From: Chloroflexota bacterium
GTDB lineage: Bacteria > Chloroflexota > UBA6077 > SHYK01
DNA length: 56,504 bases
Reading direction: 5' to 3'
NCBI GenBank assembly: GCA_009377635.1
Contig: WHTR01000006.1
Location: forward strand, 1 to 56,504
Shown: positions 1-56,504 of the stretch, piece by piece
Layout: each line of letters begins with the position of its first letter
How positions within the stretch are numbered: position 1 is the stretch's first letter
Translations under genes and position numbers: made by a program
The notes under the pieces: model-generated
Database searches by the model: none
What the model saw: only the letters and a program-made list of their open reading frames with translations
Told to the model about the DNA's origin: nothing

Positions 1-831
1 ACTCACGACCGTGAACCGCGCGGCGGCCTTCACAATCGCATCCGCCTTGCCGTCCACGACACATCGGAGCACGTCGCCGTCGACCGCCAGCTCACGCACG
101 TCGGGCAGATCGGCGAATGCGGAGGTCGCCACCGGCCCATCGAAGCGGACCTCGAGCCGGCGTACGGCGCGCCGCCGGAGCGCGCCGACGTCCTCGACCG
201 CGACGATATGGCCGGCCCGCACGATGGCGACGCGGTCGGCGATCGCTTCCACTTCGGCAAGGACGTGTGAGGACATGAAGACCGTGCGGCCCTGCTCGCG
301 CACCTCTCGGACCATGGCGCGAAACTCCTGTTGGAGCAGGGGATCGAGCCCGCTGGTCGGCTCGTCGAGGATGAGCAGCTCCGGTTCGTGCATGAACGCC
401 TGCACAAGCCCGACCTTCTGCTTGTTCCCCTTGGACAGCGCTCGAATGGGCCGGGAGAGGTCCAGGTCCAGTCGCTCGGCGAGGGCGCGGAGGCGGGTCG
501 ATTCTACCCGGCCGCTCAGGTTGCCGAGATACGTGAGCAGCTCTCGAGCGCTCTGGTGACCCTCAAGGGGGAGCTCGCCTGGCAGGTAGCCGATCCTCCG
601 ACGCAGGCAGACGCCGTCGGCGCGCGGGTCGAGGCCGAGCACTCGAATCCGGCCCGCCGTCGGCCGAATGAGGTCGAGCAACAGGCGGATGGTCGTCGTC
701 TTCCCTGCCCCGTTGTGCCCGAGGAACCCGAAGACCTCTCCCGGTCGGACCAGTAGGTCCAGGTTGTGCAAGGCGGGATGCCTGCCGTACCGCTTGGAGA
801 GACCCTCCGTAAGAATCGCCGGATCGCTCAA
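1..831 (-). CDS. ABC transporter ATP-binding protein (3' end off window)
   Basis: ATPase of an ABC-2-type exporter, read by translating the minus strand; the ORF track shows only shadows here because the frame lacks an ATG and runs off the window. Visible motifs are Walker A (GHNGAGKTT), a signature-like LSKGNKQK, Walker B LLILDEPTSGLDP and the SSH switch histidine, followed by a small C-terminal domain cut by the edge. The start is chosen as TTG at 831 because it overlaps the stop of the upstream regulator gene (TTGA), which implies translational coupling. A permease gene would be expected just beyond the window. Substrate cannot be told from the ATPase. Family call is firm; the start codon is inferred. 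Confidence 0.88.
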   Translation of the reverse strand, partial: MSDPAILTEGLSKRYGRHPALHNLDLLVRPGEVFGFLGHNGAGKTTTIRLLLDLIRPTAGRIRVLGLDPRADGVCLRRRIGYLPGELPLEGHQSARELLTYLGNLSGRVESTRLRALAERLDLDLSRPIRALSKGNKQKVGLVQAFMHEPELLILDEPTSGLDPLLQQEFRAMVREVREQGRTVFMSSHVLAEVEAIADRVAIVRAGHIVAVEDVGALRRRAVRRLEVRFDGPVATSAFADLPDVRELAVDGDVLRCVVDGKADAIVKAAARFTVVS

Positions 832-1190
832 CGCCTGCCTCCCCTCTCGCGCTCCCAGCGCTCCAACAGCTTCGGCATCTCCTGGTCCAGCCAGTCGAAG
901 AGCTCCTGGAGCGCACGCAGACGCTCCATCCGCTCCGCGGTCGCATCGTGGAGCAGGCGCATCCCACCGCTCATCAGCGCCGCGAAGGCGCTGTAGATCT
1001 CCGCCTGCCGCTTCGCGAGATCGAGCCAGGCCTCGCTCTGCAGGCGGAAGTAGCTGCGCCGGTCCCCCGTCCGCGAGAGACGCGCCACCCATCCCGAGGG
1101 AACGAGGAAACGCAACGCCGTGCTGATGGAGCCCTTGCTGGCCCATTTTATTTCGAACAATCTGTACTTCGCAATACGATTGAGGAACAC
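828..1190 (-). pseudogene. 5'-truncated GbsR/MarR-like regulator
   Basis: The 120-residue ORF matches the second half of a GbsR/MarR-type winged helix: recognition helix SKGSISTALRFL, wing GDRRSYFRL, then a long dimerisation helix ending in a charged tail. The first two helices of the DNA-binding domain, normally placed before ASKGS, are absent. They are replaced by an unrelated AT-rich stretch (about 1146-1195) coding MFLNRIAKYRLFEIKW. No in-frame or frameshifted upstream homologous sequence is seen. It overlaps the ABC ATPase gene by 4 bp, so it was probably the regulator of that exporter. Likely non-functional, although a shortened dimer-forming protein could still be made. Confidence 0.55.
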
Positions 1191-1277
1191 CTGGACCTGC
1201 GGCCCAGCCCGAGCCGACGAAGCTCGTCATCCCGAGCGCGACGAGGCGTCGCCCAACCGAGCCAATATGTTTCAGGT

Positions 1278-1336
1278 TATCAAACTGATATGCCGACACA
1301 AATTACTTGACAAATCACTAACCAACGTGCTATGCT
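1278..1336 (+). promoter_or_regulatory. Promoter and operator-like dyad for the DHA2 exporter/MarR operon
   Basis: TTGACA (1307-1312) and TATGCT (1331-1336) are separated by 18 bp and lie about 110 bp before the exporter start. A perfect short dyad TATCA-AAC-TGATA (1278-1290) lies just upstream of the -35 box. The downstream MarR gene is a natural candidate to bind here, but that is inference. Confidence 0.55.
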
Positions 1337-1443
1337 CATGCCTCCGTGACTCCCACTTTTCGCAAGCGCGAATACGAAGCATCTCCCCATCGTGCGGGTC
1401 TCGCTTTGGATCCCGTTGAGCAATCCGCCAGACAGAGGCGCGA

Positions 1444-3198
1444 GTGATAGCACAGCGAGGGAACCCGGACCTCGACACCGCCCAGAGCCCAGGCGAGAGC
1501 GTCACCCGCGCCCGCCTGGCGATGATCCTCGCCAGTGTCATGCTCGGCATGCTCCTGGCCGCCCTGGACCAGACGATCGTCGGCACGGCCATGCCCCGAG
1601 TGATCGCCGAGCTCCAGGGCCTGGAGCACTACACGTGGGTCTTCACGGCCTACATGCTCGCCGCAACGGTCAGCGTCCCGATCTACGGCAAGCTGTCCGA
1701 CATCTTCGGCCGCCGCCCCTTCTTCCTGATCGGGATGGCAGTCTTCCTCCTGGGGTCTGGGCTTTCCGGCCTGAGCCAGGACATGACGCAGCTCATCGTG
1801 TTCCGCGCGGTGCAGGGGCTCGGCGCGGGGGCCATGATGCCGCTCGCCCAGGCGATCATCGGTGACCTGTTCCCGCCCGCCGAGCGCGGGAAGTGGCAGG
1901 GCCTCCTCATGGGGGTCTTCGGCCTGGCGTCCATCGTGGGCCCGATCACCGGCGGCTGGATCACCGATAACTGGGGCTGGCGGTGGACGTTCTACGTCAA
2001 CATGCCGGTGGGCGCCCTGGCGCTGCTGACGGCCAGCCTCGCCTTGCCCGGCCAGAGTCGGCGCAGCCACCACCGGATCGACTATCGCGGTGCAGCCGTG
2101 CTGATTGCCGCCGCCGTGCCGATGCTGCTCGCGTTCTCATGGGCGGGGACGGAGTATCCGTGGGAGTCAGTCCAGATCATCGGCCTATTGGCCTTCTCGG
2201 CGCTCATGTGGATCACCCTGTTCCTGGCGGAAACCCGCGCCCCGGAGCCGATGATCAATCCGGCTCTGTTCAGGAGCCGAATCTTCACGATGTCCGTCAT
2301 CGCCACGTTCCTCACCAGTGTCGGCATGTTCGGGACCATTCTGTTCCTTCCGCTCTTCCTGCAGGGAGTGGTCGGCGAATCGGCAACTAACTCGGGCGCG
2401 GTGCTCACGCCGATGATGCTCGCCTTCATCGCTAGCGCGGCAGTCGGGGGGCAGATCATGTCCCGGACTGGGCGCTATAAGGGACTCGCCCTCGGCAGTT
2501 TCGCCGTCGGCGCTGTGGGCATGTACCTGCTCTCCCGCATGGACGCCTCAGCGACGCAAGCGCTTGTGGCGCAGAACATGGTGATCACCGGGCTCGGGAT
2601 CGGCGTGATGATGACGCTCTTCACAATCGTGGTGCAGAACGCCGTCTCGCCGCGTATGCTCGGCGAAGTCACCGGCAACCTCCAATTTTTCCGCGCCATC
2701 GGCGGCACGATCGGTGTTGCGATCCTGGGGACCGTGATGACCAACCGTTTTCAGGACGAGCTTGCTGCGAACATGCCACCCGCAGTGGCGACCGCCTCGG
2801 GCGGACTGCCGGCCGGGGCATTGGGCGTTCTCGGCAACCCGCAGGCGCTCCTGAGCCCGGAGGCAACGGCTGTCCTGCAGCAGAGCTTCCTCTCCCTGGG
2901 GCCCCAGGGCGCCACGCTCTTCGATCAGTTTCTCACGGTGCTCCAGGCGGGCCTTGCGAGCGCCATTACCGATGTGTTTGGAGTGGGCGCGGGCGCCATG
3001 ATCCTCGGCCTGCTTGCTACCGTGTTTCTGCCGGAGATCCCGCTGCGCGGGCGCCGCGGGCCTGTTCCAGTCGACGGACGGGCGCCTCTCCCTCAGCGGG
3101 AGAGCAAGATCCAGCAGGCAGCCCAGGGGGGAGGTACATTGCTGAGCATGTTCAGACCGCGCGGTCGGTTTCGCTCTCGACAGAAGGCGAGGCCATGA
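1444..3198 (+). CDS. MFS drug exporter, DHA2 (EmrB/QacA) type
   Basis: A 584-residue polytopic inner-membrane proton antiporter expected to export hydrophobic drugs or toxic metabolites. Evidence is the 14-helix DHA2 pattern, motif LAALDQTIVGTAMPRV in helix 1 and the loop 2-3 signature GKLSDIFGRRPFF near residue 80, with further hydrophobic segments to about residue 540. The tail is basic and soluble. Translation probably starts at GTG 1444; the N-terminal 20 residues are hydrophilic. The gene overlaps the following MarR gene by 4 bp (ATGA), a standard exporter-regulator arrangement. Substrate unknown. Confidence 0.9.
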   Translation: MIAQRGNPDLDTAQSPGESVTRARLAMILASVMLGMLLAALDQTIVGTAMPRVIAELQGLEHYTWVFTAYMLAATVSVPIYGKLSDIFGRRPFFLIGMAVFLLGSGLSGLSQDMTQLIVFRAVQGLGAGAMMPLAQAIIGDLFPPAERGKWQGLLMGVFGLASIVGPITGGWITDNWGWRWTFYVNMPVGALALLTASLALPGQSRRSHHRIDYRGAAVLIAAAVPMLLAFSWAGTEYPWESVQIIGLLAFSALMWITLFLAETRAPEPMINPALFRSRIFTMSVIATFLTSVGMFGTILFLPLFLQGVVGESATNSGAVLTPMMLAFIASAAVGGQIMSRTGRYKGLALGSFAVGAVGMYLLSRMDASATQALVAQNMVITGLGIGVMMTLFTIVVQNAVSPRMLGEVTGNLQFFRAIGGTIGVAILGTVMTNRFQDELAANMPPAVATASGGLPAGALGVLGNPQALLSPEATAVLQQSFLSLGPQGATLFDQFLTVLQAGLASAITDVFGVGAGAMILGLLATVFLPEIPLRGRRGPVPVDGRAPLPQRESKIQQAAQGGGTLLSMFRPRGRFRSRQKARP

Positions 3199-3656
3199 GC
3201 ACGCTCGATCGCGCGCAGCTGATCGAGCAGGTCATGCAGGACCAGCAGCAGCTCCTGTATCTGTCTTTGGGCAGCTCCCGCCTGCCCTGGGCGCACATCG
3301 ACCTGACGATGGCGCAACTGAAGGCGCTCATCACCGTCGCGTGCAGCGGTCCGCTGCCCGTGGGACAGCTGGGCGTCGCGCTCGGGATCGGCAAGCCCGC
3401 AGCGTCATTGCTGGTGACGGCGCTCGTGGGCCGCGGGATCGTCGTGCGAAGCGAAGACCCCGTCGACCGGCGGCGCACGCTCGTGCACATCAGCACACGC
3501 GGTCAGGAGCTGGTAAACGAGCTCCTCCAAGGGCGCCGGGAAGCGGCGTCCACGCTGCTCGCGCGGCTCGACGACGACGACCTCGTTGCCCTCGCCCGCG
3601 GCACGCGGGCGCTTGTCGCCGCCGCGGCGACCGGATCGCGGGCGCGCTCGGCCTGA
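3195..3656 (+). CDS. MarR family transcriptional regulator
   Basis: A 153-residue winged-helix repressor of usual family length. The DNA-binding part is seen as LTMAQLKALITVACSGPLPVGQLGVALGIGKPAAS, with the wing D-PVDRRRTLVHIST and a C-terminal dimerisation helix rich in Leu, Ala and Asp. It begins inside the stop of the DHA2 exporter gene, so the two proteins should be made together. The likely role is repression of this operon, relieved by an exporter substrate. The dyad upstream of the promoter at 1278 is the obvious binding site to test. Confidence 0.87.
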   Translation: MSTLDRAQLIEQVMQDQQQLLYLSLGSSRLPWAHIDLTMAQLKALITVACSGPLPVGQLGVALGIGKPAASLLVTALVGRGIVVRSEDPVDRRRTLVHISTRGQELVNELLQGRREAASTLLARLDDDDLVALARGTRALVAAAATGSRARSA

Positions 3657-3722
3657 CCACCTGCGCGGGAGTTCTTCACGGACGCGGCTTGAAGAGCACA
3701 GGGTGCAATCGGAGACACCAGC

Positions 3723-6287
3723 GTGCGTGTACCGTGGGCAACTGCGACGTCAGAGGCCAAGACACCACTCGTCATGCCCCTGGGCCGGCTCGGCCGCGGC
3801 GACCTCGCCGTGGCCGGTGGCAAGGGCGCCAACCTGGGGGAGTTGATCCGGGCAGGGTTTCCCGTGCCTGACGGCTTCGTCATCACGACAGCGGCCTACG
3901 ACCGCGTTCTTGGCGAGAGCTCCCTCGCCGAGACGATCGACGGAGCTCTCCGGGACGAGCAACAAGATGGTGCCCGAATCCGGCGCGCCTTCGAGCAGGC
4001 TCCCGTCCCCGAGGGGGTCGAGCGGGAGCTCCTGGCGGCGTATCGGCAGCTCGGAGAGGGGCCGGTTGCGGTGCGCTCCAGCGCGACGGCTGAGGATCTG
4101 CCGGAGGCAGCCTTCGCCGGTCAGCAGGACACTTTTCTGAACGTAATCGGCACTGTGGCGCTGCTGGACGCGGTGAGGCGCTGCTGGGCGTCGCTCTGGA
4201 CCGATCGGGCCATCGCGTATCGGGCGCGCCAGGGGATCGACGACGCAACCGTGAAGCTCGCCGTCGTCGTCCAGCGCATGGTCGACGCGGAGGCCGCGGG
4301 TGTGCTGTTCACCGCCAACCCGGTGACCGGCGCCCGGAACGGCATCGTCATCGACGCCAGCCCGGGGCTGGGGGAGGCTGTCGTCTCCGGGCTCGTCGCA
4401 CCGGACCACTTCGTCTTGCGACGGGAATGGTGGGGCCGGCGCGTCACCGAGCGGCGCATCGGCCGGCGCGAGGTGATCATCCGGTCGCGATCCGGCGGCG
4501 GGACGGAGCACGTCGAGGGCCCGGCCGCCACTGCAGATGCTCCGGCGGTGCCGGCGCGCGCGCTGCGTCGGGTCGCACGGCTGGGCGCCCGCATCGAACG
4601 CCACTTCGGCAGTCCGCAGGACGTCGAGTGGGCCTGGGCCGACGGCAAGCCGTTCATCCTCCAGGCCCGCCCGATCACGGCCCTGCCGGAGCCCGCTCCG
4701 CGGCCGAGCCGGCTGCAGCGATACCAGGCCGCCATTCTCGCCGAGCTGATACCCGCCAGGCCGTACCCGCTGGAGGCGAGCACGTGGGGACCCGAGCTCA
4801 TGCTGTCGGCCCTGCTCGCCCCGCTGTTCCAGTTGCTCGGGCTCGCGGTGCCCTTCGATGAGCTGTTCCTCGAGGAGGACGGGGTCATCGTCCGGTTCCG
4901 CGGCACGGAGCTCGTCCGGCCGACTCCGGCGATCATGCTGGCGCCGCTGCGCCTCTTTCGGTTGGCCCGACGCTACAACCCTGCTCATTGGCAGGCAGAC
5001 CCACTCCTGGCCGAGACGCAGGCACGCGCGCGTGCGTTGGAGGCGCGCGATCTGCAGGCGCTCTCGTGGGAGCGGTTGCTGGAGACGGTGCGCGAGGCCC
5101 TCGCGATCCCGCCACTCTTGGGGGGACGGCTTCGACTTCGCTACATCCCGCGGGCGGCGCTCGCCGCCGGGGGTCTCCGCCTCGCGCTCGCACTGATGGG
5201 ACGGACAGATCGCTTTGGGACACTCCTCTTCGCGGGCGTGGAGACGAAAGCATTGGAGACGAACCGCGCGCTCGAGGGACTCGCGGCCCACATCAGGGCT
5301 GATCCCCCTCTCGTCGAGGCCTTCGCGACCCTCGAGGCCGGCCAGCTGTGGAACGCGTTGGAGGCGCATCGCTCGGGGCGGGTATTCCTTGCCGGACTCC
5401 GGGGCTTCCTCGAGCGCTACGGTCACCGCGAGGCCGGGGGTACCCTGCTGGTCTCGCAGGGCACGTGGAAGGATCGGCCGGAGGTGGTCCTGGGGATGCT
5501 GAAGGGGATCGCCCGAGCGGGAGCATCACCGGACACGGGAGGTCATGCGTGGGAGACGGCTCGCGAGGAGCTGCTGGCTCACCCCGTCCTCAAACTGCCG
5601 CTCCTGCGGTCCGCGTTCCTGAACGTGCTGGCGGAGGCGCGCTTCATTCAGCAGCTCCTCGAGGATACCCGCTTCTACGCGATGCTGATCCTGCCCGTGC
5701 TTGGGCGGACTCTCCGCGAGTGCGGGCGTCGCCTGGCCAGCGTTGGCGTTCTGGACATCGCCGAGGACGTGTTCCACCTCAAACGGGACGACCTCGAGCG
5801 CGTGGCCGGTGCATGGCCGCCGGCACCACAGGTCGCCGACGAGCTGCGAGCCCTTGTCGTGCGCCGGAAGAAGCGGCGCGCGGCGCTGGAGGCGACGCCG
5901 CTCGTGGACCCTCGGCTGTATCGGCAGACCGCGGTCCGCCGCGGTGCGCTGTTGAGCGGCACGCCCGGCAGCCCGGGCGTCGCAGAGGGGCCGGTGCGCG
6001 TCATCCGCGACAGCTCAGAGTTCGGCAAGCTCCGCCCGGCCGAGGTGCTCGTCGCACCCTACACGAACCCGGCCTGGACCCCGCTCTTCGAGCGGGCCGC
6101 GGCGGTCGTGGCGGATAGCGGCGGGGCGGCTTCGCACGAGGCGATCGTGGCGCGCGAATACGGCATCCCGGCCGTGATGGGGACGGTCGATGGCACCCAG
6201 CAGCTGCGGGACGGTGAGCGCGTGCGCGTGGATGGCGACGAGGGGCTCGTTTTCCGAGTGCCGTCAGCGGCGGACGACGCGCCGTGA
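3723..6287 (+). CDS. PEP-utilising enzyme, rifampicin phosphotransferase-like
   Basis: An 854-residue protein with three parts. The first is an N-terminal ATP-grasp domain of the PPDK/PpsA type (GGKGANLGEL, VRSSATAEDLPEAAFAGQQ, AGVLFTANPVTG, ending at FILQARPIT near residue 320). The second is a long middle domain of low similarity. The third is a C-terminal swivelling phosphohistidine domain (GGAASHEAIVAREYGIPAVMG) with the His that carries phosphate. The C-terminal PEP/pyruvate barrel of true PEP synthase is missing, which matches the ATP-His-acceptor layout of rifampicin phosphotransferases. The middle domain would hold the acceptor, whose identity is unknown here. GTG 3723 is preceded by GGAG at 8 bp. 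It may be transcribed with the exporter/MarR pair (66-bp gap), which would fit a drug-response role. Confidence 0.72.
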   Translation: MRVPWATATSEAKTPLVMPLGRLGRGDLAVAGGKGANLGELIRAGFPVPDGFVITTAAYDRVLGESSLAETIDGALRDEQQDGARIRRAFEQAPVPEGVERELLAAYRQLGEGPVAVRSSATAEDLPEAAFAGQQDTFLNVIGTVALLDAVRRCWASLWTDRAIAYRARQGIDDATVKLAVVVQRMVDAEAAGVLFTANPVTGARNGIVIDASPGLGEAVVSGLVAPDHFVLRREWWGRRVTERRIGRREVIIRSRSGGGTEHVEGPAATADAPAVPARALRRVARLGARIERHFGSPQDVEWAWADGKPFILQARPITALPEPAPRPSRLQRYQAAILAELIPARPYPLEASTWGPELMLSALLAPLFQLLGLAVPFDELFLEEDGVIVRFRGTELVRPTPAIMLAPLRLFRLARRYNPAHWQADPLLAETQARARALEARDLQALSWERLLETVREALAIPPLLGGRLRLRYIPRAALAAGGLRLALALMGRTDRFGTLLFAGVETKALETNRALEGLAAHIRADPPLVEAFATLEAGQLWNALEAHRSGRVFLAGLRGFLERYGHREAGGTLLVSQGTWKDRPEVVLGMLKGIARAGASPDTGGHAWETAREELLAHPVLKLPLLRSAFLNVLAEARFIQQLLEDTRFYAMLILPVLGRTLRECGRRLASVGVLDIAEDVFHLKRDDLERVAGAWPPAPQVADELRALVVRRKKRRAALEATPLVDPRLYRQTAVRRGALLSGTPGSPGVAEGPVRVIRDSSEFGKLRPAEVLVAPYTNPAWTPLFERAAAVVADSGGAASHEAIVAREYGIPAVMGTVDGTQQLRDGERVRVDGDEGLVFRVPSAADDAP

Positions 6288-6479
6288 CGTAACGGCCCCA
6301 TAGCGAGCCCCTGGTCTCCATCTGCAGGCTCAGGATGAACACCCGGCTGCCAGCCACGCCGCCGCGGACGGCGATCGCCATCGCGCGCGGCGCCTCGTCA
6401 CGGTAGAATAGCCGTCAGATCATGCGGCGCGTCCTCTGAGCGGTTCCGACAAGGCCCGCCGCATCGTAAGGATGGCGTG

Positions 6480-7460
6480 ATGCGGATCGACGTTCATGCC
6501 CACCTGTTCTCGCCCGCCTACGTCCAGGGTCTGCAACGCGTCTTCGGAGATGACGGGTCGCCGGCGGGCCAGGATGCTCAGCGCATGATCCACTGGATGA
6601 GCACCGACCCCCGGATGACGGTCCTCGAACGCCGCCTGGAGGAGCTGGACCGATGGGGCATCGACATGCAGGTGCTTTCGGTACCGTTCCACGGCGCCCT
6701 CGTGCGGGATAGGGCAGCGGCGCTGGACCTTGCGCAGACGGCCAACGACGTCGTCGTGGAGGTCGCTCAGCGCTACCCCGACCGATTCCGGGCGCTTCTC
6801 GCGATGCCGTTGCAGTTTCCGGATCTCGCCGTGCGGGAGCTGGACCGTCTTGCGAGCCGACCGGAGGTCGTGGGGGTCATCGTGGTGGGGAGCGCGGCCG
6901 GCCGACAGCTCAACGACCCGGCCTTCGAGCCCTTCTTCACGGAGCTCGAGCGGCGAGGCATGCCATTCTTGCTCCATCCGATTTCGCCGCCCGGACTCGA
7001 CTGCATGCTGGAGCTCAATCTGGCCAATCTCGTGGGGTTCATGTTCGAGACGACGCTCGCGGCCACGCGGCTCGTCTATGCCGGCGTCTTCGAGCGGCAT
7101 CCCGGCCTCCGGATGCTCTTCCCGCACCTGGGTGGAGCGGCACCGTACCTCCTCGGTCGCATCCAGTGGGGCTACGAGCGGTTCCCGCCGTGCAGCGAGA
7201 ACATCAGCCAGCCACCCGAGGCGTACTTCAAGCGCTTCTACTACGACACCGTCTGCCGCAACGTGCCGGCCCTGCGCATGGCTCTGTCGATGTTCGGGGT
7301 GCAGCACGTATTGTTCGGCACCGACATCCCGTTCCGGGAGGATATCGACCTCCAGCTCAGCGACCTGGAGGACCTGGGGCTGGACGAGGTCAGCCGGCAC
7401 GCCATCGCAGCCGGCAACGCCGCGCAGCTCTTCGGCATACCGCTCGCGTCAGGCACGTAG
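6480..7460 (+). CDS. Amidohydrolase family protein (ACMSD-like decarboxylase/hydrolase)
   Basis: A 326-residue TIM-barrel metalloenzyme. Metal-site motifs are all present: DVHAHLF (HxH on strand 1), FLLHPIS (strand 5 His), FPHLGG (strand 6 His) and GTDIPF (strand 8 Asp). This is the ACMSD/6-methylsalicylate/gamma-resorcylate decarboxylase branch, whose members remove CO2 from aromatic acids or hydrolyse related compounds using Zn or Mn. ATG 6480 is preferred over the overlapping GTG 6477 because AAGGA sits 7 bp upstream. It is followed after 56 bp by a racemase-fold gene. Substrate cannot be assigned, but the neighbours point to aromatic or cyclic acid catabolism. Confidence 0.85.
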   Translation: MRIDVHAHLFSPAYVQGLQRVFGDDGSPAGQDAQRMIHWMSTDPRMTVLERRLEELDRWGIDMQVLSVPFHGALVRDRAAALDLAQTANDVVVEVAQRYPDRFRALLAMPLQFPDLAVRELDRLASRPEVVGVIVVGSAAGRQLNDPAFEPFFTELERRGMPFLLHPISPPGLDCMLELNLANLVGFMFETTLAATRLVYAGVFERHPGLRMLFPHLGGAAPYLLGRIQWGYERFPPCSENISQPPEAYFKRFYYDTVCRNVPALRMALSMFGVQHVLFGTDIPFREDIDLQLSDLEDLGLDEVSRHAIAAGNAAQLFGIPLASGT

Positions 7461-7516
7461 GCAGGAACGCCAGCCCGCTCGAGGCTGTGCAGCTTGAACA
7501 AGGGAGCAGCTTGGCC

Positions 7517-8293
7517 ATGCGAATCATGTTCCTGAATCAGGCGCCGATGAACCCCCTAGCCCAGGCGAGCCACGAGCGCGTGCAGAGCTTGCTCCGCAGC
7601 TACGCGTCGCCGGGAACCAAGCTTGACCTCCTCTACCCGGACGATTTCGAGGGTGCGCGCGTCATGCGCGCGATGGGCTCGCAGAGCGTGCTCACTGGCC
7701 TCCACCACGCCCTGGCCACCGCGACGCTGATCCGCAAGACCGTCTGGGCGGAACAGAACGGGTACGACGCGGTGATCCAGAGCAACACCTTCGACCCCGG
7801 CGTTGAGGCCGGCCGCCTCGCCGTGCGCATCCCGGTCATCGGCATCCTCCGCACCACGGTGCATGCCGCGGCAACCCTCAGCGACCGCATCGGCATCACG
7901 GTGCCGCTGGCCGGCCACGTGCCGTACACCTGGCGCATCCTGCGGAGCTACGGACTGCAGGACTTCGTCACCGACATCCAGGCCGTCGGTGAGTACGGCG
8001 AGGACATGGACGCCCGAAAGGACCAGCTGTTCACCCACGCGGTCGAGACGATGCAGGCTGTCATCCGCGACACGCGCGCGGAGTGCATCATTCCCCTTGG
8101 TGGCGCGCTCATCCCCTACGTCGTGGATCCTGCCGACCTCCAGCGCGAGGTCGGTGTCCCGGTGCTCAACACGAAGGCGATCACGATTCGCTTCGCGGAG
8201 ACGTGCGTCGGCCTCGGGATGTCCCACAGCCCGATCACCTACCCGAGCGCGAAGCTGAGCGTCGAGGACTTCAGCGCCTACGCGTTCAGATAA
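7517..8293 (+). CDS. Aspartate/glutamate-hydantoin racemase-fold protein lacking both catalytic Cys
   Basis: A 258-residue protein whose pattern fits the Asp/Glu/hydantoin racemase superfamily: an N-terminal MRIMFLNQ strand, central NTFDPGVEAG and C-terminal IIPLGGALIP. In racemases these two places hold the catalytic cysteines (CFGDPG and LGCAG); here both are replaced (Asn/Thr and Gly). The related arylmalonate decarboxylases and maleate isomerases also vary at these sites, so a different reaction is plausible. Start ATG 7517 is taken rather than the long ORF start because the upstream part overlaps the amidohydrolase gene. The 3' end overlaps the convergent CoA-transferase gene by 8 bp. 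Confidence 0.72.
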   Translation: MRIMFLNQAPMNPLAQASHERVQSLLRSYASPGTKLDLLYPDDFEGARVMRAMGSQSVLTGLHHALATATLIRKTVWAEQNGYDAVIQSNTFDPGVEAGRLAVRIPVIGILRTTVHAAATLSDRIGITVPLAGHVPYTWRILRSYGLQDFVTDIQAVGEYGEDMDARKDQLFTHAVETMQAVIRDTRAECIIPLGGALIPYVVDPADLQREVGVPVLNTKAITIRFAETCVGLGMSHSPITYPSAKLSVEDFSAYAFR

Positions 8294-9527
8294 TGCGAGC
8301 GGCCCGAAGTGTGGTGAGCTCAGCGCGGGAGAGACCGAGCTCACCTTCGTAGATCTCGACATTGTGCTCGCCAAGCAGTGGCGCTCGCCGACGGAGGCGC
8401 CAGGGCGTCGCGGAGAACGCATAGGGACCGCCGGGATACTGGAACGAACGCCCCAGCTCCTCGTGCGTCACCTCGACAAAGAAGCCCCGGGCCTGGAGCT
8501 GCGGGTCGCGAAGGATGTCCTCGGCTGTGTAGACGGCGCCGGTCTCGATCCCCTGCCGCTGGGTCAGCTCCATCGCGTCCTCCCGGGTGTAGCGTCGGAT
8601 GAACCGCTGGAAGACATCGTCGATGTGACGATAGTTCTCGGTCTGTCGCCGAAACTCGGGCTCGCGCCACTTCGGATCGATTAGATCTTCGGCCATGCCC
8701 TCTGAGTCGAGCCAGGCGACGATCCGGTCCCACTGACCCGGGCGCCCCCGGAATCGGATGTCGATGTATCCGTCCTTGCAGGCGAACATGCCGTTGAGCG
8801 CGCTCATGTGTCCGTCGCCCACCCGGGGCTGGCGCTGCACGCCTGTCGCGTAGTACTCGGGCATCGACGCCATGAGGGTCAAAGGCAACGTACTCTGGAC
8901 CGACACGTCCACGTGCTGCCCCTGCCCGGTGAACCCGCGATGCTGCTCCGCGATGAGGGTCGCGGCCGCCGCCTCGGCGGAAGCCTGATGCATCGCCGGC
9001 CAGCCACCCATCATGACGGGTGGTCGGTCCGGCCAGCCGCACATCCACAGCAGGCCGCCCGACGCTTGACCGATCAGCTCCTCCCCCGCATAGTCACCGT
9101 ACGGGCCCGTCTGCCCGAAGGGCGTGATGGAGGTCTGGATGAGGCGGGGATTGCGGGTCTCAAGGTCTCCGTATCCGAGTCCCAGGCCGGCCAGGTACCC
9201 TGGTCGGAAGGTCTCGATCACGATGTCCGCCGTCACGGCCAGCCGACGGAACAGGGCCTGCCCATCGCGCTGCGTGATGTCGACCGTGACGCCGCGCTTA
9301 TTGGCATTGAAGTGCCAATGGAAGAGGCTCCGCTCGGGGCCCGGCTCGTCCTGAAAGTAGGGCGGCAGTCGTCGGCCAGGGTCACCCTCGAGGGGCTCGA
9401 CGCGGATCACGTCTGCGCCCAGGTCCGCGAGCAGCCTGCCGCAGTACACGCCCATCGGGCCGGCAAGATCGAGCACGCGCAGACCGTGCAGCGGGCCGAG
9501 CGCATCGATTTCGGCAGGTTCCATCAT
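8286..9527 (-). CDS. Class III CoA-transferase (CaiB/BaiF family)
   Basis: A 413-residue protein of the usual family size. The N-terminal Rossmann-like part is clear (LRVLDLAGPMGVYCGRLLADLGADVIRVE), followed by GDPGRRLPPYF, the NKRGVTVD segment and the ring-interlocking C-terminal region. Such enzymes move CoA between carboxylic acids, so it may activate an aromatic or aliphatic acid. The active-site Asp normally seen in the GGYQADxxAG-like stretch is not apparent: here it reads GGWPAMHQASAEAA. Convergent with the racemase gene; the upstream Rieske gene is 94 bp away on the same strand, so the two may be co-transcribed. Confidence 0.87.
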   Translation of the reverse strand: MMEPAEIDALGPLHGLRVLDLAGPMGVYCGRLLADLGADVIRVEPLEGDPGRRLPPYFQDEPGPERSLFHWHFNANKRGVTVDITQRDGQALFRRLAVTADIVIETFRPGYLAGLGLGYGDLETRNPRLIQTSITPFGQTGPYGDYAGEELIGQASGGLLWMCGWPDRPPVMMGGWPAMHQASAEAAAATLIAEQHRGFTGQGQHVDVSVQSTLPLTLMASMPEYYATGVQRQPRVGDGHMSALNGMFACKDGYIDIRFRGRPGQWDRIVAWLDSEGMAEDLIDPKWREPEFRRQTENYRHIDDVFQRFIRRYTREDAMELTQRQGIETGAVYTAEDILRDPQLQARGFFVEVTHEELGRSFQYPGGPYAFSATPWRLRRRAPLLGEHNVEIYEGELGLSRAELTTLRAARII

Positions 9528-9621
9528 GGGCAGACGAACTCCCCGTCTCGTGTTCCTTCAGGCCTGGATCGAGGGATGCCGCGCGCCTCAGCCGGGTTAC
9601 GGCAGCAGAGAGCCAGCGATG

Positions 9622-10785
9622 CTACCCGCTGCGCCGCCGCCCGACGTATTCGCGGAGCGAGCCCTCGAGATTCGTGTCGACGATCGGATGGTCTCGCTCG
9701 CGGACGACCCCGAGCGGGTCCAGCCCCTCGCGCGTGCGCTCGATCTCGCGCATGATCATACGCCGGTACAGGACGATGCCGCGATCCGTCGTCGCGAGGC
9801 GCTCGGACCGCCGATCGGTGATCGGGCCCTGCGTCTCCCACGCCATGTAATCCTGCGCCGGAACCTCATCGAGCCGGAAGCGCGCGAACGGGTGCCGTGC
9901 GTCGATGGGCGCCTTGTACGGCGCCTCGTAGATCACCTCTGGCCGTTCGTCCTCGAGGTCCACGCCCGAACCATCGGGCCCCGGGTGGAACTCCACGATG
10001 AAGACATTGGTGTGCGTGTCATCGATCGGCACGCGCATCTGGGTTCGATTCGCGTTTCGGAGGATATTCGGGAAGATCAGCGGATGCTCATCGACGAGGC
10101 CATTGCGATAGGAGCGCTTCTTGATGATCCCACAGGGGACCTCGACGAACTCGAACTCCTCGACGTCGTCGGTCCGCCCGCGCGTGGTATTCGCAGGTCG
10201 CCGGTTCGCCCCATTGCCCCCGACGTCCTGGTGCAAGATCTGTAGGTGCGCCGGGTCGACCGAATTCTCCATCGCCTGGAACCAGTTGCAGTCGAGGCGC
10301 GGCTTGAGCCGCAGCACGCGCTGTCCGTCTCTGCGCGCCCACACGTCGTAGTGCGGGATCTCCGGCCCCGGTTCCGGACCGAGGTACGCCCAGTACATTC
10401 CGATGAATCTCCGCACCGGGTACGCCCGCTGCTTGACGGTCAAGTGAAACAGGCTTCCGGCGGGCTCGGCCGGACACTCGAGACAGTTTCCCTGCGCGTC
10501 GTAGAGCCAACCGTGATAGGCGCAGGCGATGCCACGCTCCTCAACTCGGCCGTACAGTAGCGAGGCGCCGCGGTGCGAGCAATGGTCGGCGAGGAGACCA
10601 ACATGTCCGCTTTTGTCCTTGAAGAGGACGAGGTCCTCCCCCAGGATACGGACGAAGCGCGTTGGCTGTTCGTCAGTCAGCTCCTGGACGTAGCCGACCG
10701 GGTGCCAGTAGCGACGCAGCAGCTCACCGGCTGGCGTGCCGGGGCCGATCCGGGTGAGCAGATCGTTCTCTTCCTGCGTCAGCAT
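9622..10785 (-). CDS. Rieske oxygenase, phthalate 4,5-dioxygenase type
   Basis: A 387-residue terminal oxygenase. The Rieske [2Fe-2S] ligands appear as CSHRG and CAYHGW, and the mononuclear iron site as ENSVDPAHLQILH, matching NxxDxxHxxxxH. The opening MLTQEENDLLTRIGPGTP is the N-terminus of the single-component phthalate-dioxygenase branch, also seen at 24028 and in the fragment at 32440. It would add O2 to, or demethylate, an aromatic acid using electrons from a reductase not visible in this window. The start is supported by a purine-rich GGAGGCGGAAG just upstream. Substrate is inference. Confidence 0.9.
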   Translation of the reverse strand: MLTQEENDLLTRIGPGTPAGELLRRYWHPVGYVQELTDEQPTRFVRILGEDLVLFKDKSGHVGLLADHCSHRGASLLYGRVEERGIACAYHGWLYDAQGNCLECPAEPAGSLFHLTVKQRAYPVRRFIGMYWAYLGPEPGPEIPHYDVWARRDGQRVLRLKPRLDCNWFQAMENSVDPAHLQILHQDVGGNGANRRPANTTRGRTDDVEEFEFVEVPCGIIKKRSYRNGLVDEHPLIFPNILRNANRTQMRVPIDDTHTNVFIVEFHPGPDGSGVDLEDERPEVIYEAPYKAPIDARHPFARFRLDEVPAQDYMAWETQGPITDRRSERLATTDRGIVLYRRMIMREIERTREGLDPLGVVRERDHPIVDTNLEGSLREYVGRRRSG

Positions 10786-10915
10786 CTTCCGCCTCCAGCG
10801 ACCCTTCTCGCGCCAGCGTACTCCGACTGAAAAGGCCGCGTCAAACGCACCGGCCCTCGAAAGGCGGCTGTGCCCCAGCCTCTGGTTCCATCGCCGTCAT
10901 GATGGGCGTCGTCCG

Positions 10916-11293
10916 TTAATTCAGGCCCGACGAGCCGCGGCCACGCCGGGCGAGTGCAGGGGGGAGCTCGAAGCGGCCATCCGGCAAGGGCGGGAAATCG
11001 TGCACGCCGACGATCGCCCCGATGGGGATCGGACCGTAGATGTGCGGAAACCACGGTGCGGACGGATCGGAACGGTTACTGGGCTCCCATCGCAGCTCTG
11101 CGTCCAGCCGGCCCGGATCGACTTCTAAGAGCACGAGATCGGTGCGCCCCGCATGGAAGGTGGCCGCGGGCAGGTGCACGGTGCCGGGATCAGAACAGTG
11201 CACAAAGCCGACGCGATCAAGACTTTCGGGTGCGTAGAAACCACGGTCACGGGCCGCGGCCCAGTCCGCGCGCGAGCAGATATGGGGGATCAT
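10916..11293 (-). CDS. DUF952 family protein
   Basis: A 125-residue protein beginning MIPHICSRADW and carrying GFVHCSDPGTVHLPA and WFPHIYGPIP, the features by which DUF952 is recognised. The longer ORF in the track adds 71 upstream residues of arginine/cysteine-rich non-homologous sequence, so ATG 11293 is chosen. Function of the family is not established; it is a small cytoplasmic alpha/beta protein. It lies between the VOC and Rieske genes on the same strand with gaps of about 85 and 130 bp. Confidence 0.75.
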   Translation of the reverse strand: MIPHICSRADWAAARDRGFYAPESLDRVGFVHCSDPGTVHLPAATFHAGRTDLVLLEVDPGRLDAELRWEPSNRSDPSAPWFPHIYGPIPIGAIVGVHDFPPLPDGRFELPPALARRGRGSSGLN

Positions 11294-11378
11294 CGTGGTA
11301 CTGCTTGGAGATCGCAGCGGCGCTCGGTGGCACGTTGCTCCGGCCCGTCGAGCGGTGCGGCCGACACCGAACCTGCAC

Positions 11379-12395
11379 CTACGCCGGCATCTCTCGTGGA
11401 AGCGCCCCGCCTTGGCCCTGAGACTCGAGCAGCTGCTGCATGTGGAACTCCATCGTGCGTGCTTCGTAGACGGCCATCGAGCTCCGCTCCGGCACCCCGC
11501 CGACAAAGTGGAAGCTGTTCATGTCCCAGTCGTAGAAGTCGTCCCCGCGGCCGTAGACCTCCTTGAACTTCCGTCCGGCCGCGCTACCGTGCAGCGCCGT
11601 TCGAGCCGGCAGCCTCTCCGGTGCCTCGGGGAGCAGCCCCTTCTCTCGATCGAACTCCCACTCCGACAGCTCCCCCCACATACGCCGGTAGCTCGGGAGA
11701 TAGTCCTCGTCGCGCACGACCAGGGCCGCGTGGAGCCCGCGCCACTCGCCGCGCCCGCCGACGCGGCGGCCGAGCTCTTCCGCCTGCCTGTAGACGTCCC
11801 GGGCTCCGCCGGCTAGCGGGAGCACGAGCGTGTTGCCCGGGATGTCGGAACTCTGGTTCGGGTCCAGCGCACAGAACCGATGGTAGAAGTCCGCCGTCCG
11901 CTGAAGGTCCCGCGACTCGTACACCCCATGGCTGATGCGCCCAACCTTGAGCGGCCCGCAGTCATCCATCGCTCCCGGTGGCAGGTGCACGGGCGCCCAG
12001 AACTCGAACTCGTTCCCGTCCGGGTCCTCCCAGTAGATCACCGTCCCGTCTTCTCCCTCGGCCGACGTGTGGATGGGATCGGAGTGCGGAACCTGGTGCT
12101 GATCCAGACGGCGCAGGTGCCCGTCAATGTCCTCCTGACGAGTGAAGAAACCGTATCGAGGACACTCCTTGCCCAACCCTCGCGTAGCCGGGAGCGGGTT
12201 CTTCTGCACAAAGCCACCATGGTGGCAGTGCGTCAGCTTCTGGAAGGCGCCGATCTGACGGCGCTCGTCCACCTGGCCGTACGGCCGAGCACCGAGGATG
12301 CGCTCGTGAAAGTCCATCCATCGATCCAGGTCGTTCGTCCCGACGACGTAATGATCGATCCAGTACACGGATCCCGGCCGCTGGTCCTCGAGCAT
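11379..12395 (-). CDS. VOC-superfamily protein (glyoxalase/extradiol dioxygenase fold)
   Basis: A 338-residue protein with two VOC modules. The first opens with YWIDHYVVGTNDLDRWMDFH and contains DPDGNEFEFW, the usual Glu metal ligand; the second opens with GRISHGVYESRDLQRTADFYHRF. Such proteins bind a divalent metal and act as extradiol ring-cleavage dioxygenases, isomerases or lyases. ATG 12395 is preferred because GGGAGGAAG lies 6 bp upstream; the longer start would translate that ribosome site. It is first in a minus-strand run with the DUF952, Rieske and CoA-transferase genes, consistent with aromatic catabolism, but the exact reaction is unknown. Confidence 0.82.
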   Translation of the reverse strand: MLEDQRPGSVYWIDHYVVGTNDLDRWMDFHERILGARPYGQVDERRQIGAFQKLTHCHHGGFVQKNPLPATRGLGKECPRYGFFTRQEDIDGHLRRLDQHQVPHSDPIHTSAEGEDGTVIYWEDPDGNEFEFWAPVHLPPGAMDDCGPLKVGRISHGVYESRDLQRTADFYHRFCALDPNQSSDIPGNTLVLPLAGGARDVYRQAEELGRRVGGRGEWRGLHAALVVRDEDYLPSYRRMWGELSEWEFDREKGLLPEAPERLPARTALHGSAAGRKFKEVYGRGDDFYDWDMNSFHFVGGVPERSSMAVYEARTMEFHMQQLLESQGQGGALPREMPA

Positions 12396-12505
12396 GATGT
12401 CTTCCTCCCTCATGCGTCGGCGATCGTCGCATCTGCAGGAAATGTATCTGCGAGCCGAGAAGCTGTCAAACCAGGCCGGACGACCCGAACGCAGGCACTC
12501 TTCAG

Positions 12506-12550
12506 ACCCACCTGCCCGTCCCTGTCAACCGCAGGGACGGGCAGGTGGGT
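12506..12550. repeat. Perfect 19-bp inverted repeat with 7-nt loop
   Basis: Arms 12506-12524 and 12532-12550 are exact complements, beginning ACCCACCTGCCC, and flank the loop TCAACCG. Neither strand has a following T-tract. It lies between the minus-strand gene ending at 12649 and the start of the VOC gene, so it could be a terminator/attenuator hairpin or a REP-like unit. Confidence 0.8.
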
Positions 12551-12648
12551 TCGGATGGCTGTGGAGCCGGTGCGGTCAGGCTCTCCGGGAGATCCACGCG
12601 GGCTCCTCGCTCCAGCGCCGTTCAACCGATCCTGACCTTGCTCCTCCC

Positions 12649-13203
12649 TCACTCGCCGACGCAAGACGCGATCCATTCCTTCGCCGGTGCAGTTCGTTCC
12701 TCCGCCCAATCCTGATATTCAAGATTCAACTGCCGGTATCGCTCGGCCTGCGGTGTGTCCAATCCCGCCTCATAGCCAGGCTGCGCCTTCAGCCAAGCGC
12801 TATACTCGCTCCGTTCGCGCTCCAACTCCTGGCCCGCGTCGGTCTGGAGCCACTGTCGATAACACGCGTTCGAGCGCATCGTCCTCAGCCCTTCTTCTGA
12901 GTGGAAATATGGCTGTGCTTCCAGCCACTGGAGATACTCTTCCCTGCCCTCCTGGCTACCCCGGATCTGGTCGGCCTCCTCGCGCGTTTTGGCGCATTTA
13001 TATAGATACGGAGGGGAATCTGGCACAGTGAAGTACCAGCGGGCCACACAGTCGCCCGGACCGGCTTCAGCGCCGGAAGTCACTTGTGCGACCTCCTCTC
13101 CCGGCGGTAAAGCAGCCGCGATCACCACGGCCATAGCCGGCACGAGGATTCCGGCGATGAACAACCACACCCCTGCTGAGGGCAAACGGTAGCCGTGTAG
13201 CAT
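12649..13203 (-). CDS. Membrane-anchored protein with YxxWLxxQ-type repeats
   Basis: A 184-residue protein of no family I recognise. An N-terminal hydrophobic segment (VWLFIAGILVPAMAVVIAAAL, about residues 12-32) should anchor it in the membrane. The remainder is polar and contains four degenerate copies of a Tyr-x-x-Trp unit: EYLQWLEAQP, CYRQWLQTDAG, EYSAWLKAQP and EYQDWAEER, spaced 20-30 residues apart. Four cysteines are spread through it. Codon usage is like neighbours and the frame is open throughout, so it is likely real. No operon partner is evident: it lies 98 bp downstream of the anti-sigma gene on the same strand and may be part of that sigma unit. Confidence 0.6.
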   Translation of the reverse strand: MLHGYRLPSAGVWLFIAGILVPAMAVVIAAALPPGEEVAQVTSGAEAGPGDCVARWYFTVPDSPPYLYKCAKTREEADQIRGSQEGREEYLQWLEAQPYFHSEEGLRTMRSNACYRQWLQTDAGQELERERSEYSAWLKAQPGYEAGLDTPQAERYRQLNLEYQDWAEERTAPAKEWIASCVGE

Positions 13204-13301
13204 GATTCCTCCCTTCGAATCACTCTAGAGTCAAGCACGTGCAGCCTGATCACGTCAGTACTCCTATTACCAACGCACCTCCTTGGCATCGTGTCTGCAC
13301 C

Positions 13302-14606
13302 TCACGGAAGGCGGAAATGGAACTCCCACGGGCCGGTCATTCGGACTATGTCCGTCGGGTCTCCCGAATGCAGAGTGAACGCGTCGACGCGGAACGTGCA
13401 CTCCGTGCCAGGCGCTCCAGGCGGAGAATCGAACATCGCCTGCCAGACCCCCGGCGCGATGTGGTAAGGATTCCCCGCAGCCCACCCTTCGGTGGGATCG
13501 CCGCCGACGAGGCAACCGTCCCCCTTCAATCGCACACCGACAGGCTGCCAGTTCGGCCCGTCAGGCGCCTCGGGAATGCTGGTGACGCGGAAACGGACGA
13601 CCGTCGCGCTCGGCGCAGCGCTCACACGCTCGAGGGTGAGGGTCACGGCCATCCCGTCCACCTGACTGCGCACCTCAACGCACTTCTCACCCTCGTCATT
13701 TTCAACGACGCGACGGCTCAGGGCGTCTAACCTATCGCAGCGAATCGTCACATCCTCGGACGTCACACTCGACTGCGGTTCGATGACCCGGCCACGAACT
13801 AGCGGCAGGATGAAGCGATACTCCCACGGGCCGGGGAGCGTCACGATTCGCACGCGTCGGTCGTCAACGATGTGCGCAGCCGAAAGCTGCGGGAAGGTGA
13901 GCGTGAACGTCACCTCCCGGGTATTCGATGGGAGCTCCGGCACGGAAAAGAAGTCGAGCCTCGCCGCCGCGCCGTTCACTTCTCCAGCCCCCCTGCCACC
14001 GGTCGGGCTGTAGCGGCGCCCCTCTGAATCGACGAGCTCTGGCACCACACGAGGTGTCGTGTGCTCGGCGGCGAATGATTCCGGCACGGCGACGGTGGAG
14101 GCGATAGCGACGAGGCTCGGATCGGCGTAGGCGCGCTCGAGCGTGATCGTCATGTCGTGATGAGTCTGTGAGAGATTGAGCTCCTGGACGAATCCCGCCT
14201 CCGCGACGTGCGACAGTCCGGGAGAGGTCTGCCAAATCCTCTGGACCAACGGTGAGACAGCCGCGTACGCCACAGCCGCCATGAGCAGGAGCGCGACGAT
14301 CGCGGGAATAATTCGCCAGCCGCGGGGCAGCCACGAGGCGGGCAAACGGACAGAGCGGATGCGCGGCGGCCCGTCGCGGCGCACCCGCCACCCGCGCGCG
14401 TTCTCTTCGAGGGCGAGCTGCAGGGCATTCGTCCACAGCCGCGCGCGCGTGGCCGGTTCCAGCGGCGGCACCTGCTCAGCCTCGACAACGAGCCGAGTGA
14501 CCTCATCCAGCTCCGGGTCGAGGTCGGTACCCTGATCCGTCCCAGACAGAACCGCATCCAGCCGCTTGCTCTGCGCCTCGGCCTCGATCCGTTCGTCGTA
14601 CTTCAT
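13302..14606 (-). CDS. Putative transmembrane anti-sigma factor
   Basis: A 434-residue protein: a cytoplasmic N-terminus of about 95 residues, one transmembrane helix (IIPAIVALLLMAAVAYAAV, about residues 100-118) and a 310-residue extracytoplasmic part resembling DUF4179-like beta-rich domains of anti-sigma factors. It starts 4 bp inside the preceding ECF sigma gene (ATGA overlap), the strongest sign of its role: holding the sigma factor inactive until an envelope signal is sensed. The N-terminal region lacks the HxxxCxxC zinc motif of ZAS domains. The signal is unknown. Confidence 0.72.
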   Translation of the reverse strand: MKYDERIEAEAQSKRLDAVLSGTDQGTDLDPELDEVTRLVVEAEQVPPLEPATRARLWTNALQLALEENARGWRVRRDGPPRIRSVRLPASWLPRGWRIIPAIVALLLMAAVAYAAVSPLVQRIWQTSPGLSHVAEAGFVQELNLSQTHHDMTITLERAYADPSLVAIASTVAVPESFAAEHTTPRVVPELVDSEGRRYSPTGGRGAGEVNGAAARLDFFSVPELPSNTREVTFTLTFPQLSAAHIVDDRRVRIVTLPGPWEYRFILPLVRGRVIEPQSSVTSEDVTIRCDRLDALSRRVVENDEGEKCVEVRSQVDGMAVTLTLERVSAAPSATVVRFRVTSIPEAPDGPNWQPVGVRLKGDGCLVGGDPTEGWAAGNPYHIAPGVWQAMFDSPPGAPGTECTFRVDAFTLHSGDPTDIVRMTGPWEFHFRLP

Positions 14607-15202
14607 GCTGATCGCTCCGGTTCATCCATGGTCGCTCGGTACCGCGCGTGGAGCCCGCGGATGACGCGATGAAGTTGCATCGTCACCGCCCCTTCGCTCT
14701 TCCCGACAACATGTCCGATCCCCGCATTGCTCAGGTGGCCGGCCACGCGCAGGGACAAGAGCTCCCGCTCGTCGGCCGCGAGCGCGCCGATCAGCCGCCT
14801 CATGACCGCCACGGCCTCTGAGTCCAGCACCACGGCGAGCGGGTTGGGCCCAGGATCGGCGAGCGCCTCCGTCTCTTCGTGGAGGCGGGCGGCCGACGGC
14901 CGTCGCACGTGACTCGTGCGAGCGTTCCGTGCGATGGCGAAGAGCCACGCCGGAAACGAGGGGCCCCGAAACGTTCCCAGCTTCTCCAGCGCCGATGCGA
15001 AGGTCACGCTCGTCAAGTCTTCCGCATCCTCCCGGTGGCCGAGGCTGCGAAGGTGGTAGCCGTAGACACGATCGAGATACTGCTCGTAGAGCGTCGCGAA
15101 GGCGGCGCGATCGACGAGCGCTGCGCGAACCAGCTCGCCGTCTGTGCGCTCACCCACGGGATTGGCTTCGTTTGAGGACTGTGAGGGCCTCGCCTCTGGC
15201 AT
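14603..15202 (-). CDS. ECF-family RNA polymerase sigma factor
   Basis: A 199-residue sigma-70 factor with only regions 2 and 4. Region 2 is seen as AAFATLYEQYLDRVYGYHLR and EDAEDLTSVTFASALEKL (about 33-80). Region 4 is LSLRVAGHLSNAGIGHVVGKSEGAV followed by the recognition helix (about 148-185). Region 3 is absent, as expected of ECF factors. Coupled to a downstream membrane anti-sigma gene by a 4-bp overlap, so expected to direct an envelope-stress or adaptation regulon. An AT-rich segment CTATGTATATAG about 40 bp upstream may hold its promoter. Confidence 0.9.
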   Translation of the reverse strand: MPEARPSQSSNEANPVGERTDGELVRAALVDRAAFATLYEQYLDRVYGYHLRSLGHREDAEDLTSVTFASALEKLGTFRGPSFPAWLFAIARNARTSHVRRPSAARLHEETEALADPGPNPLAVVLDSEAVAVMRRLIGALAADERELLSLRVAGHLSNAGIGHVVGKSEGAVTMQLHRVIRGLHARYRATMDEPERSA

Positions 15203-15383
15203 CCTCGGTCTCCCGCATCACCATGAACGTGTTATCGGCCTCTATGTATATAGACGCACGACGCATGCGAACCTAACAACCTGCGGTCCGGCTCGCGCGC
15301 TCGTCCTTATCCGACGCCGCGCGGCGCGCTGGCGATCCGCGCGTGCGGTTCCTATGCGCCAGGCCTTGAGGGACGACGGTTCC

Positions 15384-17338
15384 TCACGGGCATGGCGGAT
15401 CCCCGCTCATCAGCAATGGACATACGTGGTCCGACAATCTCAGAACGCATAGCACTGACTCAATCGGCTCGGCGTCGGAGACCACGTCGTAGATCGACAC
15501 GCTCGTGATCGTGCCGGTTGCTGCAACCGAAGACATCGTCCCATGGAACATGTCCGCCTCTCGGTTGCCGCTGATAAGGACGAACGCAGGCTGAGGGGAT
15601 CCGGACACCAGCTGGGCATAGGGACGATACCGACCGCACCCGTCAGGCGTACTCGCGATGATGCGCTCGCGGCTCTCGAAGGTGAGAGGATAGGCGAGCC
15701 AGTAATCCGCGTAGACGCGATCGATGCCCTGATCATCCAGAAAGCGGATCAAGGCAGAACGTGTTTCGGGGGTACTTCCGCCCCCCGGGGCTGGCGAGAG
15801 TAGCCAAGGATCCGCCGTGGCCAGGTTGTGGACGTTCAGCGCCAGGGGGAGCATGACCGTCATGAGGAAGAGCGATCGGCGCGGACGCAAGCGCCACGCA
15901 ACGCCGGCATCGAGCGGCACCAGGACGTACAGGAGAAGGGCATAGCGGGGCTCCGCGGGCCATAACGAGAGCTGCGTGAAGGGGAGGAATGCCACTGCGG
16001 CCAGCCCGACGGTGATGAGCAGGGCCGGCCCGGTCTCCGATCTGTTTCCGCGCCGGAGAAGACGAAAAAGAGGCTGGCGGTACGGAATCAATCCGATCAC
16101 GAGGAGGACGTCTGCCACAACCGCTACTGGTAGGTGCTGGGCGGGCCCGATGGTGCCGTGGGCCTGCCACAGGTCAGTGTTGCCTATCGGTTGAGCGAGT
16201 CCAACCAGGACTGGCAGCCCGACACGCCAGAGGCTCAACAGGCTGCTGGGAATCTCAGCCCACGTCGTCGCCTGGTCTGCCAGGGCTGCCGCGGTCGTTA
16301 GATGTCCGCGGACACTGTCGACGATGAAGGGTGCGGCTCCGAGCAGAAACCCAACACTCGCGACGATGCCGGCACCGATGACGGCTCGGCCGAGGCGGAG
16401 CATCAAGTACGCGGCGACCGGCGCCAGGTAGATCACAGCGAGCTGGTTGGTCCAGAAGGCGAGCCCTGCGGCCAGCCCGAGCAGCGTCGGCCAGGCGGCG
16501 GACCGCGCCGCGCTTATCCCGATTCGCGTCCACCTGAGGCGGACCCCTCCCGGCCGTGCCATGAGATCGGGCCGGGACGGGTCGGCTGACAACGCTGGGC
16601 CGGGCGTCCCCGCCCTGACGCGGTCCCCCACGACCAGCGCGAGGAGCAGAACTAGTGGGTCACTTCTCATGGATATTGCCATTGCTTCGGGTTCCATCGT
16701 CCGGTAGGGCGGGGCCTTGTGCCCCGCCGTTGCGCCGCGAAGCGGCGCGGGACAAGCCCGCGCCCTACTGGACGAAAAGGCCACGCTCACAGGAACTGAC
16801 CCACTAGCTCGCCCAAGAACAGGAGCTCCGCGTACCCACCCCGCGGCTTCGTGCTCCACACGGCGAGCATGGTGGGCGGCACGGCCAGGTAGAGGGCCGT
16901 GAGCAGCGCCGGCCCTCGGCCAAAGAGCCGAGCCGCAACCGTGTAGCTCAGACCAATGAACCCCACCGAGAAGAGTGTCGGGACGAGCTTGAGGGCGAAG
17001 GTCGTGGGACCGAGGAGGGCGAAGGCGAGCGCAGCGGCGTAGGCCTCCAGCGCGCCCATGTAATTCTGGCCCCAGTAGAAGACTGGCCGCTCGCCGTCGT
17101 AGAGGATGTGGCGGGCCATCAATCCGACGACTGCCTCGTCACCCTCCAGCCAGCCGAGGGGGCTCGCGATGACGACCAGTCGGAGGGCCAGCGCGCCGAG
17201 CAGGATCGGGGCGAGCGCAGTCATCACGATCAACCCAGCGCCCGTGCTCCCCCGCTCGTGCATGGCGTACTCGCGTTTGGCATCTATGTCCACAGGGCGA
17301 CCTGCTTTCCTCGTCCTGCGCACTCTGCCGGCCGCCAA
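15384..17338 (-). pseudogene. GT39/ArnT-like membrane glycosyltransferase gene split by a MITE
   Basis: Two minus-strand ORFs are halves of one polytopic glycosyltransferase. The N-terminal half (ORF 16787-17338) has LGWLEGDEAVVGLMARHIL with the DE motif and YWGQNYMGALEAY. The C-terminal half (15384-16650) has many hydrophobic helices and a soluble tail. Between them lies a 148-bp element flanked by CTAG. Removing the element plus one CTAG joins GAG-CTA-G with TT-CTG in frame (GELV-LLLALVVGDR) and gives a single 601-codon reading frame. The intact protein would move a sugar from a polyprenyl carrier on the outer face of the membrane. As it stands, the N-terminal ORF stops inside the element. 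Confidence 0.85.
16656..16803. mobile_element. 148-bp MITE with CTAG target duplication
   Basis: Ends TGGGTCACTTC and GAACTGACCCA are inverted repeats (7 bp exact, 10 of 11). Both ends abut CTAG (16652-16655 and 16804-16807), a 4-bp target duplication. Inside is a second long imperfect palindrome running from CGTCCGGTAGGGCGGGG to GCCCGCGCCCTACTGGACG. There is no coding capacity. CTAG duplications are known for IS701- and some IS5-type transposases; which enzyme moved this one is inference. Confidence 0.85.
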
Positions 17339-17398
17339 GGTCGACTCGTAACAAATAACCGAGGGTCGTTACCAGGGATCGCTAATTGCAGGTGGCAA

Positions 17399-17461
17399 CG
17401 AATCCGGCGTTGTGTGCTGGCGAATCAGCGCCTCGGTCAATCCGGGCATGATCGTGTCCAT
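17399..17461 (-). pseudogene. Possible N-terminal scrap of a SWIM zinc-finger-type gene
   Basis: From ATG 17461 the minus strand reads MDTIMPGLTEALIRQHTTPDS, which resembles the start of SWIM-zinc-finger proteins (LTEALIRQHATPxSF). It begins beside the stop of the decayed ATPase and similarity is lost after about 21 residues. Short match; tentative. Confidence 0.3.
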
Positions 17462-17462
17462 G

Positions 17463-18155
17463 TCAGAAAACCTCCGCGTCCTCCGGGTACAGATCAGCCG
17501 GCTCGATGAGCAAGCAGTCGCCGTGCTCCGCGCGCTGGCGGACGATGCGATCGAAGCCGGCGCGACTGGCCAGCACCCACAGGGGGCGCTCAGCGAGCGG
17601 GAGCTGCTGCGCCTTTCGCTGCAGGTTCATGAACACCCGCTCGTCCACCGGCCCCGCGGTCCATGTGCATTCGCCGACCAGCGTGGCTTGTCCGCGCCAG
17701 AGGCCGACGAGGTCGATCTCCTCTCTCGGATCCCACCAGCGCCCGAGTTGCGCAACGGACGCAGGCAACTGGCCCGTCTCCAGGCGCCGCCAGAGGTGCT
17801 GGATGCATACCTCCTCCCAGGTCGTACGCGCCACGAACTCGTCGAGTGTGGGAGCGATCTCGCGCTCCCAGACGTAGGGCGCGCGCCCGAGCTGCAGGAG
17901 CGACTGGAACGGCGACACGTAGTGAAACCAAAAGCGGAGGTAGGGATCAGCCAGGCGATAGAGGACACGCTGGGTCCGAGCACGCTGCCGTTCCGTCTCG
18001 GGCACCTCGCGGCGCAGAAGTTGGAGCTCCTGCAGTCGACGCAGGTGGTCGAAGATCTCGTCGGCGCTCCGTCGTCCCACCGCCTGCGCGATGGTGTCCA
18101 GCCCGGGGGTCACTTCACAGACATACGGGAACTCGTCCAGCACGATGAGCAGGCG
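17463..18155 (-). pseudogene. Decayed archaeal-type AAA ATPase (DUF234-like C-terminus)
   Basis: Only part of a COG1672-type ATPase remains. The Walker B strand LLIVLDEFPYV is followed directly by the winged-helix region (GRRSADEIFDHLRRLQELQLL) and the DUF234 nuclease-like C-terminus (GRWWDPREEIDLVGLWRG, LVGECTW). The P-loop N-terminal half is missing, as is the segment normally between Walker B and the winged helix. The first ~70 residues of the ORF in the track are unrelated and overlap vapC. Intact relatives are about 450-480 residues and act with TA-like or defence loci. Non-functional as it stands. Confidence 0.72.
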
Positions 18156-18282
18156 CTGCGCCCGATGTCCGCGCCAGCCGGGTGACCCCGCCACGTCCCA
18201 GCGCGTGTGCTTCGGCAGCCAGCACCAACCGACGTTGTTTCTTGTTGAGGTGTGGCAGACCAGATTATTTCTCCGCGGGCTC

Positions 18283-18687
18283 TTAGCTTGCCAGGCGGCG
18301 AGCGATAAGCGGCCGTACCTCGGCAATTCTTCCGTAGTCCCGATCGACGTGGACGACGCCAAGCCCGTGGAACAGCGCAGTCTCCGCTATCAGCAGATCT
18401 GGAATAGGTGTGCGGTGCCACATTCCATGGTGATGGGCCAGATCCTGCTGGAGGCGAAGCGCGCGGTCAAAAATGTCCGCCGGGGCGGCAACGATCTGGA
18501 AGCTGGCGTGCAGCAGCGACTTGCGGGCATCGTAGTCGGCGGCTGATCTCGCCGAGTAGAGCTGCTCCAACTCCCCGACCGCGCACACAAACAATACGCC
18601 CGCGAGTTCCGCGAGCTGAGCGCCCACAACCGGATCATCAGCCCGCGCGGCAGCGCTCTTGTCCAGGACCCAACCGTTTAGCGCCAC
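18283..18687 (-). CDS. vapC: VapC-type PIN-domain toxin
   Basis: A 134-residue PIN-domain ribonuclease. Visible acidic site residues are WVLDKSAAAR (first Asp), GELEQLYSA (Glu), PDLLIAETALFHG (Asp) and VVHVDRDYGRI (Asp), all in the usual order. It overlaps the upstream antitoxin gene by 10 bp, so both are translated from one message. VapC enzymes cut tRNA or rRNA when antitoxin is degraded. The gene ends within the 5' noise of the decayed ATPase ORF. Confidence 0.88.
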   Translation of the reverse strand: MALNGWVLDKSAAARADDPVVGAQLAELAGVLFVCAVGELEQLYSARSAADYDARKSLLHASFQIVAAPADIFDRALRLQQDLAHHHGMWHRTPIPDLLIAETALFHGLGVVHVDRDYGRIAEVRPLIARRLAS

Positions 18688-18905
18688 ATAGCGTCCGAGG
18701 CCAACACCGACAGATCAAGATGGGCGTTCAGGCTGAGCAAGTAGGCGCGCTGGGCCTCGGCCCGGTGCGTGGCATTCGCCTCGGCAGCTTCGGCAGCGCG
18801 CCGTAGGGCCTCTTCAACGGTGGCGCGGGTCGTTCTGCCTGGCAGTGCCCGCTTAGCCCGCGCCAGCAGGTCTTCATCAATCTCAATAGTAGTCCTCTTC
18901 GGCAT
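18678..18905 (-). CDS. vapB: VapB-type antitoxin
   Basis: A 75-residue protein with an N-terminal ribbon-helix-helix-like start MPKRTTIEIDEDLLARAKRAL and RATVEEALRRAAE, followed by a C-terminal tail that would wrap the VapC active site. It should bind its own promoter and neutralise the toxin. The start ATG lies only a few bases after a -10-like TATGTA, so the mRNA may be leaderless. Confidence 0.85.
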   Translation of the reverse strand: MPKRTTIEIDEDLLARAKRALPGRTTRATVEEALRRAAEAAEANATHRAEAQRAYLLSLNAHLDLSVLASDAMWR

Positions 18906-18907
18906 GC

Positions 18908-18938
18908 GTACATACTATCACAATCTTCTGTACACCAA
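18908..18938 (-). promoter_or_regulatory. vapBC promoter with paired TGTAC boxes
   Basis: On the minus strand TTGGTG (18938-18933) and TATGTA (18914-18909) are 18 bp apart and immediately precede vapB. Two TGTAC boxes (18929-18934 and 18908-18912) overlap the two promoter hexamers, a natural autoregulatory operator. Confidence 0.5.
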
Positions 18939-19079
18939 TGGCGCTGATCCTTAACGGGCGCCAGCGTGACGGCGTCATGGTCATGTACGCCAATCGCGCG
19001 TTCGATCACGCGCAAGGCTAGGCCAAACCAACTTGGATCGTCCGACGAAACGACACGCTCATCTGATCGTCCGGATCTA

Positions 19080-20240
19080 TCACCGCGCCACGTGCATCGG
19101 CATGATGACGTGCAGGTGGCCGGGGCCCGCGAGTGGCTTCACGAGACCCGGGCTGGTCGGGCTCGTGATCTCCAGCGCGACCTCGCCCGAATGGACGGCT
19201 TCAAGCGCCTCGCGCAGGTAGCGGCCGTTGAACGCGATCTGGACCGCATCCCCCTCCACGCTGCCGTCAAGCTGTCCAGCGTTGTCCCCCATCTCCGCGC
19301 TGCTCGCGAGCACGTCCACCCGGCCGGGCACAAGCTCGTCGCCGCTCGGCGTTGCCGAGATCCGCACGATGTTGGAGTTGTCCCGGCTGAACACGGACGC
19401 GGTCTTCGTTGCCTGAAGGAGGTCCGACACGGGCACGACAACCCGCGTCTGGTAGGATTGCGGGATGATCCGCTGGTAGTCGGGAAACTGGCCCTCGATC
19501 AACCGTCCGACGACCAGCAGTGTTGGCGCTCGGCCCGAGTCGGACGCTGGAAACTGAAACACGACCTGGTTCCGGTTATGCGTGGCGGTGATCTCGACCG
19601 GGTCCTCAGAGTCCGGGATGATCCGAGCCAGCTCGTTGAGCGTCCGGGCAGGGGCCAGCAGGGTGAGCTTCTCGGCAACGGGATCGGCGAGCGATACCGC
19701 GCGGACCGCGAGGCGAAACCCGTCCGCGGCCGCCATCGTCAGCTCGCTGCCATCGATGGTCACCAGCACGCCGGAGAGCACCGGGCGCGTCTCGTCGGCG
19801 GCCGCGGCGAAGACCACCTGCGTGATGGCTGTGCGCAGCGTCTTCGCGGCAATGCGACAGCGGCTCCCATCGCCGACCGCGGGCGCCGCGGGGAAGTCGT
19901 CCGCGTCGATCCCGTTGATGTTCGCCTCGAACCGACCGCACGCGAGATGCATCGTCCGCGTTCCGGGCTTGATCTCCATCTGGATGTCGCCTCCGCCGAG
20001 CGACGCGACGAAATCTCCCAGTAACCTGGCCGGGAGCGTCACAGCCCCCTCCTCGGCGACGTTGGCCGCCACCCACGCGCTGATCGCCATCTCCAGGTTG
20101 TTCGCGACGAGCTTCAGCCTCCGTTCGTCCGTCTGTAGCAGCACGTTGGAGAGGACCGGCAGCGGACTCTTCGTCGGGACCGCACGCTCGACGGTGGCCA
20201 ACCCCTCGGCCAGCGCTTTCTGCGTGCACACGAGCTTCAC
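19080..20240 (-). CDS. dnaN: DNA polymerase III beta subunit (sliding clamp)
   Basis: A 386-residue ring-forming clamp that tethers DNA polymerase to template. Hallmarks are KLVCTQKALAEGLATVERAVPTKSPLPVLSNVLL at the N-terminus, ADDFPAAP at the end of domain I, FSRDNSNIVRI in domain III and the C-terminal HVIMPMHV. Length is typical (three domains). GTG 20240 is chosen because GAGGAGG lies 8 bp upstream; the ORF-track start would sit on top of that site. No dnaA, recF or gyrase gene is beside it: neighbours are vapBC and a gene fragment. A -10-like TATACT lies near 20268-20273. Confidence 0.95.
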   Translation of the reverse strand: MKLVCTQKALAEGLATVERAVPTKSPLPVLSNVLLQTDERRLKLVANNLEMAISAWVAANVAEEGAVTLPARLLGDFVASLGGGDIQMEIKPGTRTMHLACGRFEANINGIDADDFPAAPAVGDGSRCRIAAKTLRTAITQVVFAAAADETRPVLSGVLVTIDGSELTMAAADGFRLAVRAVSLADPVAEKLTLLAPARTLNELARIIPDSEDPVEITATHNRNQVVFQFPASDSGRAPTLLVVGRLIEGQFPDYQRIIPQSYQTRVVVPVSDLLQATKTASVFSRDNSNIVRISATPSGDELVPGRVDVLASSAEMGDNAGQLDGSVEGDAVQIAFNGRYLREALEAVHSGEVALEITSPTSPGLVKPLAGPGHLHVIMPMHVAR

Positions 20241-20377
20241 CCAGCACACCTCCTCGTCGGTTGCAGAAGTATAGCGCGGAGACGGCCCGCTTCATTGAAA
20301 CCCTCATCGCGGCCGGATCGTCATGAGAACAGCGGGACGCTGCCGGGCCCGTTCCCGCGATAACCGGCATCCAGTGA

Positions 20378-20776
20378 CAACGACCAGCCAAGGAGCGCTT
20401 TCCTAACCTCGAGCTCGCCTACCTGTCGAGTCGCATCTATGCGGGCTACGCCAACACGCCGCTGAACCCGGAGCCGTTCGCCTACCAGAGCGGATTCGCG
20501 GTCAAATGGCTCGTGCAAGAGCAGATCGACGGTTCGCCCGATCTCAACTACGACCCGAAGCGAGGCCCGGTAGGTGCGCCATGGCTTGCCTGGGGCCCCT
20601 ACCTCTGGGCCGATGGCCTGACTGTCAGAAGCGATGGCCTGACGTGGCAGTGCGAAGATTTTCGAAACGACGGCACCCATCCGAGCGACTCTGCCCAGAG
20701 GAAGGTGGCCGAGCTGCTCCTCAACTTCCTCGTGACGGACCCAATGGCCCGGGAGTGGTTCGTCGCAACGCCATGA
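20378..20776 (+). pseudogene. 5'-truncated SGNH-hydrolase-like gene
   Basis: In one open frame from about 20390 the sequence reads KERFPNLELAYLSSRIYAGY, then WLVQEQIDG, PWLAWGPYLWADG and DGTHPSDSAQRKVAELLLNFL. This matches the C-terminal third of a conserved family of large extracellular proteins with a His-Pro-Ser (HPS) end motif like SGNH hydrolases. A stop lies immediately upstream (20375-20377) and no earlier similarity is found, so the first two-thirds are lost. The track's 87-residue ORF starts inside this region. Confidence 0.6.
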
Positions 20777-20839
20777 GACCTCTCACAAGCTGGAAGCGGG
20801 GACGTCGCCGCGCCACGCTCCCGCGCACCCCAGAGGGCA

Positions 20840-22093
20840 TCAGCGTCCCGTTTGCGGCTCCTTCATTGCCCCGAGGTCGCGCTCGCGAAGATCCGGCCGC
20901 GTTCCGGCAATGCCCAAGATCACGATCGCGCAGCTCACGGCCCCGACGATGACTGCGAGGGGCGCGCCCACGAGCGTTGCCAGTGCACCACTGGTGGCCT
21001 GTCCGAGCGACGGAGCCCCGCCGGTGAGCATGCTCTGGAAGCTCGACACCCGTCCACGCAGGTGATCGGGCGTGATCGCCTGGATCACGGTGTTGCGCGG
21101 CAGCATCTGGACCGAGTCGAAAAAGCCGAGCAGGGCCACCGCCACCAGCGCGACGGGAAGCCACGGCGCCAGCCCCAGGAGCACGAGCGCTGCGCAGTAG
21201 CCCAGGATGCCGAAGATGACGAACAGCCCCTTGTACCGCACATCGCCCAGCGCCATGATCGCCGCCGCGCCGAGCACGGCCCCCACCGCCGAGGACGACA
21301 GGAGCGTTCCGAATCCCTCTGACCCAGCGCCCAGTCGGATCGCGAAAATGGGCATCAGCGCTCGGTACGCCCCCAGCAGAGTTGCTGCTGTGTCCATCAC
21401 CAGAAGCACCAGGATAATCGACTCCTGGCGGACGAACCGAATCCCCTCGAGCAGGCTCTTGACGGGGGACTCGCGTGGGCGGGACGCCAGCGCCCCGACC
21501 TGAACGAGGGCCAGGACTCCGACCGTGACCACATGCGCCAACCCGTTCAGGAAGTAGGTCGCTCCCAGGCCGAAGACCCCGATGAGGAGGCCGGCAATCG
21601 CCGGGCCCACAACGTTGGCCACTTGCCACACGGTCGATTGAAGTGCGATGGCATTCAGCAAATGATGTCGCGGCACCAGGCTCGGGACCATCGCGGTCCG
21701 CGCCGGCGCATTGACGGCCATCAACGTCCCGCCCAGAAAGACGGTCAGATAGATGTGCCACACTTGTATGAGTCCGCCGGCCGTGAGCAAGGCGAGAACG
21801 ACGGCAAGCATGCCGGTCACCGCCTGGGTAATCATGATGAACGTCCGTCGGTTGACGCGATCCGCGATGACGCCGCCCATGAGCGACAGCGCCAGGACCG
21901 GCACGGCTCGCGCGAGCCCCGTCAGGCCCAGGTGCAGAGCCGAGCCCGTCAGCTCATACACCTGCCAGAGGTTCGCGGTGGTCTGGATCTGCGCGCCGAG
22001 GGCGGCAGCGAGAAGCGCGATGTAAAAGAGGCGGAAATCGCGGTGCTGCAGCGCGGCAACGGCCACTCGGAGTCCGGGACGCTCCTCACGCAT
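20840..22093 (-). CDS. MFS transporter, enterobactin-exporter/DHA3 type
   Basis: A 417-residue permease with 12 predicted membrane helices. It opens ALQHRDFRLFYIALLAAALGAQIQ, the usual DHA3 start, and has the loop 2-3 signature GGVIADRVNRRTFI near residue 80. Members export siderophores, macrolides or other small molecules by proton antiport. It faces the truncated SGNH-like gene convergently; the peptide-binding lipoprotein gene lies 167 bp downstream... on the upstream side in the same orientation. Substrate unknown. Confidence 0.87.
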   Translation of the reverse strand: MREERPGLRVAVAALQHRDFRLFYIALLAAALGAQIQTTANLWQVYELTGSALHLGLTGLARAVPVLALSLMGGVIADRVNRRTFIMITQAVTGMLAVVLALLTAGGLIQVWHIYLTVFLGGTLMAVNAPARTAMVPSLVPRHHLLNAIALQSTVWQVANVVGPAIAGLLIGVFGLGATYFLNGLAHVVTVGVLALVQVGALASRPRESPVKSLLEGIRFVRQESIILVLLVMDTAATLLGAYRALMPIFAIRLGAGSEGFGTLLSSSAVGAVLGAAAIMALGDVRYKGLFVIFGILGYCAALVLLGLAPWLPVALVAVALLGFFDSVQMLPRNTVIQAITPDHLRGRVSSFQSMLTGGAPSLGQATSGALATLVGAPLAVIVGAVSCAIVILGIAGTRPDLRERDLGAMKEPQTGR

Positions 22094-22260
22094 AGGCCTT
22101 CATGCTCCCTTGGGACACATCACGCGCGGCAACGCGGCGTGCCACCGACGACACCGCCCGGCGGAGTTGTCGCTGCAGGAGCGCGTCCGGACGCGAAGGG
22201 GGCAGCCGTCGCACGTCGATCGTCGGCATCCCATCCGGGCGCTGCCGCCCTCGGCCGGCG

Positions 22261-23979
22261 TTACCGCAGCTCCCACTCGTGGACATTCCAGCTTGGCAGC
22301 ATCTCGGGCGCCCCGAGCGTCGGGCCAATCAGCGTTGCCACGTGCGCTGTGACATTCGGGTTGTGGAAGAGGAAGATCTGCGCAACGTCGTCCGTCGCCA
22401 TCCGCATCATCTCGACCGCCTGGCGGTTACGCTCCGCCCGATCGAGCGTGGACGTAAAGGACTCCCACAACCGATCGTACTCGGAGTGGTTCCAGCCGCC
22501 GCGGTTGTTCCCGCGCCACCGATTGGACGGAGAGGGGATCTGCGTGCTCGTGAGGATGTTCAGATTGGCTTCCCCGCCGCCCGTCGCAACGCTGGACAGG
22601 GCCGGGAAGGTAGCTCGTACCTCCCCGTTGGTGGACTGCGCGGTGGGAATCGCGAACTCCGCGACGTCGTACCCCGCGCGGCGCCAGCCGTCGGCCATGA
22701 TGGCCCCTTGCCGCTCATTCTGGCTTCCGGCGATGACCCAATGCTCGAAGGCAACGCGCTCGCCTGCCGCGTTCGCGAAGATGCCGTCGCTGCCCTTTCG
22801 GTACCCGACCTCGCCCATGAGCTGCTCTGCTCGCGCCAGGTCGTACGGATACTTGACGATGCCGCGGTCGAGCTCCGCGAAATAGGGCATCGAACGCGGC
22901 AGGAACTGGTCGGCCAACGGGATCTCGCCGCCAAATAGTCCCTCGTTGATCCCGTGCTTATCGACGGAGTGGGCCAGAGCGCGCCGCACGCGGACGTCGA
23001 GAATGGCGCTCGGGTTCGCATACTCGGGACGGAACTGAACGTTCGTGAAGCGCGGCTGGACCGGATCGAGCAGGACGACGCCCCTGCCGCTCGCGGCCCA
23101 GTCCCCTTTGAGAACCATGGCGTGTTCGAACCGGAGCGAGTTCTCGAAGGCGAGCTGAACCTCGTCCGCGAGCACGTTGGTCAGCATCGTGTTCTCGTCC
23201 TCGATGAAACGGACCGTGATCCGGTCAATCTTGGGTCGCCCGAGGGCGTGGCCCTCGAAGGCAACAGTCGCGAGGTGAGAGCCGGGCTCCCAGTGCTCGA
23301 GGCGGTAGGGACCGGCGCCGACATACTCGCGCGTCCAGTAGGCGTGACTTTGAAAGGCATCGGCGTCGCCGCCCTCGTAGGCCTCCTGCAGCAGGTGCCG
23401 GGGCAACGGCTCAAGGTCGGAGAAATGGAGACCCCCCGCGTCCGGATAGAGGGTCCGCCATCGAATCAGGACCGTGCGCGCATCCACAGCGACAACCTCC
23501 TCGATCCGATCTTGCGGGACCGAGTCGAAGACGCCCAGCGCGGGGTCCGTGTACACGCGGAGGGCGAACACGAAGTCGTCTGCTACTAGACCCGTGCCGT
23601 CATGCCAGGACAGGTCGGGCCTGAGCCGGTAGGTCGTCTCCATGCGCCCGTCGGGGTGCACCGTCCATGTGTCGGTGTTGAGCTGCGGAAGCGCCTCCGC
23701 TAAGTAGGGCGTCGCCTGCCCAGCAGCATCAATGAGGGCGAAGGACGCATTGAAGAGGCGCTTAGTCCCATTAGCCGTGATCCCGGTCTGAATCTTCGGG
23801 GCCAGGTCATTGATCTCGTACCGGACCCCCAACGCGAGCGTCCTGGCCCGCGCCCCCGCGCCGTCCTCGGTGCCCGGTTCTCCTGGCGCGCCACCCGGCG
23901 ACGCGGGTGCAGCGCATGCAGCGAGGATCACGACGGCAACGAGCATCCCGATGCCAGGCACAGAGTAACGCGTGCTCAT
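22261..23979 (-). CDS. Peptide/nickel-type ABC substrate-binding lipoprotein
   Basis: A 572-residue family-5 extracellular solute-binding protein. The signal peptide MSTRYSVPGIGMLVAVVILAAC ends in a lipobox with the modified Cys, so it is anchored outside the membrane. The mature part contains LSWHDGTGLVADDFVFALRV and WTREYVGAGPYRLEHWEPG, typical of DppA/OppA-like proteins. ATG 23979 is preferred over the track's start because GGAG lies 5-8 bp upstream and the shorter form begins with a proper signal peptide. No permease or ATPase genes accompany it. It is a paralogue of the protein at 27399. The adjacent upstream Rieske gene on the same strand suggests capture of an aromatic or amide substrate. 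Confidence 0.88.
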   Translation of the reverse strand: MSTRYSVPGIGMLVAVVILAACAAPASPGGAPGEPGTEDGAGARARTLALGVRYEINDLAPKIQTGITANGTKRLFNASFALIDAAGQATPYLAEALPQLNTDTWTVHPDGRMETTYRLRPDLSWHDGTGLVADDFVFALRVYTDPALGVFDSVPQDRIEEVVAVDARTVLIRWRTLYPDAGGLHFSDLEPLPRHLLQEAYEGGDADAFQSHAYWTREYVGAGPYRLEHWEPGSHLATVAFEGHALGRPKIDRITVRFIEDENTMLTNVLADEVQLAFENSLRFEHAMVLKGDWAASGRGVVLLDPVQPRFTNVQFRPEYANPSAILDVRVRRALAHSVDKHGINEGLFGGEIPLADQFLPRSMPYFAELDRGIVKYPYDLARAEQLMGEVGYRKGSDGIFANAAGERVAFEHWVIAGSQNERQGAIMADGWRRAGYDVAEFAIPTAQSTNGEVRATFPALSSVATGGGEANLNILTSTQIPSPSNRWRGNNRGGWNHSEYDRLWESFTSTLDRAERNRQAVEMMRMATDDVAQIFLFHNPNVTAHVATLIGPTLGAPEMLPSWNVHEWELR

Positions 23980-24027
23980 AGCGGCTCCATTCTTGCCCCC
24001 GAACTCCAACCAGGGGACTGTGACGCG

Positions 24028-25296
24028 TCAGACGGATGCGACCAGCGCGCTCCGAGCGCCATCGTCGATCGGCGTGCTTTGAGGCAGCAGGAACGCGGCC
24101 GATCGGACCCGGTAGGCCTCGCCACGGTAGGCTTCCACCGGTCCCTGGCCGCGCTGGGCATCTCTCACTGCCCGGAGGAGGCGATGGCGCACGGCGATGA
24201 CGGCCGCGTCGGTGGTCCCCAGGTGCTCCCGAGTCCGGTCGCAGATGGGGCCCCACTGGTCCTCCTGGACGGCGAGGTCCTGCTCGCGGATGCCGCGGAT
24301 TCCCGTGAACGATTCGGTCCGCTGCCTCTGCCGATCGACCAGGTAGTCGTTCGCCTTCGTCGCGACCGTCCCGTAGCTGCCCGGCACGACCTCGGCGTAG
24401 ATGCCGGTCCATGACTCGATGGTGGCGACCTCCGCCTCCGTAAGCGGGCGATCCGGATGCCAGGCGACCGTATAGCCCCAGAGGTTCTCGTCGTCCAGAG
24501 GGATGGCCGCCGTAAAGCTGATGGGGAATACGGGCTCGGCCGGGATCATCGTGTAGCTCGGCATGAGGAACTGCGTGATCCGCCAGTAGTGCGTCTCGTC
24601 GTTCCAGGTCCTCCGTGCACTGATGCGCAGACCGTACTCGGTTTCGTTCACCACAAACACGGGCGCGCGATCGGTCGCCTGTCCAAGGAGCGCCTGGCCG
24701 CGGGCCATCCGGCCGAGCTGGCCTGGGTTGAACTGCCGGTGGAGGAACGACACGTGGGCAGAGTCCACCTCGCCTTCCACGTTCTGGAGATAGTTGCAGG
24801 CCTGGCGCCGCTTGTGGACATAGCGATGGCTGCTCGGCACACGCGTCCACTCTAGCTGGGGCAGCTCGGACATCTCGTTTGGAGGTCCCAGATAGGCCCA
24901 GATGACCCCGCCAGCCTCGCGTGTCGGATACGCGGTGAGGCGGATCTTCTCTTTGAAGGTGCTCTCGGGTGGCTCATTGGGCATATCGACGCACTGGCCA
25001 TCGACATTGTACTTCCATCCATGGTACACGCACCGGATGCCGGACTCCTCATTTCGCCCAAAGAAGAGGGAGGCGCCGCGGTGGGCGCAGTGCGCTTCGA
25101 CAAGTCCGACTCTGCCCACAGAGTCTCGGAAGGCGACGAGGTCCTCCCCGAGCAACCGCACCCGGATGGGGGGACCGTCTGCCGCGGGCAGCTCCTCGGA
25201 CAGGAGCGCGGGCAGCCAGTAGCGACGGAACAGCTCACCCATGGGCACGCCCGGCCCGGTGCGCGTGAGGAGTTCGTTCTCTTCGCGGCTCAGCAT
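24028..25296 (-). CDS. Rieske oxygenase, phthalate 4,5-dioxygenase type
   Basis: A 422-residue oxygenase. Rieske ligands: CAHRGASLFFG and CVYHGWKYN. Iron-site motif: QNVEGEVDSAHVSFLH. The N-terminus MLSREENELLTRTGPGVPMG and the long C-terminal alpha-helical part (LVDRQRQRTESFTGIRGIREQDLAVQE) match phthalate 4,5-dioxygenase-like demethylases/dioxygenases closely, more completely than the 387-residue paralogue at 9622. It needs an FMN/2Fe-2S reductase, none of which is in the window. The next gene downstream, a solute-binding lipoprotein, is 48 bp away, so they are probably one transcript. Confidence 0.92.
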   Translation of the reverse strand: MLSREENELLTRTGPGVPMGELFRRYWLPALLSEELPAADGPPIRVRLLGEDLVAFRDSVGRVGLVEAHCAHRGASLFFGRNEESGIRCVYHGWKYNVDGQCVDMPNEPPESTFKEKIRLTAYPTREAGGVIWAYLGPPNEMSELPQLEWTRVPSSHRYVHKRRQACNYLQNVEGEVDSAHVSFLHRQFNPGQLGRMARGQALLGQATDRAPVFVVNETEYGLRISARRTWNDETHYWRITQFLMPSYTMIPAEPVFPISFTAAIPLDDENLWGYTVAWHPDRPLTEAEVATIESWTGIYAEVVPGSYGTVATKANDYLVDRQRQRTESFTGIRGIREQDLAVQEDQWGPICDRTREHLGTTDAAVIAVRHRLLRAVRDAQRGQGPVEAYRGEAYRVRSAAFLLPQSTPIDDGARSALVASV

Positions 25297-25435
25297 CGTC
25301 GTGCCTCCAGGAAGGCGGGCTCCGACGCAGATCAGCGCACGGCGTCGCAGCGCTCATCGCCTGACGTGTGTCACGCAACCAGATCCTGGCATCCCACGGA
25401 CGTCGTGTCAAATCGCGCGACCGCATGAGTGCCCT

Positions 25436-25444
25436 TGCTATAAT
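25436..25444 (+). promoter_or_regulatory. Extended -10 promoter of tRNA-Leu
   Basis: TGCTATAAT, an extended -10 element with a consensus TATAAT, lies 11 bp before the mature 5' end of the tRNA. No good -35 is present, as is common with the TGn extension. Confidence 0.6.
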
Positions 25445-25454
25445 CCGGCGTCGA

Positions 25455-25538
<84 letters not shown>

Positions 25539-25633
25539 CCGGCCTCCTTCAGCACTGCAGCTGCCGGAATTCCCATCCGGCTCTTGGCGTTTCACCACAA
25601 TGGATTCCATGCATTCGACACAGGGAGGACTTC

Positions 25634-26095
25634 ATGCAACCAGGAGCGCAAGCGGCGGGCACGGACGTCAAGCCGGTCGACCTCACCGAGTGGGCCGAAG
25701 CGATCAACAGCGCGCTGGACGATGGGACGCCATGCATCCTGACGACCGCGAGCCGGTCCGGCAGCCCAGACGTGGCCTTCAAGGGCAGTATGATGGTCTG
25801 GGACAGCGACCACCTCGCGTGGTGGGAGCGAAGCCGCGCGGAGCAGATCGAGCAGGTCGCGGCGAACCCGCAGGTTGTCGTCTTCTACCGCAACCAGAAT
25901 CGGGGCATCTCCTACCTTCGCCTCTACGGGGAGGCGACCATCCACCAGGAGGGCGAGCTCCGCGAGCAGGTGATGGGGCGTACGCACCCGCGCGAGCTTC
26001 AGGCGGATCCAGAGCGCAAGGGCTTCGGCGTGGTCATTCGCGTGGACCGCGTGCGGCTCGCACGCAACACCGTGCAGCAGCGAGAGGGTGCCTGA
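25634..26095 (+). CDS. Pyridoxamine 5'-phosphate oxidase-like FMN-binding protein
   Basis: A 153-residue split-barrel protein: PCILTTASRSGSPDVAFKGSMMV, LAWWERSRAEQIEQVAANPQVVVFYRNQ and ISYLRLYGEATIHQEGEL follow the PNPOx-like fold (strand order and the R-x-x-G-x-A segment). Members of this branch bind FMN, F420 or haem and reduce or oxidise small substrates; the real reaction is unknown. It stands on the plus strand after tRNA-Leu, 62 bp ahead of a methyltransferase gene that may share its transcript. Confidence 0.82.
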   Translation: MQPGAQAAGTDVKPVDLTEWAEAINSALDDGTPCILTTASRSGSPDVAFKGSMMVWDSDHLAWWERSRAEQIEQVAANPQVVVFYRNQNRGISYLRLYGEATIHQEGELREQVMGRTHPRELQADPERKGFGVVIRVDRVRLARNTVQQREGA

Positions 26096-26157
26096 GGGCG
26101 AACTCCCGACACGTCGCCCTCCTGAGATCTATGCCGGCGAATCCTGGGGTCTCATAG

Positions 26158-27054
26158 ATGGCAACGGAGTGGTCTCCGAGCAGGGTGTTGCTCTGGTACG
26201 CGAGGAGCCTGGCAGCAGCCAGGTACGCCGAACGACAGGGCGCGCCCGGCGTTGAGTTCAACCGATTTGGCCGGCGCATGGGGTGGCGCCTCATCCGCCG
26301 AGGAGAGCTCCGCAAGGGCGTGAGTCACCTTCTCGCGCCGCTGAACGGCTCTCGGTACCTCGAGTTTCCCGTTGCCCGGTCGTACCTCCCCCGAACGTCG
26401 GGACACTGCCTGGACGTAAGCTCGCCGCGCCTCTTCAGCCTATACGTTGCCAGCCTGCCAACGGCGCCCCGAATCCAGATGATCAATCCCGACCCGCAGG
26501 ATCTAGCGACGACCTCGCTCATTTTGCGCAGCCTTGGCATTCGGAACGTCGAAGCCAGGCGCGCCACGGTCGACGCCCTCGAGGCTGACACCCAAGTGTA
26601 TGACTGCATCTGGTCGATATCGGTTGTCGAGCACATCTCGGGAGACTACGACGACACCCATGCCGTCAGGGTCATGTACGATCGTCTGCGAAAGGGGGGC
26701 AGGCTGATCCTCACCGTTCCGGTCGATCGCCGCTTTCGCGAGGAGTTCCGGTCCGAGGACGTCTACGGCACGCAAGCCGCGGCGGGCGATCTGTTCTTCT
26801 TCCAGCGGGTCTACGACGAGGAAGCGCTCTACTCGCGCCTCCTCTCACCCCTCGGGGCTCGACCGTCCGTCCTCCGTTGGTTCGGGGAGACCTGCCCCGG
26901 CATCTGGAACGAGTACGAGCGGAGAGCGATGCGGGACGGCCTCGAATGCATCGTCGATGACCCGCGAGAGATGGCCGACCACTATCGCGAATACGATTCC
27001 TGGACGCAGATGCCTGGCGTGGGGATCTGCGGCCTGATGATCGAGAGGGAGTGA
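26158..27054 (+). CDS. SAM-dependent methyltransferase-like protein
   Basis: A 298-residue protein with a degenerate class I methyltransferase domain. HCLDVSSPRLFSLYVASL replaces the usual D-x-G-x-G-x-G motif I, while IQMINPDPQDL (motif II acidic end), YDCIWSISVVEHISGDYD (motif IV) and LRKGGRLILTVPVDR (post-IV) are well kept. The weak SAM loop makes activity uncertain. Substrate unknown; the C-terminal part is rich in Arg, Glu and aromatic residues. The gene faces the peptide-binding lipoprotein gene convergently with a 130-bp repeat element between. Confidence 0.72.
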   Translation: MATEWSPSRVLLWYARSLAAARYAERQGAPGVEFNRFGRRMGWRLIRRGELRKGVSHLLAPLNGSRYLEFPVARSYLPRTSGHCLDVSSPRLFSLYVASLPTAPRIQMINPDPQDLATTSLILRSLGIRNVEARRATVDALEADTQVYDCIWSISVVEHISGDYDDTHAVRVMYDRLRKGGRLILTVPVDRRFREEFRSEDVYGTQAAAGDLFFFQRVYDEEALYSRLLSPLGARPSVLRWFGETCPGIWNEYERRAMRDGLECIVDDPREMADHYREYDSWTQMPGVGICGLMIERE

Positions 27055-27158
27055 CTTCTTGGCCGGTCCTGAAGAACTGATCGTACATTAGTTCGGCACC
27101 CCTCCAGCGCCAGATGAGTTCCTGCGAGTTCTACTACGGCAACTCGGAGCGCCTCTAG

Positions 27159-27288
27159 AACCCCGGCCGCAAAGCCCCGTCATCCTGAGGAGCGCAGCGA
27201 CGAAGGACCTCTCGTGACCGCCAACTTACGCTTAAGGGGAGATCCTTCGCTTCGCTCAGGATGACAGAAGGCGTTTTCGGCCGCGCCT
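27159..27288. mobile_element. 130-bp MITE, copy A, CTAG-flanked
   Basis: Flanked by CTAG at 27155-27158 and 27289-27292. Ends AACCCCGGCCGCAAAG and CTTTTCGG-like CGTTTTCGGCCGCGCCT are imperfect inverted repeats around CGGCCG. Essentially the same sequence lies in opposite orientation at 53828-53957. Contains two ATCCT...AGGAT palindromic units. The surrounding gap (27055-27398) between convergent genes holds nothing else I recognise. Confidence 0.85.
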
Positions 27289-27398
27289 CTAGGGCCTCGT
27301 TCGCACCTGATGGTTTGCCGTCGTCTTGGTGATCCAGGGAGCGCCAAAGGCCGCTGCCGATTCGGCATCTGATGGGTACGGCTACGGGTGTAGGAGGG

Positions 27399-29174
27399 TC
27401 AAGAGCGCCAGTACCACTCGTGAATGCGGCCCATGTTGTCGGCGACCCGAGAGGTACGCAAGGCAGGCCCGACCAGGGCGTCAACGTACGGAGTCACGAG
27501 CGGCGTGTAGAACATCGGGATCTGGGGTAGCTCCTCGCTCAGTATCCTCTCCATCTGGGCCATCACCTGGATCTGCTCGGACCGGTCCAGGCTCACGTTG
27601 TAGGCATCCCACAGCCGATCGTAGGCCTCGCTCAACCAGGCGCCGTAGTTCGTGCCCTGCCACCGGGTCTCCGGCCGGCTAATGCGCGCAGGGGTGAATC
27701 GGCTGAGATCGGGCTCGAAGCCGGCAGCGCCGGTTGTCAGCATACCAGTGTAGCTCGCCCTGGCCTGCCCGTCGGCGAACTGGGCGACGGGCAGGATACG
27801 TCCGACGGCGTTCATGCCGATCCGCTGGTAGCCCTCGACGATGATGGCGTTCTCCGATTCCTGGGAGGGATTCTGAAGGACCATGACCTCAAACGAGAAG
27901 GGCTGGCCATCCAGCCCCAGATAGAGTCCGTCTGGCTGCCGCGGCAGGCCCATCTCCTCCAGGAGTTGCTGCGCTCGCCTGGCATCGTATGGATACTTGG
28001 TGATCGCGGGCTCGATGGCCGCGTAGTAGTCGGACCGGGGTGAGAGCAGACCGTCCGTCACAATCGCCTGCCCGCCGAAGAGTGCGTCGTTGATCGTCCC
28101 CTTGTCCATCCCGTGGGCCAACGCCTGACGGAAGCGCACGTCCAGAATCGCCGGCGTCGCCATCAGCTCGGGACGGAACTGGACGACGCCGAGTCGGTAA
28201 AGCAGAGGGCTGAAGAGCACGGTACCCCCGTTCGTGGGGCCCCACTGCTGCTGCAACGTCGCGGCTTGGTCGTACATCACCAAGTAGTCGAGAGCGACAT
28301 GCGCCTCCCCGCTGAGCAGGCTCGCTACGGCCGAGTTGGCATCCGCCATGAAGACGATGCGTACCCGCGGGATCTTTGGACGCCCCAGAACGAACTGGTC
28401 GAAGGCCACGCCCTCGATGGACGTGCCTGGTTCCCAGCGGTCCAACCGATAGGGACCCAAGCCCATGTATTCGCGCGTCCAGAACAGGTGGTTTGAGAAG
28501 GTCTCGTAGTCCCCTTCGAGGTAGCGCTCTTCGAGGATGTGGCGTGGAAGCGCCTGGAAGCCTTCAATTTGCGACTGCGCCCGCAGGAGTGCGGCGCGAG
28601 CAAATGGCCGTTCCCAACGGAGCAACAGCGTCCGATTGTCCGGGGCTAACGCCTCCGCGATTTCGCCCACAGGGGGCGTGCTCGAGGTGCCAAATGCGGG
28701 GTTGGCGTACACGCGCCAGGCGAAAACGAAGTCCGCCGCGGCCAGCGGCGTCCCATCGTGCCAAGTCAGGCCCGGCTTGAGGTGGTAGGTGGTCTCCATC
28801 CGCCCGTCCGGGAATACCCGCCAGGTATCGGTGTTCAGCTCGGGCAGCGCCTCCGCCAGCTCCGGGCGGGGAGTCCCATGCTCGTCAACGTTGTCAAGGG
28901 TCGCGTTGAATACACTATGGCTGTTGGAGTTTCCGCCTGCGGCTTGAAAGGCCCGCATCGCGAGGCTCGGCGGCTCACCTCGCGCAATAATCACCAGCGT
29001 GCGGCTAGGCGTGCCGGACGTGGCAGGCTCCCCGCGCACCGCCGGAACGGAGGTCGCTGGCGGCGCGGGCGCGCATGCGCCGATCATGATCGCGGCGAGG
29101 ATCAGACCAGTCGTAATCCAGGTGCTTATTATGGGGGACCACTCTTGGTTCGAGCATGAGCGGGCTGCCTTCAT
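27399..29174 (-). CDS. Peptide/nickel-type ABC substrate-binding lipoprotein
   Basis: A 591-residue family-5 solute-binding protein and paralogue of the one at 22261; both contain ELNTDTW, DGRMETTY and WHDGT in the same order. The signal peptide has a hydrophobic stretch ISTWITTGLILAAIMIGAC with Cys at the lipobox. The mature region shows FVFAWRVYANPAFG and LWDAYNVSLDRSEQ near the C-terminus. No permease or ATPase is nearby, so it must use a transporter encoded elsewhere or act as a sensor-type binder. A good promoter ends right at the ATG, suggesting a leaderless message. Confidence 0.88.
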   Translation of the reverse strand: MKAARSCSNQEWSPIISTWITTGLILAAIMIGACAPAPPATSVPAVRGEPATSGTPSRTLVIIARGEPPSLAMRAFQAAGGNSNSHSVFNATLDNVDEHGTPRPELAEALPELNTDTWRVFPDGRMETTYHLKPGLTWHDGTPLAAADFVFAWRVYANPAFGTSSTPPVGEIAEALAPDNRTLLLRWERPFARAALLRAQSQIEGFQALPRHILEERYLEGDYETFSNHLFWTREYMGLGPYRLDRWEPGTSIEGVAFDQFVLGRPKIPRVRIVFMADANSAVASLLSGEAHVALDYLVMYDQAATLQQQWGPTNGGTVLFSPLLYRLGVVQFRPELMATPAILDVRFRQALAHGMDKGTINDALFGGQAIVTDGLLSPRSDYYAAIEPAITKYPYDARRAQQLLEEMGLPRQPDGLYLGLDGQPFSFEVMVLQNPSQESENAIIVEGYQRIGMNAVGRILPVAQFADGQARASYTGMLTTGAAGFEPDLSRFTPARISRPETRWQGTNYGAWLSEAYDRLWDAYNVSLDRSEQIQVMAQMERILSEELPQIPMFYTPLVTPYVDALVGPALRTSRVADNMGRIHEWYWRS

Positions 29175-29181
29175 GCGTCGG

Positions 29182-29211
29182 ATTGTACTTACCCCAGGCG
29201 AAGCAGTTCAA
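29182..29211 (-). promoter_or_regulatory. Promoter of the solute-binding protein gene (leaderless)
   Basis: Minus strand TTGAAC (29211-29206), 18-bp spacer, TACAAT (29187-29182). The expected transcription start, 7 bp after the -10 box, falls at or next to the ATG at 29174. Confidence 0.55.
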
Positions 29212-29399
29212 TACAAGGGTTACGCTGCTTGGGGACAATGCGCGCCGCGTCTACCGGGTGTAGCGACGCGATGGTCGCCGATCTTTCAACCCATCCTCTG
29301 AGCTGGAGCTGAAGGCAGGATCGGTCATCGCCCCACGCTCCGAGGGGTATGCTCTCATCAACTCAACGAGGAGCTCACGCAAAGGCCAGATGCAGGCTC

Positions 29400-30590
29400 T
29401 CACGTCCAGAGGCCCACAAACGGCACCTGGTGCTCCAGCGTCACGTCGCGGCGCTCGGCGGAGGACTGGCGAATGGCGAGGATGACCTCCAGCGTGGCCA
29501 TACCCCAGTGGGCATCAACGACCGAGGGGCGATTCTCAGTCACTGCCGCGAACAGCTCCGCCACCTCGTTGCGAGGTCCGGCCACCGGCTCGCATGGGAT
29601 CTCCGAGCGCCCGTCGTCAGTGTAGATGTACAGTCCGTTTTCCGATTGACGGACGTCTCCGCGCTCGCAGCTCACGATGGTGAGGCCGTAAAAGGGCTGA
29701 TGATGTCGTCCTTCTCCTAGACCCGCCTGTGTGCCCTGGTCCGCTGGCCCAGCATACCGGGGCAATGCGTATTTCTCCTTCGGATCGAGCGGGCGCATTT
29801 GCCGGTACTTTCCCTCATACAGCAGCTCCACGGGGACCTGTGGCCCACCTTCGCCGATGCCCCAGGTGAGCTCTCCGGTGTCGAAATAGCCGTACGCGTT
29901 GTTACTGACCAGCGCTGGCGTGCCGTCCTCGAACTCCAAGAAGACCGCGTAGTTGCCTTCCGTGTCGAAGTCCTGGGACCAGCGACCGGTCGTCGCCCGC
30001 ACGCTGTTCACCAGGCCGCCACCGATGCTCCGCACGATGTCCAACTGGTGGGGCCCCTGCCGATAGGTAAGCCCGCCACCCCGCTCGGTGTCCAGCTCCG
30101 TCGACAGAAAGGTGTTGTTCACGAGCCAGCCTCGATAGTTCCAGGAGTTGATCTGGATCACCCGGCCCAATTGCCCGCTCGCCACCACCTCACGCATCTT
30201 CCGGACCGGCGGGTCGAAGACCTTCGACCGCTGGACGTATTTCACATTGTTCCGCTCGACCGCCTCGATCATGGCCTGCGCTTGCGGGAGATTCAGAGCC
30301 ATGGGCTTCTCACAGACCACGTGCTTGCCGTTGTCCGCTGCCATGATCACGTGCTCCATATGCCGCTCGTTGGGCGTAGCGATCCAGATCACGTCCACGT
30401 CGGCGCTCCGACACATGGCGTCCACGCTGTCGAAGGTACGCAGCCCTCGCGCCCGGAACGGCTCCAGCGCCGGGGGGCGCGTGTCGGCCACGGCCGCCAG
30501 CTCGACCCCCGGCGTCCGGTTGAACCAGGGCAGTACGATCCGGCCAGCAATGCCCAGGCCCGCCATTGCGACTCGTATCGTGTCCGCCAT
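29400..30590 (-). CDS. Gfo/Idh/MocA-family oxidoreductase, possible dihydrodiol dehydrogenase
   Basis: A 396-residue NAD(P)-dependent dehydrogenase. The N-terminal Rossmann fold is seen in MADTIRVAMAGLGIAGRIVLPWF and VDVIWIATPNERHMEHVIMAA; the conserved EKPMALNLPQAQ gives the catalytic Lys. The C-terminal alpha/beta domain follows. ATG 30590 is used because the 28 residues before it in the track overlap the dioxygenase beta gene. Known members act on sugars, but the phthalate 4,5-cis-dihydrodiol dehydrogenase Pht4 belongs to the same family. Lying just after a Rieske alpha/beta pair, that role is a reasonable inference here. Confidence 0.85.
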   Translation of the reverse strand: MADTIRVAMAGLGIAGRIVLPWFNRTPGVELAAVADTRPPALEPFRARGLRTFDSVDAMCRSADVDVIWIATPNERHMEHVIMAADNGKHVVCEKPMALNLPQAQAMIEAVERNNVKYVQRSKVFDPPVRKMREVVASGQLGRVIQINSWNYRGWLVNNTFLSTELDTERGGGLTYRQGPHQLDIVRSIGGGLVNSVRATTGRWSQDFDTEGNYAVFLEFEDGTPALVSNNAYGYFDTGELTWGIGEGGPQVPVELLYEGKYRQMRPLDPKEKYALPRYAGPADQGTQAGLGEGRHHQPFYGLTIVSCERGDVRQSENGLYIYTDDGRSEIPCEPVAGPRNEVAELFAAVTENRPSVVDAHWGMATLEVILAIRQSSAERRDVTLEHQVPFVGLWT

Positions 30591-30652
30591 TCGGCGTGCT
30601 CCAGAGGTTGCCGGGCCGCGGTTGGCGCCTCTGCTCCGACTATCGAGAGCGG

Positions 30653-31150
30653 TCAGAGCACCGGCAACTGCCACAAAGCTTGATCATTGTTGATCAAGGA
30701 GACCTTTTTCCGACGGATTCGCCACCGGCCGTCAATCTGGGTCAGCAGGTGCTCCCAGGTCCCTGCGTACTGAGCTTCGCGGCCCTGCCTCGCAAAAGAC
30801 ACGACCTGGCTCGAGATTACGAGAAGCTCGTTGTCACCAGTCCACGCTGGAATCACATTGCCAACCAGGTGGCGATAGCTGGGTGGCGGCGACTGCGGCC
30901 CGATGCCTGGAAGCTTCAGACGGTAGACCCGGTGCTCCAAACCGCTGAGGTTCTCGTACGCGAGTTGGCCCCTTTCCTTCGGGTCGGAATCTGCGCTGCC
31001 ATTCGGCACCCAGTACAGCGCGTCAACGGTGAAGAGCGCCAGCCATTCGTCGTACTGCCGGCTGTCGACCAGCCAGGCCTCCCGGTAGAGGAATTGCTCC
31101 ACATCGTATTGGAGTGCCGGCCCGCCGAGCGTCCGAAGCACGCCGGTCAT
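30653..31150 (-). CDS. Aromatic-ring-hydroxylating dioxygenase, beta subunit
   Basis: A 165-residue small subunit with the NTF2-like cone fold: YDVEQFLYREAWLVDSRQYDEWLALFTVDALYWVP, then VYRLKLPGIGPQSPPPSYRHLVGNV, and WRIRRKKVSLIN. It has no catalytic centre and supports the hexameric alpha3beta3 complex. ATG 31150 overlaps the alpha-subunit stop (ATGA), which rules for the shorter start. Located directly after the alpha gene and 62 bp before the Gfo/Idh/MocA gene. Confidence 0.9.
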   Translation of the reverse strand: MTGVLRTLGGPALQYDVEQFLYREAWLVDSRQYDEWLALFTVDALYWVPNGSADSDPKERGQLAYENLSGLEHRVYRLKLPGIGPQSPPPSYRHLVGNVIPAWTGDNELLVISSQVVSFARQGREAQYAGTWEHLLTQIDGRWRIRRKKVSLINNDQALWQLPVL

Positions 31151-32424
31151 CGTCTGTCCGGCTCCGACATGAGTCGCGCCCACTCGCGGTAGAAGCCACG
31201 AGACAACAGGTCGGTCATCGAGTTGCTTTCTCGGTCTCCGTCCTCATTAACGCGCTCGTCGCGACCCATCTTGAAGAGCACCCACTGATCGACGTCAGCC
31301 CTCAAACCGCGTTGGACGCGCGTTAGGGCCTCCAGGTCGTCAACCTGGACGAAACCTGCGGGAGAACCCCACCCCGCGGTCAGTTCCAGGTTGGCCTGGT
31401 TGTACTCATCGGGCGCTCCAACGAGCCTGCAGGCGTACGTCTGGACTTCGCTTTGGTCCACGGCCAGCGGACGAACGATGCGGAAGTGATTCATATTCGT
31501 CTGAATGAAGAGGTTGGGGTAGATGAAAACGTGGAGGTCTGTTGCGACCAAACGACGAGCCTCGTCCGGCCCGACGCGCTCGCTGAGCGCTGTTATGTAT
31601 TCCGCGAGCTTCGGGGGATCCCCGAAAGACCGGGGAGGGCTGAATGTCATCATGGCATGGCCACGTGCAAAGCTGCGCTGGATGCGGCTTCCGACGTCCG
31701 AGGGCCGTGAGGCGGGGCCGCTTGACTGCGCTCCGGCCCCATTCGGCTCCTGGCGCCGTCGGCGTGGGCCGAAGCCGGCTGGATGCACGAACTGCGGGTG
31801 GTAGTTGTCCCCGAAATTGTCGAGCTGCAACTTCCAGTTTCCTACGTACCGCTGCTTGACGGGTTTAGTGGCCTGAACTTTTCGTTCGGGCGCGCGGCCA
31901 GAAAACTGATCGACCCACGGTGCAGCATGTCCGAGATGCTCCAAAAGATCCGGGCCGTCGCTGCCGAAGCTGACGAAGAGGAACCCACCATAGGTCGCCA
32001 CCCTCGGCAGACGTCCCAGGCCAAAGCTCGCGATGTCAAAGTCGGGGCCGAACTCCTCACGATATGGGACGCTAATCAATTCACCGTTGCTCAGGTACGT
32101 CCACCCGTGGTACGGGCATCTGAATACATTGGTCTTGCCGTAAGGGATCTCGCAAACCGTCGCGCCGCGGTGCCGGCACGAGTTGAGGAGCGCGTAGATC
32201 TTGCCATCCACATGCCGGGTGAGGATGATCGGCCGTCCATCGATGTCCTCGGTCTTGAAATCGCCGGGCTCGGGGATTTCACTTTCATGGCCTACGCAGA
32301 CCCACGTGCGGCCGAAGATGCGCTTCATCTCCGCATTGAAGATCGCCGGATCGGCAAAAATCCTGCGGCGCACCATGTCTTCTCTCACGAGGTCCATGGT
32401 CCGAAGCCGCATCTCAATTGCCAT
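31147..32424 (-). CDS. Aromatic-ring-hydroxylating dioxygenase, alpha subunit
   Basis: A 425-residue large subunit. The Rieske cluster is bound by CRHRGATVCE and CPYHGWTYLSNG; the catalytic iron by LDNFGDNYHPQFVH. The alpha-type C-terminal domain holds VFIYPNLFIQTNMNHFRIVRPL. It inserts both atoms of O2 into an aromatic ring to give a cis-dihydrodiol, with electrons from a ferredoxin/reductase not encoded in the window. Coupled by a 4-bp overlap to the beta gene. Substrate is unknown; the benzoate/naphthalene-like family is broad. Confidence 0.92.
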   Translation of the reverse strand: MAIEMRLRTMDLVREDMVRRRIFADPAIFNAEMKRIFGRTWVCVGHESEIPEPGDFKTEDIDGRPIILTRHVDGKIYALLNSCRHRGATVCEIPYGKTNVFRCPYHGWTYLSNGELISVPYREEFGPDFDIASFGLGRLPRVATYGGFLFVSFGSDGPDLLEHLGHAAPWVDQFSGRAPERKVQATKPVKQRYVGNWKLQLDNFGDNYHPQFVHPAGFGPRRRRQEPNGAGAQSSGPASRPSDVGSRIQRSFARGHAMMTFSPPRSFGDPPKLAEYITALSERVGPDEARRLVATDLHVFIYPNLFIQTNMNHFRIVRPLAVDQSEVQTYACRLVGAPDEYNQANLELTAGWGSPAGFVQVDDLEALTRVQRGLRADVDQWVLFKMGRDERVNEDGDRESNSMTDLLSRGFYREWARLMSEPDRR

Positions 32425-32439
32425 CCATCGCCCTCAATT

Positions 32440-32629
32440 AGCCGTCGACCGGGCCGGCCAGGGCCGGCGCCAGCTGCTCGCCCATCAGCCGCACGCGCAC
32501 CGGGGCACCGTCGGGCTCCGCCAGCTACTCAGACAAGAGCGCCGGCAGCCAGTACCGGCGGATCATGGCCCCCATAGCGGTACCGGGGCCAATTCGGGTC
32601 AACAGCTCGTTCTCTTCGGAGGTGAGCAT
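32440..32629 (-). pseudogene. N-terminal fragment of a phthalate-type Rieske oxygenase
   Basis: From ATG 32629 the minus strand reads MLTSEENELLTRIGPGTAMG, then RRYWLPALLSE followed by an in-frame TAG, and continues LAEPDGAPVRVRLMGEQLAPAL. This is the same N-terminus as the genes at 9622 and 24028. Similarity ends before the first Rieske Cys-x-His, so the gene is both stopped and 3'-deleted. It fills the gap between the dioxygenase alpha gene and the amidohydrolase gene. Confidence 0.8.
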
Positions 32630-32707
32630 CGCGTCTCTCCGTCCGCCGGTCGACCGCCCCCGCAGCCCATTCAAAACGACGAAAACACGTTCCTTGACCA
32701 GATTGGC

Positions 32708-33895
32708 CTAGCCCTCGTCGAGATGGAAGAAGCGGATGGCGTTCCCGGCCAACATCAGGTATTTCTCGTCCTCCGGCACTCCCGCGTACTCCCGCTCGAT
32801 CTGCTGCAGGGAATGCGGCCAGTCGCCGGCAGCATGGGCAAAATCACTGCCCCACATGATCGTTTCGACCCCGATCTCGTGGCGCATCCGAATGCCGAAG
32901 GGGTCGGAGAGGAACCCCCACAGGTTGTGCCGCCTGACGTACTCTCTGAGCGGGGTCTCGAGAAACTCGAACCCAAACTGGTCCCGGGCCAGGTACTTGT
33001 ACCGCTCGTAGTTGGACTCCGCCTGCACGAGCGTGGACGGGAGCCAGCCGATCAGCGTCTCACCCCAGTAGATCTGCAGGTCCGGGAAACGGTCGTAAAC
33101 GCCGGCCATCGCCATCTGGACCGGGGCGACGATGCCCTCGAACGTGTAACGGAAGAACCAGGGGCGCATCGGGTCGCGGGCGAAGAACCCGCCGGCTCGG
33201 TCTGCCGATTCGGGCCTCTGGTAGTCGAATGTGGGCTCATCGTCGCGGGCCATGCGAGTCGAGCCCGAGCCGCAGTGGCGTGTGACCGCCATCTTCATGT
33301 CTAGGACTGCCGCCCAGAACCTGTCGTCCTCGGCGGTGGGATGGGGCTTCCCGCCGGGGTAGCGGTCGATCTGCACGCCCTTCAGGCCGGCGTTGGCGCA
33401 ATACTCCATCTCCTTGATGGCGGCATCGGCGCCGGCGACGGGAATGACACCTAGGGGGATCAACCGATGAGGATCGACCGCGGCGTACTCCTCAGCGAGA
33501 TACTCGTTGTACGCGTGGTTAATGGCGAGGTAGGCCTCGGAATCGGGAATCGAACGCAACATGTCCAGATTCCCCGGCTGCGTCGAAAACATGATTTCGG
33601 CATCTACCCCGTCCTGGTCCTGCTCCTTGAGTCGTTGCTCGGGGTCCCCTGCTCCCGCGACCTTGTCGAAGGTCGGTACTTGCTTGTGAATCTCGGACTT
33701 GGGCACGCCGGCGTGCTGAAGATAGTCGATCACGCGGGGCTGGCCCCCCGGCATCAGGAACGCGTCGGCGCCGCTCTCCAGCTTGACCACCTTTGGCGCG
33801 AGGTCCCGCCACTTGGCCGGTACGCGGTGCCTCCAACGGTCCGGCGAGAGGTCGAGGTGGGAATCAGCCGAAATGATCCGATACTTCCGGTCCAT
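32708..33895 (-). CDS. Amidohydrolase family protein (ACMSD-like)
   Basis: A 395-residue TIM-barrel protein. Metal-site region 1 is RIISADSHLD, where the usual HxH has become D-S-H as in many decarboxylase relatives; later motifs are AVTRHCGSG, a Glu where His is common (IYWGETLIGW) and MWGSDFAHAAGDWPHS with the catalytic Asp. ATG 33895 begins at the conserved MDRKYRIISADSH; the extra 42 residues in the track are not conserved. Probably a metal-dependent decarboxylase or hydrolase of an aromatic acid. Belongs to a run of same-strand catabolic genes. Confidence 0.85.
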   Translation of the reverse strand: MDRKYRIISADSHLDLSPDRWRHRVPAKWRDLAPKVVKLESGADAFLMPGGQPRVIDYLQHAGVPKSEIHKQVPTFDKVAGAGDPEQRLKEQDQDGVDAEIMFSTQPGNLDMLRSIPDSEAYLAINHAYNEYLAEEYAAVDPHRLIPLGVIPVAGADAAIKEMEYCANAGLKGVQIDRYPGGKPHPTAEDDRFWAAVLDMKMAVTRHCGSGSTRMARDDEPTFDYQRPESADRAGGFFARDPMRPWFFRYTFEGIVAPVQMAMAGVYDRFPDLQIYWGETLIGWLPSTLVQAESNYERYKYLARDQFGFEFLETPLREYVRRHNLWGFLSDPFGIRMRHEIGVETIMWGSDFAHAAGDWPHSLQQIEREYAGVPEDEKYLMLAGNAIRFFHLDEG

Positions 33896-34254
33896 CGTAT
33901 TCGCCCCCGCATTGGTTTGGGCCTGTTGGCCGCGTGACCCTCCTGCCTGCCTCGTGGCGGAACGACCCGGCGGCGCCTGCCAAATGATGAACACATGCTC
34001 GGTCTCGCGGGTGATCCCCATACTACGCGGGCCTCACGAATGGCGTCAAGACAGCGACACGGGTAATCTTTGCTGCTGGGTTCTTCGTGTCGCGGGTGAA
34101 GGCGAGTGGCACCTCGATCAGCATGTGCACGTGGTGATCCGCGGCAGCCTTGGCAACTACGTTCAGGAGCCAGACGCGAACGAAAGTAAAGGCCAAGAGC
34201 CACGTCCGGTCCCTGATGCGTCTCATGTTCACCCGCTCGGTAGTGATGCTGTCG
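33896..34254. other. 359-bp intergenic stretch, no recognised gene
   Basis: The minus strand keeps short open stretches (for example MRRIRDRTWLLAFTF and PLAFTRDTKNPAAKI) continuing between the binding-fold gene and the amidohydrolase gene, but I recognise no family, ribosome site or repeat in them. Confidence 0.4.
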
Positions 34255-35169
34255 CTACTCCTCCCAAAGGTGGTTGAACTGCGTGGCGACCACCCCCTCG
34301 TATGGCACTGGCCCGGAGAGTAGGCCGACGTCCTGCGCGAACTGGTTGACCCCGGCGACCGCGTCCTCGGAGATGGTCGGTTCGTAGAAGGGCGTGTCGC
34401 GTCGGACCAGCTCTGCAATGAGCTCGGCCTCCTCGGGCGGGAACCAGCGGCGTCCCACCTGTGTAGCGAGCGATGGGTCTACGCTGAGGGCTCGCTGCGT
34501 CTTCAGGACCGCCCGTACCGCGCCCGCGGCTGCCTGCGGCTGCTCCGCAATGAGTCGGTCAGAGGTGATGAGGGCCGGAAAGGTGTAGCGCCGCGCCGCC
34601 GGCGGGCCATCGCCGCGCCGGACGTCGAGCAGGACCTTGGCGATTCCCTCGCGCACGCCCAGCTCCGCCCGCATTGCATTCCCCCAGTAGGCGTCCGCGA
34701 GGCCCGTCTGAATGGCCTCGATCCCGAGGCGCGACCAGCTTGCACTGGGGTTGTAGGGCGGCGCCCCAACGACCTGGACGTTGTCGCGCTCCACGTCGAT
34801 GTCGGCGTCAACCAACAGCCGCGTCAGGGCGAGCCGCGGCCCTGCGGTGGCGCTGATGCGCTGACCCTTCAGCGCTCTGACGTCACCGCGGCGGGCGTCG
34901 AGGTCGGCGCGCACGGCCAGGAACCAGTAGCCGTGTTGCGACAGCGCGCAGAGCAGCTTGCCTCCGCGCCAGTCCGGAAAGACGTTCAGCCCGCCGTACG
35001 CAGAGTTCCCGAGGAAATCAATCTCCCCGTCCCGCAGGGCCTGGGCCGGATTAGCCGGCGGCAGCACAAACTCGGCGTTCACCCCCTCGGCCTGGAAGAA
35101 CCCCAGTTCGACGGCGGCGGTCGCCACGAAGTACGAGGGGGAGACCACGTCGGAGACGGTGAGCCGCAT
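34255..35169 (-). CDS. NMT1/THI5-like periplasmic-binding-fold protein without signal peptide
   Basis: A 304-residue protein of the nitrate/sulfonate/taurine binding-protein fold: SPSYFVATAAVELGFFQAEGVNAEFVL, ALRDGEIDFLGNSAYGGLNVF, RADLDARRGDVRALKGQRISA and RRWFPPEEAELIAELVRRD. It begins MRLTVSD directly at the first beta-strand, so there is no export signal and the protein should be cytoplasmic. Relatives with this form include decarboxylase-like and thiamine-precursor enzymes. No ABC permease is nearby. Function unknown; an enzymatic role is a fair guess given the neighbouring dihydroxyphthalate-decarboxylase-like gene. Confidence 0.75.
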   Translation of the reverse strand: MRLTVSDVVSPSYFVATAAVELGFFQAEGVNAEFVLPPANPAQALRDGEIDFLGNSAYGGLNVFPDWRGGKLLCALSQHGYWFLAVRADLDARRGDVRALKGQRISATAGPRLALTRLLVDADIDVERDNVQVVGAPPYNPSASWSRLGIEAIQTGLADAYWGNAMRAELGVREGIAKVLLDVRRGDGPPAARRYTFPALITSDRLIAEQPQAAAGAVRAVLKTQRALSVDPSLATQVGRRWFPPEEAELIAELVRRDTPFYEPTISEDAVAGVNQFAQDVGLLSGPVPYEGVVATQFNHLWEE

Positions 35170-35536
35170 GACAACACGTCCTCAGAGGCCCTCGCCCCGC
35201 GGTCAGGGGAGGGGGGATTCCGTTCAGCCACGTATGTGCGTCGGATGTGACTATCGAGTAGTTTGCATCAGTGCGCGCCCGGCGCGCTCCGCCAGCGCAA
35301 CCATCGCGGACATTCAGAACGCGGGATATCGGGGATCCCGCTCAGTGTACATTACACTACCGTTCGCACCGAGCACACAGAACCCTCGCCCCGCTTAGGG
35401 TCGGGGCTGCTGAGAATCCCGGGGGGAGCTATCACGTCGACGAACACGAAGCCGCCCGCAGTCGCGTATAGACACGTGTACCTCGATGCTGACAGCTTTT
35501 ACTCCGGCACGTGCGATGTCTTCGTCCCCATCGTGC
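35170..35536. other. 367-bp intergenic stretch, nothing recognised
   Basis: No ORF with homology, tRNA or clear promoter is seen on either strand between the two binding-fold genes. Confidence 0.45.
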
Positions 35537-36493
35537 CTATGTGTCGAGCGTGCTGGGGTGGAACATCTCCTCCGGCTCCAATCTGCGCGGCGTGAGGCCC
35601 TGCCGGTGCGCATACTCCAGCATCTTGTCCACCTCAGCTCGGGTTTCCCGGAACCCCCACCGATACAGATCGGGCCCGGCTGCTGCCTGCTCCTCCTCCC
35701 AGAGGGCGCGGTACCAGAGCGAGGTCTGGTGTACCCGCTGCCGCTGTAGCCACTGATAGCAGCGCTGCTTCGACTGCTGCCAGGCGTCGAACAAGCTCAT
35801 GGCTACCCAGGGGTGGGCGTCCAACACGGTGGTCTTGATGAGCAGCGTGTGCATGATGGGGAAGAAGCCGGTGCGGTGAAAATACGCCCGCTCCAGCTCG
35901 GCATAGTTCGGAAACAGGAAGTCGATGTCCGGATGGACGCCGGGGGCCCACGTGCCCGTTGTGATGCCGGCATCGATCGCTCCTGAGGCGAGGAGGTCGA
36001 ACTGTGTAGCGCCCGGCGGTGCGAGCTCGAGCTTCAGCCAGGATGGTTGCTGCCATTCCGCTTCCCGCACGGCCCGCTCCGCCACCCACGTGATCGACCG
36101 CAGGTCGACGCCGTGATCGTCTTCCAGGAGGCCTCGGGCCCACAAGGCGGTGGTGGTCAACCAGGTCTGGATCCCGACACGCTTGCCGTTGAGATGAATG
36201 GGAGCGGTTATCCCGGACCGCTTGTTCACGTAGATATACGAATGGCGAAACATGCGTTTGCAGAAGATCGGGATCGCCGTGAGGCCCAAACGTCGGCGCG
36301 GAACATCCGCGATGTATTCGCCGGTGAAGAACTCAGCGACGTCGAATCTGCCGGCGCGGCTGTCAGCCTGCCGCCGAGAGTCGTCGGCGTTAGGCGTAAT
36401 CTCCAGATCGATGTCACGCGGCTTGACCTCGCCGCGTATCAAAGCCCGGCTACGATCGTAAGGACAGCAGGTCATGGTCAGTCTCAAAGCCAC
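35537..36493 (-). CDS. 4,5-dihydroxyphthalate decarboxylase-like protein
   Basis: A 318-residue protein of the family containing 4,5-dihydroxyphthalate decarboxylase (Pht5). Family traits are TCCPYDRSRALIRGEVKPRDID at the start, FDVAEFFTGEYIA, AIPIFCKRMFRHSYIYVN, HLNGKRVGIQTWLTTTALWARGLLEDDHGVDL and YHRTGFFPIMHTLLIK-like AYFHRTGFFPIMH. No signal peptide. In phthalate degradation this enzyme converts 4,5-dihydroxyphthalate to protocatechuate. The family also includes putative binding proteins, so the reaction is probable rather than certain; the Rieske and Gfo/Idh/MocA genes upstream strengthen it. Confidence 0.75.
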   Translation of the reverse strand: MALRLTMTCCPYDRSRALIRGEVKPRDIDLEITPNADDSRRQADSRAGRFDVAEFFTGEYIADVPRRRLGLTAIPIFCKRMFRHSYIYVNKRSGITAPIHLNGKRVGIQTWLTTTALWARGLLEDDHGVDLRSITWVAERAVREAEWQQPSWLKLELAPPGATQFDLLASGAIDAGITTGTWAPGVHPDIDFLFPNYAELERAYFHRTGFFPIMHTLLIKTTVLDAHPWVAMSLFDAWQQSKQRCYQWLQRQRVHQTSLWYRALWEEEQAAAGPDLYRWGFRETRAEVDKMLEYAHRQGLTPRRLEPEEMFHPSTLDT

Positions 36494-36518
36494 TTTCGTT
36501 TCTCCTGATGGTTAGCGG

Positions 36519-36612
36519 TCAGCGCAGGGCAAAACCGCCGTAGACGGCGATGGTATTGCCGGTGATGAAGTCGGCGTCATCGGAAATCAGGAACGCTACG
36601 GGAGCCAGCGAG
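36519..36612 (-). pseudogene. C-terminal fragment of a short-chain dehydrogenase
   Basis: The last ~30 codons read SLAPVAFLISDDADFITGNT then IAVYGGFALR and a stop, the standard SDR C-terminus (D-x-x-x-x-TG-x-x-x-x-x-DGG). Nothing upstream in any frame matches the rest of an SDR. Confidence 0.7.
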
Positions 36613-36784
36613 CGGCAGCTCATGAATTTTACCTTCGCCCAGAGCTGGAGAATGCGGGCGTAGAGCCGCGGCGTGGATCGGCTGAAGCGTGCGAGTCTAT
36701 GGGGACACGAACCGGTGAGCGAGCGCGCTAAGGCGCGCTTCGGCCGCTTTGGCCGTCCGCCGACGGGAGAACCGGCGGCCCCAT

Positions 36785-37099
36785 TCAACGCGGCGTGATG
36801 AGATTCTGCTCGACATGACCGTACTGACACGTAGTAGCAGCAACGGTAGCTTGCGCCATCTCCTGGTCGCCGTCTACAACCGCATCGTAGAGCGCGAGGA
36901 TCGGCCACGGACCCTGACACGCAAAGGTCGACCAGCAGCCGGAGGCGCCCATCTCGTAGTAGGCACAACTGGGTCTCCTGGAAAAAATGGGGATCTTGCC
37001 GTGGATGATCCGGTGGCCGTCCTTCAAGCAGACCACGTTCGGAGTCTTGACTAGCTCCTCGATTACGCGCGCGGGGATGTGCCCCGGTGGTTCAAGCTG
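36785..37099 (-). pseudogene. Fragment of a DHDPS-family lyase gene
   Basis: The minus strand reads PPGHIPARVIEELVKTPNVV, CLKDGHR, then after a deletion GASGCWSTFACQGPWPILAL. These match PPNHKARIP, NPNLVCMKDSHR and GAAGCWSIDAYRGPWPIIRL of the intact gene at 40838. Both ends and an internal segment are lost. Between this and the SDR scrap (about 36613-36784) no homology is seen. Confidence 0.75.
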
Positions 37100-37105
37100 A
37101 GCGCC

Positions 37106-38104
37106 CTACGCTTTTTCTTCGCGATAGAGCCCGAAGGTCTCGGCGATCGGAAAATCACCGATGGAGAAGAGGATCGCGGGCGCAGTCGTGGATCGGTTGC
37201 GATGCTGATGCCAGCGCCAGGACGGAATCGTGAACTGGTCGTGGTCCTCCCAGTCCAGCGCCTTGGGCTCGTCCAGATCTAGCGTGCTGACGCCCTGCCC
37301 CTGCACAACCAGGTAGCGTACCGATCCCGTGTGGCGGTGGGAGCGCGTCGCCTCGCCCGGGCGCAGCAGTTGAATCCTGGCCCCCATCGTCGGCAACGTG
37401 TGTCCTCCGGTGACCGGATTCGTGTATTCGAGCAAGACCCCATCATGGGGGTCGCACTCTTCCTCTGCCGCCATGCGCTCTAAGACCGGCAGGGTGTCCC
37501 GGAACTTGTAGGCGAAGGGAACCCAAGGGTTCGGGCTCCCCACCAGCCGGGCGGGACGGGTCACCCCGTAGAACTGGTTGTGGTAGCCATCGGGGTGAGT
37601 CAGCGGCTGCTGGGCCAGCCGCTCCCGCTCCGGGTCCCGTTCCCGCTCCGGCGGGAACTCCCAGAATTCCGCCTCGAGCAAGCCCACCAGGGCGTTGTCG
37701 AGCATGTCCATCCAGATGACGGGCTGGGAGCCGGGGTTCGAGTGGTCGTGCCAGCCCCAGTTGGGTTGTACCAGGAGATCCCCTGGCTCCATGAACATCT
37801 GCTCGCCATTACAGGTCGTGTAGGCCGTGCCGTCTCCCGTGACCACAAAGCGCATAGCGGACATGGTGTGCCGGTGGGCGGCCGCCCGCTCGCCAGGCAT
37901 GACGATCTGGTAGCCGCCCACGAGCCGACGTTCGGTCTGCTCCAGGCCCATGACCTCCGCAGCATCGAGCAACAAGGGGTAGACCTCGCGCCACCGGGTC
38001 ACGCGCGGGTCCGGGGGACGGCGCCGTTCCGGGCGCATCCAATACGCAAAGAGGCCTTTCTCGAGAATTTTTTGGTTGAGGGCCGCCAATCGATCTGCGC
38101 TCAC
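37106..38104 (-). CDS. Bicupin, gentisate/1-hydroxy-2-naphthoate dioxygenase-like
   Basis: A 332-residue two-cupin protein. N-terminal cupin: PGERAAAHRHTMSAMRF and WGWHDHSN, the three-His iron site of gentisate-type dioxygenases. C-terminal cupin: PGEATRSHRHTGSVRYLVV and WRWHQHRN, also with three His. Such enzymes cleave a ring between an OH-bearing carbon and the neighbouring carboxyl-bearing carbon using Fe(II) and O2. First of three bicupins in this strand run; the intact His ligands in both halves are noteworthy. Substrate not assignable; salicylate, gentisate and 1-hydroxy-2-naphthoate are the family's known ones. Confidence 0.85.
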   Translation of the reverse strand: MSADRLAALNQKILEKGLFAYWMRPERRRPPDPRVTRWREVYPLLLDAAEVMGLEQTERRLVGGYQIVMPGERAAAHRHTMSAMRFVVTGDGTAYTTCNGEQMFMEPGDLLVQPNWGWHDHSNPGSQPVIWMDMLDNALVGLLEAEFWEFPPERERDPERERLAQQPLTHPDGYHNQFYGVTRPARLVGSPNPWVPFAYKFRDTLPVLERMAAEEECDPHDGVLLEYTNPVTGGHTLPTMGARIQLLRPGEATRSHRHTGSVRYLVVQGQGVSTLDLDEPKALDWEDHDQFTIPSWRWHQHRNRSTTAPAILFSIGDFPIAETFGLYREEKA

Positions 38105-38151
38105 GGTAGCCTCCTTTGAGCCATCAGCTTTCAGCTTTCAGTTATCGACCT

Positions 38152-39336
38152 TCAGCTCTCAGCTTCTTGATCCGGGCCGCTGATCGCCAGCTTGTAGAGT
38201 CGGGCAGCGCTCCTCCACAGCACCTGCTCGCGCGCCTCAATCGAAAGCCCATGGAAACAACGACTGATCGTTTCCTGGGTGTGTGGCCAGGTCGAGGTCG
38301 CCAGCGGAAAGTTCGTCGACCAGAGGATGTGGTCGGCCCCAAAATAGTTGGCGAAGGGTGTCACCTGATCGTACCACCCGTTGAAGTAGCATTGCCGTCG
38401 GAACATCTCAATCGGCGTCAGCTCATACCCGGCGTGTTCCACCCCCGCGTACGTCCATGGCTCGTGGGAAAGGCCGTCGCCCTCGAACTGGTGGCTGGTC
38501 CACTCGAGGTGGATCATTCCCCAGCTCAGGGCGCTCTCGGCGAACACCAGGCGCAGCCTCTCATGTCTCAGCGCTACGCGCGAGAACAGGAACAGAGTGA
38601 CCAACGTCGAGCTGTTGACGGCCGTCATCACTCCGGCCAGGGCCTCGGCCAGCGGGGGTGAGGGCGCATAGGGCACCTGTTGAGAGCCCCCCGCATGTAG
38701 ACAGAGTGGGACGTCCAGCTCCTCGCAGATCGTCCACACGGGATCCCACTCCGCCTCTCCCAGATAGGGCACGTCTCGCAGCTCCATGGGCACCCCGGGG
38801 AAAACAACACCCCGGTGGCCCATGCCGACGGCGCGCCGAATCTCGGCCACCGTCGCAGCGGGCGGCCAGACAGGCACGATGCACTGGGGAATGAAACGCT
38901 CGCTGGCACCGCTCCACTCCTCGATCAGCCAGTCGTTGTACGCCCGCACGCAGGCCAGCTCGAGCTCCGGGTCCTGGAGGCGTCCGAACGCCTCGCCCGC
39001 TAATCCAGCTACGGTAGGGAAGAGCGCTGAGCCGTCGACGCCCGCTGCATCCATGACCTTCAGCCGCTCCGCTGGCACGTAGGCGGCCGGGGGGACCTCA
39101 TCCCATCGGGTCGGCTCCCCGTTGATGTCGGCCATGAACGCTCCGGCCCGGGCCACGCGACCCTCCAGGAGCACCTGCCCATCGACCACCCACCGCTCGC
39201 TGCCATCTGCGGTGTGCTCGAGTCGCGGGATCCGCTCGCCCCACTGGCGCTTCGAGAGGCGAGCGGTCCACAGATCCGGTGGTTCCTGCACGTGGTCGTC
39301 GACGCTGATGAAGCCGTTTTTGAGCTGCATAAACAA
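38152..39336 (-). CDS. Amidohydrolase family protein with Asp-to-Asn at the metal site
   Basis: A 394-residue TIM-barrel amidohydrolase: FISVDDHVQEP (region 1), PLCLHAGGSQ, VFAESALSWG and LWSTNFPLATSTWPHT. In the last motif the usual GSD/STD Asp is Asn. Otherwise length and order match the ACMSD-like branch. It lies 42 bp downstream of a 402-residue paralogue, and 47 bp before the bicupin gene, so all three are likely co-transcribed. Either a changed mechanism or an inactive paralogue. Confidence 0.82.
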   Translation of the reverse strand: MFMQLKNGFISVDDHVQEPPDLWTARLSKRQWGERIPRLEHTADGSERWVVDGQVLLEGRVARAGAFMADINGEPTRWDEVPPAAYVPAERLKVMDAAGVDGSALFPTVAGLAGEAFGRLQDPELELACVRAYNDWLIEEWSGASERFIPQCIVPVWPPAATVAEIRRAVGMGHRGVVFPGVPMELRDVPYLGEAEWDPVWTICEELDVPLCLHAGGSQQVPYAPSPPLAEALAGVMTAVNSSTLVTLFLFSRVALRHERLRLVFAESALSWGMIHLEWTSHQFEGDGLSHEPWTYAGVEHAGYELTPIEMFRRQCYFNGWYDQVTPFANYFGADHILWSTNFPLATSTWPHTQETISRCFHGLSIEAREQVLWRSAARLYKLAISGPDQEAES

Positions 39337-39378
39337 AGCCTCCCCGGTCCCTTGTAGAAGACGTGTTGGGGCGCCTTC

Positions 39379-40587
39379 CTACTCTTGTCCCGTCGAGGGG
39401 GAAGCAACTACCGTGGCCTTGATCGGGTACACCCGGAGTGCGTTCTCGTACAGCATCTTCCGCCGCTCCTCTGTCGGCACCCCTTGAAGGATGCGCTCGA
39501 CCACCTGCCAGGACCGCGGGTAGAACGAGCTTACGTGCGGGAGGTCTGACTCCCACATGATGTTGTCGATGCCGATATCGTACCGGGTCTTGATGCCCTC
39601 GTCCTCGAACCAGAAGCTTCCGTACATCTGGCGGCGGATGACCTCGCTCGGGCGAGTGGCCATGCCCTCCGTCCACAGACGACGGGTTTCCCACTCGTGG
39701 TCACAGGCGGCGATGGCGTAGTTGAATCCGCTGATCCCGTTCTCCGCGAACACGAACTTGAGGTTCGGGAAGCGCTGGGTGATCCCCGAGAAGATGAGGT
39801 GGGGAATGGTCCGGGCTGGTCCAACGCCGCAGCCGGAGGTGTATACGGTGTGATCCTGGCGGCGGGTGTAGCCCTGCCAACTCCCGGCCCTCGTGGCGCT
39901 GAGCCCCCATCCTCCGCCGAACCCGGCGCCGGCGTGAAAATGGACCGGGACGCCGAGCTGCTCGCAGACATCCCAGATGGGGTCCCAGCGGGGGTGGGTG
40001 ATCGGGGGGAGCCCGCCCGGCCCCGGGCCCCCCACGCCGCCGACGTTCACCCCCCGGTGGCCGCCTTCAACTGCGCGCTCGATCTCCCGCGCGATCGCCG
40101 GCGGCTCCTGAAGCATGGGGAGCATGGCCAGCGCCAGGTAGCGATCGCTCACGCGCACCCACTCGGACAGCGTGTCGTTGTAGGCTCGCACGGTGTCCAA
40201 CTCGAACTCGTGGTCTCCATAGCCGTAAAAGGTCATGCCCGGGGCACCCGTGTTGGGAAAGAGTACCTCCGCGTCAACGCCGTCGGTGTCCAGGGCCTTC
40301 AGGCGCTCCTGAGGGTCGTAGGCGATGCTGGGCACTTCTTCCCACCGCTTCGGATACGTGGGGAATGGTTCGCCCATAAAGGCCGGACAGTTGCACAGAT
40401 CGAGCTCCGACGCCCTCCCCGGCCGGCCGTAGGTGCCCCAGACCTCTACACGCTCTTCGCCACGCTCGATCTCTATGATGTGGGGGATGCGGTCTCCCCA
40501 CTTGCCCGCCGACATCCGGGAGGTAAAGTCGTCTCGGTTGTGCGCGACGTGAGAGTCTGTGCTGATGAGCCCGTATTTGATCTCCAT
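39379..40587 (-). CDS. Amidohydrolase family protein (ACMSD-like)
   Basis: A 402-residue TIM-barrel protein with LISTDSHVAHN, VHFHAGAGFGGG, VFAENGISGFNY and MWESDLPHVSSFYPRS, retaining the Asp that its neighbour has lost. It has a ribosome site GAGGAAGG ahead of the ATG. Likely a metal-dependent decarboxylase or hydrolase in the same pathway as the adjoining bicupins. A 26-codon ORF with a perfect ribosome site precedes it by 20 bp. Confidence 0.85.
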   Translation of the reverse strand: MEIKYGLISTDSHVAHNRDDFTSRMSAGKWGDRIPHIIEIERGEERVEVWGTYGRPGRASELDLCNCPAFMGEPFPTYPKRWEEVPSIAYDPQERLKALDTDGVDAEVLFPNTGAPGMTFYGYGDHEFELDTVRAYNDTLSEWVRVSDRYLALAMLPMLQEPPAIAREIERAVEGGHRGVNVGGVGGPGPGGLPPITHPRWDPIWDVCEQLGVPVHFHAGAGFGGGWGLSATRAGSWQGYTRRQDHTVYTSGCGVGPARTIPHLIFSGITQRFPNLKFVFAENGISGFNYAIAACDHEWETRRLWTEGMATRPSEVIRRQMYGSFWFEDEGIKTRYDIGIDNIMWESDLPHVSSFYPRSWQVVERILQGVPTEERRKMLYENALRVYPIKATVVASPSTGQE

Positions 40588-40607
40588 CGACCTTCCTCAT
40601 TAGTGCG

Positions 40608-40688
40608 CTAGGCGGTGGCTCCTGCGGATCGGCGGCGCGAGCGGAGTTCTGATGCATCTTCGATGGTGTGAGTGAGCGTGATGGCCAT
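40608..40688 (-). CDS. 26-codon small ORF (possible leader peptide)
   Basis: Minus-strand ATG 40688 is preceded by AAGGAGGT at 5 bp, the best ribosome site in the cluster, and encodes MAITLTHTIEDASELRSRRR followed by SAGATA and TAG. It lies between a 14-bp perfect hairpin upstream and the amidohydrolase gene 20 bp downstream. No homology recognised. Could be a leader peptide or the remnant N-terminus of a lost gene. Confidence 0.45.
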   Translation of the reverse strand: MAITLTHTIEDASELRSRRRSAGATA

Positions 40689-40718
40689 GATCGACCTCCT
40701 TACCGAAGACGGACACAT

Positions 40719-40754
40719 GGGGACGGGGAGAATGACACTTTTCTCCCCGTCCCC
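40719..40754. repeat. Perfect 14-bp inverted repeat, 8-nt loop
   Basis: GGGGACGGGGAGAA (40719-40732) and TTCTCCCCGTCCCC (40741-40754) are exact complements around TGACACTT. Resembles REP-type palindromes linked to Y1 (TnpA-REP) transposases. Sits between the DHDPS-family gene and the small ORF. Confidence 0.75.
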
Positions 40755-40837
40755 ACAGTCCTGCATGTCGATCGCGTTCAGCATGTGGGCGCGCCGCGGG
40801 CCACGCTCGGCTGCGCGTCATGAAGCGCGGCTCGTCT

Positions 40838-41815
40838 CTACACGAGTGCGGCTCGACGCGCTTCGACCTCGGGGCGGTACTTGTCGCATAGCTGGTTCCA
40901 GCGCTCCGCCGCCTTCCTGGACTTCTCGCTCGAGGGATCCTGTGGGCCAAGGGCGTGCGGCGCACGATAGGGCCCCGGCTTGATGTAACCCGTAAGCGCC
41001 TGGACGTCGGCCCCTTGCACGTCGGGAAGCTGCGCCGCATGGAACTCATCCCCGGTGCCATCGCCGCGGAGCTCGCGAAGGATGCGTTTCGCCGTGTCGA
41101 CGTCCCCCTCGACACACGCCTGATACAGGCGAATGATCGGCCATGGGCCCCGGTAGGCGTCGATCGACCAACATCCAGCAGCCCCCATCCCATAGTAGGG
41201 ATAGAGCTGCATCTGATTGACCATGTGGGCGATCTTGCCGTCGATGATCTCGTGCAGCGCGATGAACTCGGTTGGCGCCCGGTGGCTGTCCTTCATGCAG
41301 ACGAGGTTGGGATTTTTGACCAGCTCGGGGAATGCACGGACGGGGATACGGGCCTTGTGATTGGGTGGGTTGTGGTAGATCATGAACGAGATGTCCGGGA
41401 ACTCCTGGCACATCTGCTTGTAGAAGTCGATGATCTTCGGGACTGACATCGCGTCGTAGTAGGGGAGCCCCATCAGCACGCCTTCGCCGCCAGACTCGCG
41501 GATGAACTTGACCTTCTGATAGGTCTCGCGCGGATTCGCGGAGGTCACCCCGAGCATGAGCGGCACCCGCTTGTCGACCGCCTCGATGGCGGCGCGTACC
41601 AGTGTTTGGAACTCATCCCAAAAAAGGTTGTAGCACTGGCCGAAGCTGCCCGTGGTCGTGAGTGAGCCAATGCCATCCTTGATGATGCGGTCGATCCCTT
41701 CTTGGAGGTTGTCGACGGCGACGGTCTGCGTGGCCGCAAGACTGCCGGCATCCGCGGTCGCGAAGGCCGGCGTCATGCCGCAAACGCCCTTAAACTCGTC
41801 CCAGGTATACGCCAT
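40838..41815 (-). CDS. DHDPS/NAL-family lyase, hydratase-aldolase-like
   Basis: A 325-residue class I aldolase-fold protein. Schiff-base Lys lies in NPNLVCMKDSHR; the Tyr motif is FMIYHNPPNHK; the substrate-loop region is GSLTTTGSFGQCYNLFWDEF. Family members in aromatic degradation (trans-o-hydroxybenzylidenepyruvate or carboxybenzalpyruvate hydratase-aldolase) split the chain left after bicupin or extradiol cleavage, releasing pyruvate. ATG 41815 is chosen: GAAAGGAG lies 7 bp upstream and MAYTWDEFKG is the natural start. Flanked by bicupin genes, which supports that role. A second, broken copy is at 36785. Confidence 0.85.
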   Translation of the reverse strand: MAYTWDEFKGVCGMTPAFATADAGSLAATQTVAVDNLQEGIDRIIKDGIGSLTTTGSFGQCYNLFWDEFQTLVRAAIEAVDKRVPLMLGVTSANPRETYQKVKFIRESGGEGVLMGLPYYDAMSVPKIIDFYKQMCQEFPDISFMIYHNPPNHKARIPVRAFPELVKNPNLVCMKDSHRAPTEFIALHEIIDGKIAHMVNQMQLYPYYGMGAAGCWSIDAYRGPWPIIRLYQACVEGDVDTAKRILRELRGDGTGDEFHAAQLPDVQGADVQALTGYIKPGPYRAPHALGPQDPSSEKSRKAAERWNQLCDKYRPEVEARRAALV

Positions 41816-41957
41816 CAGTCGCTCCTTTCGGATATTGACGTGAGCTGACTCGATGTGGATCAACGGGCCGGGTCCGCGCAGCGGCTCAGCGGTCACCTCC
41901 CTTCCCCCTAGAGCTCAGACATTCATGCTCGCCTTGTTCATCTGGTGGAGGGCTGGC

Positions 41958-42977
41958 TCAGGCGGCCTCCTCTGTGTAGAAGCCAAGAGCTCGCATAGCC
42001 GGCCAGTCGCTCACAGAGTAGAGAATCGCGTCCTCAGCCGAGCCGTTTTCGTGACAATGCCAGCTCCACGATGGGACGCTGAATAGGTCGCCCTCTGCCC
42101 ACTCGAGCCGCTCGCCCTCCACGACGGTGCACCCGGCGCCCCGGTGGGCGTAATAGAGCGTGGTACACGAATGCCGATGGGTCTTGGTCTGCTGGCGGCC
42201 GGTGAGGAGCTGAATCTCACAGGACATCGTCCGTACCGTCGGCCCGCTGTCGACCGGATTCGTATACATGAGGCGGATCCCATCATACGGATCGCCCTCG
42301 GTCTCACTCGCCTGCAGCGCCATCAGTGTAGCGTACGTCTCGGACCACGGGTAGCGCATGGGAGGGAGCACGTACTCGTGCTCTATCCCCGTCGGCTGGG
42401 CGAGCCCCCCGGTACGACGCGCAAAGTCGGCCGGGCGATCGATCACCTGGTGTTGATCGTCCTCTGGGTAACGCTCGTTGATGTCCACGCCGAAGCGAGT
42501 GAGTCCCATGTCGAGCGCGTCCAGCCAGACTGACGGCCGGTCGCCTCGGTTCCAGTGGTCATGAGTCGTCCACGTTGGCGTCACGATGAGATCCCCGGGC
42601 TCCATCGGGAAGGCCTCGCCCTCCACCACGAACACCGCCTCGGGCGGGGCCTCCAGGACGAACCGGATCTCGTTTTTCACGTTTCGGTGGGCGCGGGTTC
42701 GCTCGCCCGGCATCAGGATCTGGTGGCCCAGCGAGATGGTGCTGCTCCCGAGCTGCGCGCTCACGAGTCGCATCTCTACCATACCCTGGGGGCCGACGGG
42801 GACCAGCTCGCCAGAGCGGAGCAGGGCTGGGTAGATGTCGGCCTTCTTGGCCAGACGGGGTTTGGCGGGCGGGCCGCCGGGGCCCTCCGCGCCCTCGCCG
42901 CGCATCCAGTAGGCGCCCATGCCGCGCTCGCGCAGCCACCCGTTCAGATCCGCGAGCCGGTCCTCAGCAACAGTCAT
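41958..42977 (-). CDS. Bicupin dioxygenase-like protein with altered N-terminal metal motif
   Basis: A 339-residue two-cupin protein. The N-terminal cupin reads PGERTRAHRNVKNEIRFVL and TTHDHWN: the second His of HxH is Asn. The C-terminal cupin is intact (KTHRHSCTTLYYAHR, WSWHCHENG). In gentisate dioxygenases the N-terminal cupin holds the active iron, so activity here may have moved to the C-terminal cupin or been lost. Its ATG overlaps the TGA of a 14-codon ORF. Paralogue of the proteins at 37106 and 43068. Confidence 0.82.
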   Translation of the reverse strand: MTVAEDRLADLNGWLRERGMGAYWMRGEGAEGPGGPPAKPRLAKKADIYPALLRSGELVPVGPQGMVEMRLVSAQLGSSTISLGHQILMPGERTRAHRNVKNEIRFVLEAPPEAVFVVEGEAFPMEPGDLIVTPTWTTHDHWNRGDRPSVWLDALDMGLTRFGVDINERYPEDDQHQVIDRPADFARRTGGLAQPTGIEHEYVLPPMRYPWSETYATLMALQASETEGDPYDGIRLMYTNPVDSGPTVRTMSCEIQLLTGRQQTKTHRHSCTTLYYAHRGAGCTVVEGERLEWAEGDLFSVPSWSWHCHENGSAEDAILYSVSDWPAMRALGFYTEEAA

Positions 42978-43018
42978 GCCGCACCTCCGATCAAGATGAC
43001 ATTGTATTCACGCGCCAT
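42974..43018 (-). CDS. 14-codon ORF, likely flavoprotein N-terminal remnant
   Basis: ATG 43018 follows GAGGAG and reads MAREYNVILIGGAA then TGA, which overlaps the bicupin start (ATGA). The sequence looks like the first strand and dinucleotide-binding turn of an FAD protein (DVIVIGGGA). Probably a scar that now couples translation of the bicupin. Confidence 0.4.
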   Translation of the reverse strand: MAREYNVILIGGAA

Positions 43019-43067
43019 CGCATGCTCCTCTTCAGTCCTCCTTCCTTGCGGGGGAGGATGGGGGGGG

Positions 43068-44093
43068 TTAGTCGCTTCCCTCTCGGTAGAAGCCCCAGGC
43101 CCGCATGGTTGGCTCGTCCGTGACCCGGTATAGGATGGCGTCCTCACCCAGGCGGTTCTCATGCTGGTGGAGCCGCCAGGGCGGCACCTGGAAGATGTCC
43201 CCCGTGGCCCATGCGACGCGCTCGCCATCGACGAGCGTCGTGCCCTCGCCCTGCACGACGAAATACGAGGTCGTGCAGTTGTGGCGGTGGGCCTCCGTCG
43301 CGAAGTGCGGTGGCAGGAGCTGCACTGCGGCGCTGAGGGTCGGAATGGTGGGTCCGTGGCTGATGGGGTGGGAATAGGTCACCACGTAGCCGTCCAACGG
43401 ATCGGGATCGTCCTCGTTCTCCTTCAGCGCGTCGAGCGCGGCTACGGTATCGGCCCAGCGGTAGCGATAGGGTGGGGTGGGCAGCGGACTCGTGATCCAC
43501 GACGGGCGCAGCCGCCCCCAGGTATCGGCCGCATGGCCGGGTGGCTTAGCCAGCGGCTGAGTGGGCTGTGCGTACACCTCTCGAAACATGTGGCTCAATC
43601 GGGCGAAGTGCAGGTCCAATGCATCCAACCAGAAGACCGGCGCATCACCGACGTTGCGATAGTCGTGCCACGCCCACCAGGGCGTGGTGATGAGGTCGCC
43701 GTCCGCCATGGGGAAGGCCTCGCCCTCCACGACCATGGCGGCCTGGAGATTGCCTCGAATAATGAAGCGCAGTCCGGCCTGGGTATGGCGGTGGGCCTCC
43801 GCCACCTCGCCCGGCATGAGAATCTGCACACCGAAGCCCAGCTTGCTGATCTGTTTCCGGCCGGCCATCTGGCCCGCCAGGGCGCCGGTCTGGTCCATGG
43901 AAACGAGCTCACCCGCCCGCTGGAGCGCCTCATGATACTCCGACCTCTTCCAGATCAGCGGGTCAGCCCGCTGGCCACCTGCACTCGTGGGCGCGTTTGT
44001 GCCCCAGCGGCGCCACGACCCACCGAGCCCACGCTCGTTGAGATACTGGTCGAGCTCGGCAATGCTTTGCACCGATGTAATGTCCACGTCCAC
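43068..44093 (-). CDS. Bicupin, gentisate dioxygenase-like
   Basis: A 341-residue two-cupin protein. N-terminal cupin: EVAEAHRHTQAGLRFIIRG and WAWHDYRN; C-terminal cupin: HFATEAHRHNCTTSYFVVQG and WRLHQHEN. All HxH pairs and the later His are present. It is first of the minus-strand run that continues through the second bicupin, lyase and amidohydrolases. No good promoter is seen in the 140 bp upstream. Probably Fe(II)-dependent ring cleavage of a hydroxylated aromatic acid. Confidence 0.84.
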   Translation of the reverse strand: MDVDITSVQSIAELDQYLNERGLGGSWRRWGTNAPTSAGGQRADPLIWKRSEYHEALQRAGELVSMDQTGALAGQMAGRKQISKLGFGVQILMPGEVAEAHRHTQAGLRFIIRGNLQAAMVVEGEAFPMADGDLITTPWWAWHDYRNVGDAPVFWLDALDLHFARLSHMFREVYAQPTQPLAKPPGHAADTWGRLRPSWITSPLPTPPYRYRWADTVAALDALKENEDDPDPLDGYVVTYSHPISHGPTIPTLSAAVQLLPPHFATEAHRHNCTTSYFVVQGEGTTLVDGERVAWATGDIFQVPPWRLHQHENRLGEDAILYRVTDEPTMRAWGFYREGSD

Positions 44094-44258
44094 CTCCTGT
44101 GCACGGCTAGCGTCAACTGCGCTATGCGATAGCTTATCACTGCTCCTGATCAGCCGTGCAAGCGGTAGCTCGCCTTGTCAGCATCGCGGCTTGCGAAGGT
44201 GCTCTATCAAATTCGTTTCAACCCGCCGCAATCTTATTCCAGGTATGAGCCGATAGCA

Positions 44259-44524
44259 ATGGGCCCCTGGCCCACGCGGATGAGGCATTGGTGGTCAACG
44301 GCGCTTGGTCTACCCACGGCGCGGCTCCACGATCTGCGCACACGCACGCCTCGCTGATGCTCTCGCATGGGGTACACCCGAAGATTGTCAGCGAGCGGCT
44401 TGGCCACTCGACCGTCTCCTTGACCCTGGACCGTTACTCGCACGTTCTTCCTGGATTGCAGGAGGCGGCGGCCCAGGCGTTCGATCAGGCGCTCGCGCCC
44501 CACGCCCAGGCGCAGGTACACTAA
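44259..44524 (+). pseudogene. Frameshifted tyrosine-recombinase (integrase) C-terminal fragment
   Basis: In one frame GLPTARLHDLR, then after a one-base shift HTHASLMLSHGVHPKIVSER and LGHSTVSLTLDRYSHVLPG. Together these are the R-x-x-R/HxxR...Tyr C-terminal signature of phage-type integrases, with the active-site Tyr in RYSHVL. Everything upstream is missing and the frame is broken. It lies 112 bp before tRNA-Arg. Confidence 0.8.
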
Positions 44525-44636
44525 TGAGGGCGGGCGCGCGGGTCCGGTTGCAAGGCTCATAGCCGTCGAATCGACCATGGAGGAACTGGCGTAGGAGCCG
44601 CGCAAAAGCTCGCGCCAGCTATGCAGGATCAGTCAG

Positions 44637-44709
44637 GCCCCCGTAGCTCAGCGGACAGAGCAGCGGTTTCCTAAACCGTGGGTCGGGTGTTCGAGTCACC
44701 CCGGGGGCG
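44637..44709 (+). tRNA. tRNA-Arg (anticodon CCT)
   Basis: Acceptor arms GCCCCCG/CGGGGGC pair (one C-G each end), D-arm AGCTCAGCGGACAGAGC, anticodon loop TTCCTAA giving CCT, and T-arm GGGTG-TTCGAGT-CACCC. CCA is not encoded after discriminator G. Confidence 0.93.
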
Positions 44710-44886
44710 CCGCATTCTGCGCCGAGATGCCCGGCGCATATCGAACATCGGGTGCTGCCAGACGTCGTCGTCCCGTCGATCGCGTCGGAGCCGGAAGCCG
44801 CCGCTACATTAACGACGTTGGCAAGACCAGTCCCGGCGCGAGAAGTGCCGCTCACGCAACTCGCCGCGGGAATGTCCAATCCAGCT

Positions 44887-45198
44887 TCACGGCGTCTCCC
44901 TGCTCGCGAGCTCTGCCTGTGCTCGGCCCAGGATTCCCATGCCGGCACCCTGACGACGCGCCTTTGCAACCATCGCCATCCGCTCGGCCAGGCCCATTGC
45001 GACGAGGCCGACGGCGCGCGTCCACGTCGGCAACGCCCAGGTCAGGCCGAAACCGACCAGGAGCACGACGGCGATCACACCCTCGGCAGTGGCGGCCTCC
45101 GTGTCCTCGTAGCCACGGACAAGCACGCCGGCGTGGGCCGATGCGGCGACCGCAAAGCTCACGCTCTCGAGGAGAGAAAAAAGCCGAATGGCCCGCAT
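44887..45198 (-). CDS. Small membrane protein, unknown function
   Basis: A 103-residue protein with two hydrophobic segments (about residues 10-30, SVSFAVAASAHAGVLVRGY, and 40-60, VIAVVLLVGFGLTWALP) and a basic C-terminal tail. GAGGAGGT lies 7 bp before ATG 45198, which supports translation. It resembles small polytopic proteins often found alone, but the C-terminus looks shorter than such proteins usually are. No partner genes in the same orientation. The 177 bp between it and tRNA-Arg hold nothing recognised. Confidence 0.5.
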   Translation of the reverse strand: MRAIRLFSLLESVSFAVAASAHAGVLVRGYEDTEAATAEGVIAVVLLVGFGLTWALPTWTRAVGLVAMGLAERMAMVAKARRQGAGMGILGRAQAELASRETP

Positions 45199-45409
45199 CC
45201 AGACTACCTCCTCACATCTCTATCGTGTCCACGTCGGTGCTGAGCCAAGCAGTTGGTCGACGACGCCCGGTATGCTTCCGATGCCACGTACAGGCGAGCC
45301 GCCCGATCCGCGAGTTCCGGTCTTGACGTCCCCAGCGGGCGCCCCGTCTGTTGATGCGTCTGAGGCGCGATCCCAACTCGCAGTTCTCCACGTAGATTAT
45401 TCATACTAG

Positions 45410-45549
45410 CAGTCGACCTTGAGGTCGATTCCCGCCACGCACGGGCCGAGCAACTGAGGGATGCCGCCCTGAAGGGCAGGCCTACAGGCCGTCCCCCTGG
45501 CCCGCCGTTTACGGCGGCAACAACGGCGATATACATGAGAAGTGACCCG
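45410..45549. mobile_element. Probable CTAG-flanked element sharing an end with the 16.7-kb MITE
   Basis: The right end CATGAGAAGTGACCCG-CTAG-TT matches the left end of the 16656 MITE (in reverse: CATGAGAAGTGACCCA-CTAG-TT). A second CTAG at 45406-45409 would make a 140-bp unit. The left end is poorly conserved, so its boundary is tentative. The remaining 45199-45909 region holds no recognised gene. Confidence 0.5.
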
Positions 45550-45909
45550 CTAGTTCAACCGCGCGACCATGTCTCGGACGAACCGCAGCCACCCGCGGAA
45601 GCTCGTGCTCCGCCGCGCGATAGTTCCCCTCATCGAACAGGAGACGGAGAAGGCTGACTCAGCCAGCGGAACAGCGTTACCCGCGCGGCCGACGAGCACC
45701 GCAAACGCGGTTCGTGCACGTTCCACCGCCTCGTCCATGCCGGTTCTCCGGTCTGCGTCCAGGCGGGCGTGAAGAAATCGTTAAATTATAGGGAGGAATG
45801 GTTGCATCGTCGGCCGGCCGCCGCCTATCCTGTCACCGGCGCTGTTTGTCGGTCTTCTGCCCCATGTTTCCTCGCAGGCATCCCGGAGAATGGAGAAAAA
45901 GGACAGCTC

Positions 45910-46950
45910 ATGGATGCGGCAGCTCCTCCGCGGCCGGGCACGGCAGCCTGGCGACCGCGGTTCGTTCGGTGCAACCTCTGCGGCGCGGACGCATGCCGGG
46001 AGATATACCCGTCCCGGCTGACGAATGCGTCCGAGCGCGACATTCACGAGATCTTCGCCTGCACCAGCAACGCGTATGGGGAATGCGGGCCCATCGTCCG
46101 CTGCACGGCATGCGGGCTGGTGTACCAGAATCCACAGCCCGACCCGGAGGATATCCTCGCGGCGTACGTGCAAGTGGTGGATGCCCGGTACGAAGAGGAG
46201 CGCGAAGGGCGTGTTCACACGTTCCGAAGGGCGCTGGTCGAGCTTGAGGAATACGCAGCACCCGGACGTCTTCTGGACGTGGGCAGCCACCTGGGCGTGT
46301 TCGTCGAGGTGGCGCGTGAGCGGGGCTGGGAGGCGCACGGCGTGGAGCCTTCGTTGTGGGCAACGGAGCGCGCGCGTGCGCGGGGGCTGCCGGTCACCTG
46401 TGGGACGGTCGCCGACCTAGCTGCCGGGGGCGAGCCGCACGATGTCATCACCTTGTGGGATGTGATCGAGCACCTGTCGGACCCGTCCGGCGAGCTGCGG
46501 CGGTTGTACCGACTGCTGCGGCCCGGTGGCGTGCTCGCCCTCTCCACGATGGACGTCGACGCGCCCGTCGCCCGCCTTCTCGGCCGGAACTGGCCCTGGT
46601 ACATGCTGATGCACCTGTTCTACTTCTCGCGGGACACGATTCGTCGTCTCGTCGAATCGGCCGGGTACGAGGTGATCGAGGTCCGCCGCCATCGCCGGAT
46701 CGTCCGATTCTCGTATCTGATCTCGCGACTGGAACGACGAATCGGCCGACTGTACCAGCCGCTCGACTGGGCCGTCGAGCGGACCGGGCTTGGCCGGCGC
46801 CTGGTCACCGTGGACCTCGGTGACGTGATCACGCTCTTCGCGCGCCGACCCGGGTCCTGGATCGAGCTCGATGCATCACGCGCCCTCGGCACCGTGTCGC
46901 AGGACGGGACGAGCCGTCGGCCCGTGGCTGTCGCGCGAAAAGCATCCTGA
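45910..46950 (+). CDS. Class I SAM-dependent methyltransferase with N-terminal zinc-ribbon-like segment
   Basis: A 346-residue protein. Residues about 20-75 hold two Cys pairs (CNLCGADAC and CTACGLVYQNPQPDPEDI), the zinc-binding head found on sugar and polyketide-tailoring methyltransferases. The Methyltransf_23 domain follows: RLLDVGSHLGVFVEVARERGW (motif I), HDVITLWDVIEHLSDP (motif IV) and LRPGGVLALST. ATG 45910 is used since upstream codons in the track are unlike the family and GGAGAAAAAGGACAG precedes it. It is followed 8 bp later by a GT-C glycosyltransferase, implying a role in cell-surface glycan or lipid modification. Confidence 0.85.
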   Translation: MDAAAPPRPGTAAWRPRFVRCNLCGADACREIYPSRLTNASERDIHEIFACTSNAYGECGPIVRCTACGLVYQNPQPDPEDILAAYVQVVDARYEEEREGRVHTFRRALVELEEYAAPGRLLDVGSHLGVFVEVARERGWEAHGVEPSLWATERARARGLPVTCGTVADLAAGGEPHDVITLWDVIEHLSDPSGELRRLYRLLRPGGVLALSTMDVDAPVARLLGRNWPWYMLMHLFYFSRDTIRRLVESAGYEVIEVRRHRRIVRFSYLISRLERRIGRLYQPLDWAVERTGLGRRLVTVDLGDVITLFARRPGSWIELDASRALGTVSQDGTSRRPVAVARKAS

Positions 46951-46958
46951 CCGGACCG

Positions 46959-48677
46959 GTGGATTCCCGCACGCTGGCGCCTCACCTCCGGCCTCGCCTC
47001 GCCGATCCCCGCGTGACGCTGCTCCTCGCGGCACTCGTCATCGAGGCAGTCGCCCTGTGCCTCTGGCCGACCGTCTTCATGCTGAGCGCGCCGGAGAGCG
47101 CGTCCCGTCTCGGCGACATGTTCCTGCACCGCTACCAGCCGGTCGCCGAAGTGCTGTGGGCGATCACGGACCGGGTGAATTGGGTCGTGCCCGGCGCTCT
47201 TGAGTCGTGGGAGCATCGAATCGAGTTTTTCTTCGCGTGCGTGTTCGTCGCGTTCGCGGCGTACGCCCTTGCAGCGTGGAGGCTCACGCGATGGCGGATG
47301 GGAGAGGCCGCACTGTCGGGCTCGCGGTCAATGCTGAGGTGGGTCGTCGTACCCCTCGTGATATTCCAGGCGACCCTCATCTGGGTCCCCGGGTCGATGA
47401 CGACCGACATCTTCAACTACGCGCTCTACGGCGAGATGCCGGTTCTCTATGACGCCAACCCATTCGTTCGAACGCCCTCGGAGTTCCCGGAGAGCCCGCT
47501 CTACGACCTCATCCCGCTCTACTGGCACGACGCGCCGTCTGTTTACGGCCCGCTCTGGGTCGCTGTCTCAACGGGGGTCGCTGGGCTGCTCCGTTCGATG
47601 CCCCTGGCCGACGAGCTGCTTGCCTACCGCCTGATCGCCAACGCGGCGCATCTCGTCAACACGTTGCTGATCTGGTCCATCGCGCGACGGCTACACCCGA
47701 AGCGCGCGCCGTCCGCGGCTCTCGCGTATGGGTGGAACCCACTGCTGCTGGTCGACTTCGCCCTCAACGGCCACAACGACGCGCTGATGTTGACGCTCGT
47801 CCTCGTCGCGTTCCTGCTGGCCTGCGGCAGGCGCCACAGCGCGGCAGGCCTCGCCTTCGGGCTCTCGGTCGCGACCAAGTACACGTCGATCCTCGTGGCA
47901 CCGGTCCTGCTGTTGTACGGGGCTCGCCGTGCCGGCAGCGCGAATCCGGCATGGGTCGGGCGGCTCCTACTGCGGTTGAGCCGGATCCCATTCCTGGCGC
48001 GCCTTCCGAACGCGAAGCCCCCATCGATCGCTCAGGTGCTCCGAGGGAGTCTGCTCGTCATAGCGCCCGTCGTCCTACTGTATCTGCCATGGTTCCAGGG
48101 GATCGACACGCTGGGACCGCTCCTCTACTGGGCCAGTGGTCCGCGGCTTGCAAACTTCTGGCCGGAGCCGGCCCTCATTAGCGTGACGGCATGGACGTCC
48201 GGGTTGCTCGGCACGTCGTACGAGGCCGCCTGGTACCCGATCCTGGAGGGGTTCAAGCTCATTGTCAAGGCCGTGTTCGCGGGGTACATCCTCATCGAGG
48301 CGTGGCGGGCGCAGACGCTCGACGACGTCCTTGCCGCGTCAGCGCGGATCGCGCTGGTTTTCCTCATGCTGGTGAACACGTGGATCCTGCCCTGGTACTA
48401 CGCCTGGCCACTCGCCTTCTGCGCCGCGCTCGGCTGGGGCTCAATGACAACGCGTGTCTGTGCCGGCTTCACGCTGACGGCGATGGTGATCATGTACCAA
48501 CGCCACTGGGGCCATGAGGTGGTTGCCGAGTGGGCCGGGCTGTTCCTGGTACTGCCGCTGGCGCTCGCCCTCGCACCGCGCGTCGCCGGCTGGCTGCAGA
48601 ACCAGCGCACCACGCGCGCCGGCGGGCTGCGCCGACTCCCCTCGGACCGCCCCGCAGTCGACTCGATGCCGCACTGA
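46959..48677 (+). CDS. GT-C membrane glycosyltransferase (MptA/B- or GT87-like)
   Basis: A 572-residue polytopic protein with about 12 hydrophobic segments. The first outside loop carries SMTTDIFNYALYGEMPVLYDANPF, with the acidic motif expected in polyprenyl-phosphate-sugar transferases; YGPLWVAVSTGVAGLLR and WNPLLLVDFALNGHNDALML are further family-like stretches. It should transfer a sugar (mannose in known relatives) from a polyprenyl carrier outside the membrane. GTG 46959 starts 8 bp after the methyltransferase gene. Sugar and acceptor unknown. Confidence 0.82.
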   Translation: MDSRTLAPHLRPRLADPRVTLLLAALVIEAVALCLWPTVFMLSAPESASRLGDMFLHRYQPVAEVLWAITDRVNWVVPGALESWEHRIEFFFACVFVAFAAYALAAWRLTRWRMGEAALSGSRSMLRWVVVPLVIFQATLIWVPGSMTTDIFNYALYGEMPVLYDANPFVRTPSEFPESPLYDLIPLYWHDAPSVYGPLWVAVSTGVAGLLRSMPLADELLAYRLIANAAHLVNTLLIWSIARRLHPKRAPSAALAYGWNPLLLVDFALNGHNDALMLTLVLVAFLLACGRRHSAAGLAFGLSVATKYTSILVAPVLLLYGARRAGSANPAWVGRLLLRLSRIPFLARLPNAKPPSIAQVLRGSLLVIAPVVLLYLPWFQGIDTLGPLLYWASGPRLANFWPEPALISVTAWTSGLLGTSYEAAWYPILEGFKLIVKAVFAGYILIEAWRAQTLDDVLAASARIALVFLMLVNTWILPWYYAWPLAFCAALGWGSMTTRVCAGFTLTAMVIMYQRHWGHEVVAEWAGLFLVLPLALALAPRVAGWLQNQRTTRAGGLRRLPSDRPAVDSMPH

Positions 48678-48924
48678 GCTCATATCCCATCCCAGCGCGC
48701 ACGCGTGGCCCTCGAACTGAGGACAGCGGTGAATCATCGCCGTCCCACAGCCCAGACTGACGGCCGGCGCGCCTCTCGCTGCGGGCGACTCTCGTCCGGG
48801 CCGCGATGGGGGCCATCCTCGCTCGATTGACGAGAGCACGTCATGGTTGACACGGCTGATCCGCCGCGTCTATCGTGCCTTGCTGCAGCGGACCAGAAGC
48901 GCCCCCAACGGAAGCGAGGTACCC

Positions 48925-50529
48925 ATGATCGTTCGTCCAGCCGAGGCCAATGCCGATCACGTGGCGGGCGAGCCCACACGCCCGGGCTTCAGCCTCCGGC
49001 CAGTGGATCCAGCGCGCTTCGCCCTCGCCAGCGCTGCCGTCGTCACCATCATTCTCGTGACGCGCCTTCCCCTTGCCGCGGAGATGCTCTTCCACTGGGA
49101 CTCGGGCAACTACGCCCTGGCCATCGAGAACTACAACGTCGCGTCTCATCAGCCACATCCGCCGGGGTACCCCCTGTACGTCGCTACCGCGTGGCTTGTG
49201 CATCAGCTCGTCGGAGAAGCCAATCGCAGCTACGTGCTGCTGAGCGTCGCGGGGAGCGCGGCCGCAGCCGTCGCCGTCCTCGGATTCGCGTGGCGGCTCT
49301 TCGGCCCGCGTGTTGGCGTTCTCGCCAGCATACTCTTCATCACGAGTCCGACGGTCTGGAGCCACGGGGAGGTGGCCCTGCCCTACGTCTTTCTCGCGCT
49401 GTTCTCGGCGCTGATCGGCTGGTGCGTGGTCGAGACCCGCTGGGGGGGCAGGAACCTGACGCTCCCCGGCGCCGCCCTGCTGGGCATGGGAGGAGGATTC
49501 CGTCCGGACCTGCTCATGTGGCTTTCCCTGCCATGGCTGTATGGATCGTTCCGACGCCTTCGTTGGCTCGTCGCGGGAGGCGCCGCCGTCCTGGTGATCG
49601 TCGCGGCTTGGGCGATCCCGATGGCGCAACTGAGCGGAGGATGGCAGGCGTACGCCACCGCGACACAGCAGGCGCAAGAGATGTGGGGGCCTCCGGCATC
49701 CACGAAAAGGGCATTCGTCGAGCACGCCCAAATGCAAGCAGAGCGCACCCGCGACCACATCAGGTACGCCCTCGGGCCTGCGCTCTTCTTCCTTGCGTAC
49801 GGGCTGGTTCGCATGGCGGCTCAGCCGCGCGCCCTCGGCCCCGCTGCTGGAGTGCCACTCCTGTTCGCGTTGATGGTCACACCGAGCGTGCTGTTTTTCG
49901 TCTTCGTGCATATCACGAATCCCGGCTACATCCTGGCGATTACCGTGCCCCTCCTCCTCCTAGCGGCGAAGTCGGCGGACGTTCTCGCAACCGATCTCGC
50001 CAAGGGACTCCGGCAGGTCCTCGGATCCCCGACGCAGAAACCGCTGGCATTCGCTATCGTTGCACCCGTCGCGCTGTGGAACGCGGGGATCTTTCTGCTT
50101 GCGCCGGGGGAAGGCAGCCTTGAACACATCCGGGCCCATGATTCGGAGCTGAAACCGATCGTCGAGCACATCCGATCCCACCACGAGTCCGGCTCGACCA
50201 TCGTTATCTCTGGCGCGTGGGGAATCAGACATCTGGAGTACTACCTGCCCGACTTCCGGACGGCGCACCATCTCATGTCGACGATGGCGATCCAGGACGC
50301 CGATGGACCGACGGACGTGCCTGACGGCGTCACGACGGCGGTGGTCGTGAACGACGCCGTCGAGGCCGCCGAGGGCGATCCCGGTGTCGACCGAATCGAC
50401 TTCCCGCCCGGTGCGTCCCTTTCCGAAGTCCGACTGGCGAACGGAGCTACGCTGGAGTTCGCAGACGACGTCCTGCGGATCGCGGGCCCTCAGCCCGGCC
50501 CAGTCCCCACCGCGCGGGAGTCCGACTGA
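48925..50529 (+). CDS. GT39/DUF2723-like membrane glycosyltransferase
   Basis: A membrane protein of 534 residues from ATG 48925 (or 560 from GTG 48847; GAGGT lies 5 bp before the later one). After a hydrophilic N-terminus the first helix is followed by MLFHWDSGNYALAIENYNV, the acidic loop of GT39-type enzymes, then HQPHPPGYPLYVATAWLVHQL. About ten more helices and a soluble C-terminal domain follow. It probably extends or decorates the same surface glycan as its neighbour. Convergent with the transketolase gene, with a hairpin between. Confidence 0.8.
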   Translation: MIVRPAEANADHVAGEPTRPGFSLRPVDPARFALASAAVVTIILVTRLPLAAEMLFHWDSGNYALAIENYNVASHQPHPPGYPLYVATAWLVHQLVGEANRSYVLLSVAGSAAAAVAVLGFAWRLFGPRVGVLASILFITSPTVWSHGEVALPYVFLALFSALIGWCVVETRWGGRNLTLPGAALLGMGGGFRPDLLMWLSLPWLYGSFRRLRWLVAGGAAVLVIVAAWAIPMAQLSGGWQAYATATQQAQEMWGPPASTKRAFVEHAQMQAERTRDHIRYALGPALFFLAYGLVRMAAQPRALGPAAGVPLLFALMVTPSVLFFVFVHITNPGYILAITVPLLLLAAKSADVLATDLAKGLRQVLGSPTQKPLAFAIVAPVALWNAGIFLLAPGEGSLEHIRAHDSELKPIVEHIRSHHESGSTIVISGAWGIRHLEYYLPDFRTAHHLMSTMAIQDADGPTDVPDGVTTAVVVNDAVEAAEGDPGVDRIDFPPGASLSEVRLANGATLEFADDVLRIAGPQPGPVPTARESD

Positions 50530-50532
50530 ACA

Positions 50533-50550
50533 CACGCACGGACGTGCGTG
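50533..50550. terminator. Hairpin between convergent genes
   Basis: CACGCAC and GTGCGTG pair around GGAC between the stops of the glycosyltransferase (50529) and transketolase (50560) genes. No T-tract, so a bidirectional terminator role is tentative. Confidence 0.45.
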
Positions 50551-50559
50551 CCGCGAGCG

Positions 50560-51453
50560 CTAACCGCCAGCCTGCCGTCGGCTCCGCGCCAGCTCCAGCT
50601 CCCCGAGCGCCTGCGCGAGCTGCTCCGGCGTGGGCGCCTTGCCGTGGAACTCCGGGTTGTTCTCCATAAAGGACACGCCCTTCCCCTTTACCGTCCGGCA
50701 GACGATCATCGTCGGTCGACCCTTCGTCTCGGTGGCGACATCCAGCGCCTCGGCGAGTGCCCGCACGTCGTGTCCGTCCACGTCCAGCACGTGCCACCCG
50801 AAGGCGCGCCACTTGTCGACGATGGGCTCGGTGATGAGCGTGTCCGCGACGAACGTGTCATTCTGGAGGCCGTTGACGTCCACCAGGCCCGTCAGGTTGT
50901 CGAGCTTGTGATGTGCAGCGAAGAGGGCAGCTTCCCAGATCTGACCCTCGTTCATCTCGCCGTCGCCGATGAGCACGTAGACACGATAGCCGGCCCCGTC
51001 CAGCTTGCCGGCAAGGGCAGCCCCTTGAGCGACCGAGAATCCCTGGCCGAGCGAGCCGGTCGACACTTCGACGCCAGGCGTCCGCGTCTGGTCCGGGTGG
51101 CCTTGCAGATGGCTGCCGGACTTCCGAAGCCGCGCGAGCTCCTCGACCGGGAAGTGGCCCGTCCGCGCGAGCGCTGCGTAGAGCACGGGGGCGGCGTGCC
51201 CCTTGCTCAGGATGAACCGGTCGCGACCCGGCCACTTTGGTTCACGTGGGTTGAACCGCATTGTGTGAAAGAACAGCGTGGCCACGATCTCGGCGGATGA
51301 GAGGGATCCACCCGGGTGGCCGGAGCGGGCAGCGGTCACCATCTCGAGAACGTCCCGGCGGAGCCGGTATGCGTGCTCCTCGAGTTGGCGAACGAGAGCT
51401 TCGGGGAGGCTCTTGACTGCTCCGTCTATGCCCGGCCCTCCTGCGTTTTCCAT
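50560..51453 (-). CDS. Transketolase, N-terminal subunit
   Basis: A 297-residue thiamine-diphosphate-binding half of a two-gene transketolase. Motifs: SGHPGGSLSSAEIVATLFFH, LSKGHAAPVLYAAL, STGSLGQGFSVAQG and the ThDP/Mg site GDGEMNEGQIWEAA with VDVNGLQ. It moves two-carbon units between sugar phosphates in the pentose-phosphate path, but needs a C-terminal partner subunit. None is next to it in this window. ATG 51453 begins at MENAGG; the extra N-terminal residues in the track are non-conserved. Confidence 0.9.
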   Translation of the reverse strand: MENAGGPGIDGAVKSLPEALVRQLEEHAYRLRRDVLEMVTAARSGHPGGSLSSAEIVATLFFHTMRFNPREPKWPGRDRFILSKGHAAPVLYAALARTGHFPVEELARLRKSGSHLQGHPDQTRTPGVEVSTGSLGQGFSVAQGAALAGKLDGAGYRVYVLIGDGEMNEGQIWEAALFAAHHKLDNLTGLVDVNGLQNDTFVADTLITEPIVDKWRAFGWHVLDVDGHDVRALAEALDVATETKGRPTMIVCRTVKGKGVSFMENNPEFHGKAPTPEQLAQALGELELARSRRQAGG

Positions 51454-51722
51454 GCTCTGATCGTTCGGGGCGCCACGACCTATTCTCATTCCACCGTGAC
51501 ACCTGCATTCCGTAGGCTCACTACCGTGCGGGATCCGCCGTGGATTCTGTTTAGACCACAAGAGGGACGAGGCAAATCAGCAGGCGTGATGGCCGCTAGC
51601 GTCTGCCAGGGAATTATAGACGGTTCGGCCAGCTTCAACGCTGTGGCGGGCCGCCTGCGCCGGCCGCGCGAGATACGCTAGACTGTCCCACCGGTGCGAG
51701 CCGACGAGGAAGGGGGCTGTGC

Positions 51723-52772
51723 ATGCGTGAACGCGAGCGCGAGGTCGCTACGCACTACGATGTCCAGATGGATCGCCGCGTCGCCGACGTGGAAGAGTGG
51801 GAGCGCAATCGAAAGGTCATGGCGCACGGCCGGAATCTTGTGATGACGCATTCTCCGCTTCGCAACGCGCGGTATGGAACGCTGGTTGGGCTCGGCGGTC
51901 AGTGCCCCTCTCGAGTCATCGACACCCGGATCATCGAAGTGGCGCCTGGGCAGCGAACGAGCACCCATCGCCACGTCCACACCGCGGAGCTGCTCGTGCT
52001 CGATGGCGAGGGCTATACCGTCGTCAACGACCGGCAGTTTCGCTGGAGCACGTGGGACGCCTTCTACATCCCCGCCAACGCCTGGCACTACACAGTGAAT
52101 ACGGGAAGCACCCCGGCGCGATTCGTGAGCATCAGTGACGCACCCCTCTTCGACCTGTTCAACATGGACCGGATCGATGACATCGGACAGGCTGAACCAC
52201 CAGGTCCCTTTTTTCCGGACACCGAGCTCCAGCGTCTCGCCCAAACGGTTGAGGGCCGCGCGCCGAGCGAGTATGAGCGGGCCATCCTCGCCGCGGCGGA
52301 GAACGAGCGCCACCTGGCGACGGGGACCCTCGTCACGCACTTCCAGGACCAAACCTTGCTTCTCAACAAGAAGGGCACGAAGAGCACGTTCCTGGTGGAC
52401 ATCTCCCAGGGCTATCACGGGACGCAGCTCAGCATGGTGATGTTCCAGATCGCGCCCGGCGGATGGCAGTCAAAGCACCGCCACGGCGGGGAGGCGGTTC
52501 TCTACTGCGTCGACGGCCGGGGCTACAGCATCGTAGACGGCGAGCGCCACGACTGGGAGGCGGGAGACGCGGTGCTTGTCTCGAAGTGGTGCTGGCACCA
52601 GCACTTCAATGCCGACCCGGACAACGTTGCCGTCATCATTCGCATGCACATGTGGGAGAGCCAGTACAAGCTGATGAGCTTCTGCCTCTATCCCCTCCCG
52701 ATGTATGAGGAGCCGGCGCGCCTAGACGGAAGCGACCCGTCCCTCTGGGAGCGCCACACGGTGGAGGCTTAG
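51723..52772 (+). CDS. Bicupin metalloprotein paired with an AAA ATPase
   Basis: A 349-residue two-cupin protein. Both halves hold full four-ligand cupin motifs: THRHVHTAELLVL and ANAWHYTVN in the first, KHRHGGEAVLYCVDG and WCWHQHFN in the second, unlike the three-His bicupins at 37-44 kb. AAGGGGG lies 7 bp before ATG 51723. Its stop is one base from the start of the following AAA ATPase gene, so the two are tightly co-translated. Probably binds Fe or Mn; a ring-cleaving or sugar-acid role is possible, but the reaction is unknown. Confidence 0.82.
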   Translation: MREREREVATHYDVQMDRRVADVEEWERNRKVMAHGRNLVMTHSPLRNARYGTLVGLGGQCPSRVIDTRIIEVAPGQRTSTHRHVHTAELLVLDGEGYTVVNDRQFRWSTWDAFYIPANAWHYTVNTGSTPARFVSISDAPLFDLFNMDRIDDIGQAEPPGPFFPDTELQRLAQTVEGRAPSEYERAILAAAENERHLATGTLVTHFQDQTLLLNKKGTKSTFLVDISQGYHGTQLSMVMFQIAPGGWQSKHRHGGEAVLYCVDGRGYSIVDGERHDWEAGDAVLVSKWCWHQHFNADPDNVAVIIRMHMWESQYKLMSFCLYPLPMYEEPARLDGSDPSLWERHTVEA

Positions 52773-52773
52773 C

Positions 52774-53796
52774 GTGCGCGACAATGACGTCAACCTCTAC
52801 CGGGGTGCGCGCCTGTTTGCAGAGTTTGGCCCGTTCGTCGGCGAGCCGGGACCCGATGGCACGGCAGTCACAGAGAACGACATCCTCGGCGAATTCTATC
52901 GGCGGGTCCTCGCGGAGACGACGGCGATCGTGGCCCATCAGTGGCGGAACGAGATCGCTCGGAGCGCCCTGAAGGGGTTTCTCTTCTGCGGCGGTGTGGG
53001 CATCGGAAAGACTACGATGGCCCGACGGCTCGCCTACGAGCTCGTGCGCATCTTCGGCGCGAGCAACGGGTCGAGCACAGGGACCCCACCGAACCGCGCC
53101 TCGGCTTCATTACCAGACAGTGCCCACGCCCATAGCGCCCTCGTCGTGGCGGGTCCGGACCACACCCACGGAGACGCACACGGCGAGCCGCACGAGCACC
53201 CGCCGGCGACGCTCGGCTGGGACGTCGCCGGCGACGACACCGTGCTGGTCATCGTCGACGGAGCCGACATCGCCCGCGGGCGCTACGGAGACAGCGAAGA
53301 GCAGTTGCGCAAGCTGTTCCAGTTCGCGCGCGAGGGGGAGTTCCACGGCCACCGGCACGAGGACGATCCGGTGCGACGCACGGTGCTCCTGTTCGATGAT
53401 GTCGAGAGCCTGTTCCTCGCCCGCGGCTCCGGCGGGGCAAAGGAATGGCACTTCAGCCAGAACAGCGTCTTCTTTCACGCCGTTGACGAGCTAGACACCG
53501 CGCGAACCGCGGTCGTGCTGACGACGAACCGGATTGATCTCGTTGATGAAGCCATCATCGACCGCTTCCTGCCCTACGAGTTCGGCGCGCCGCCGCCGGA
53601 GGTCTTGCGCGAGGTGGCCCGCCACCGGGCGGCTCGACAGCGGCTCGACGACGCGCGCCTGGCGCCCGTGCTCGCCGCCTTGGACGACCCAGCGGGTACG
53701 GTGAAGAGCATTCGCGACGTCGAACGGATGGTTACGCGCGCCTACGTGGCGAGCATCGTCGGCCATGACCGTGCAGCCGTCAGCGGCGACCGATGA
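52774..53796 (+). CDS. AAA ATPase with His-rich insertion
   Basis: A 340-residue AAA-family ATPase. Walker A is GGVGIGKTT (about 73-81), a pore-loop-like ADIARGRYGDSEEQLRKLF follows at about 164-182, Walker B is VLLFDD (204-209), sensor 1 is VLTTNR and the arginine finger DRFLP. Between Walker A and the pore loop is an insertion with about seven His in 25 residues (AHAH, then HTHGDAHGEPHEH), and HGHRH recurs near 191. It is translated with the bicupin. A chaperone or metal-loading role, in the manner of AAA proteins that activate metalloenzymes, is inferred; no family member of known function matches. Confidence 0.8.
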   Translation: MRDNDVNLYRGARLFAEFGPFVGEPGPDGTAVTENDILGEFYRRVLAETTAIVAHQWRNEIARSALKGFLFCGGVGIGKTTMARRLAYELVRIFGASNGSSTGTPPNRASASLPDSAHAHSALVVAGPDHTHGDAHGEPHEHPPATLGWDVAGDDTVLVIVDGADIARGRYGDSEEQLRKLFQFAREGEFHGHRHEDDPVRRTVLLFDDVESLFLARGSGGAKEWHFSQNSVFFHAVDELDTARTAVVLTTNRIDLVDEAIIDRFLPYEFGAPPPEVLREVARHRAARQRLDDARLAPVLAALDDPAGTVKSIRDVERMVTRAYVASIVGHDRAAVSGDR

Positions 53797-53827
53797 GCCG
53801 TTTGAGACATCTCACATGGAGCACTAG

Positions 53828-53957
53828 AAGTGCGGCCGAAAACGTCTTCTGTCATCCTTCGCTTCGCTCAGGATCTCCCCTTAAGCGTAAGTTAGCGGTC
53901 ACGAGAGATCCTTCGTCGCTGCGCTCCTCAGGATGACGGGGCTTTGCGGCCGGGGTT
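53828..53957. mobile_element. 130-bp MITE, copy B, CTAG-flanked
   Basis: Reverse-complement relative of the element at 27159, equal in length, flanked by CTAG at 53824-53827 and 53958-53961. It differs by a few transitions and by an exact inversion of the inner ATCCT...AGGAT unit. The right CTAG supplies the TAG stop of the next gene. Confidence 0.85.
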
Positions 53958-54686
53958 CTAGCCGTTCGCGCCGCCTGCCCCGAAGGCCTCGACGAGGGTT
54001 GCCACGTCGCCGCCGCTGACTGACCGGGGCAGCCGCTGGACGTGCGATCGGAGGGACCGCACCAAGAGCGCCGGCGGCTGACATCCTCGCATCGTCACGC
54101 GCACGCGCGGATCGGTGAAGACGACCACCGGGTTTATCGAGACGTCCTCCAGCAACTCCGACGGGAGTCGCTCGGCAATGCGCCGGCGGGCAAGATTGAC
54201 GTCTCGCTCCGCATCAGCGGCCGGGTTGCCCAGGGCCACGGGCGGTGCGAACCACAGGAGGAGACGGAGCGGTAGCGGGCGGCCGGGGTCGTGGCCCCAC
54301 GTCCCCTCGACGCACGTTACGGACCCCGCGACGCCCCGAGGCAGCAGGATGAGAATCCCCATCGGACCAACGAGCAAGTAATCCGGCAGACGGGCGCCCG
54401 GGAAGACCAGGAGATGATAGCGGTTGTCCAGCCCCCGGAGAGCTCGCCTGAGGGCTGGGTCCTGGCGCGCACGAGGTCCCCACCGGCGGATGTATGTCTG
54501 GTTCCGCCACCAGAAGAGCAGACCGATCAGCAAGGACGGGACGGACACCGCGTATTGCAGGACCGGATCGGGCTGAATGGCCGAGAAGATGAACCCAACG
54601 CCCAGGACGAGTACCGCGATGATCAGGTGTGCCCCGCTCCATCGCACCTGCCGGCGGACGTACAACTCGTTGGTATAGACCTGCAT
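53958..54686 (-). CDS. NERD-like membrane protein
   Basis: A 242-residue protein with two N-terminal membrane helices (AHLIIAVLVLGVGFIFSAI and YAVSVPSLLIGLLFWW, about residues 19-62). The rest resembles a nuclease-related (NERD) domain: NRYHLLVFPGARLPDYLLVGP, a central G-x-x-x-C-x-E segment and NPVVVFTDPRVRV. It starts 24 bp after plsX on the same strand, so it may be co-transcribed. Its stop TAG is part of the CTAG at the edge of the 130-bp element. Biochemical function of the family is not established. Confidence 0.65.
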   Translation of the reverse strand: MQVYTNELYVRRQVRWSGAHLIIAVLVLGVGFIFSAIQPDPVLQYAVSVPSLLIGLLFWWRNQTYIRRWGPRARQDPALRRALRGLDNRYHLLVFPGARLPDYLLVGPMGILILLPRGVAGSVTCVEGTWGHDPGRPLPLRLLLWFAPPVALGNPAADAERDVNLARRRIAERLPSELLEDVSINPVVVFTDPRVRVTMRGCQPPALLVRSLRSHVQRLPRSVSGGDVATLVEAFGAGGANG

Positions 54687-54710
54687 CGGAACGGCGGCCG
54701 GCGCCCGGGA

Positions 54711-55796
54711 TCAGGGTTCGGAGGACAGGGAGTCGGCCGACGGCACCCCCCTCCCCAGCCCCTGGTCCGCTGCTCCCGGCTCCAGGTCGGGAAGCCCAGC
54801 TCGGATGCCGCCCACGAGGTCTTGCTCGGTGGAAGCCCTGGCCACCCGGATCGCGTTGCGGATGGCCCGCGCATTCGACCGCCCGTGGGCGATGATGCAG
54901 ACTCCGTTGACGCCAAGCAGCGGAGCACCGCCGTACTCCGCGTAGTCCAGGCGACGGCGAACCCGGCCGAAGACTGGCATCAGCCCCAGGGCCAGAAGCG
55001 TCGTGAGCGGACTCGCCCGTATCTCGGAACGGACGACACCCAGAATGTTCGCGGCCACGCCCTTAGCAAACTTGATGAGGACATTGCCGACGAAGCCGTC
55101 TGTCACGACCACGTCCGCGGCCCCTTCCAGGATGTCCTTCCCCTCCACGTTGCCGACGAACCGGACCGGCGATCGACGAAGAAGCTGATAGGCTTCCTGG
55201 GTCGTCAGGCTCCCCTTCGACTCCTCCTCACCGATATTGAGCAGTCCCACGCGCGGCTCTGGCATGCCGAGCGCGCGCTCGGCGTACGCCGCTCCCATGA
55301 TCGCGAACTGCACGAGATTGTGCGCGCGGGCGTCGGCATTCGCGCCCACATCGAGCAGGAGACAGACACCGCGTGTCGTCGGGAAGGGCGTTGCCAGGGC
55401 CGGCCGGTCGATTCCCTCGATGCGCTTCAGCACGAACACCGCTCCAGCCATCGCGGCGCCGGTGTTGCCGGCGGTCACGAACGCGTCCGCCTCACCCGCG
55501 GCGACGAGCCCCAGGCCAACCACAATCGACGACCGCCGCTTCGCCCGGATAGCCCGCACCGGGTGCTCGGCCATGTCGATCAGCTCCGGCGCGTCGACGA
55601 TGCGCGGACCGCGTACGACCCCGCGCCTCAGCCGGGCGCTGCCTCTGTCAACCTCGCGGGAGACCATGTCCTGCGGGCCCACCACAATGATGTCGACTGC
55701 GGGATCGCGAGCCGCCTCCAGGGCGCCCATTATGGGAGCCGCTGGGGCCGCGTCACCGCCCATAGCATCCACTGCGATTCGTGGACGTTGAGACAA
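54711..55796 (-). CDS. plsX: Phosphate acyltransferase PlsX
   Basis: A 361-residue enzyme that turns acyl-ACP into acyl-phosphate, the donor for PlsY in phospholipid synthesis. Hallmarks: RIAVDAMGGDAAP, FVTAGNTGAAMAGAVFVL, CLLLDVGANAD, VGLLNIGEEESKG, DVVVTDGFVGNVLIKF and LLGVNGVCIIAHG. Length is typical with a short Pro/Ser tail. TTG 55796 is the best start at the conserved N-terminus; GGAG is close upstream. No rpmF or fab genes are visible beside it, but a divergent small membrane protein gene follows, as in related genomes. Confidence 0.95.
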   Translation of the reverse strand: MSQRPRIAVDAMGGDAAPAAPIMGALEAARDPAVDIIVVGPQDMVSREVDRGSARLRRGVVRGPRIVDAPELIDMAEHPVRAIRAKRRSSIVVGLGLVAAGEADAFVTAGNTGAAMAGAVFVLKRIEGIDRPALATPFPTTRGVCLLLDVGANADARAHNLVQFAIMGAAYAERALGMPEPRVGLLNIGEEESKGSLTTQEAYQLLRRSPVRFVGNVEGKDILEGAADVVVTDGFVGNVLIKFAKGVAANILGVVRSEIRASPLTTLLALGLMPVFGRVRRRLDYAEYGGAPLLGVNGVCIIAHGRSNARAIRNAIRVARASTEQDLVGGIRAGLPDLEPGAADQGLGRGVPSADSLSSEP

Positions 55797-55921
55797 GCTC
55801 CTACCGCCGATCCGCGACTGGGCCTGGGCATCAGAGGCTCAGTCGCTCGACCAGGTCGCTTGGAATGATACAGGCCGAGCGCCCGCACTGCGCTGCGTGG
55901 TTCCGTGGAATGGGGATGGGC

Positions 55922-55927
55922 TATAAT
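55922..55927 (+). promoter_or_regulatory. -10 element for the small tail-anchored protein gene
   Basis: A consensus TATAAT lies 95 bp before GTG 56022 in the plsX divergent region; the -35 is poor. Confidence 0.45.
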
Positions 55928-56021
55928 CGCGCGAACGGTGTTGAAGGTGGGTCCGCCAGCCGAGCACACGACGTGGCGACCCTGCCGGAGAACTCGCAAT
56001 CAGGAGAGCGAAGAGGGCGCC

Positions 56022-56354
56022 GTGCCAAAGACTCACGGGCGGCGACCTGCGCCCAAGCAGAAGAAGCGATCGCAACGGGGAGTTCCCGGCCGGCCTCAGC
56101 CAGCGGGCCCCATCGCGACAGCGCCAGCGTGGGCAGGAGGCGAACCCCCTCGGGTGCAGTCTGCACCAACTGCGCGGCCCGAACGGTCGCCCGCGCCAAC
56201 AGCGCGGCGCGCGGGGACAGCAACGCTTCCTCGTCGGCGATTCACCGACAACGCGGCGGAATACGCGTACGTGGCCAGCGACCTGCGGCGGATTGGAGTC
56301 CTCGCGGCAAGCCTGGTGGTCCTGCTGCTGGCCCTCTCGTTCGTCATTCGGTAG
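56022..56354 (+). CDS. Small basic protein with C-terminal transmembrane helix
   Basis: A 110-residue protein from GTG 56022 (GAGGG 6-10 bp upstream). The N-terminal 70 residues are Arg/Lys/Pro/Ala rich and likely disordered (HGRRPAPKQKKRSQRG). The end is better kept: RRFTDNAAEYAYVASDLRRIGVL, then a hydrophobic helix to LALSFVIR. Likely a tail-anchored inner-membrane protein. Position beside plsX hints at an envelope role; function unknown. The longer ORF in the track adds non-conserved residues. Confidence 0.65.
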   Translation: MPKTHGRRPAPKQKKRSQRGVPGRPQPAGPIATAPAWAGGEPPRVQSAPTARPERSPAPTARRAGTATLPRRRFTDNAAEYAYVASDLRRIGVLAASLVVLLLALSFVIR

Positions 56355-56429
56355 CCTGCACAACAGGTCATGCGGATGCAGACCGCTCGCCGCGCGTCCA
56401 CCGTCGAGAGCGCGTGAGCTTCGGAATCC

Positions 56430-56504
56430 GTGAACCGCGCTCTGGATTCCGCAACGCACAACTCCACGGGGGCGCCCAGCGCCGCGCGCCTCGCCCGGAT
56501 CGGC
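56430..56504 (+). CDS. Possible start of a further gene, cut by the window end
   Basis: From GTG 56430 an open frame (MNRALDSATHNSTGAPSAAR...) runs to the edge for 25 codons. No clear ribosome site and too short to identify. Confidence 0.2.
   Translation, partial: MNRALDSATHNSTGAPSAARLARIG

Follow-up and report, generated by a model that had tools for sequence, protein, structure and literature searches.

One inverted hairpin loop in a bacterial MITE family, probably a one-off template switch

Among the copies of a 130-bp miniature element, one carries a hairpin whose 11-bp loop is exactly inverted between intact 5-bp arms. We consider it likely that this copy underwent a one-off inter-strand template switch within an IS1182-mobilised MITE family, and that the change is probably neutral. 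The copy lies in the window, the whole 56,504-nt stretch of DNA that was analysed, together with an unflipped copy. The features of both are as follows.

27155-27158 and 27289-27292: CTAGs flanking the unflipped copy
27159-27288 (27155-27292 with the flanking CTAGs), + strand: unflipped 130-bp MITE copy
27182-27208, + strand: left hairpin of the unflipped copy, ATCCT-GAGGAGCGCAGCGACGA-AGGAC (family consensus AGGAT)
27242-27262, + strand: right 21-bp hairpin of the unflipped copy, with the polarity usual in the family, ATCCT arms, and an 11-bp core (GAGCGAAGCGA, read outside-in on the - strand)
53824-53827 and 53958-53961: CTAGs flanking the flipped copy
53828-53957 (53824-53961 with the flanking CTAGs), - strand: MITE copy with the flipped hairpin
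53854-53874, no strand assigned: inverted 21-bp hairpin with arms ATCCT/AGGAT and the 11-bp core reverse-complemented relative to other copies
53908-53934, - strand: left hairpin of the flipped copy, in normal polarity

The two copies, first described in an earlier note on this DNA, are both present with a length of 130 bp and CTAG on each side, and lie in opposite orientations. Alignment in one orientation shows 12 differences over the 130 positions, 7 of which fall within element positions 89–99, the 11-bp core. The copies had been called nearly identical, which is accurate with the core set aside (5 of 109 positions differ). Reverse-complementing element positions 84–104 (27242–27262 and 53854–53874) eliminates exactly the 7 core differences, in agreement with the exact reversal of a 21-bp unit noticed earlier, and leaves five scattered substitutions at positions 50, 64, 113, 127, and 129. 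Read on the + strand, the 21-mers of the two copies are identical letter for letter inside elements of opposite orientation. The normal right hairpin is ATCCT-GAGCGAAGCGA-AGGAT, and the core of the 53828–53957 copy is TCGCTTCGCTC; the arms, length, and flanking bases of this copy are all as in the unflipped copies. The arms are exactly 5 bp long, and the next outward bases are unpaired. Because the 7 clustered changes all equal the reverse complement and the family has a median of 3 pairwise differences, they cannot reasonably be regarded as independent point mutations, as the note had also argued from the alignment.

The host assembly (3.5 Mb, 343 contigs, 84% complete) contains 45 BLAST matches to the 130-bp element. 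Twenty of these regions are full-length, ungapped 130-bp copies between CTAGs, from which the median above was obtained; the search for full copies demanded CTAG on one side, and the full copies have it at both ends. The ends of the element are AACCCCGGCCGCAAA / AGGYGCGGCCGAAAA; one side has AACCCCGGCCGCAAAG, and the opposite side has AGGYGCGGCCGAAAACG or closely similar sequences. Inside the ends, each copy has two hairpins that face each other approximately 30 bp apart, and each hairpin reads TCATCCTGAG...CGAAGGATCT from outside to inside. No coding capacity was evident in the 130-bp element, Rfam gave no match at the elements, and a literature search for the 23-mer hairpin motif found no paper. 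These short, non-coding units, dispersed as near-identical copies with terminal inverted repeats, are MITEs. In L105 (G000:C271:24361–24550), the left half of a MITE copy is duplicated around a run of N, which points to tandem duplication or else to an assembly scar.

A transposase search led to a 1.85-kb insertion sequence on contig C300 of the same genome (L108:524–2376). Its CTAG-anchored 20-nt terminal inverted repeats (CTAGAGGTCCGGCCGAAAAG / CTTGTCGGCCGGGTTTCTAG) match the MITE ends, and its 582-aa protein was assigned to the IS1182 transposase family NF033551 of NCBIfam (308.7 bits against a cut-off of 270), with the Pfam domains DUF772, DDE_Tnp_1, and DDE_Tnp_1_6. Since the CTAG-anchored ends match, the MITEs are best read as IS1182-mobilised, and the IS1182-family transposase probably moves them via their ends. 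Short and transposase-less, they resemble IS1182-family MITEs, and the IS1182 element of the host genome has similar terminal inverted repeats and CTAG flanks, although beyond the ends the MITEs have no evident sequence in common with that element. IS1272, a member of the IS1182 family, is reported to replace stem-loops without target duplication (PMC5678879), whereas the present MITEs sit between CTAGs. An origin as REPINs mobilised by a RAYT was considered and rejected: a single Y1 transposase (PF01797, L112) was found in the genome, without element ends nearby. The MITEs share with REP/REPIN sequences two inverted hairpins, a unit of about 100 bp, and many copies, but differ from them in that the hairpins lie inside CGGCCG-type terminal inverted repeats and both sides are flanked by CTAG.

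Several genes, including clpX (adjoining L004), end at a TAG stop codon inside a flanking CTAG, and the same holds in the window for the - strand open reading frame at 53958–54686. This arrangement fits with insertion into pre-existing CTAG sites. As CTAG itself contains TAG, an insertion preference for stop codons was also considered, but frames of at least 100 codons end about equally often at flanking CTAGs (35%) and at other CTAGs (30%), which does not demonstrate any preference other than for CTAG itself. CTAG is strongly depleted in the window (33 sites seen versus approximately 179 expected from base composition), and the CTAG-flanked elements consequently take up a notable share of the CTAG sites.

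Related hairpins occur in other contexts. In L099 (G000:C14), L101 (G000:C122), and L110 (G000:C66), the hairpin motif is interrupted at its CTCAG|GAT (or CCTGAG) step by the insertion of another mobile element, whose ends resemble AGAGTTTGTGAA / TTCACAAACTCT, and CTCAG appears to be duplicated in L099. These sites suggest that a second transposon targets the MITE hairpins. In L100 (G000:C122:4168–4326), the loop of the right MITE hairpin is enlarged by GGAGTTTACCCTCGAGCGAAGCGAAGG, a second hairpin nested in the first with the same core in opposite polarity. Two-hairpin relatives with other ends (CAGGCTGCTGAAAA or similar) were found at L094 (G000:C271:14421–15045), L090 (C44:41918–42542), and L098 (C339:297–921), and transposon ends of more than one type thus seem to carry the same hairpin pair.

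Hairpin polarity was counted with the exact-flank pattern TCATCCT-N11-AGGATCT. In the host genome, 34 of the 35 exact-flank hairpins have the usual polarity and one is flipped (53852–53876); all left hairpins seen are in normal polarity. The earlier note had proposed such a tally as a check, and it returned the one flipped copy, without support for recurrent flipping. With the core set aside, the flipped copy is one substitution away from L012, L013, and L015, all of which are unflipped and share with it A at position 113 and T at position 129; its private substitution is at position 64. Together with the 34:1 polarity, these unflipped relatives establish both the ancestral state and a single event. 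Judging from the 34:1 polarity together with the unflipped state of the closest copies, the flip is a recent private mutation of a single copy, and neither a subfamily trait nor a switch. The note had named two findings that together would tell against its reading, namely one fixed orientation in all other copies and a separate subfamily accounting for the difference; the former was observed, whereas the latter was not. A subfamily with opposite core orientation, for which nothing speaks beyond the one copy itself, has next to no probability in view of its single member and its one-substitution distance outside the core from unflipped copies.

A phylum sample of 400 genomes was also surveyed, with the host genome left out of the tally and counts taken among the matches listed. 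Among these matches, 28 other genomes have 110 hairpins in normal polarity and one flipped, in G250 (G250:C908:11942–11966, L113). The sequence there, TCATCCTTCGCTGCGCTCAGGATCT, is the inversion of the common core of G250 itself in a related hairpin, GAGCGCAGCGA having become TCGCTGCGCTC. Within the 400 genomes, the flipped motif of the window has a single exact occurrence, namely the 53828–53957 copy. Across all genome_contigs, it was found in four stretches, and in viral_contigs it was absent while the normal motif occurred 17 times. Flips are rare but recurrent, independent single-copy events.

The independent flips in other assemblies also bear on the possibility that the flip is an artefact of sequencing, amplification, or assembly in a single contig of this metagenome-assembled genome. 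Hairpins are prone to artefacts, and this genome is fragmented, with many element copies at contig ends. On the other hand, the flipped 25-mer must exist in the reads to assemble, unique sequence flanks an intact 130-bp copy on both sides, and the flipped copy has its own private substitution at position 64; we therefore regard an artefact as improbable.

The loop of the flipped copy is the reverse complement of its ancestor with arms and length unchanged, as is characteristic of loop inversion by template switching. The 130-bp units are non-autonomous MITEs that sit at CTAG, and an IS1182-family transposase probably recognises their ends and moves them. In the proposed course of events, DNA polymerase in the 53828–53957 copy would have left its template once at the 5-bp ATCCT/AGGAT arms, used the complementary strand as template for the 11-bp loop, and then returned. 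Such a switch would leave the loop inverted and the arms and all flanking bases untouched, and the inverted loop would then have been inherited as a private, probably neutral mutation. An inter-strand template switch that inverts the spacer of an inverted repeat leaves the length constant and the arms exactly retained (PMC8604942), and the flipped sequence fits this outcome in full. Against this explanation, the arms are only 5 bp, the 11-bp loop exceeds the 7–8 nt reported as long in PMC8794818, and the local hairpin is weak (approximately −2.7 kcal/mol as DNA). The case is thus on the edge of the range in PMC8604942 and PMC8794818 for both arms and loop. The note had offered flipping between short inverted arms, replication-template switching, or recombination; an inversion between short arms stands, with template switching as the best fit, and recurrent flipping is not supported given the one polarity of the 34 other hairpins.

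Two other template sources were weighed. Gene conversion from, or an ectopic template switch with, another oppositely oriented MITE copy would give the same resulting sequence, since many copies exist in both orientations and nearly all have the same core. However, the boundaries of the tract coincide exactly with the 5-bp arms, no flanking differences were co-converted, and the local complementary strand is nearer and sufficient, which makes a distant donor unlikely. The left hairpin of the element itself was rejected as a donor, since its core (GAGGAGCGCAGCGACGA) is a different sequence.

The whole element is predicted to form one long, imperfect hairpin, with the left core paired to the right core. 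The flip breaks this pairing: the minimum free energy of the single-stranded DNA is −31.7 kcal/mol (z = −3.6) without it and −20.6 kcal/mol (z = −0.6) with it; the RNA folds are also weaker after the flip on both strands. Selection to keep the palindrome was therefore rejected as an explanation, and because the flip weakens the whole-element palindrome in these predictions, a function of the flip appears unlikely. Both window copies lie between convergent genes, the pairs being methyltransferase-like and SBP_bac_5 genes, and an AAA ATPase gene and a 242-aa open reading frame without a Pfam match. No regulated output was apparent, and neutrality is the simplest view of the flip.

These surroundings are relevant to active, reversible flipping, in which a recombinase or repeated strand exchange at the 5-bp arms would make the hairpin a miniature phase-variation switch. 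Exact inversion between inverted arms and the independent flips in other genomes would accord with a switch. The polarity ratios (34:1 in the host genome and 110:1 in 28 other genomes, among the matches listed) are contrary to it, as are the convergent gene context and the lack of a reporter gene, promoter, or regulated reading frame in the unit, and we consider it very improbable. A 21-bp unit with 5-bp arms is far smaller than known invertase substrates. The 34:1 polarity and this small size make a dedicated recombinase a very unlikely agent of the flip. A single flipped copy, in a unit without gene output, falls short of an invertible DNA switch.

The flip is a known kind of mutation in one IS1182-associated MITE copy, and a functional switch is unsupported. 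By itself, the single flipped copy alters little. Its value is as a clean natural case in which an 11-bp loop was inverted between 5-bp arms; the repeat is multi-copy, and its unflipped sister copies reveal the ancestral state directly. As hairpin repeats are widespread, counts of flips could measure the frequency of short-arm template switching in bacteria. A broader proposal, that MITE-like hairpin loops are hot spots of ongoing, reversible template-switch inversion in living populations and that such repeats naturally record switching at short (5-bp) arms in bacteria, is a long shot.

Template switches within inverted repeats are known from other systems. An intra-strand switch makes the arms alike, and an inter-strand switch and return inverts the spacer. 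Inversion of inverted-repeat spacers by inter-molecular template switching was described in yeast (Abraham and Hazkani-Covo 2021, PMC8604942). The yeast cases involve arms of >9 bp and changes of 2–5 bp in genes, whereas the bacterial repeat here has 5-bp arms and an 11-bp loop; common to both are the retained arms, a spacer that is the exact reverse complement, unchanged length, and a rare but recurrent occurrence. Loop-only inversions by template switching were also reported in rRNA hairpins, including bacterial ones (PMC8794818). Those loops are mostly 4 nt and at most 7–8 nt long and belong to RNA genes, whereas the present loop belongs to a MITE, and the two systems have in common a loop-only inversion inside a hairpin, bacteria included.

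Follow-up and report, generated by a model that had tools for sequence, protein, structure and literature searches.

An AAA ATPase encoded directly behind a ring-cleavage-type bicupin across several soil- and groundwater-dwelling bacterial groups suggests a dedicated activating motor

Introduction

Rings of the AAA superfamily pull or loosen their client proteins, and NorQ and CbbQ are AAA proteins of the MoxR type that work with VWA partners. For TRIP13, another AAA protein, the clients described to date are, to our knowledge, HORMA proteins. The usual view of cupin dioxygenases is that they load iron unaided. A precedent for a motor acting on a metal site is provided by NorQ/NorD, in which ATP-driven opening serves non-heme iron insertion (PMC9976466), and the GTPases HypB, UreG and COG0523, which occur with or without histidine stretches, have been read as a mixture of insertase and metallochaperone (PMC2770081).

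No description of a cupin acting together with an AAA ATPase or with TRIP13 was found in the literature searched, in which subscription papers were thinly covered, so that this absence is no proof. Here we present a bicupin gene and an AAA ATPase gene that lie together at one locus, and compare this pair with its relatives in other genomes. We refer to the AAA family of the ATPase at this locus as A3, and to the TRIP13-family AAA proteins encoded behind other bicupins as A4.

Gene order at the locus

The window, by which we mean the whole stretch of DNA analysed, is a 56.5-kb contig of genome G000 (3.5 Mb, 84% complete), and the bicupin and AAA genes lie at its right end, both on the forward strand (Table 1). 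The bicupin stop codon TAG (52770-52772) and the GTG start of the AAA gene at 52774 are separated by one base, in agreement with an earlier, sequence-only reading of this DNA, and the GGAGG that probably serves the AAA gene as ribosome-binding site lies 6 bases upstream of its start, within the 3' end of the bicupin gene. The pair is flanked on the opposite strand by the N-terminal half of a transketolase on the left, and by one further protein gene and PlsX on the right. As the genes on both flanks run in the opposite direction, the bicupin and AAA genes form a two-gene unit.

Table 1. Positions of the bicupin and AAA genes and of their sequence features in the window
Feature	Position	Strand	Basis or remark
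Bicupin gene, 349 aa	51723..52772	+	Probably the client of the AAA; resembles gentisate/salicylate dioxygenases
N-barrel metal motif HRH (H82, H84)	51966..51974	+	H122 (52086-52088) is the third His
C-barrel metal motif HRH (H252, H254)	52476..52484	+	H292 (52596-52598) is the third His
GGAGG, probable ribosome-binding site of the AAA gene	52763..52767	+	Read in the sequence
AAA ATPase gene, 340 aa, A3 family	52774..53796	+	GTG start; ORF, Pfam AAA match, ten homologues, AAA fold in model
Walker A GGVGIGKT, residues 73-80	52990..53013	+	Alignment
Insertion between alpha1 and beta2, residues ~96-155	53059..53238	+	Predicted disordered; f1 only
Seven insertion His, residues 118-142, HAH...HTHGDAHGEPHEH	53125..53199	+	H118, H120, H130, H132, H136, H140, H142
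Second His cluster HGHRH, residues 191-195, loop alpha2-beta3	53344..53358	+	His 191, 193 and 195
Walker B VLLFDD, residues 204-209	53383..53400	+	Alignment of ten A3 homologues
Family signature EWHFSQNSVFFH, residues 224-235, pore-loop 2/alpha3 region	53443..53478	+	After Walker B
Invariant R264, candidate arginine finger, motif DRF	53563..53565	+	Alignment

The AAA ATPase

The window AAA matches the Pfam AAA domain (PF00004; E=1.5e-14, 55 bits against a cut-off of 21.2) and has the features by which membership of that family is recognised, namely Walker A, Walker B, the sensor 1 asparagine N252 and R264. The catalytic glutamate of Walker B is replaced by aspartate (DD for DE) in all ten A3 homologues, and ATP hydrolysis may therefore be slow, or may be regulated. 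Most residues of the family signature are invariant across the same ten proteins, including two histidines. The predicted structure has an AAA fold outside residues 97-153 and matches the proteasome ATPase, Vps4, katanin and Trip13 in the PDB, with 6p8v ranking among the best matches; the solved structures closest to it are of the p97/NSF/Vps4/TRIP13 type.

Three more specific assignments were rejected. The MoxR/NorQ class has no match to the window AAA in NCBIfam, PF00004 is the sole Pfam match, and a VWA gene was noticed beside none of the cupin–AAA pairs examined. The PADLOC TRIP13 model is matched weakly and over part of the model only (29 bits), and the protein is not a TRIP13, because it lacks the SRAD motif, in whose place it has DRF, and ETNPVD, and because its Walker B is DD; its partner is a bicupin, and in the AAA tree it stands well apart from the group formed by A4 and CBASS members. 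Finally, a defence system was set aside, PADLOC giving no convincing match for the window AAA and none for the bicupin.

The bicupin

The window bicupin contains two Cupin_2 domains (E=5.3e-32), its best PDB relatives are gentisate 1,2-dioxygenases (8.7e-17), and its orthologues in two other genera are 78-82% identical to it. When it is aligned with 16 relatives, the metal histidines of the N-barrel are conserved in all bicupins covering that region and those of the C-barrel in 17 of 17, the C-barrel site aligning with the HRH...WxWHxH of gentisate dioxygenase. The canonical glutamate position of cupin motif 1 is alanine in both barrels (A88 and A258), as in gentisate dioxygenases. Two glutamates lie close by: E89, one residue late, is unconserved beyond the closest four sequences, and E257, one residue early, is conserved and might still bind metal or substrate. 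The sequence-only reading had ascribed complete four-ligand sites to both cupin halves, and here it was mistaken, the sites being three-His sites with alanine at the glutamate position; with this one claim failing, its observation is partly confirmed, holding in outline.

In structural terms the protein has what defines a gentisate 1,2-dioxygenase, a bicupin with a three-His iron site, and it does not reach the equivalog cut-off of that enzyme, scoring in NCBIfam 63.1 against 442.1 for gentisate dioxygenase and 82.9 against 650 for the 5-aminosalicylate model. The structure model of the bicupin, built from two sequences, has a pLDDT of 44.8 and is too poor to use. We regard the window bicupin as probably a dioxygenase that depends on iron and cleaves aromatic rings, akin to the gentisate dioxygenases. 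The window further contains an apparent aromatic-degradation cluster (9000-44200), assigned from sequence motifs and a reading of the genes, and ring cleavage by the bicupin is therefore likely. Rieske-type oxygenases (9625-10896, 24031-25353 and 31150-32433) and amidohydrolase-like genes belong to this cluster, as do three more gentisate-dioxygenase-like bicupins at 37109-38137, 41961-43007 and 43071-44177.

Pairing of A3 AAA genes with cupins

Profile searches for A3 covered 400 Chloroflexota genomes, about 300 genomes of the phylum to which two 'Deltaproteobacteria' MAGs belong, and GTDB contigs. They gave ten A3 AAA loci in total, eight of the 400 Chloroflexota genomes having one, and no members in the other phylum beyond those two MAGs. 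A cupin gene lies within about 10.4 kb of the AAA gene in all ten loci and immediately adjoins it in seven. In G000, G001 and G002, which represent all three genera with the pair in the family we call f1, the bicupin is directly upstream and co-directional, with spacings of 1, 1 and 17 bp. In L022 and L024, from the two 'Deltaproteobacteria' MAGs, the AAA gene comes directly after two single-cupin genes and is itself followed by a gene whose product has two cupin domains, and in G319 and G221 the bicupin adjoins the AAA gene in convergent orientation. The nearest cupin in G008, G013 and G207 is not immediately adjacent, lying 1.6 to 10.4 kb away, which counts against coupling: G008 has a true bicupin orthologue 10.4 kb from the AAA gene, at the contig end, G013 a split cupin pair 5 kb upstream and a gentisate-dioxygenase-like bicupin 1.6 kb downstream, and G207 a cupin at 6 kb. 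The AAA and bicupin trees concur, both giving G008,(G001,(G000,G002)). A plasmid search with the window AAA gave no match, and one with the window bicupin only distant cupins.

Some of these cupins are divided. The bicupin is split into two single-cupin genes at L022:4648-5714, L024:6770-7839 and L020:3671-4785, the second split cupin of L022 and L020 being without the HxH motif, which suggests one active and one inactive half. The bicupin of G221 (L035:6482-7657) is present as two ORFs, by frameshift or splitting, and is intact in the close relative G319 (L034).

How far chance could account for the linkage can be gauged from the number of Cupin_2 matches, which is 56 in G000 and 10-17 in the smaller genomes. 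By a rough count, the probability that a cupin and the AAA gene adjoin directly by chance is at most about 3% for each locus in G000, and that of a cupin within the observed distance roughly 4-6% in G008 and G207. The A3 loci are not all independent, including three f1 relatives, two 'Deltaproteobacteria' and the two loci of G319 and G221; they are rare, and come mostly from metagenome bins.

A third clade of bicupins (G109, G172 and G179) has no A3 or A4 AAA gene adjoining it or elsewhere in those genomes, so that such bicupins can occur with neither family present; at its loci (L041-L043) a gene for an NMT1-like substrate-binding protein follows in L041 and L042. No A3 or A4 AAA gene lies beside the three other bicupins of the window either, and the AAA link is therefore specific to the clade of the paired bicupin. 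Taken together, these cases show that the pairing characterises two clades of bicupins, with their relatives, and is not general to gentisate-dioxygenase-like cupins.

A second AAA family behind related bicupins

In nine further Chloroflexota genomes (L044-L052), a bicupin belonging to the clade of the window bicupin (230-252 bits) has an A4 AAA gene no more than about 10 bp behind it, the gene directly before A4 being the bicupin in nine of nine; these loci fall in three families. The A4 partners show the marks of TRIP13: all nine carry the SRAD motif, SRAD and DVHRATDA motifs being common to A4 and CBASS members, and that of L049, the sole one scanned, matches the PADLOC TRIP13 model over its full length (E=1.3e-88, 295 bits, residues 12-289 of 294). 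The loci L044-L052 would thus be labelled TRIP13 by PADLOC, and are likely false positives for CBASS finders.

An A4 profile search of the same 400 Chloroflexota genomes returned these nine and two looser, CBASS-type members, which adjoin HORMA-like and nucleotidyltransferase-like genes, assigned by reading the sequences. The plasmid relatives of A4 lie with an annotated CBASS cyclase in four of four cases examined, and altogether six of six looser TRIP13 relatives examined are in CBASS-type loci. In L085 and L086, the two neighbourhoods of cupin-linked A4 that were read completely, no HORMA or CD-NTase gene was seen, and type III CBASS was rejected for these loci; the control loci do contain such genes. 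A branch of TRIP13 therefore accompanies bicupins instead of HORMA proteins.

That a single bicupin clade is found with two AAA families speaks for functional coupling, and for the bicupin as the partner. The sequence-only reading had proposed a functional pair and a survey of homologues for conserved pairing; the survey bears this out for two AAA families and in no fewer than two phyla, and the conserved pairing strongly supports the pair, which is wider than was proposed. We regard the AAA–bicupin coupling as well supported.

The histidine clusters

Between Walker A and Walker B the window AAA has exactly ten histidines, where the sequence-only reading had counted about ten in two clusters. 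Most of them lie in the insertion, which is predicted to be disordered (pLDDT < 50 at residues 97-153). The His-rich insertion is present in only three of the ten A3 homologues (G000, G001 and G002, one genus each), the other seven having a short loop in its place, and across f1 it varies in length and sequence and is always His-rich, with seven histidines in G000, four in G001 and about ten in G002. The second cluster, with 3-4 histidines in six of the ten homologues, is somewhat older than the insertion on the evidence of this distribution. Shuffling of the window AAA protein gives p of about 0.018 for five histidines in 15 residues, which is mildly unusual, and the retention of the insertion in three diverged genera appears the better argument for selection. 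The pattern HxHxHxH (x = 0-4), used for COG0523 metal chaperones (PMC2770081), occurs in the window AAA (HTHGDAHGEPH, residues 130-140) and in the insertion of G002, and is missed in G001.

Since the insertion is disordered, variable in length and absent from seven of the ten homologues, the core mechanism of the pair cannot lie in it. The alignment places it as a late addition found in one bacterial family only and, by analogy, as at most a metal-holding accessory of the HypB/COG0523 kind. Of the seven homologues that lack it, two still lie between cupin genes and two more next to one; the absence of the insertion from homologues, which the sequence-only reading had named as a refutation, has thus partly come about. 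The idea that the ATPase stores metal or delivers it to the cupin consequently finds no support as a general mechanism, and would describe at best a lineage-specific extra; the earlier interpretation is in this sense partly supported, the pair being upheld.

Proposed mechanism and alternatives

Our main reading, to which we give a probability of about 0.55, is that the AAA protein is a dedicated remodelling motor, or activase, for the bicupin encoded just before it. The A3 AAA would assemble as a ring, which would spend ATP on opening the bicupin or unfolding it in part, and this action would let Fe(II) enter the bicupin or would reset an oxidised or inhibited centre. The bicupin would work in an aromatic-degradation setting, and a dioxygenase of the ring-cleaving type, whose Fe(II) is easily oxidised, makes sense as a client to be loaded or reset. 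The ring would be the old, shared part of the system; the lineage of the window would later have gained a flexible His-rich loop on it, a recent metal-holding extra that may keep Fe, Zn or Ni near the bicupin, as in some HypB, UreG and COG0523 proteins. Of this scheme, the gene order, the conservation of the pairing, the presence of two AAA families with a single bicupin clade and the limits of the His loop are observed, whereas the assembly into a ring, the contact between the two proteins, the remodelling, the metal step and the substrate are inferred. A broader version, which we offer tentatively and at somewhat under even odds, is that a two-gene module of bicupin dioxygenase and AAA ring arose with two AAA families, one of them a TRIP13 that exchanged HORMA for a cupin, and that in one Chloroflexota family the ring gained a metal-holding His loop, so that it both opens and metallates its client.

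The functional element might instead be the His-rich insertion, which would store metal and pass it on to the cupin. Ten histidines between Walker A and Walker B, a differing but His-rich insertion kept in three genera, and the match of the window and G002 to the COG0523 pattern (PMC2770081) speak for this, yet we consider it unlikely, as nine of nine TRIP13-type partners and seven of ten A3 proteins, four of these directly beside cupins, do without the insertion, and as it is disordered and variable, the four histidines of G001 missing the pattern. Similarly doubtful is a role for the bicupin as a sensor or adaptor that would recognise a small aromatic ligand and direct the AAA towards another target, in the way HORMA acts for TRIP13. 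The relatives of the TRIP13-type partner use HORMA adaptors in CBASS (PMC9122588), the bicupin occupies the genomic place of HORMA, and one split cupin of L022 is without the HxH motif; however, the metal histidines are kept in both barrels of all aligned bicupins, as expected for an enzyme, aromatic-degradation genes surround several loci, and no constant third gene was found among them.

The remaining explanations would dispense with a bicupin client, and we think both very improbable. Cupins are common in catabolic clusters, and with 56 Cupin_2 matches in G000 the linkage could be a by-product of cupin-rich clusters without any functional link, but adjacency is immediate and co-directional, with a spacing of 1-17 bp, in 12 genomes and with two AAA families, its chance frequency is low even in G000, and the linkage is kept in the genomes with 10-17 matches. 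Slightly less probable still is a role of the AAA in maturing another neighbour, for instance a molybdenum hydroxylase, in the manner of CoxD with CO dehydrogenase: a gene of that type lies just upstream of the AAA gene in G013 and 2.7 kb off in G221, whereas no relatives of those genes occur in the window or the f1 loci read, and the constant partner is the bicupin. A molybdenum hydroxylase as constant partner was accordingly rejected, being present in a minority of loci only. The dedicated motor for the bicupin is the reading we prefer.

Comparison with known systems

If it is true that the bicupin has a dedicated ATP-driven partner, some cupin dioxygenases need activation or repair, and this need could explain failed expression of such enzymes. 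A metabolic enzyme as partner of TRIP13 would likewise give a lead on how the TRIP13 motor changes its clients. For genome annotation, defence-finding tools may mislabel cupin-linked genes as TRIP13/CBASS, and the loci do not resemble defence loci.

The A4 partners belong with TRIP13/Pch2, which includes the bacterial Trip13 (Cap6) of type III CBASS, but the CBASS protein is accompanied by HORMA and CD-NTase, whereas the partner of cupin-linked A4 is a bicupin. The window AAA is only weakly similar to TRIP13 (1.5e-7) and has a comparable fold (6p8v), and differs in lacking ETNPVD and SRAD and in its DD Walker B. NorQ/NorD and CbbQ/CbbO resemble the pair in that an AAA motor is dedicated to activating a neighbouring, often metal-dependent, enzyme; those systems are of the MoxR class with a VWA protein, whereas the window AAA matches PF00004 only and no VWA gene was noticed. 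With HypB, UreG and COG0523 (CobW) the window AAA shares an NTPase that has a His stretch in some family members only, although they are P-loop GTPases, and the stretch here is in an AAA ATPase, between alpha1 and beta2. Finally, the bicupin resembles the gentisate and salicylate 1,2-dioxygenases in its two barrels, its three-His sites of the form HRH...WHxH and its best PDB matches, and is distinguished from them by scores far below the equivalog cut-offs and by the AAA gene that follows its own.
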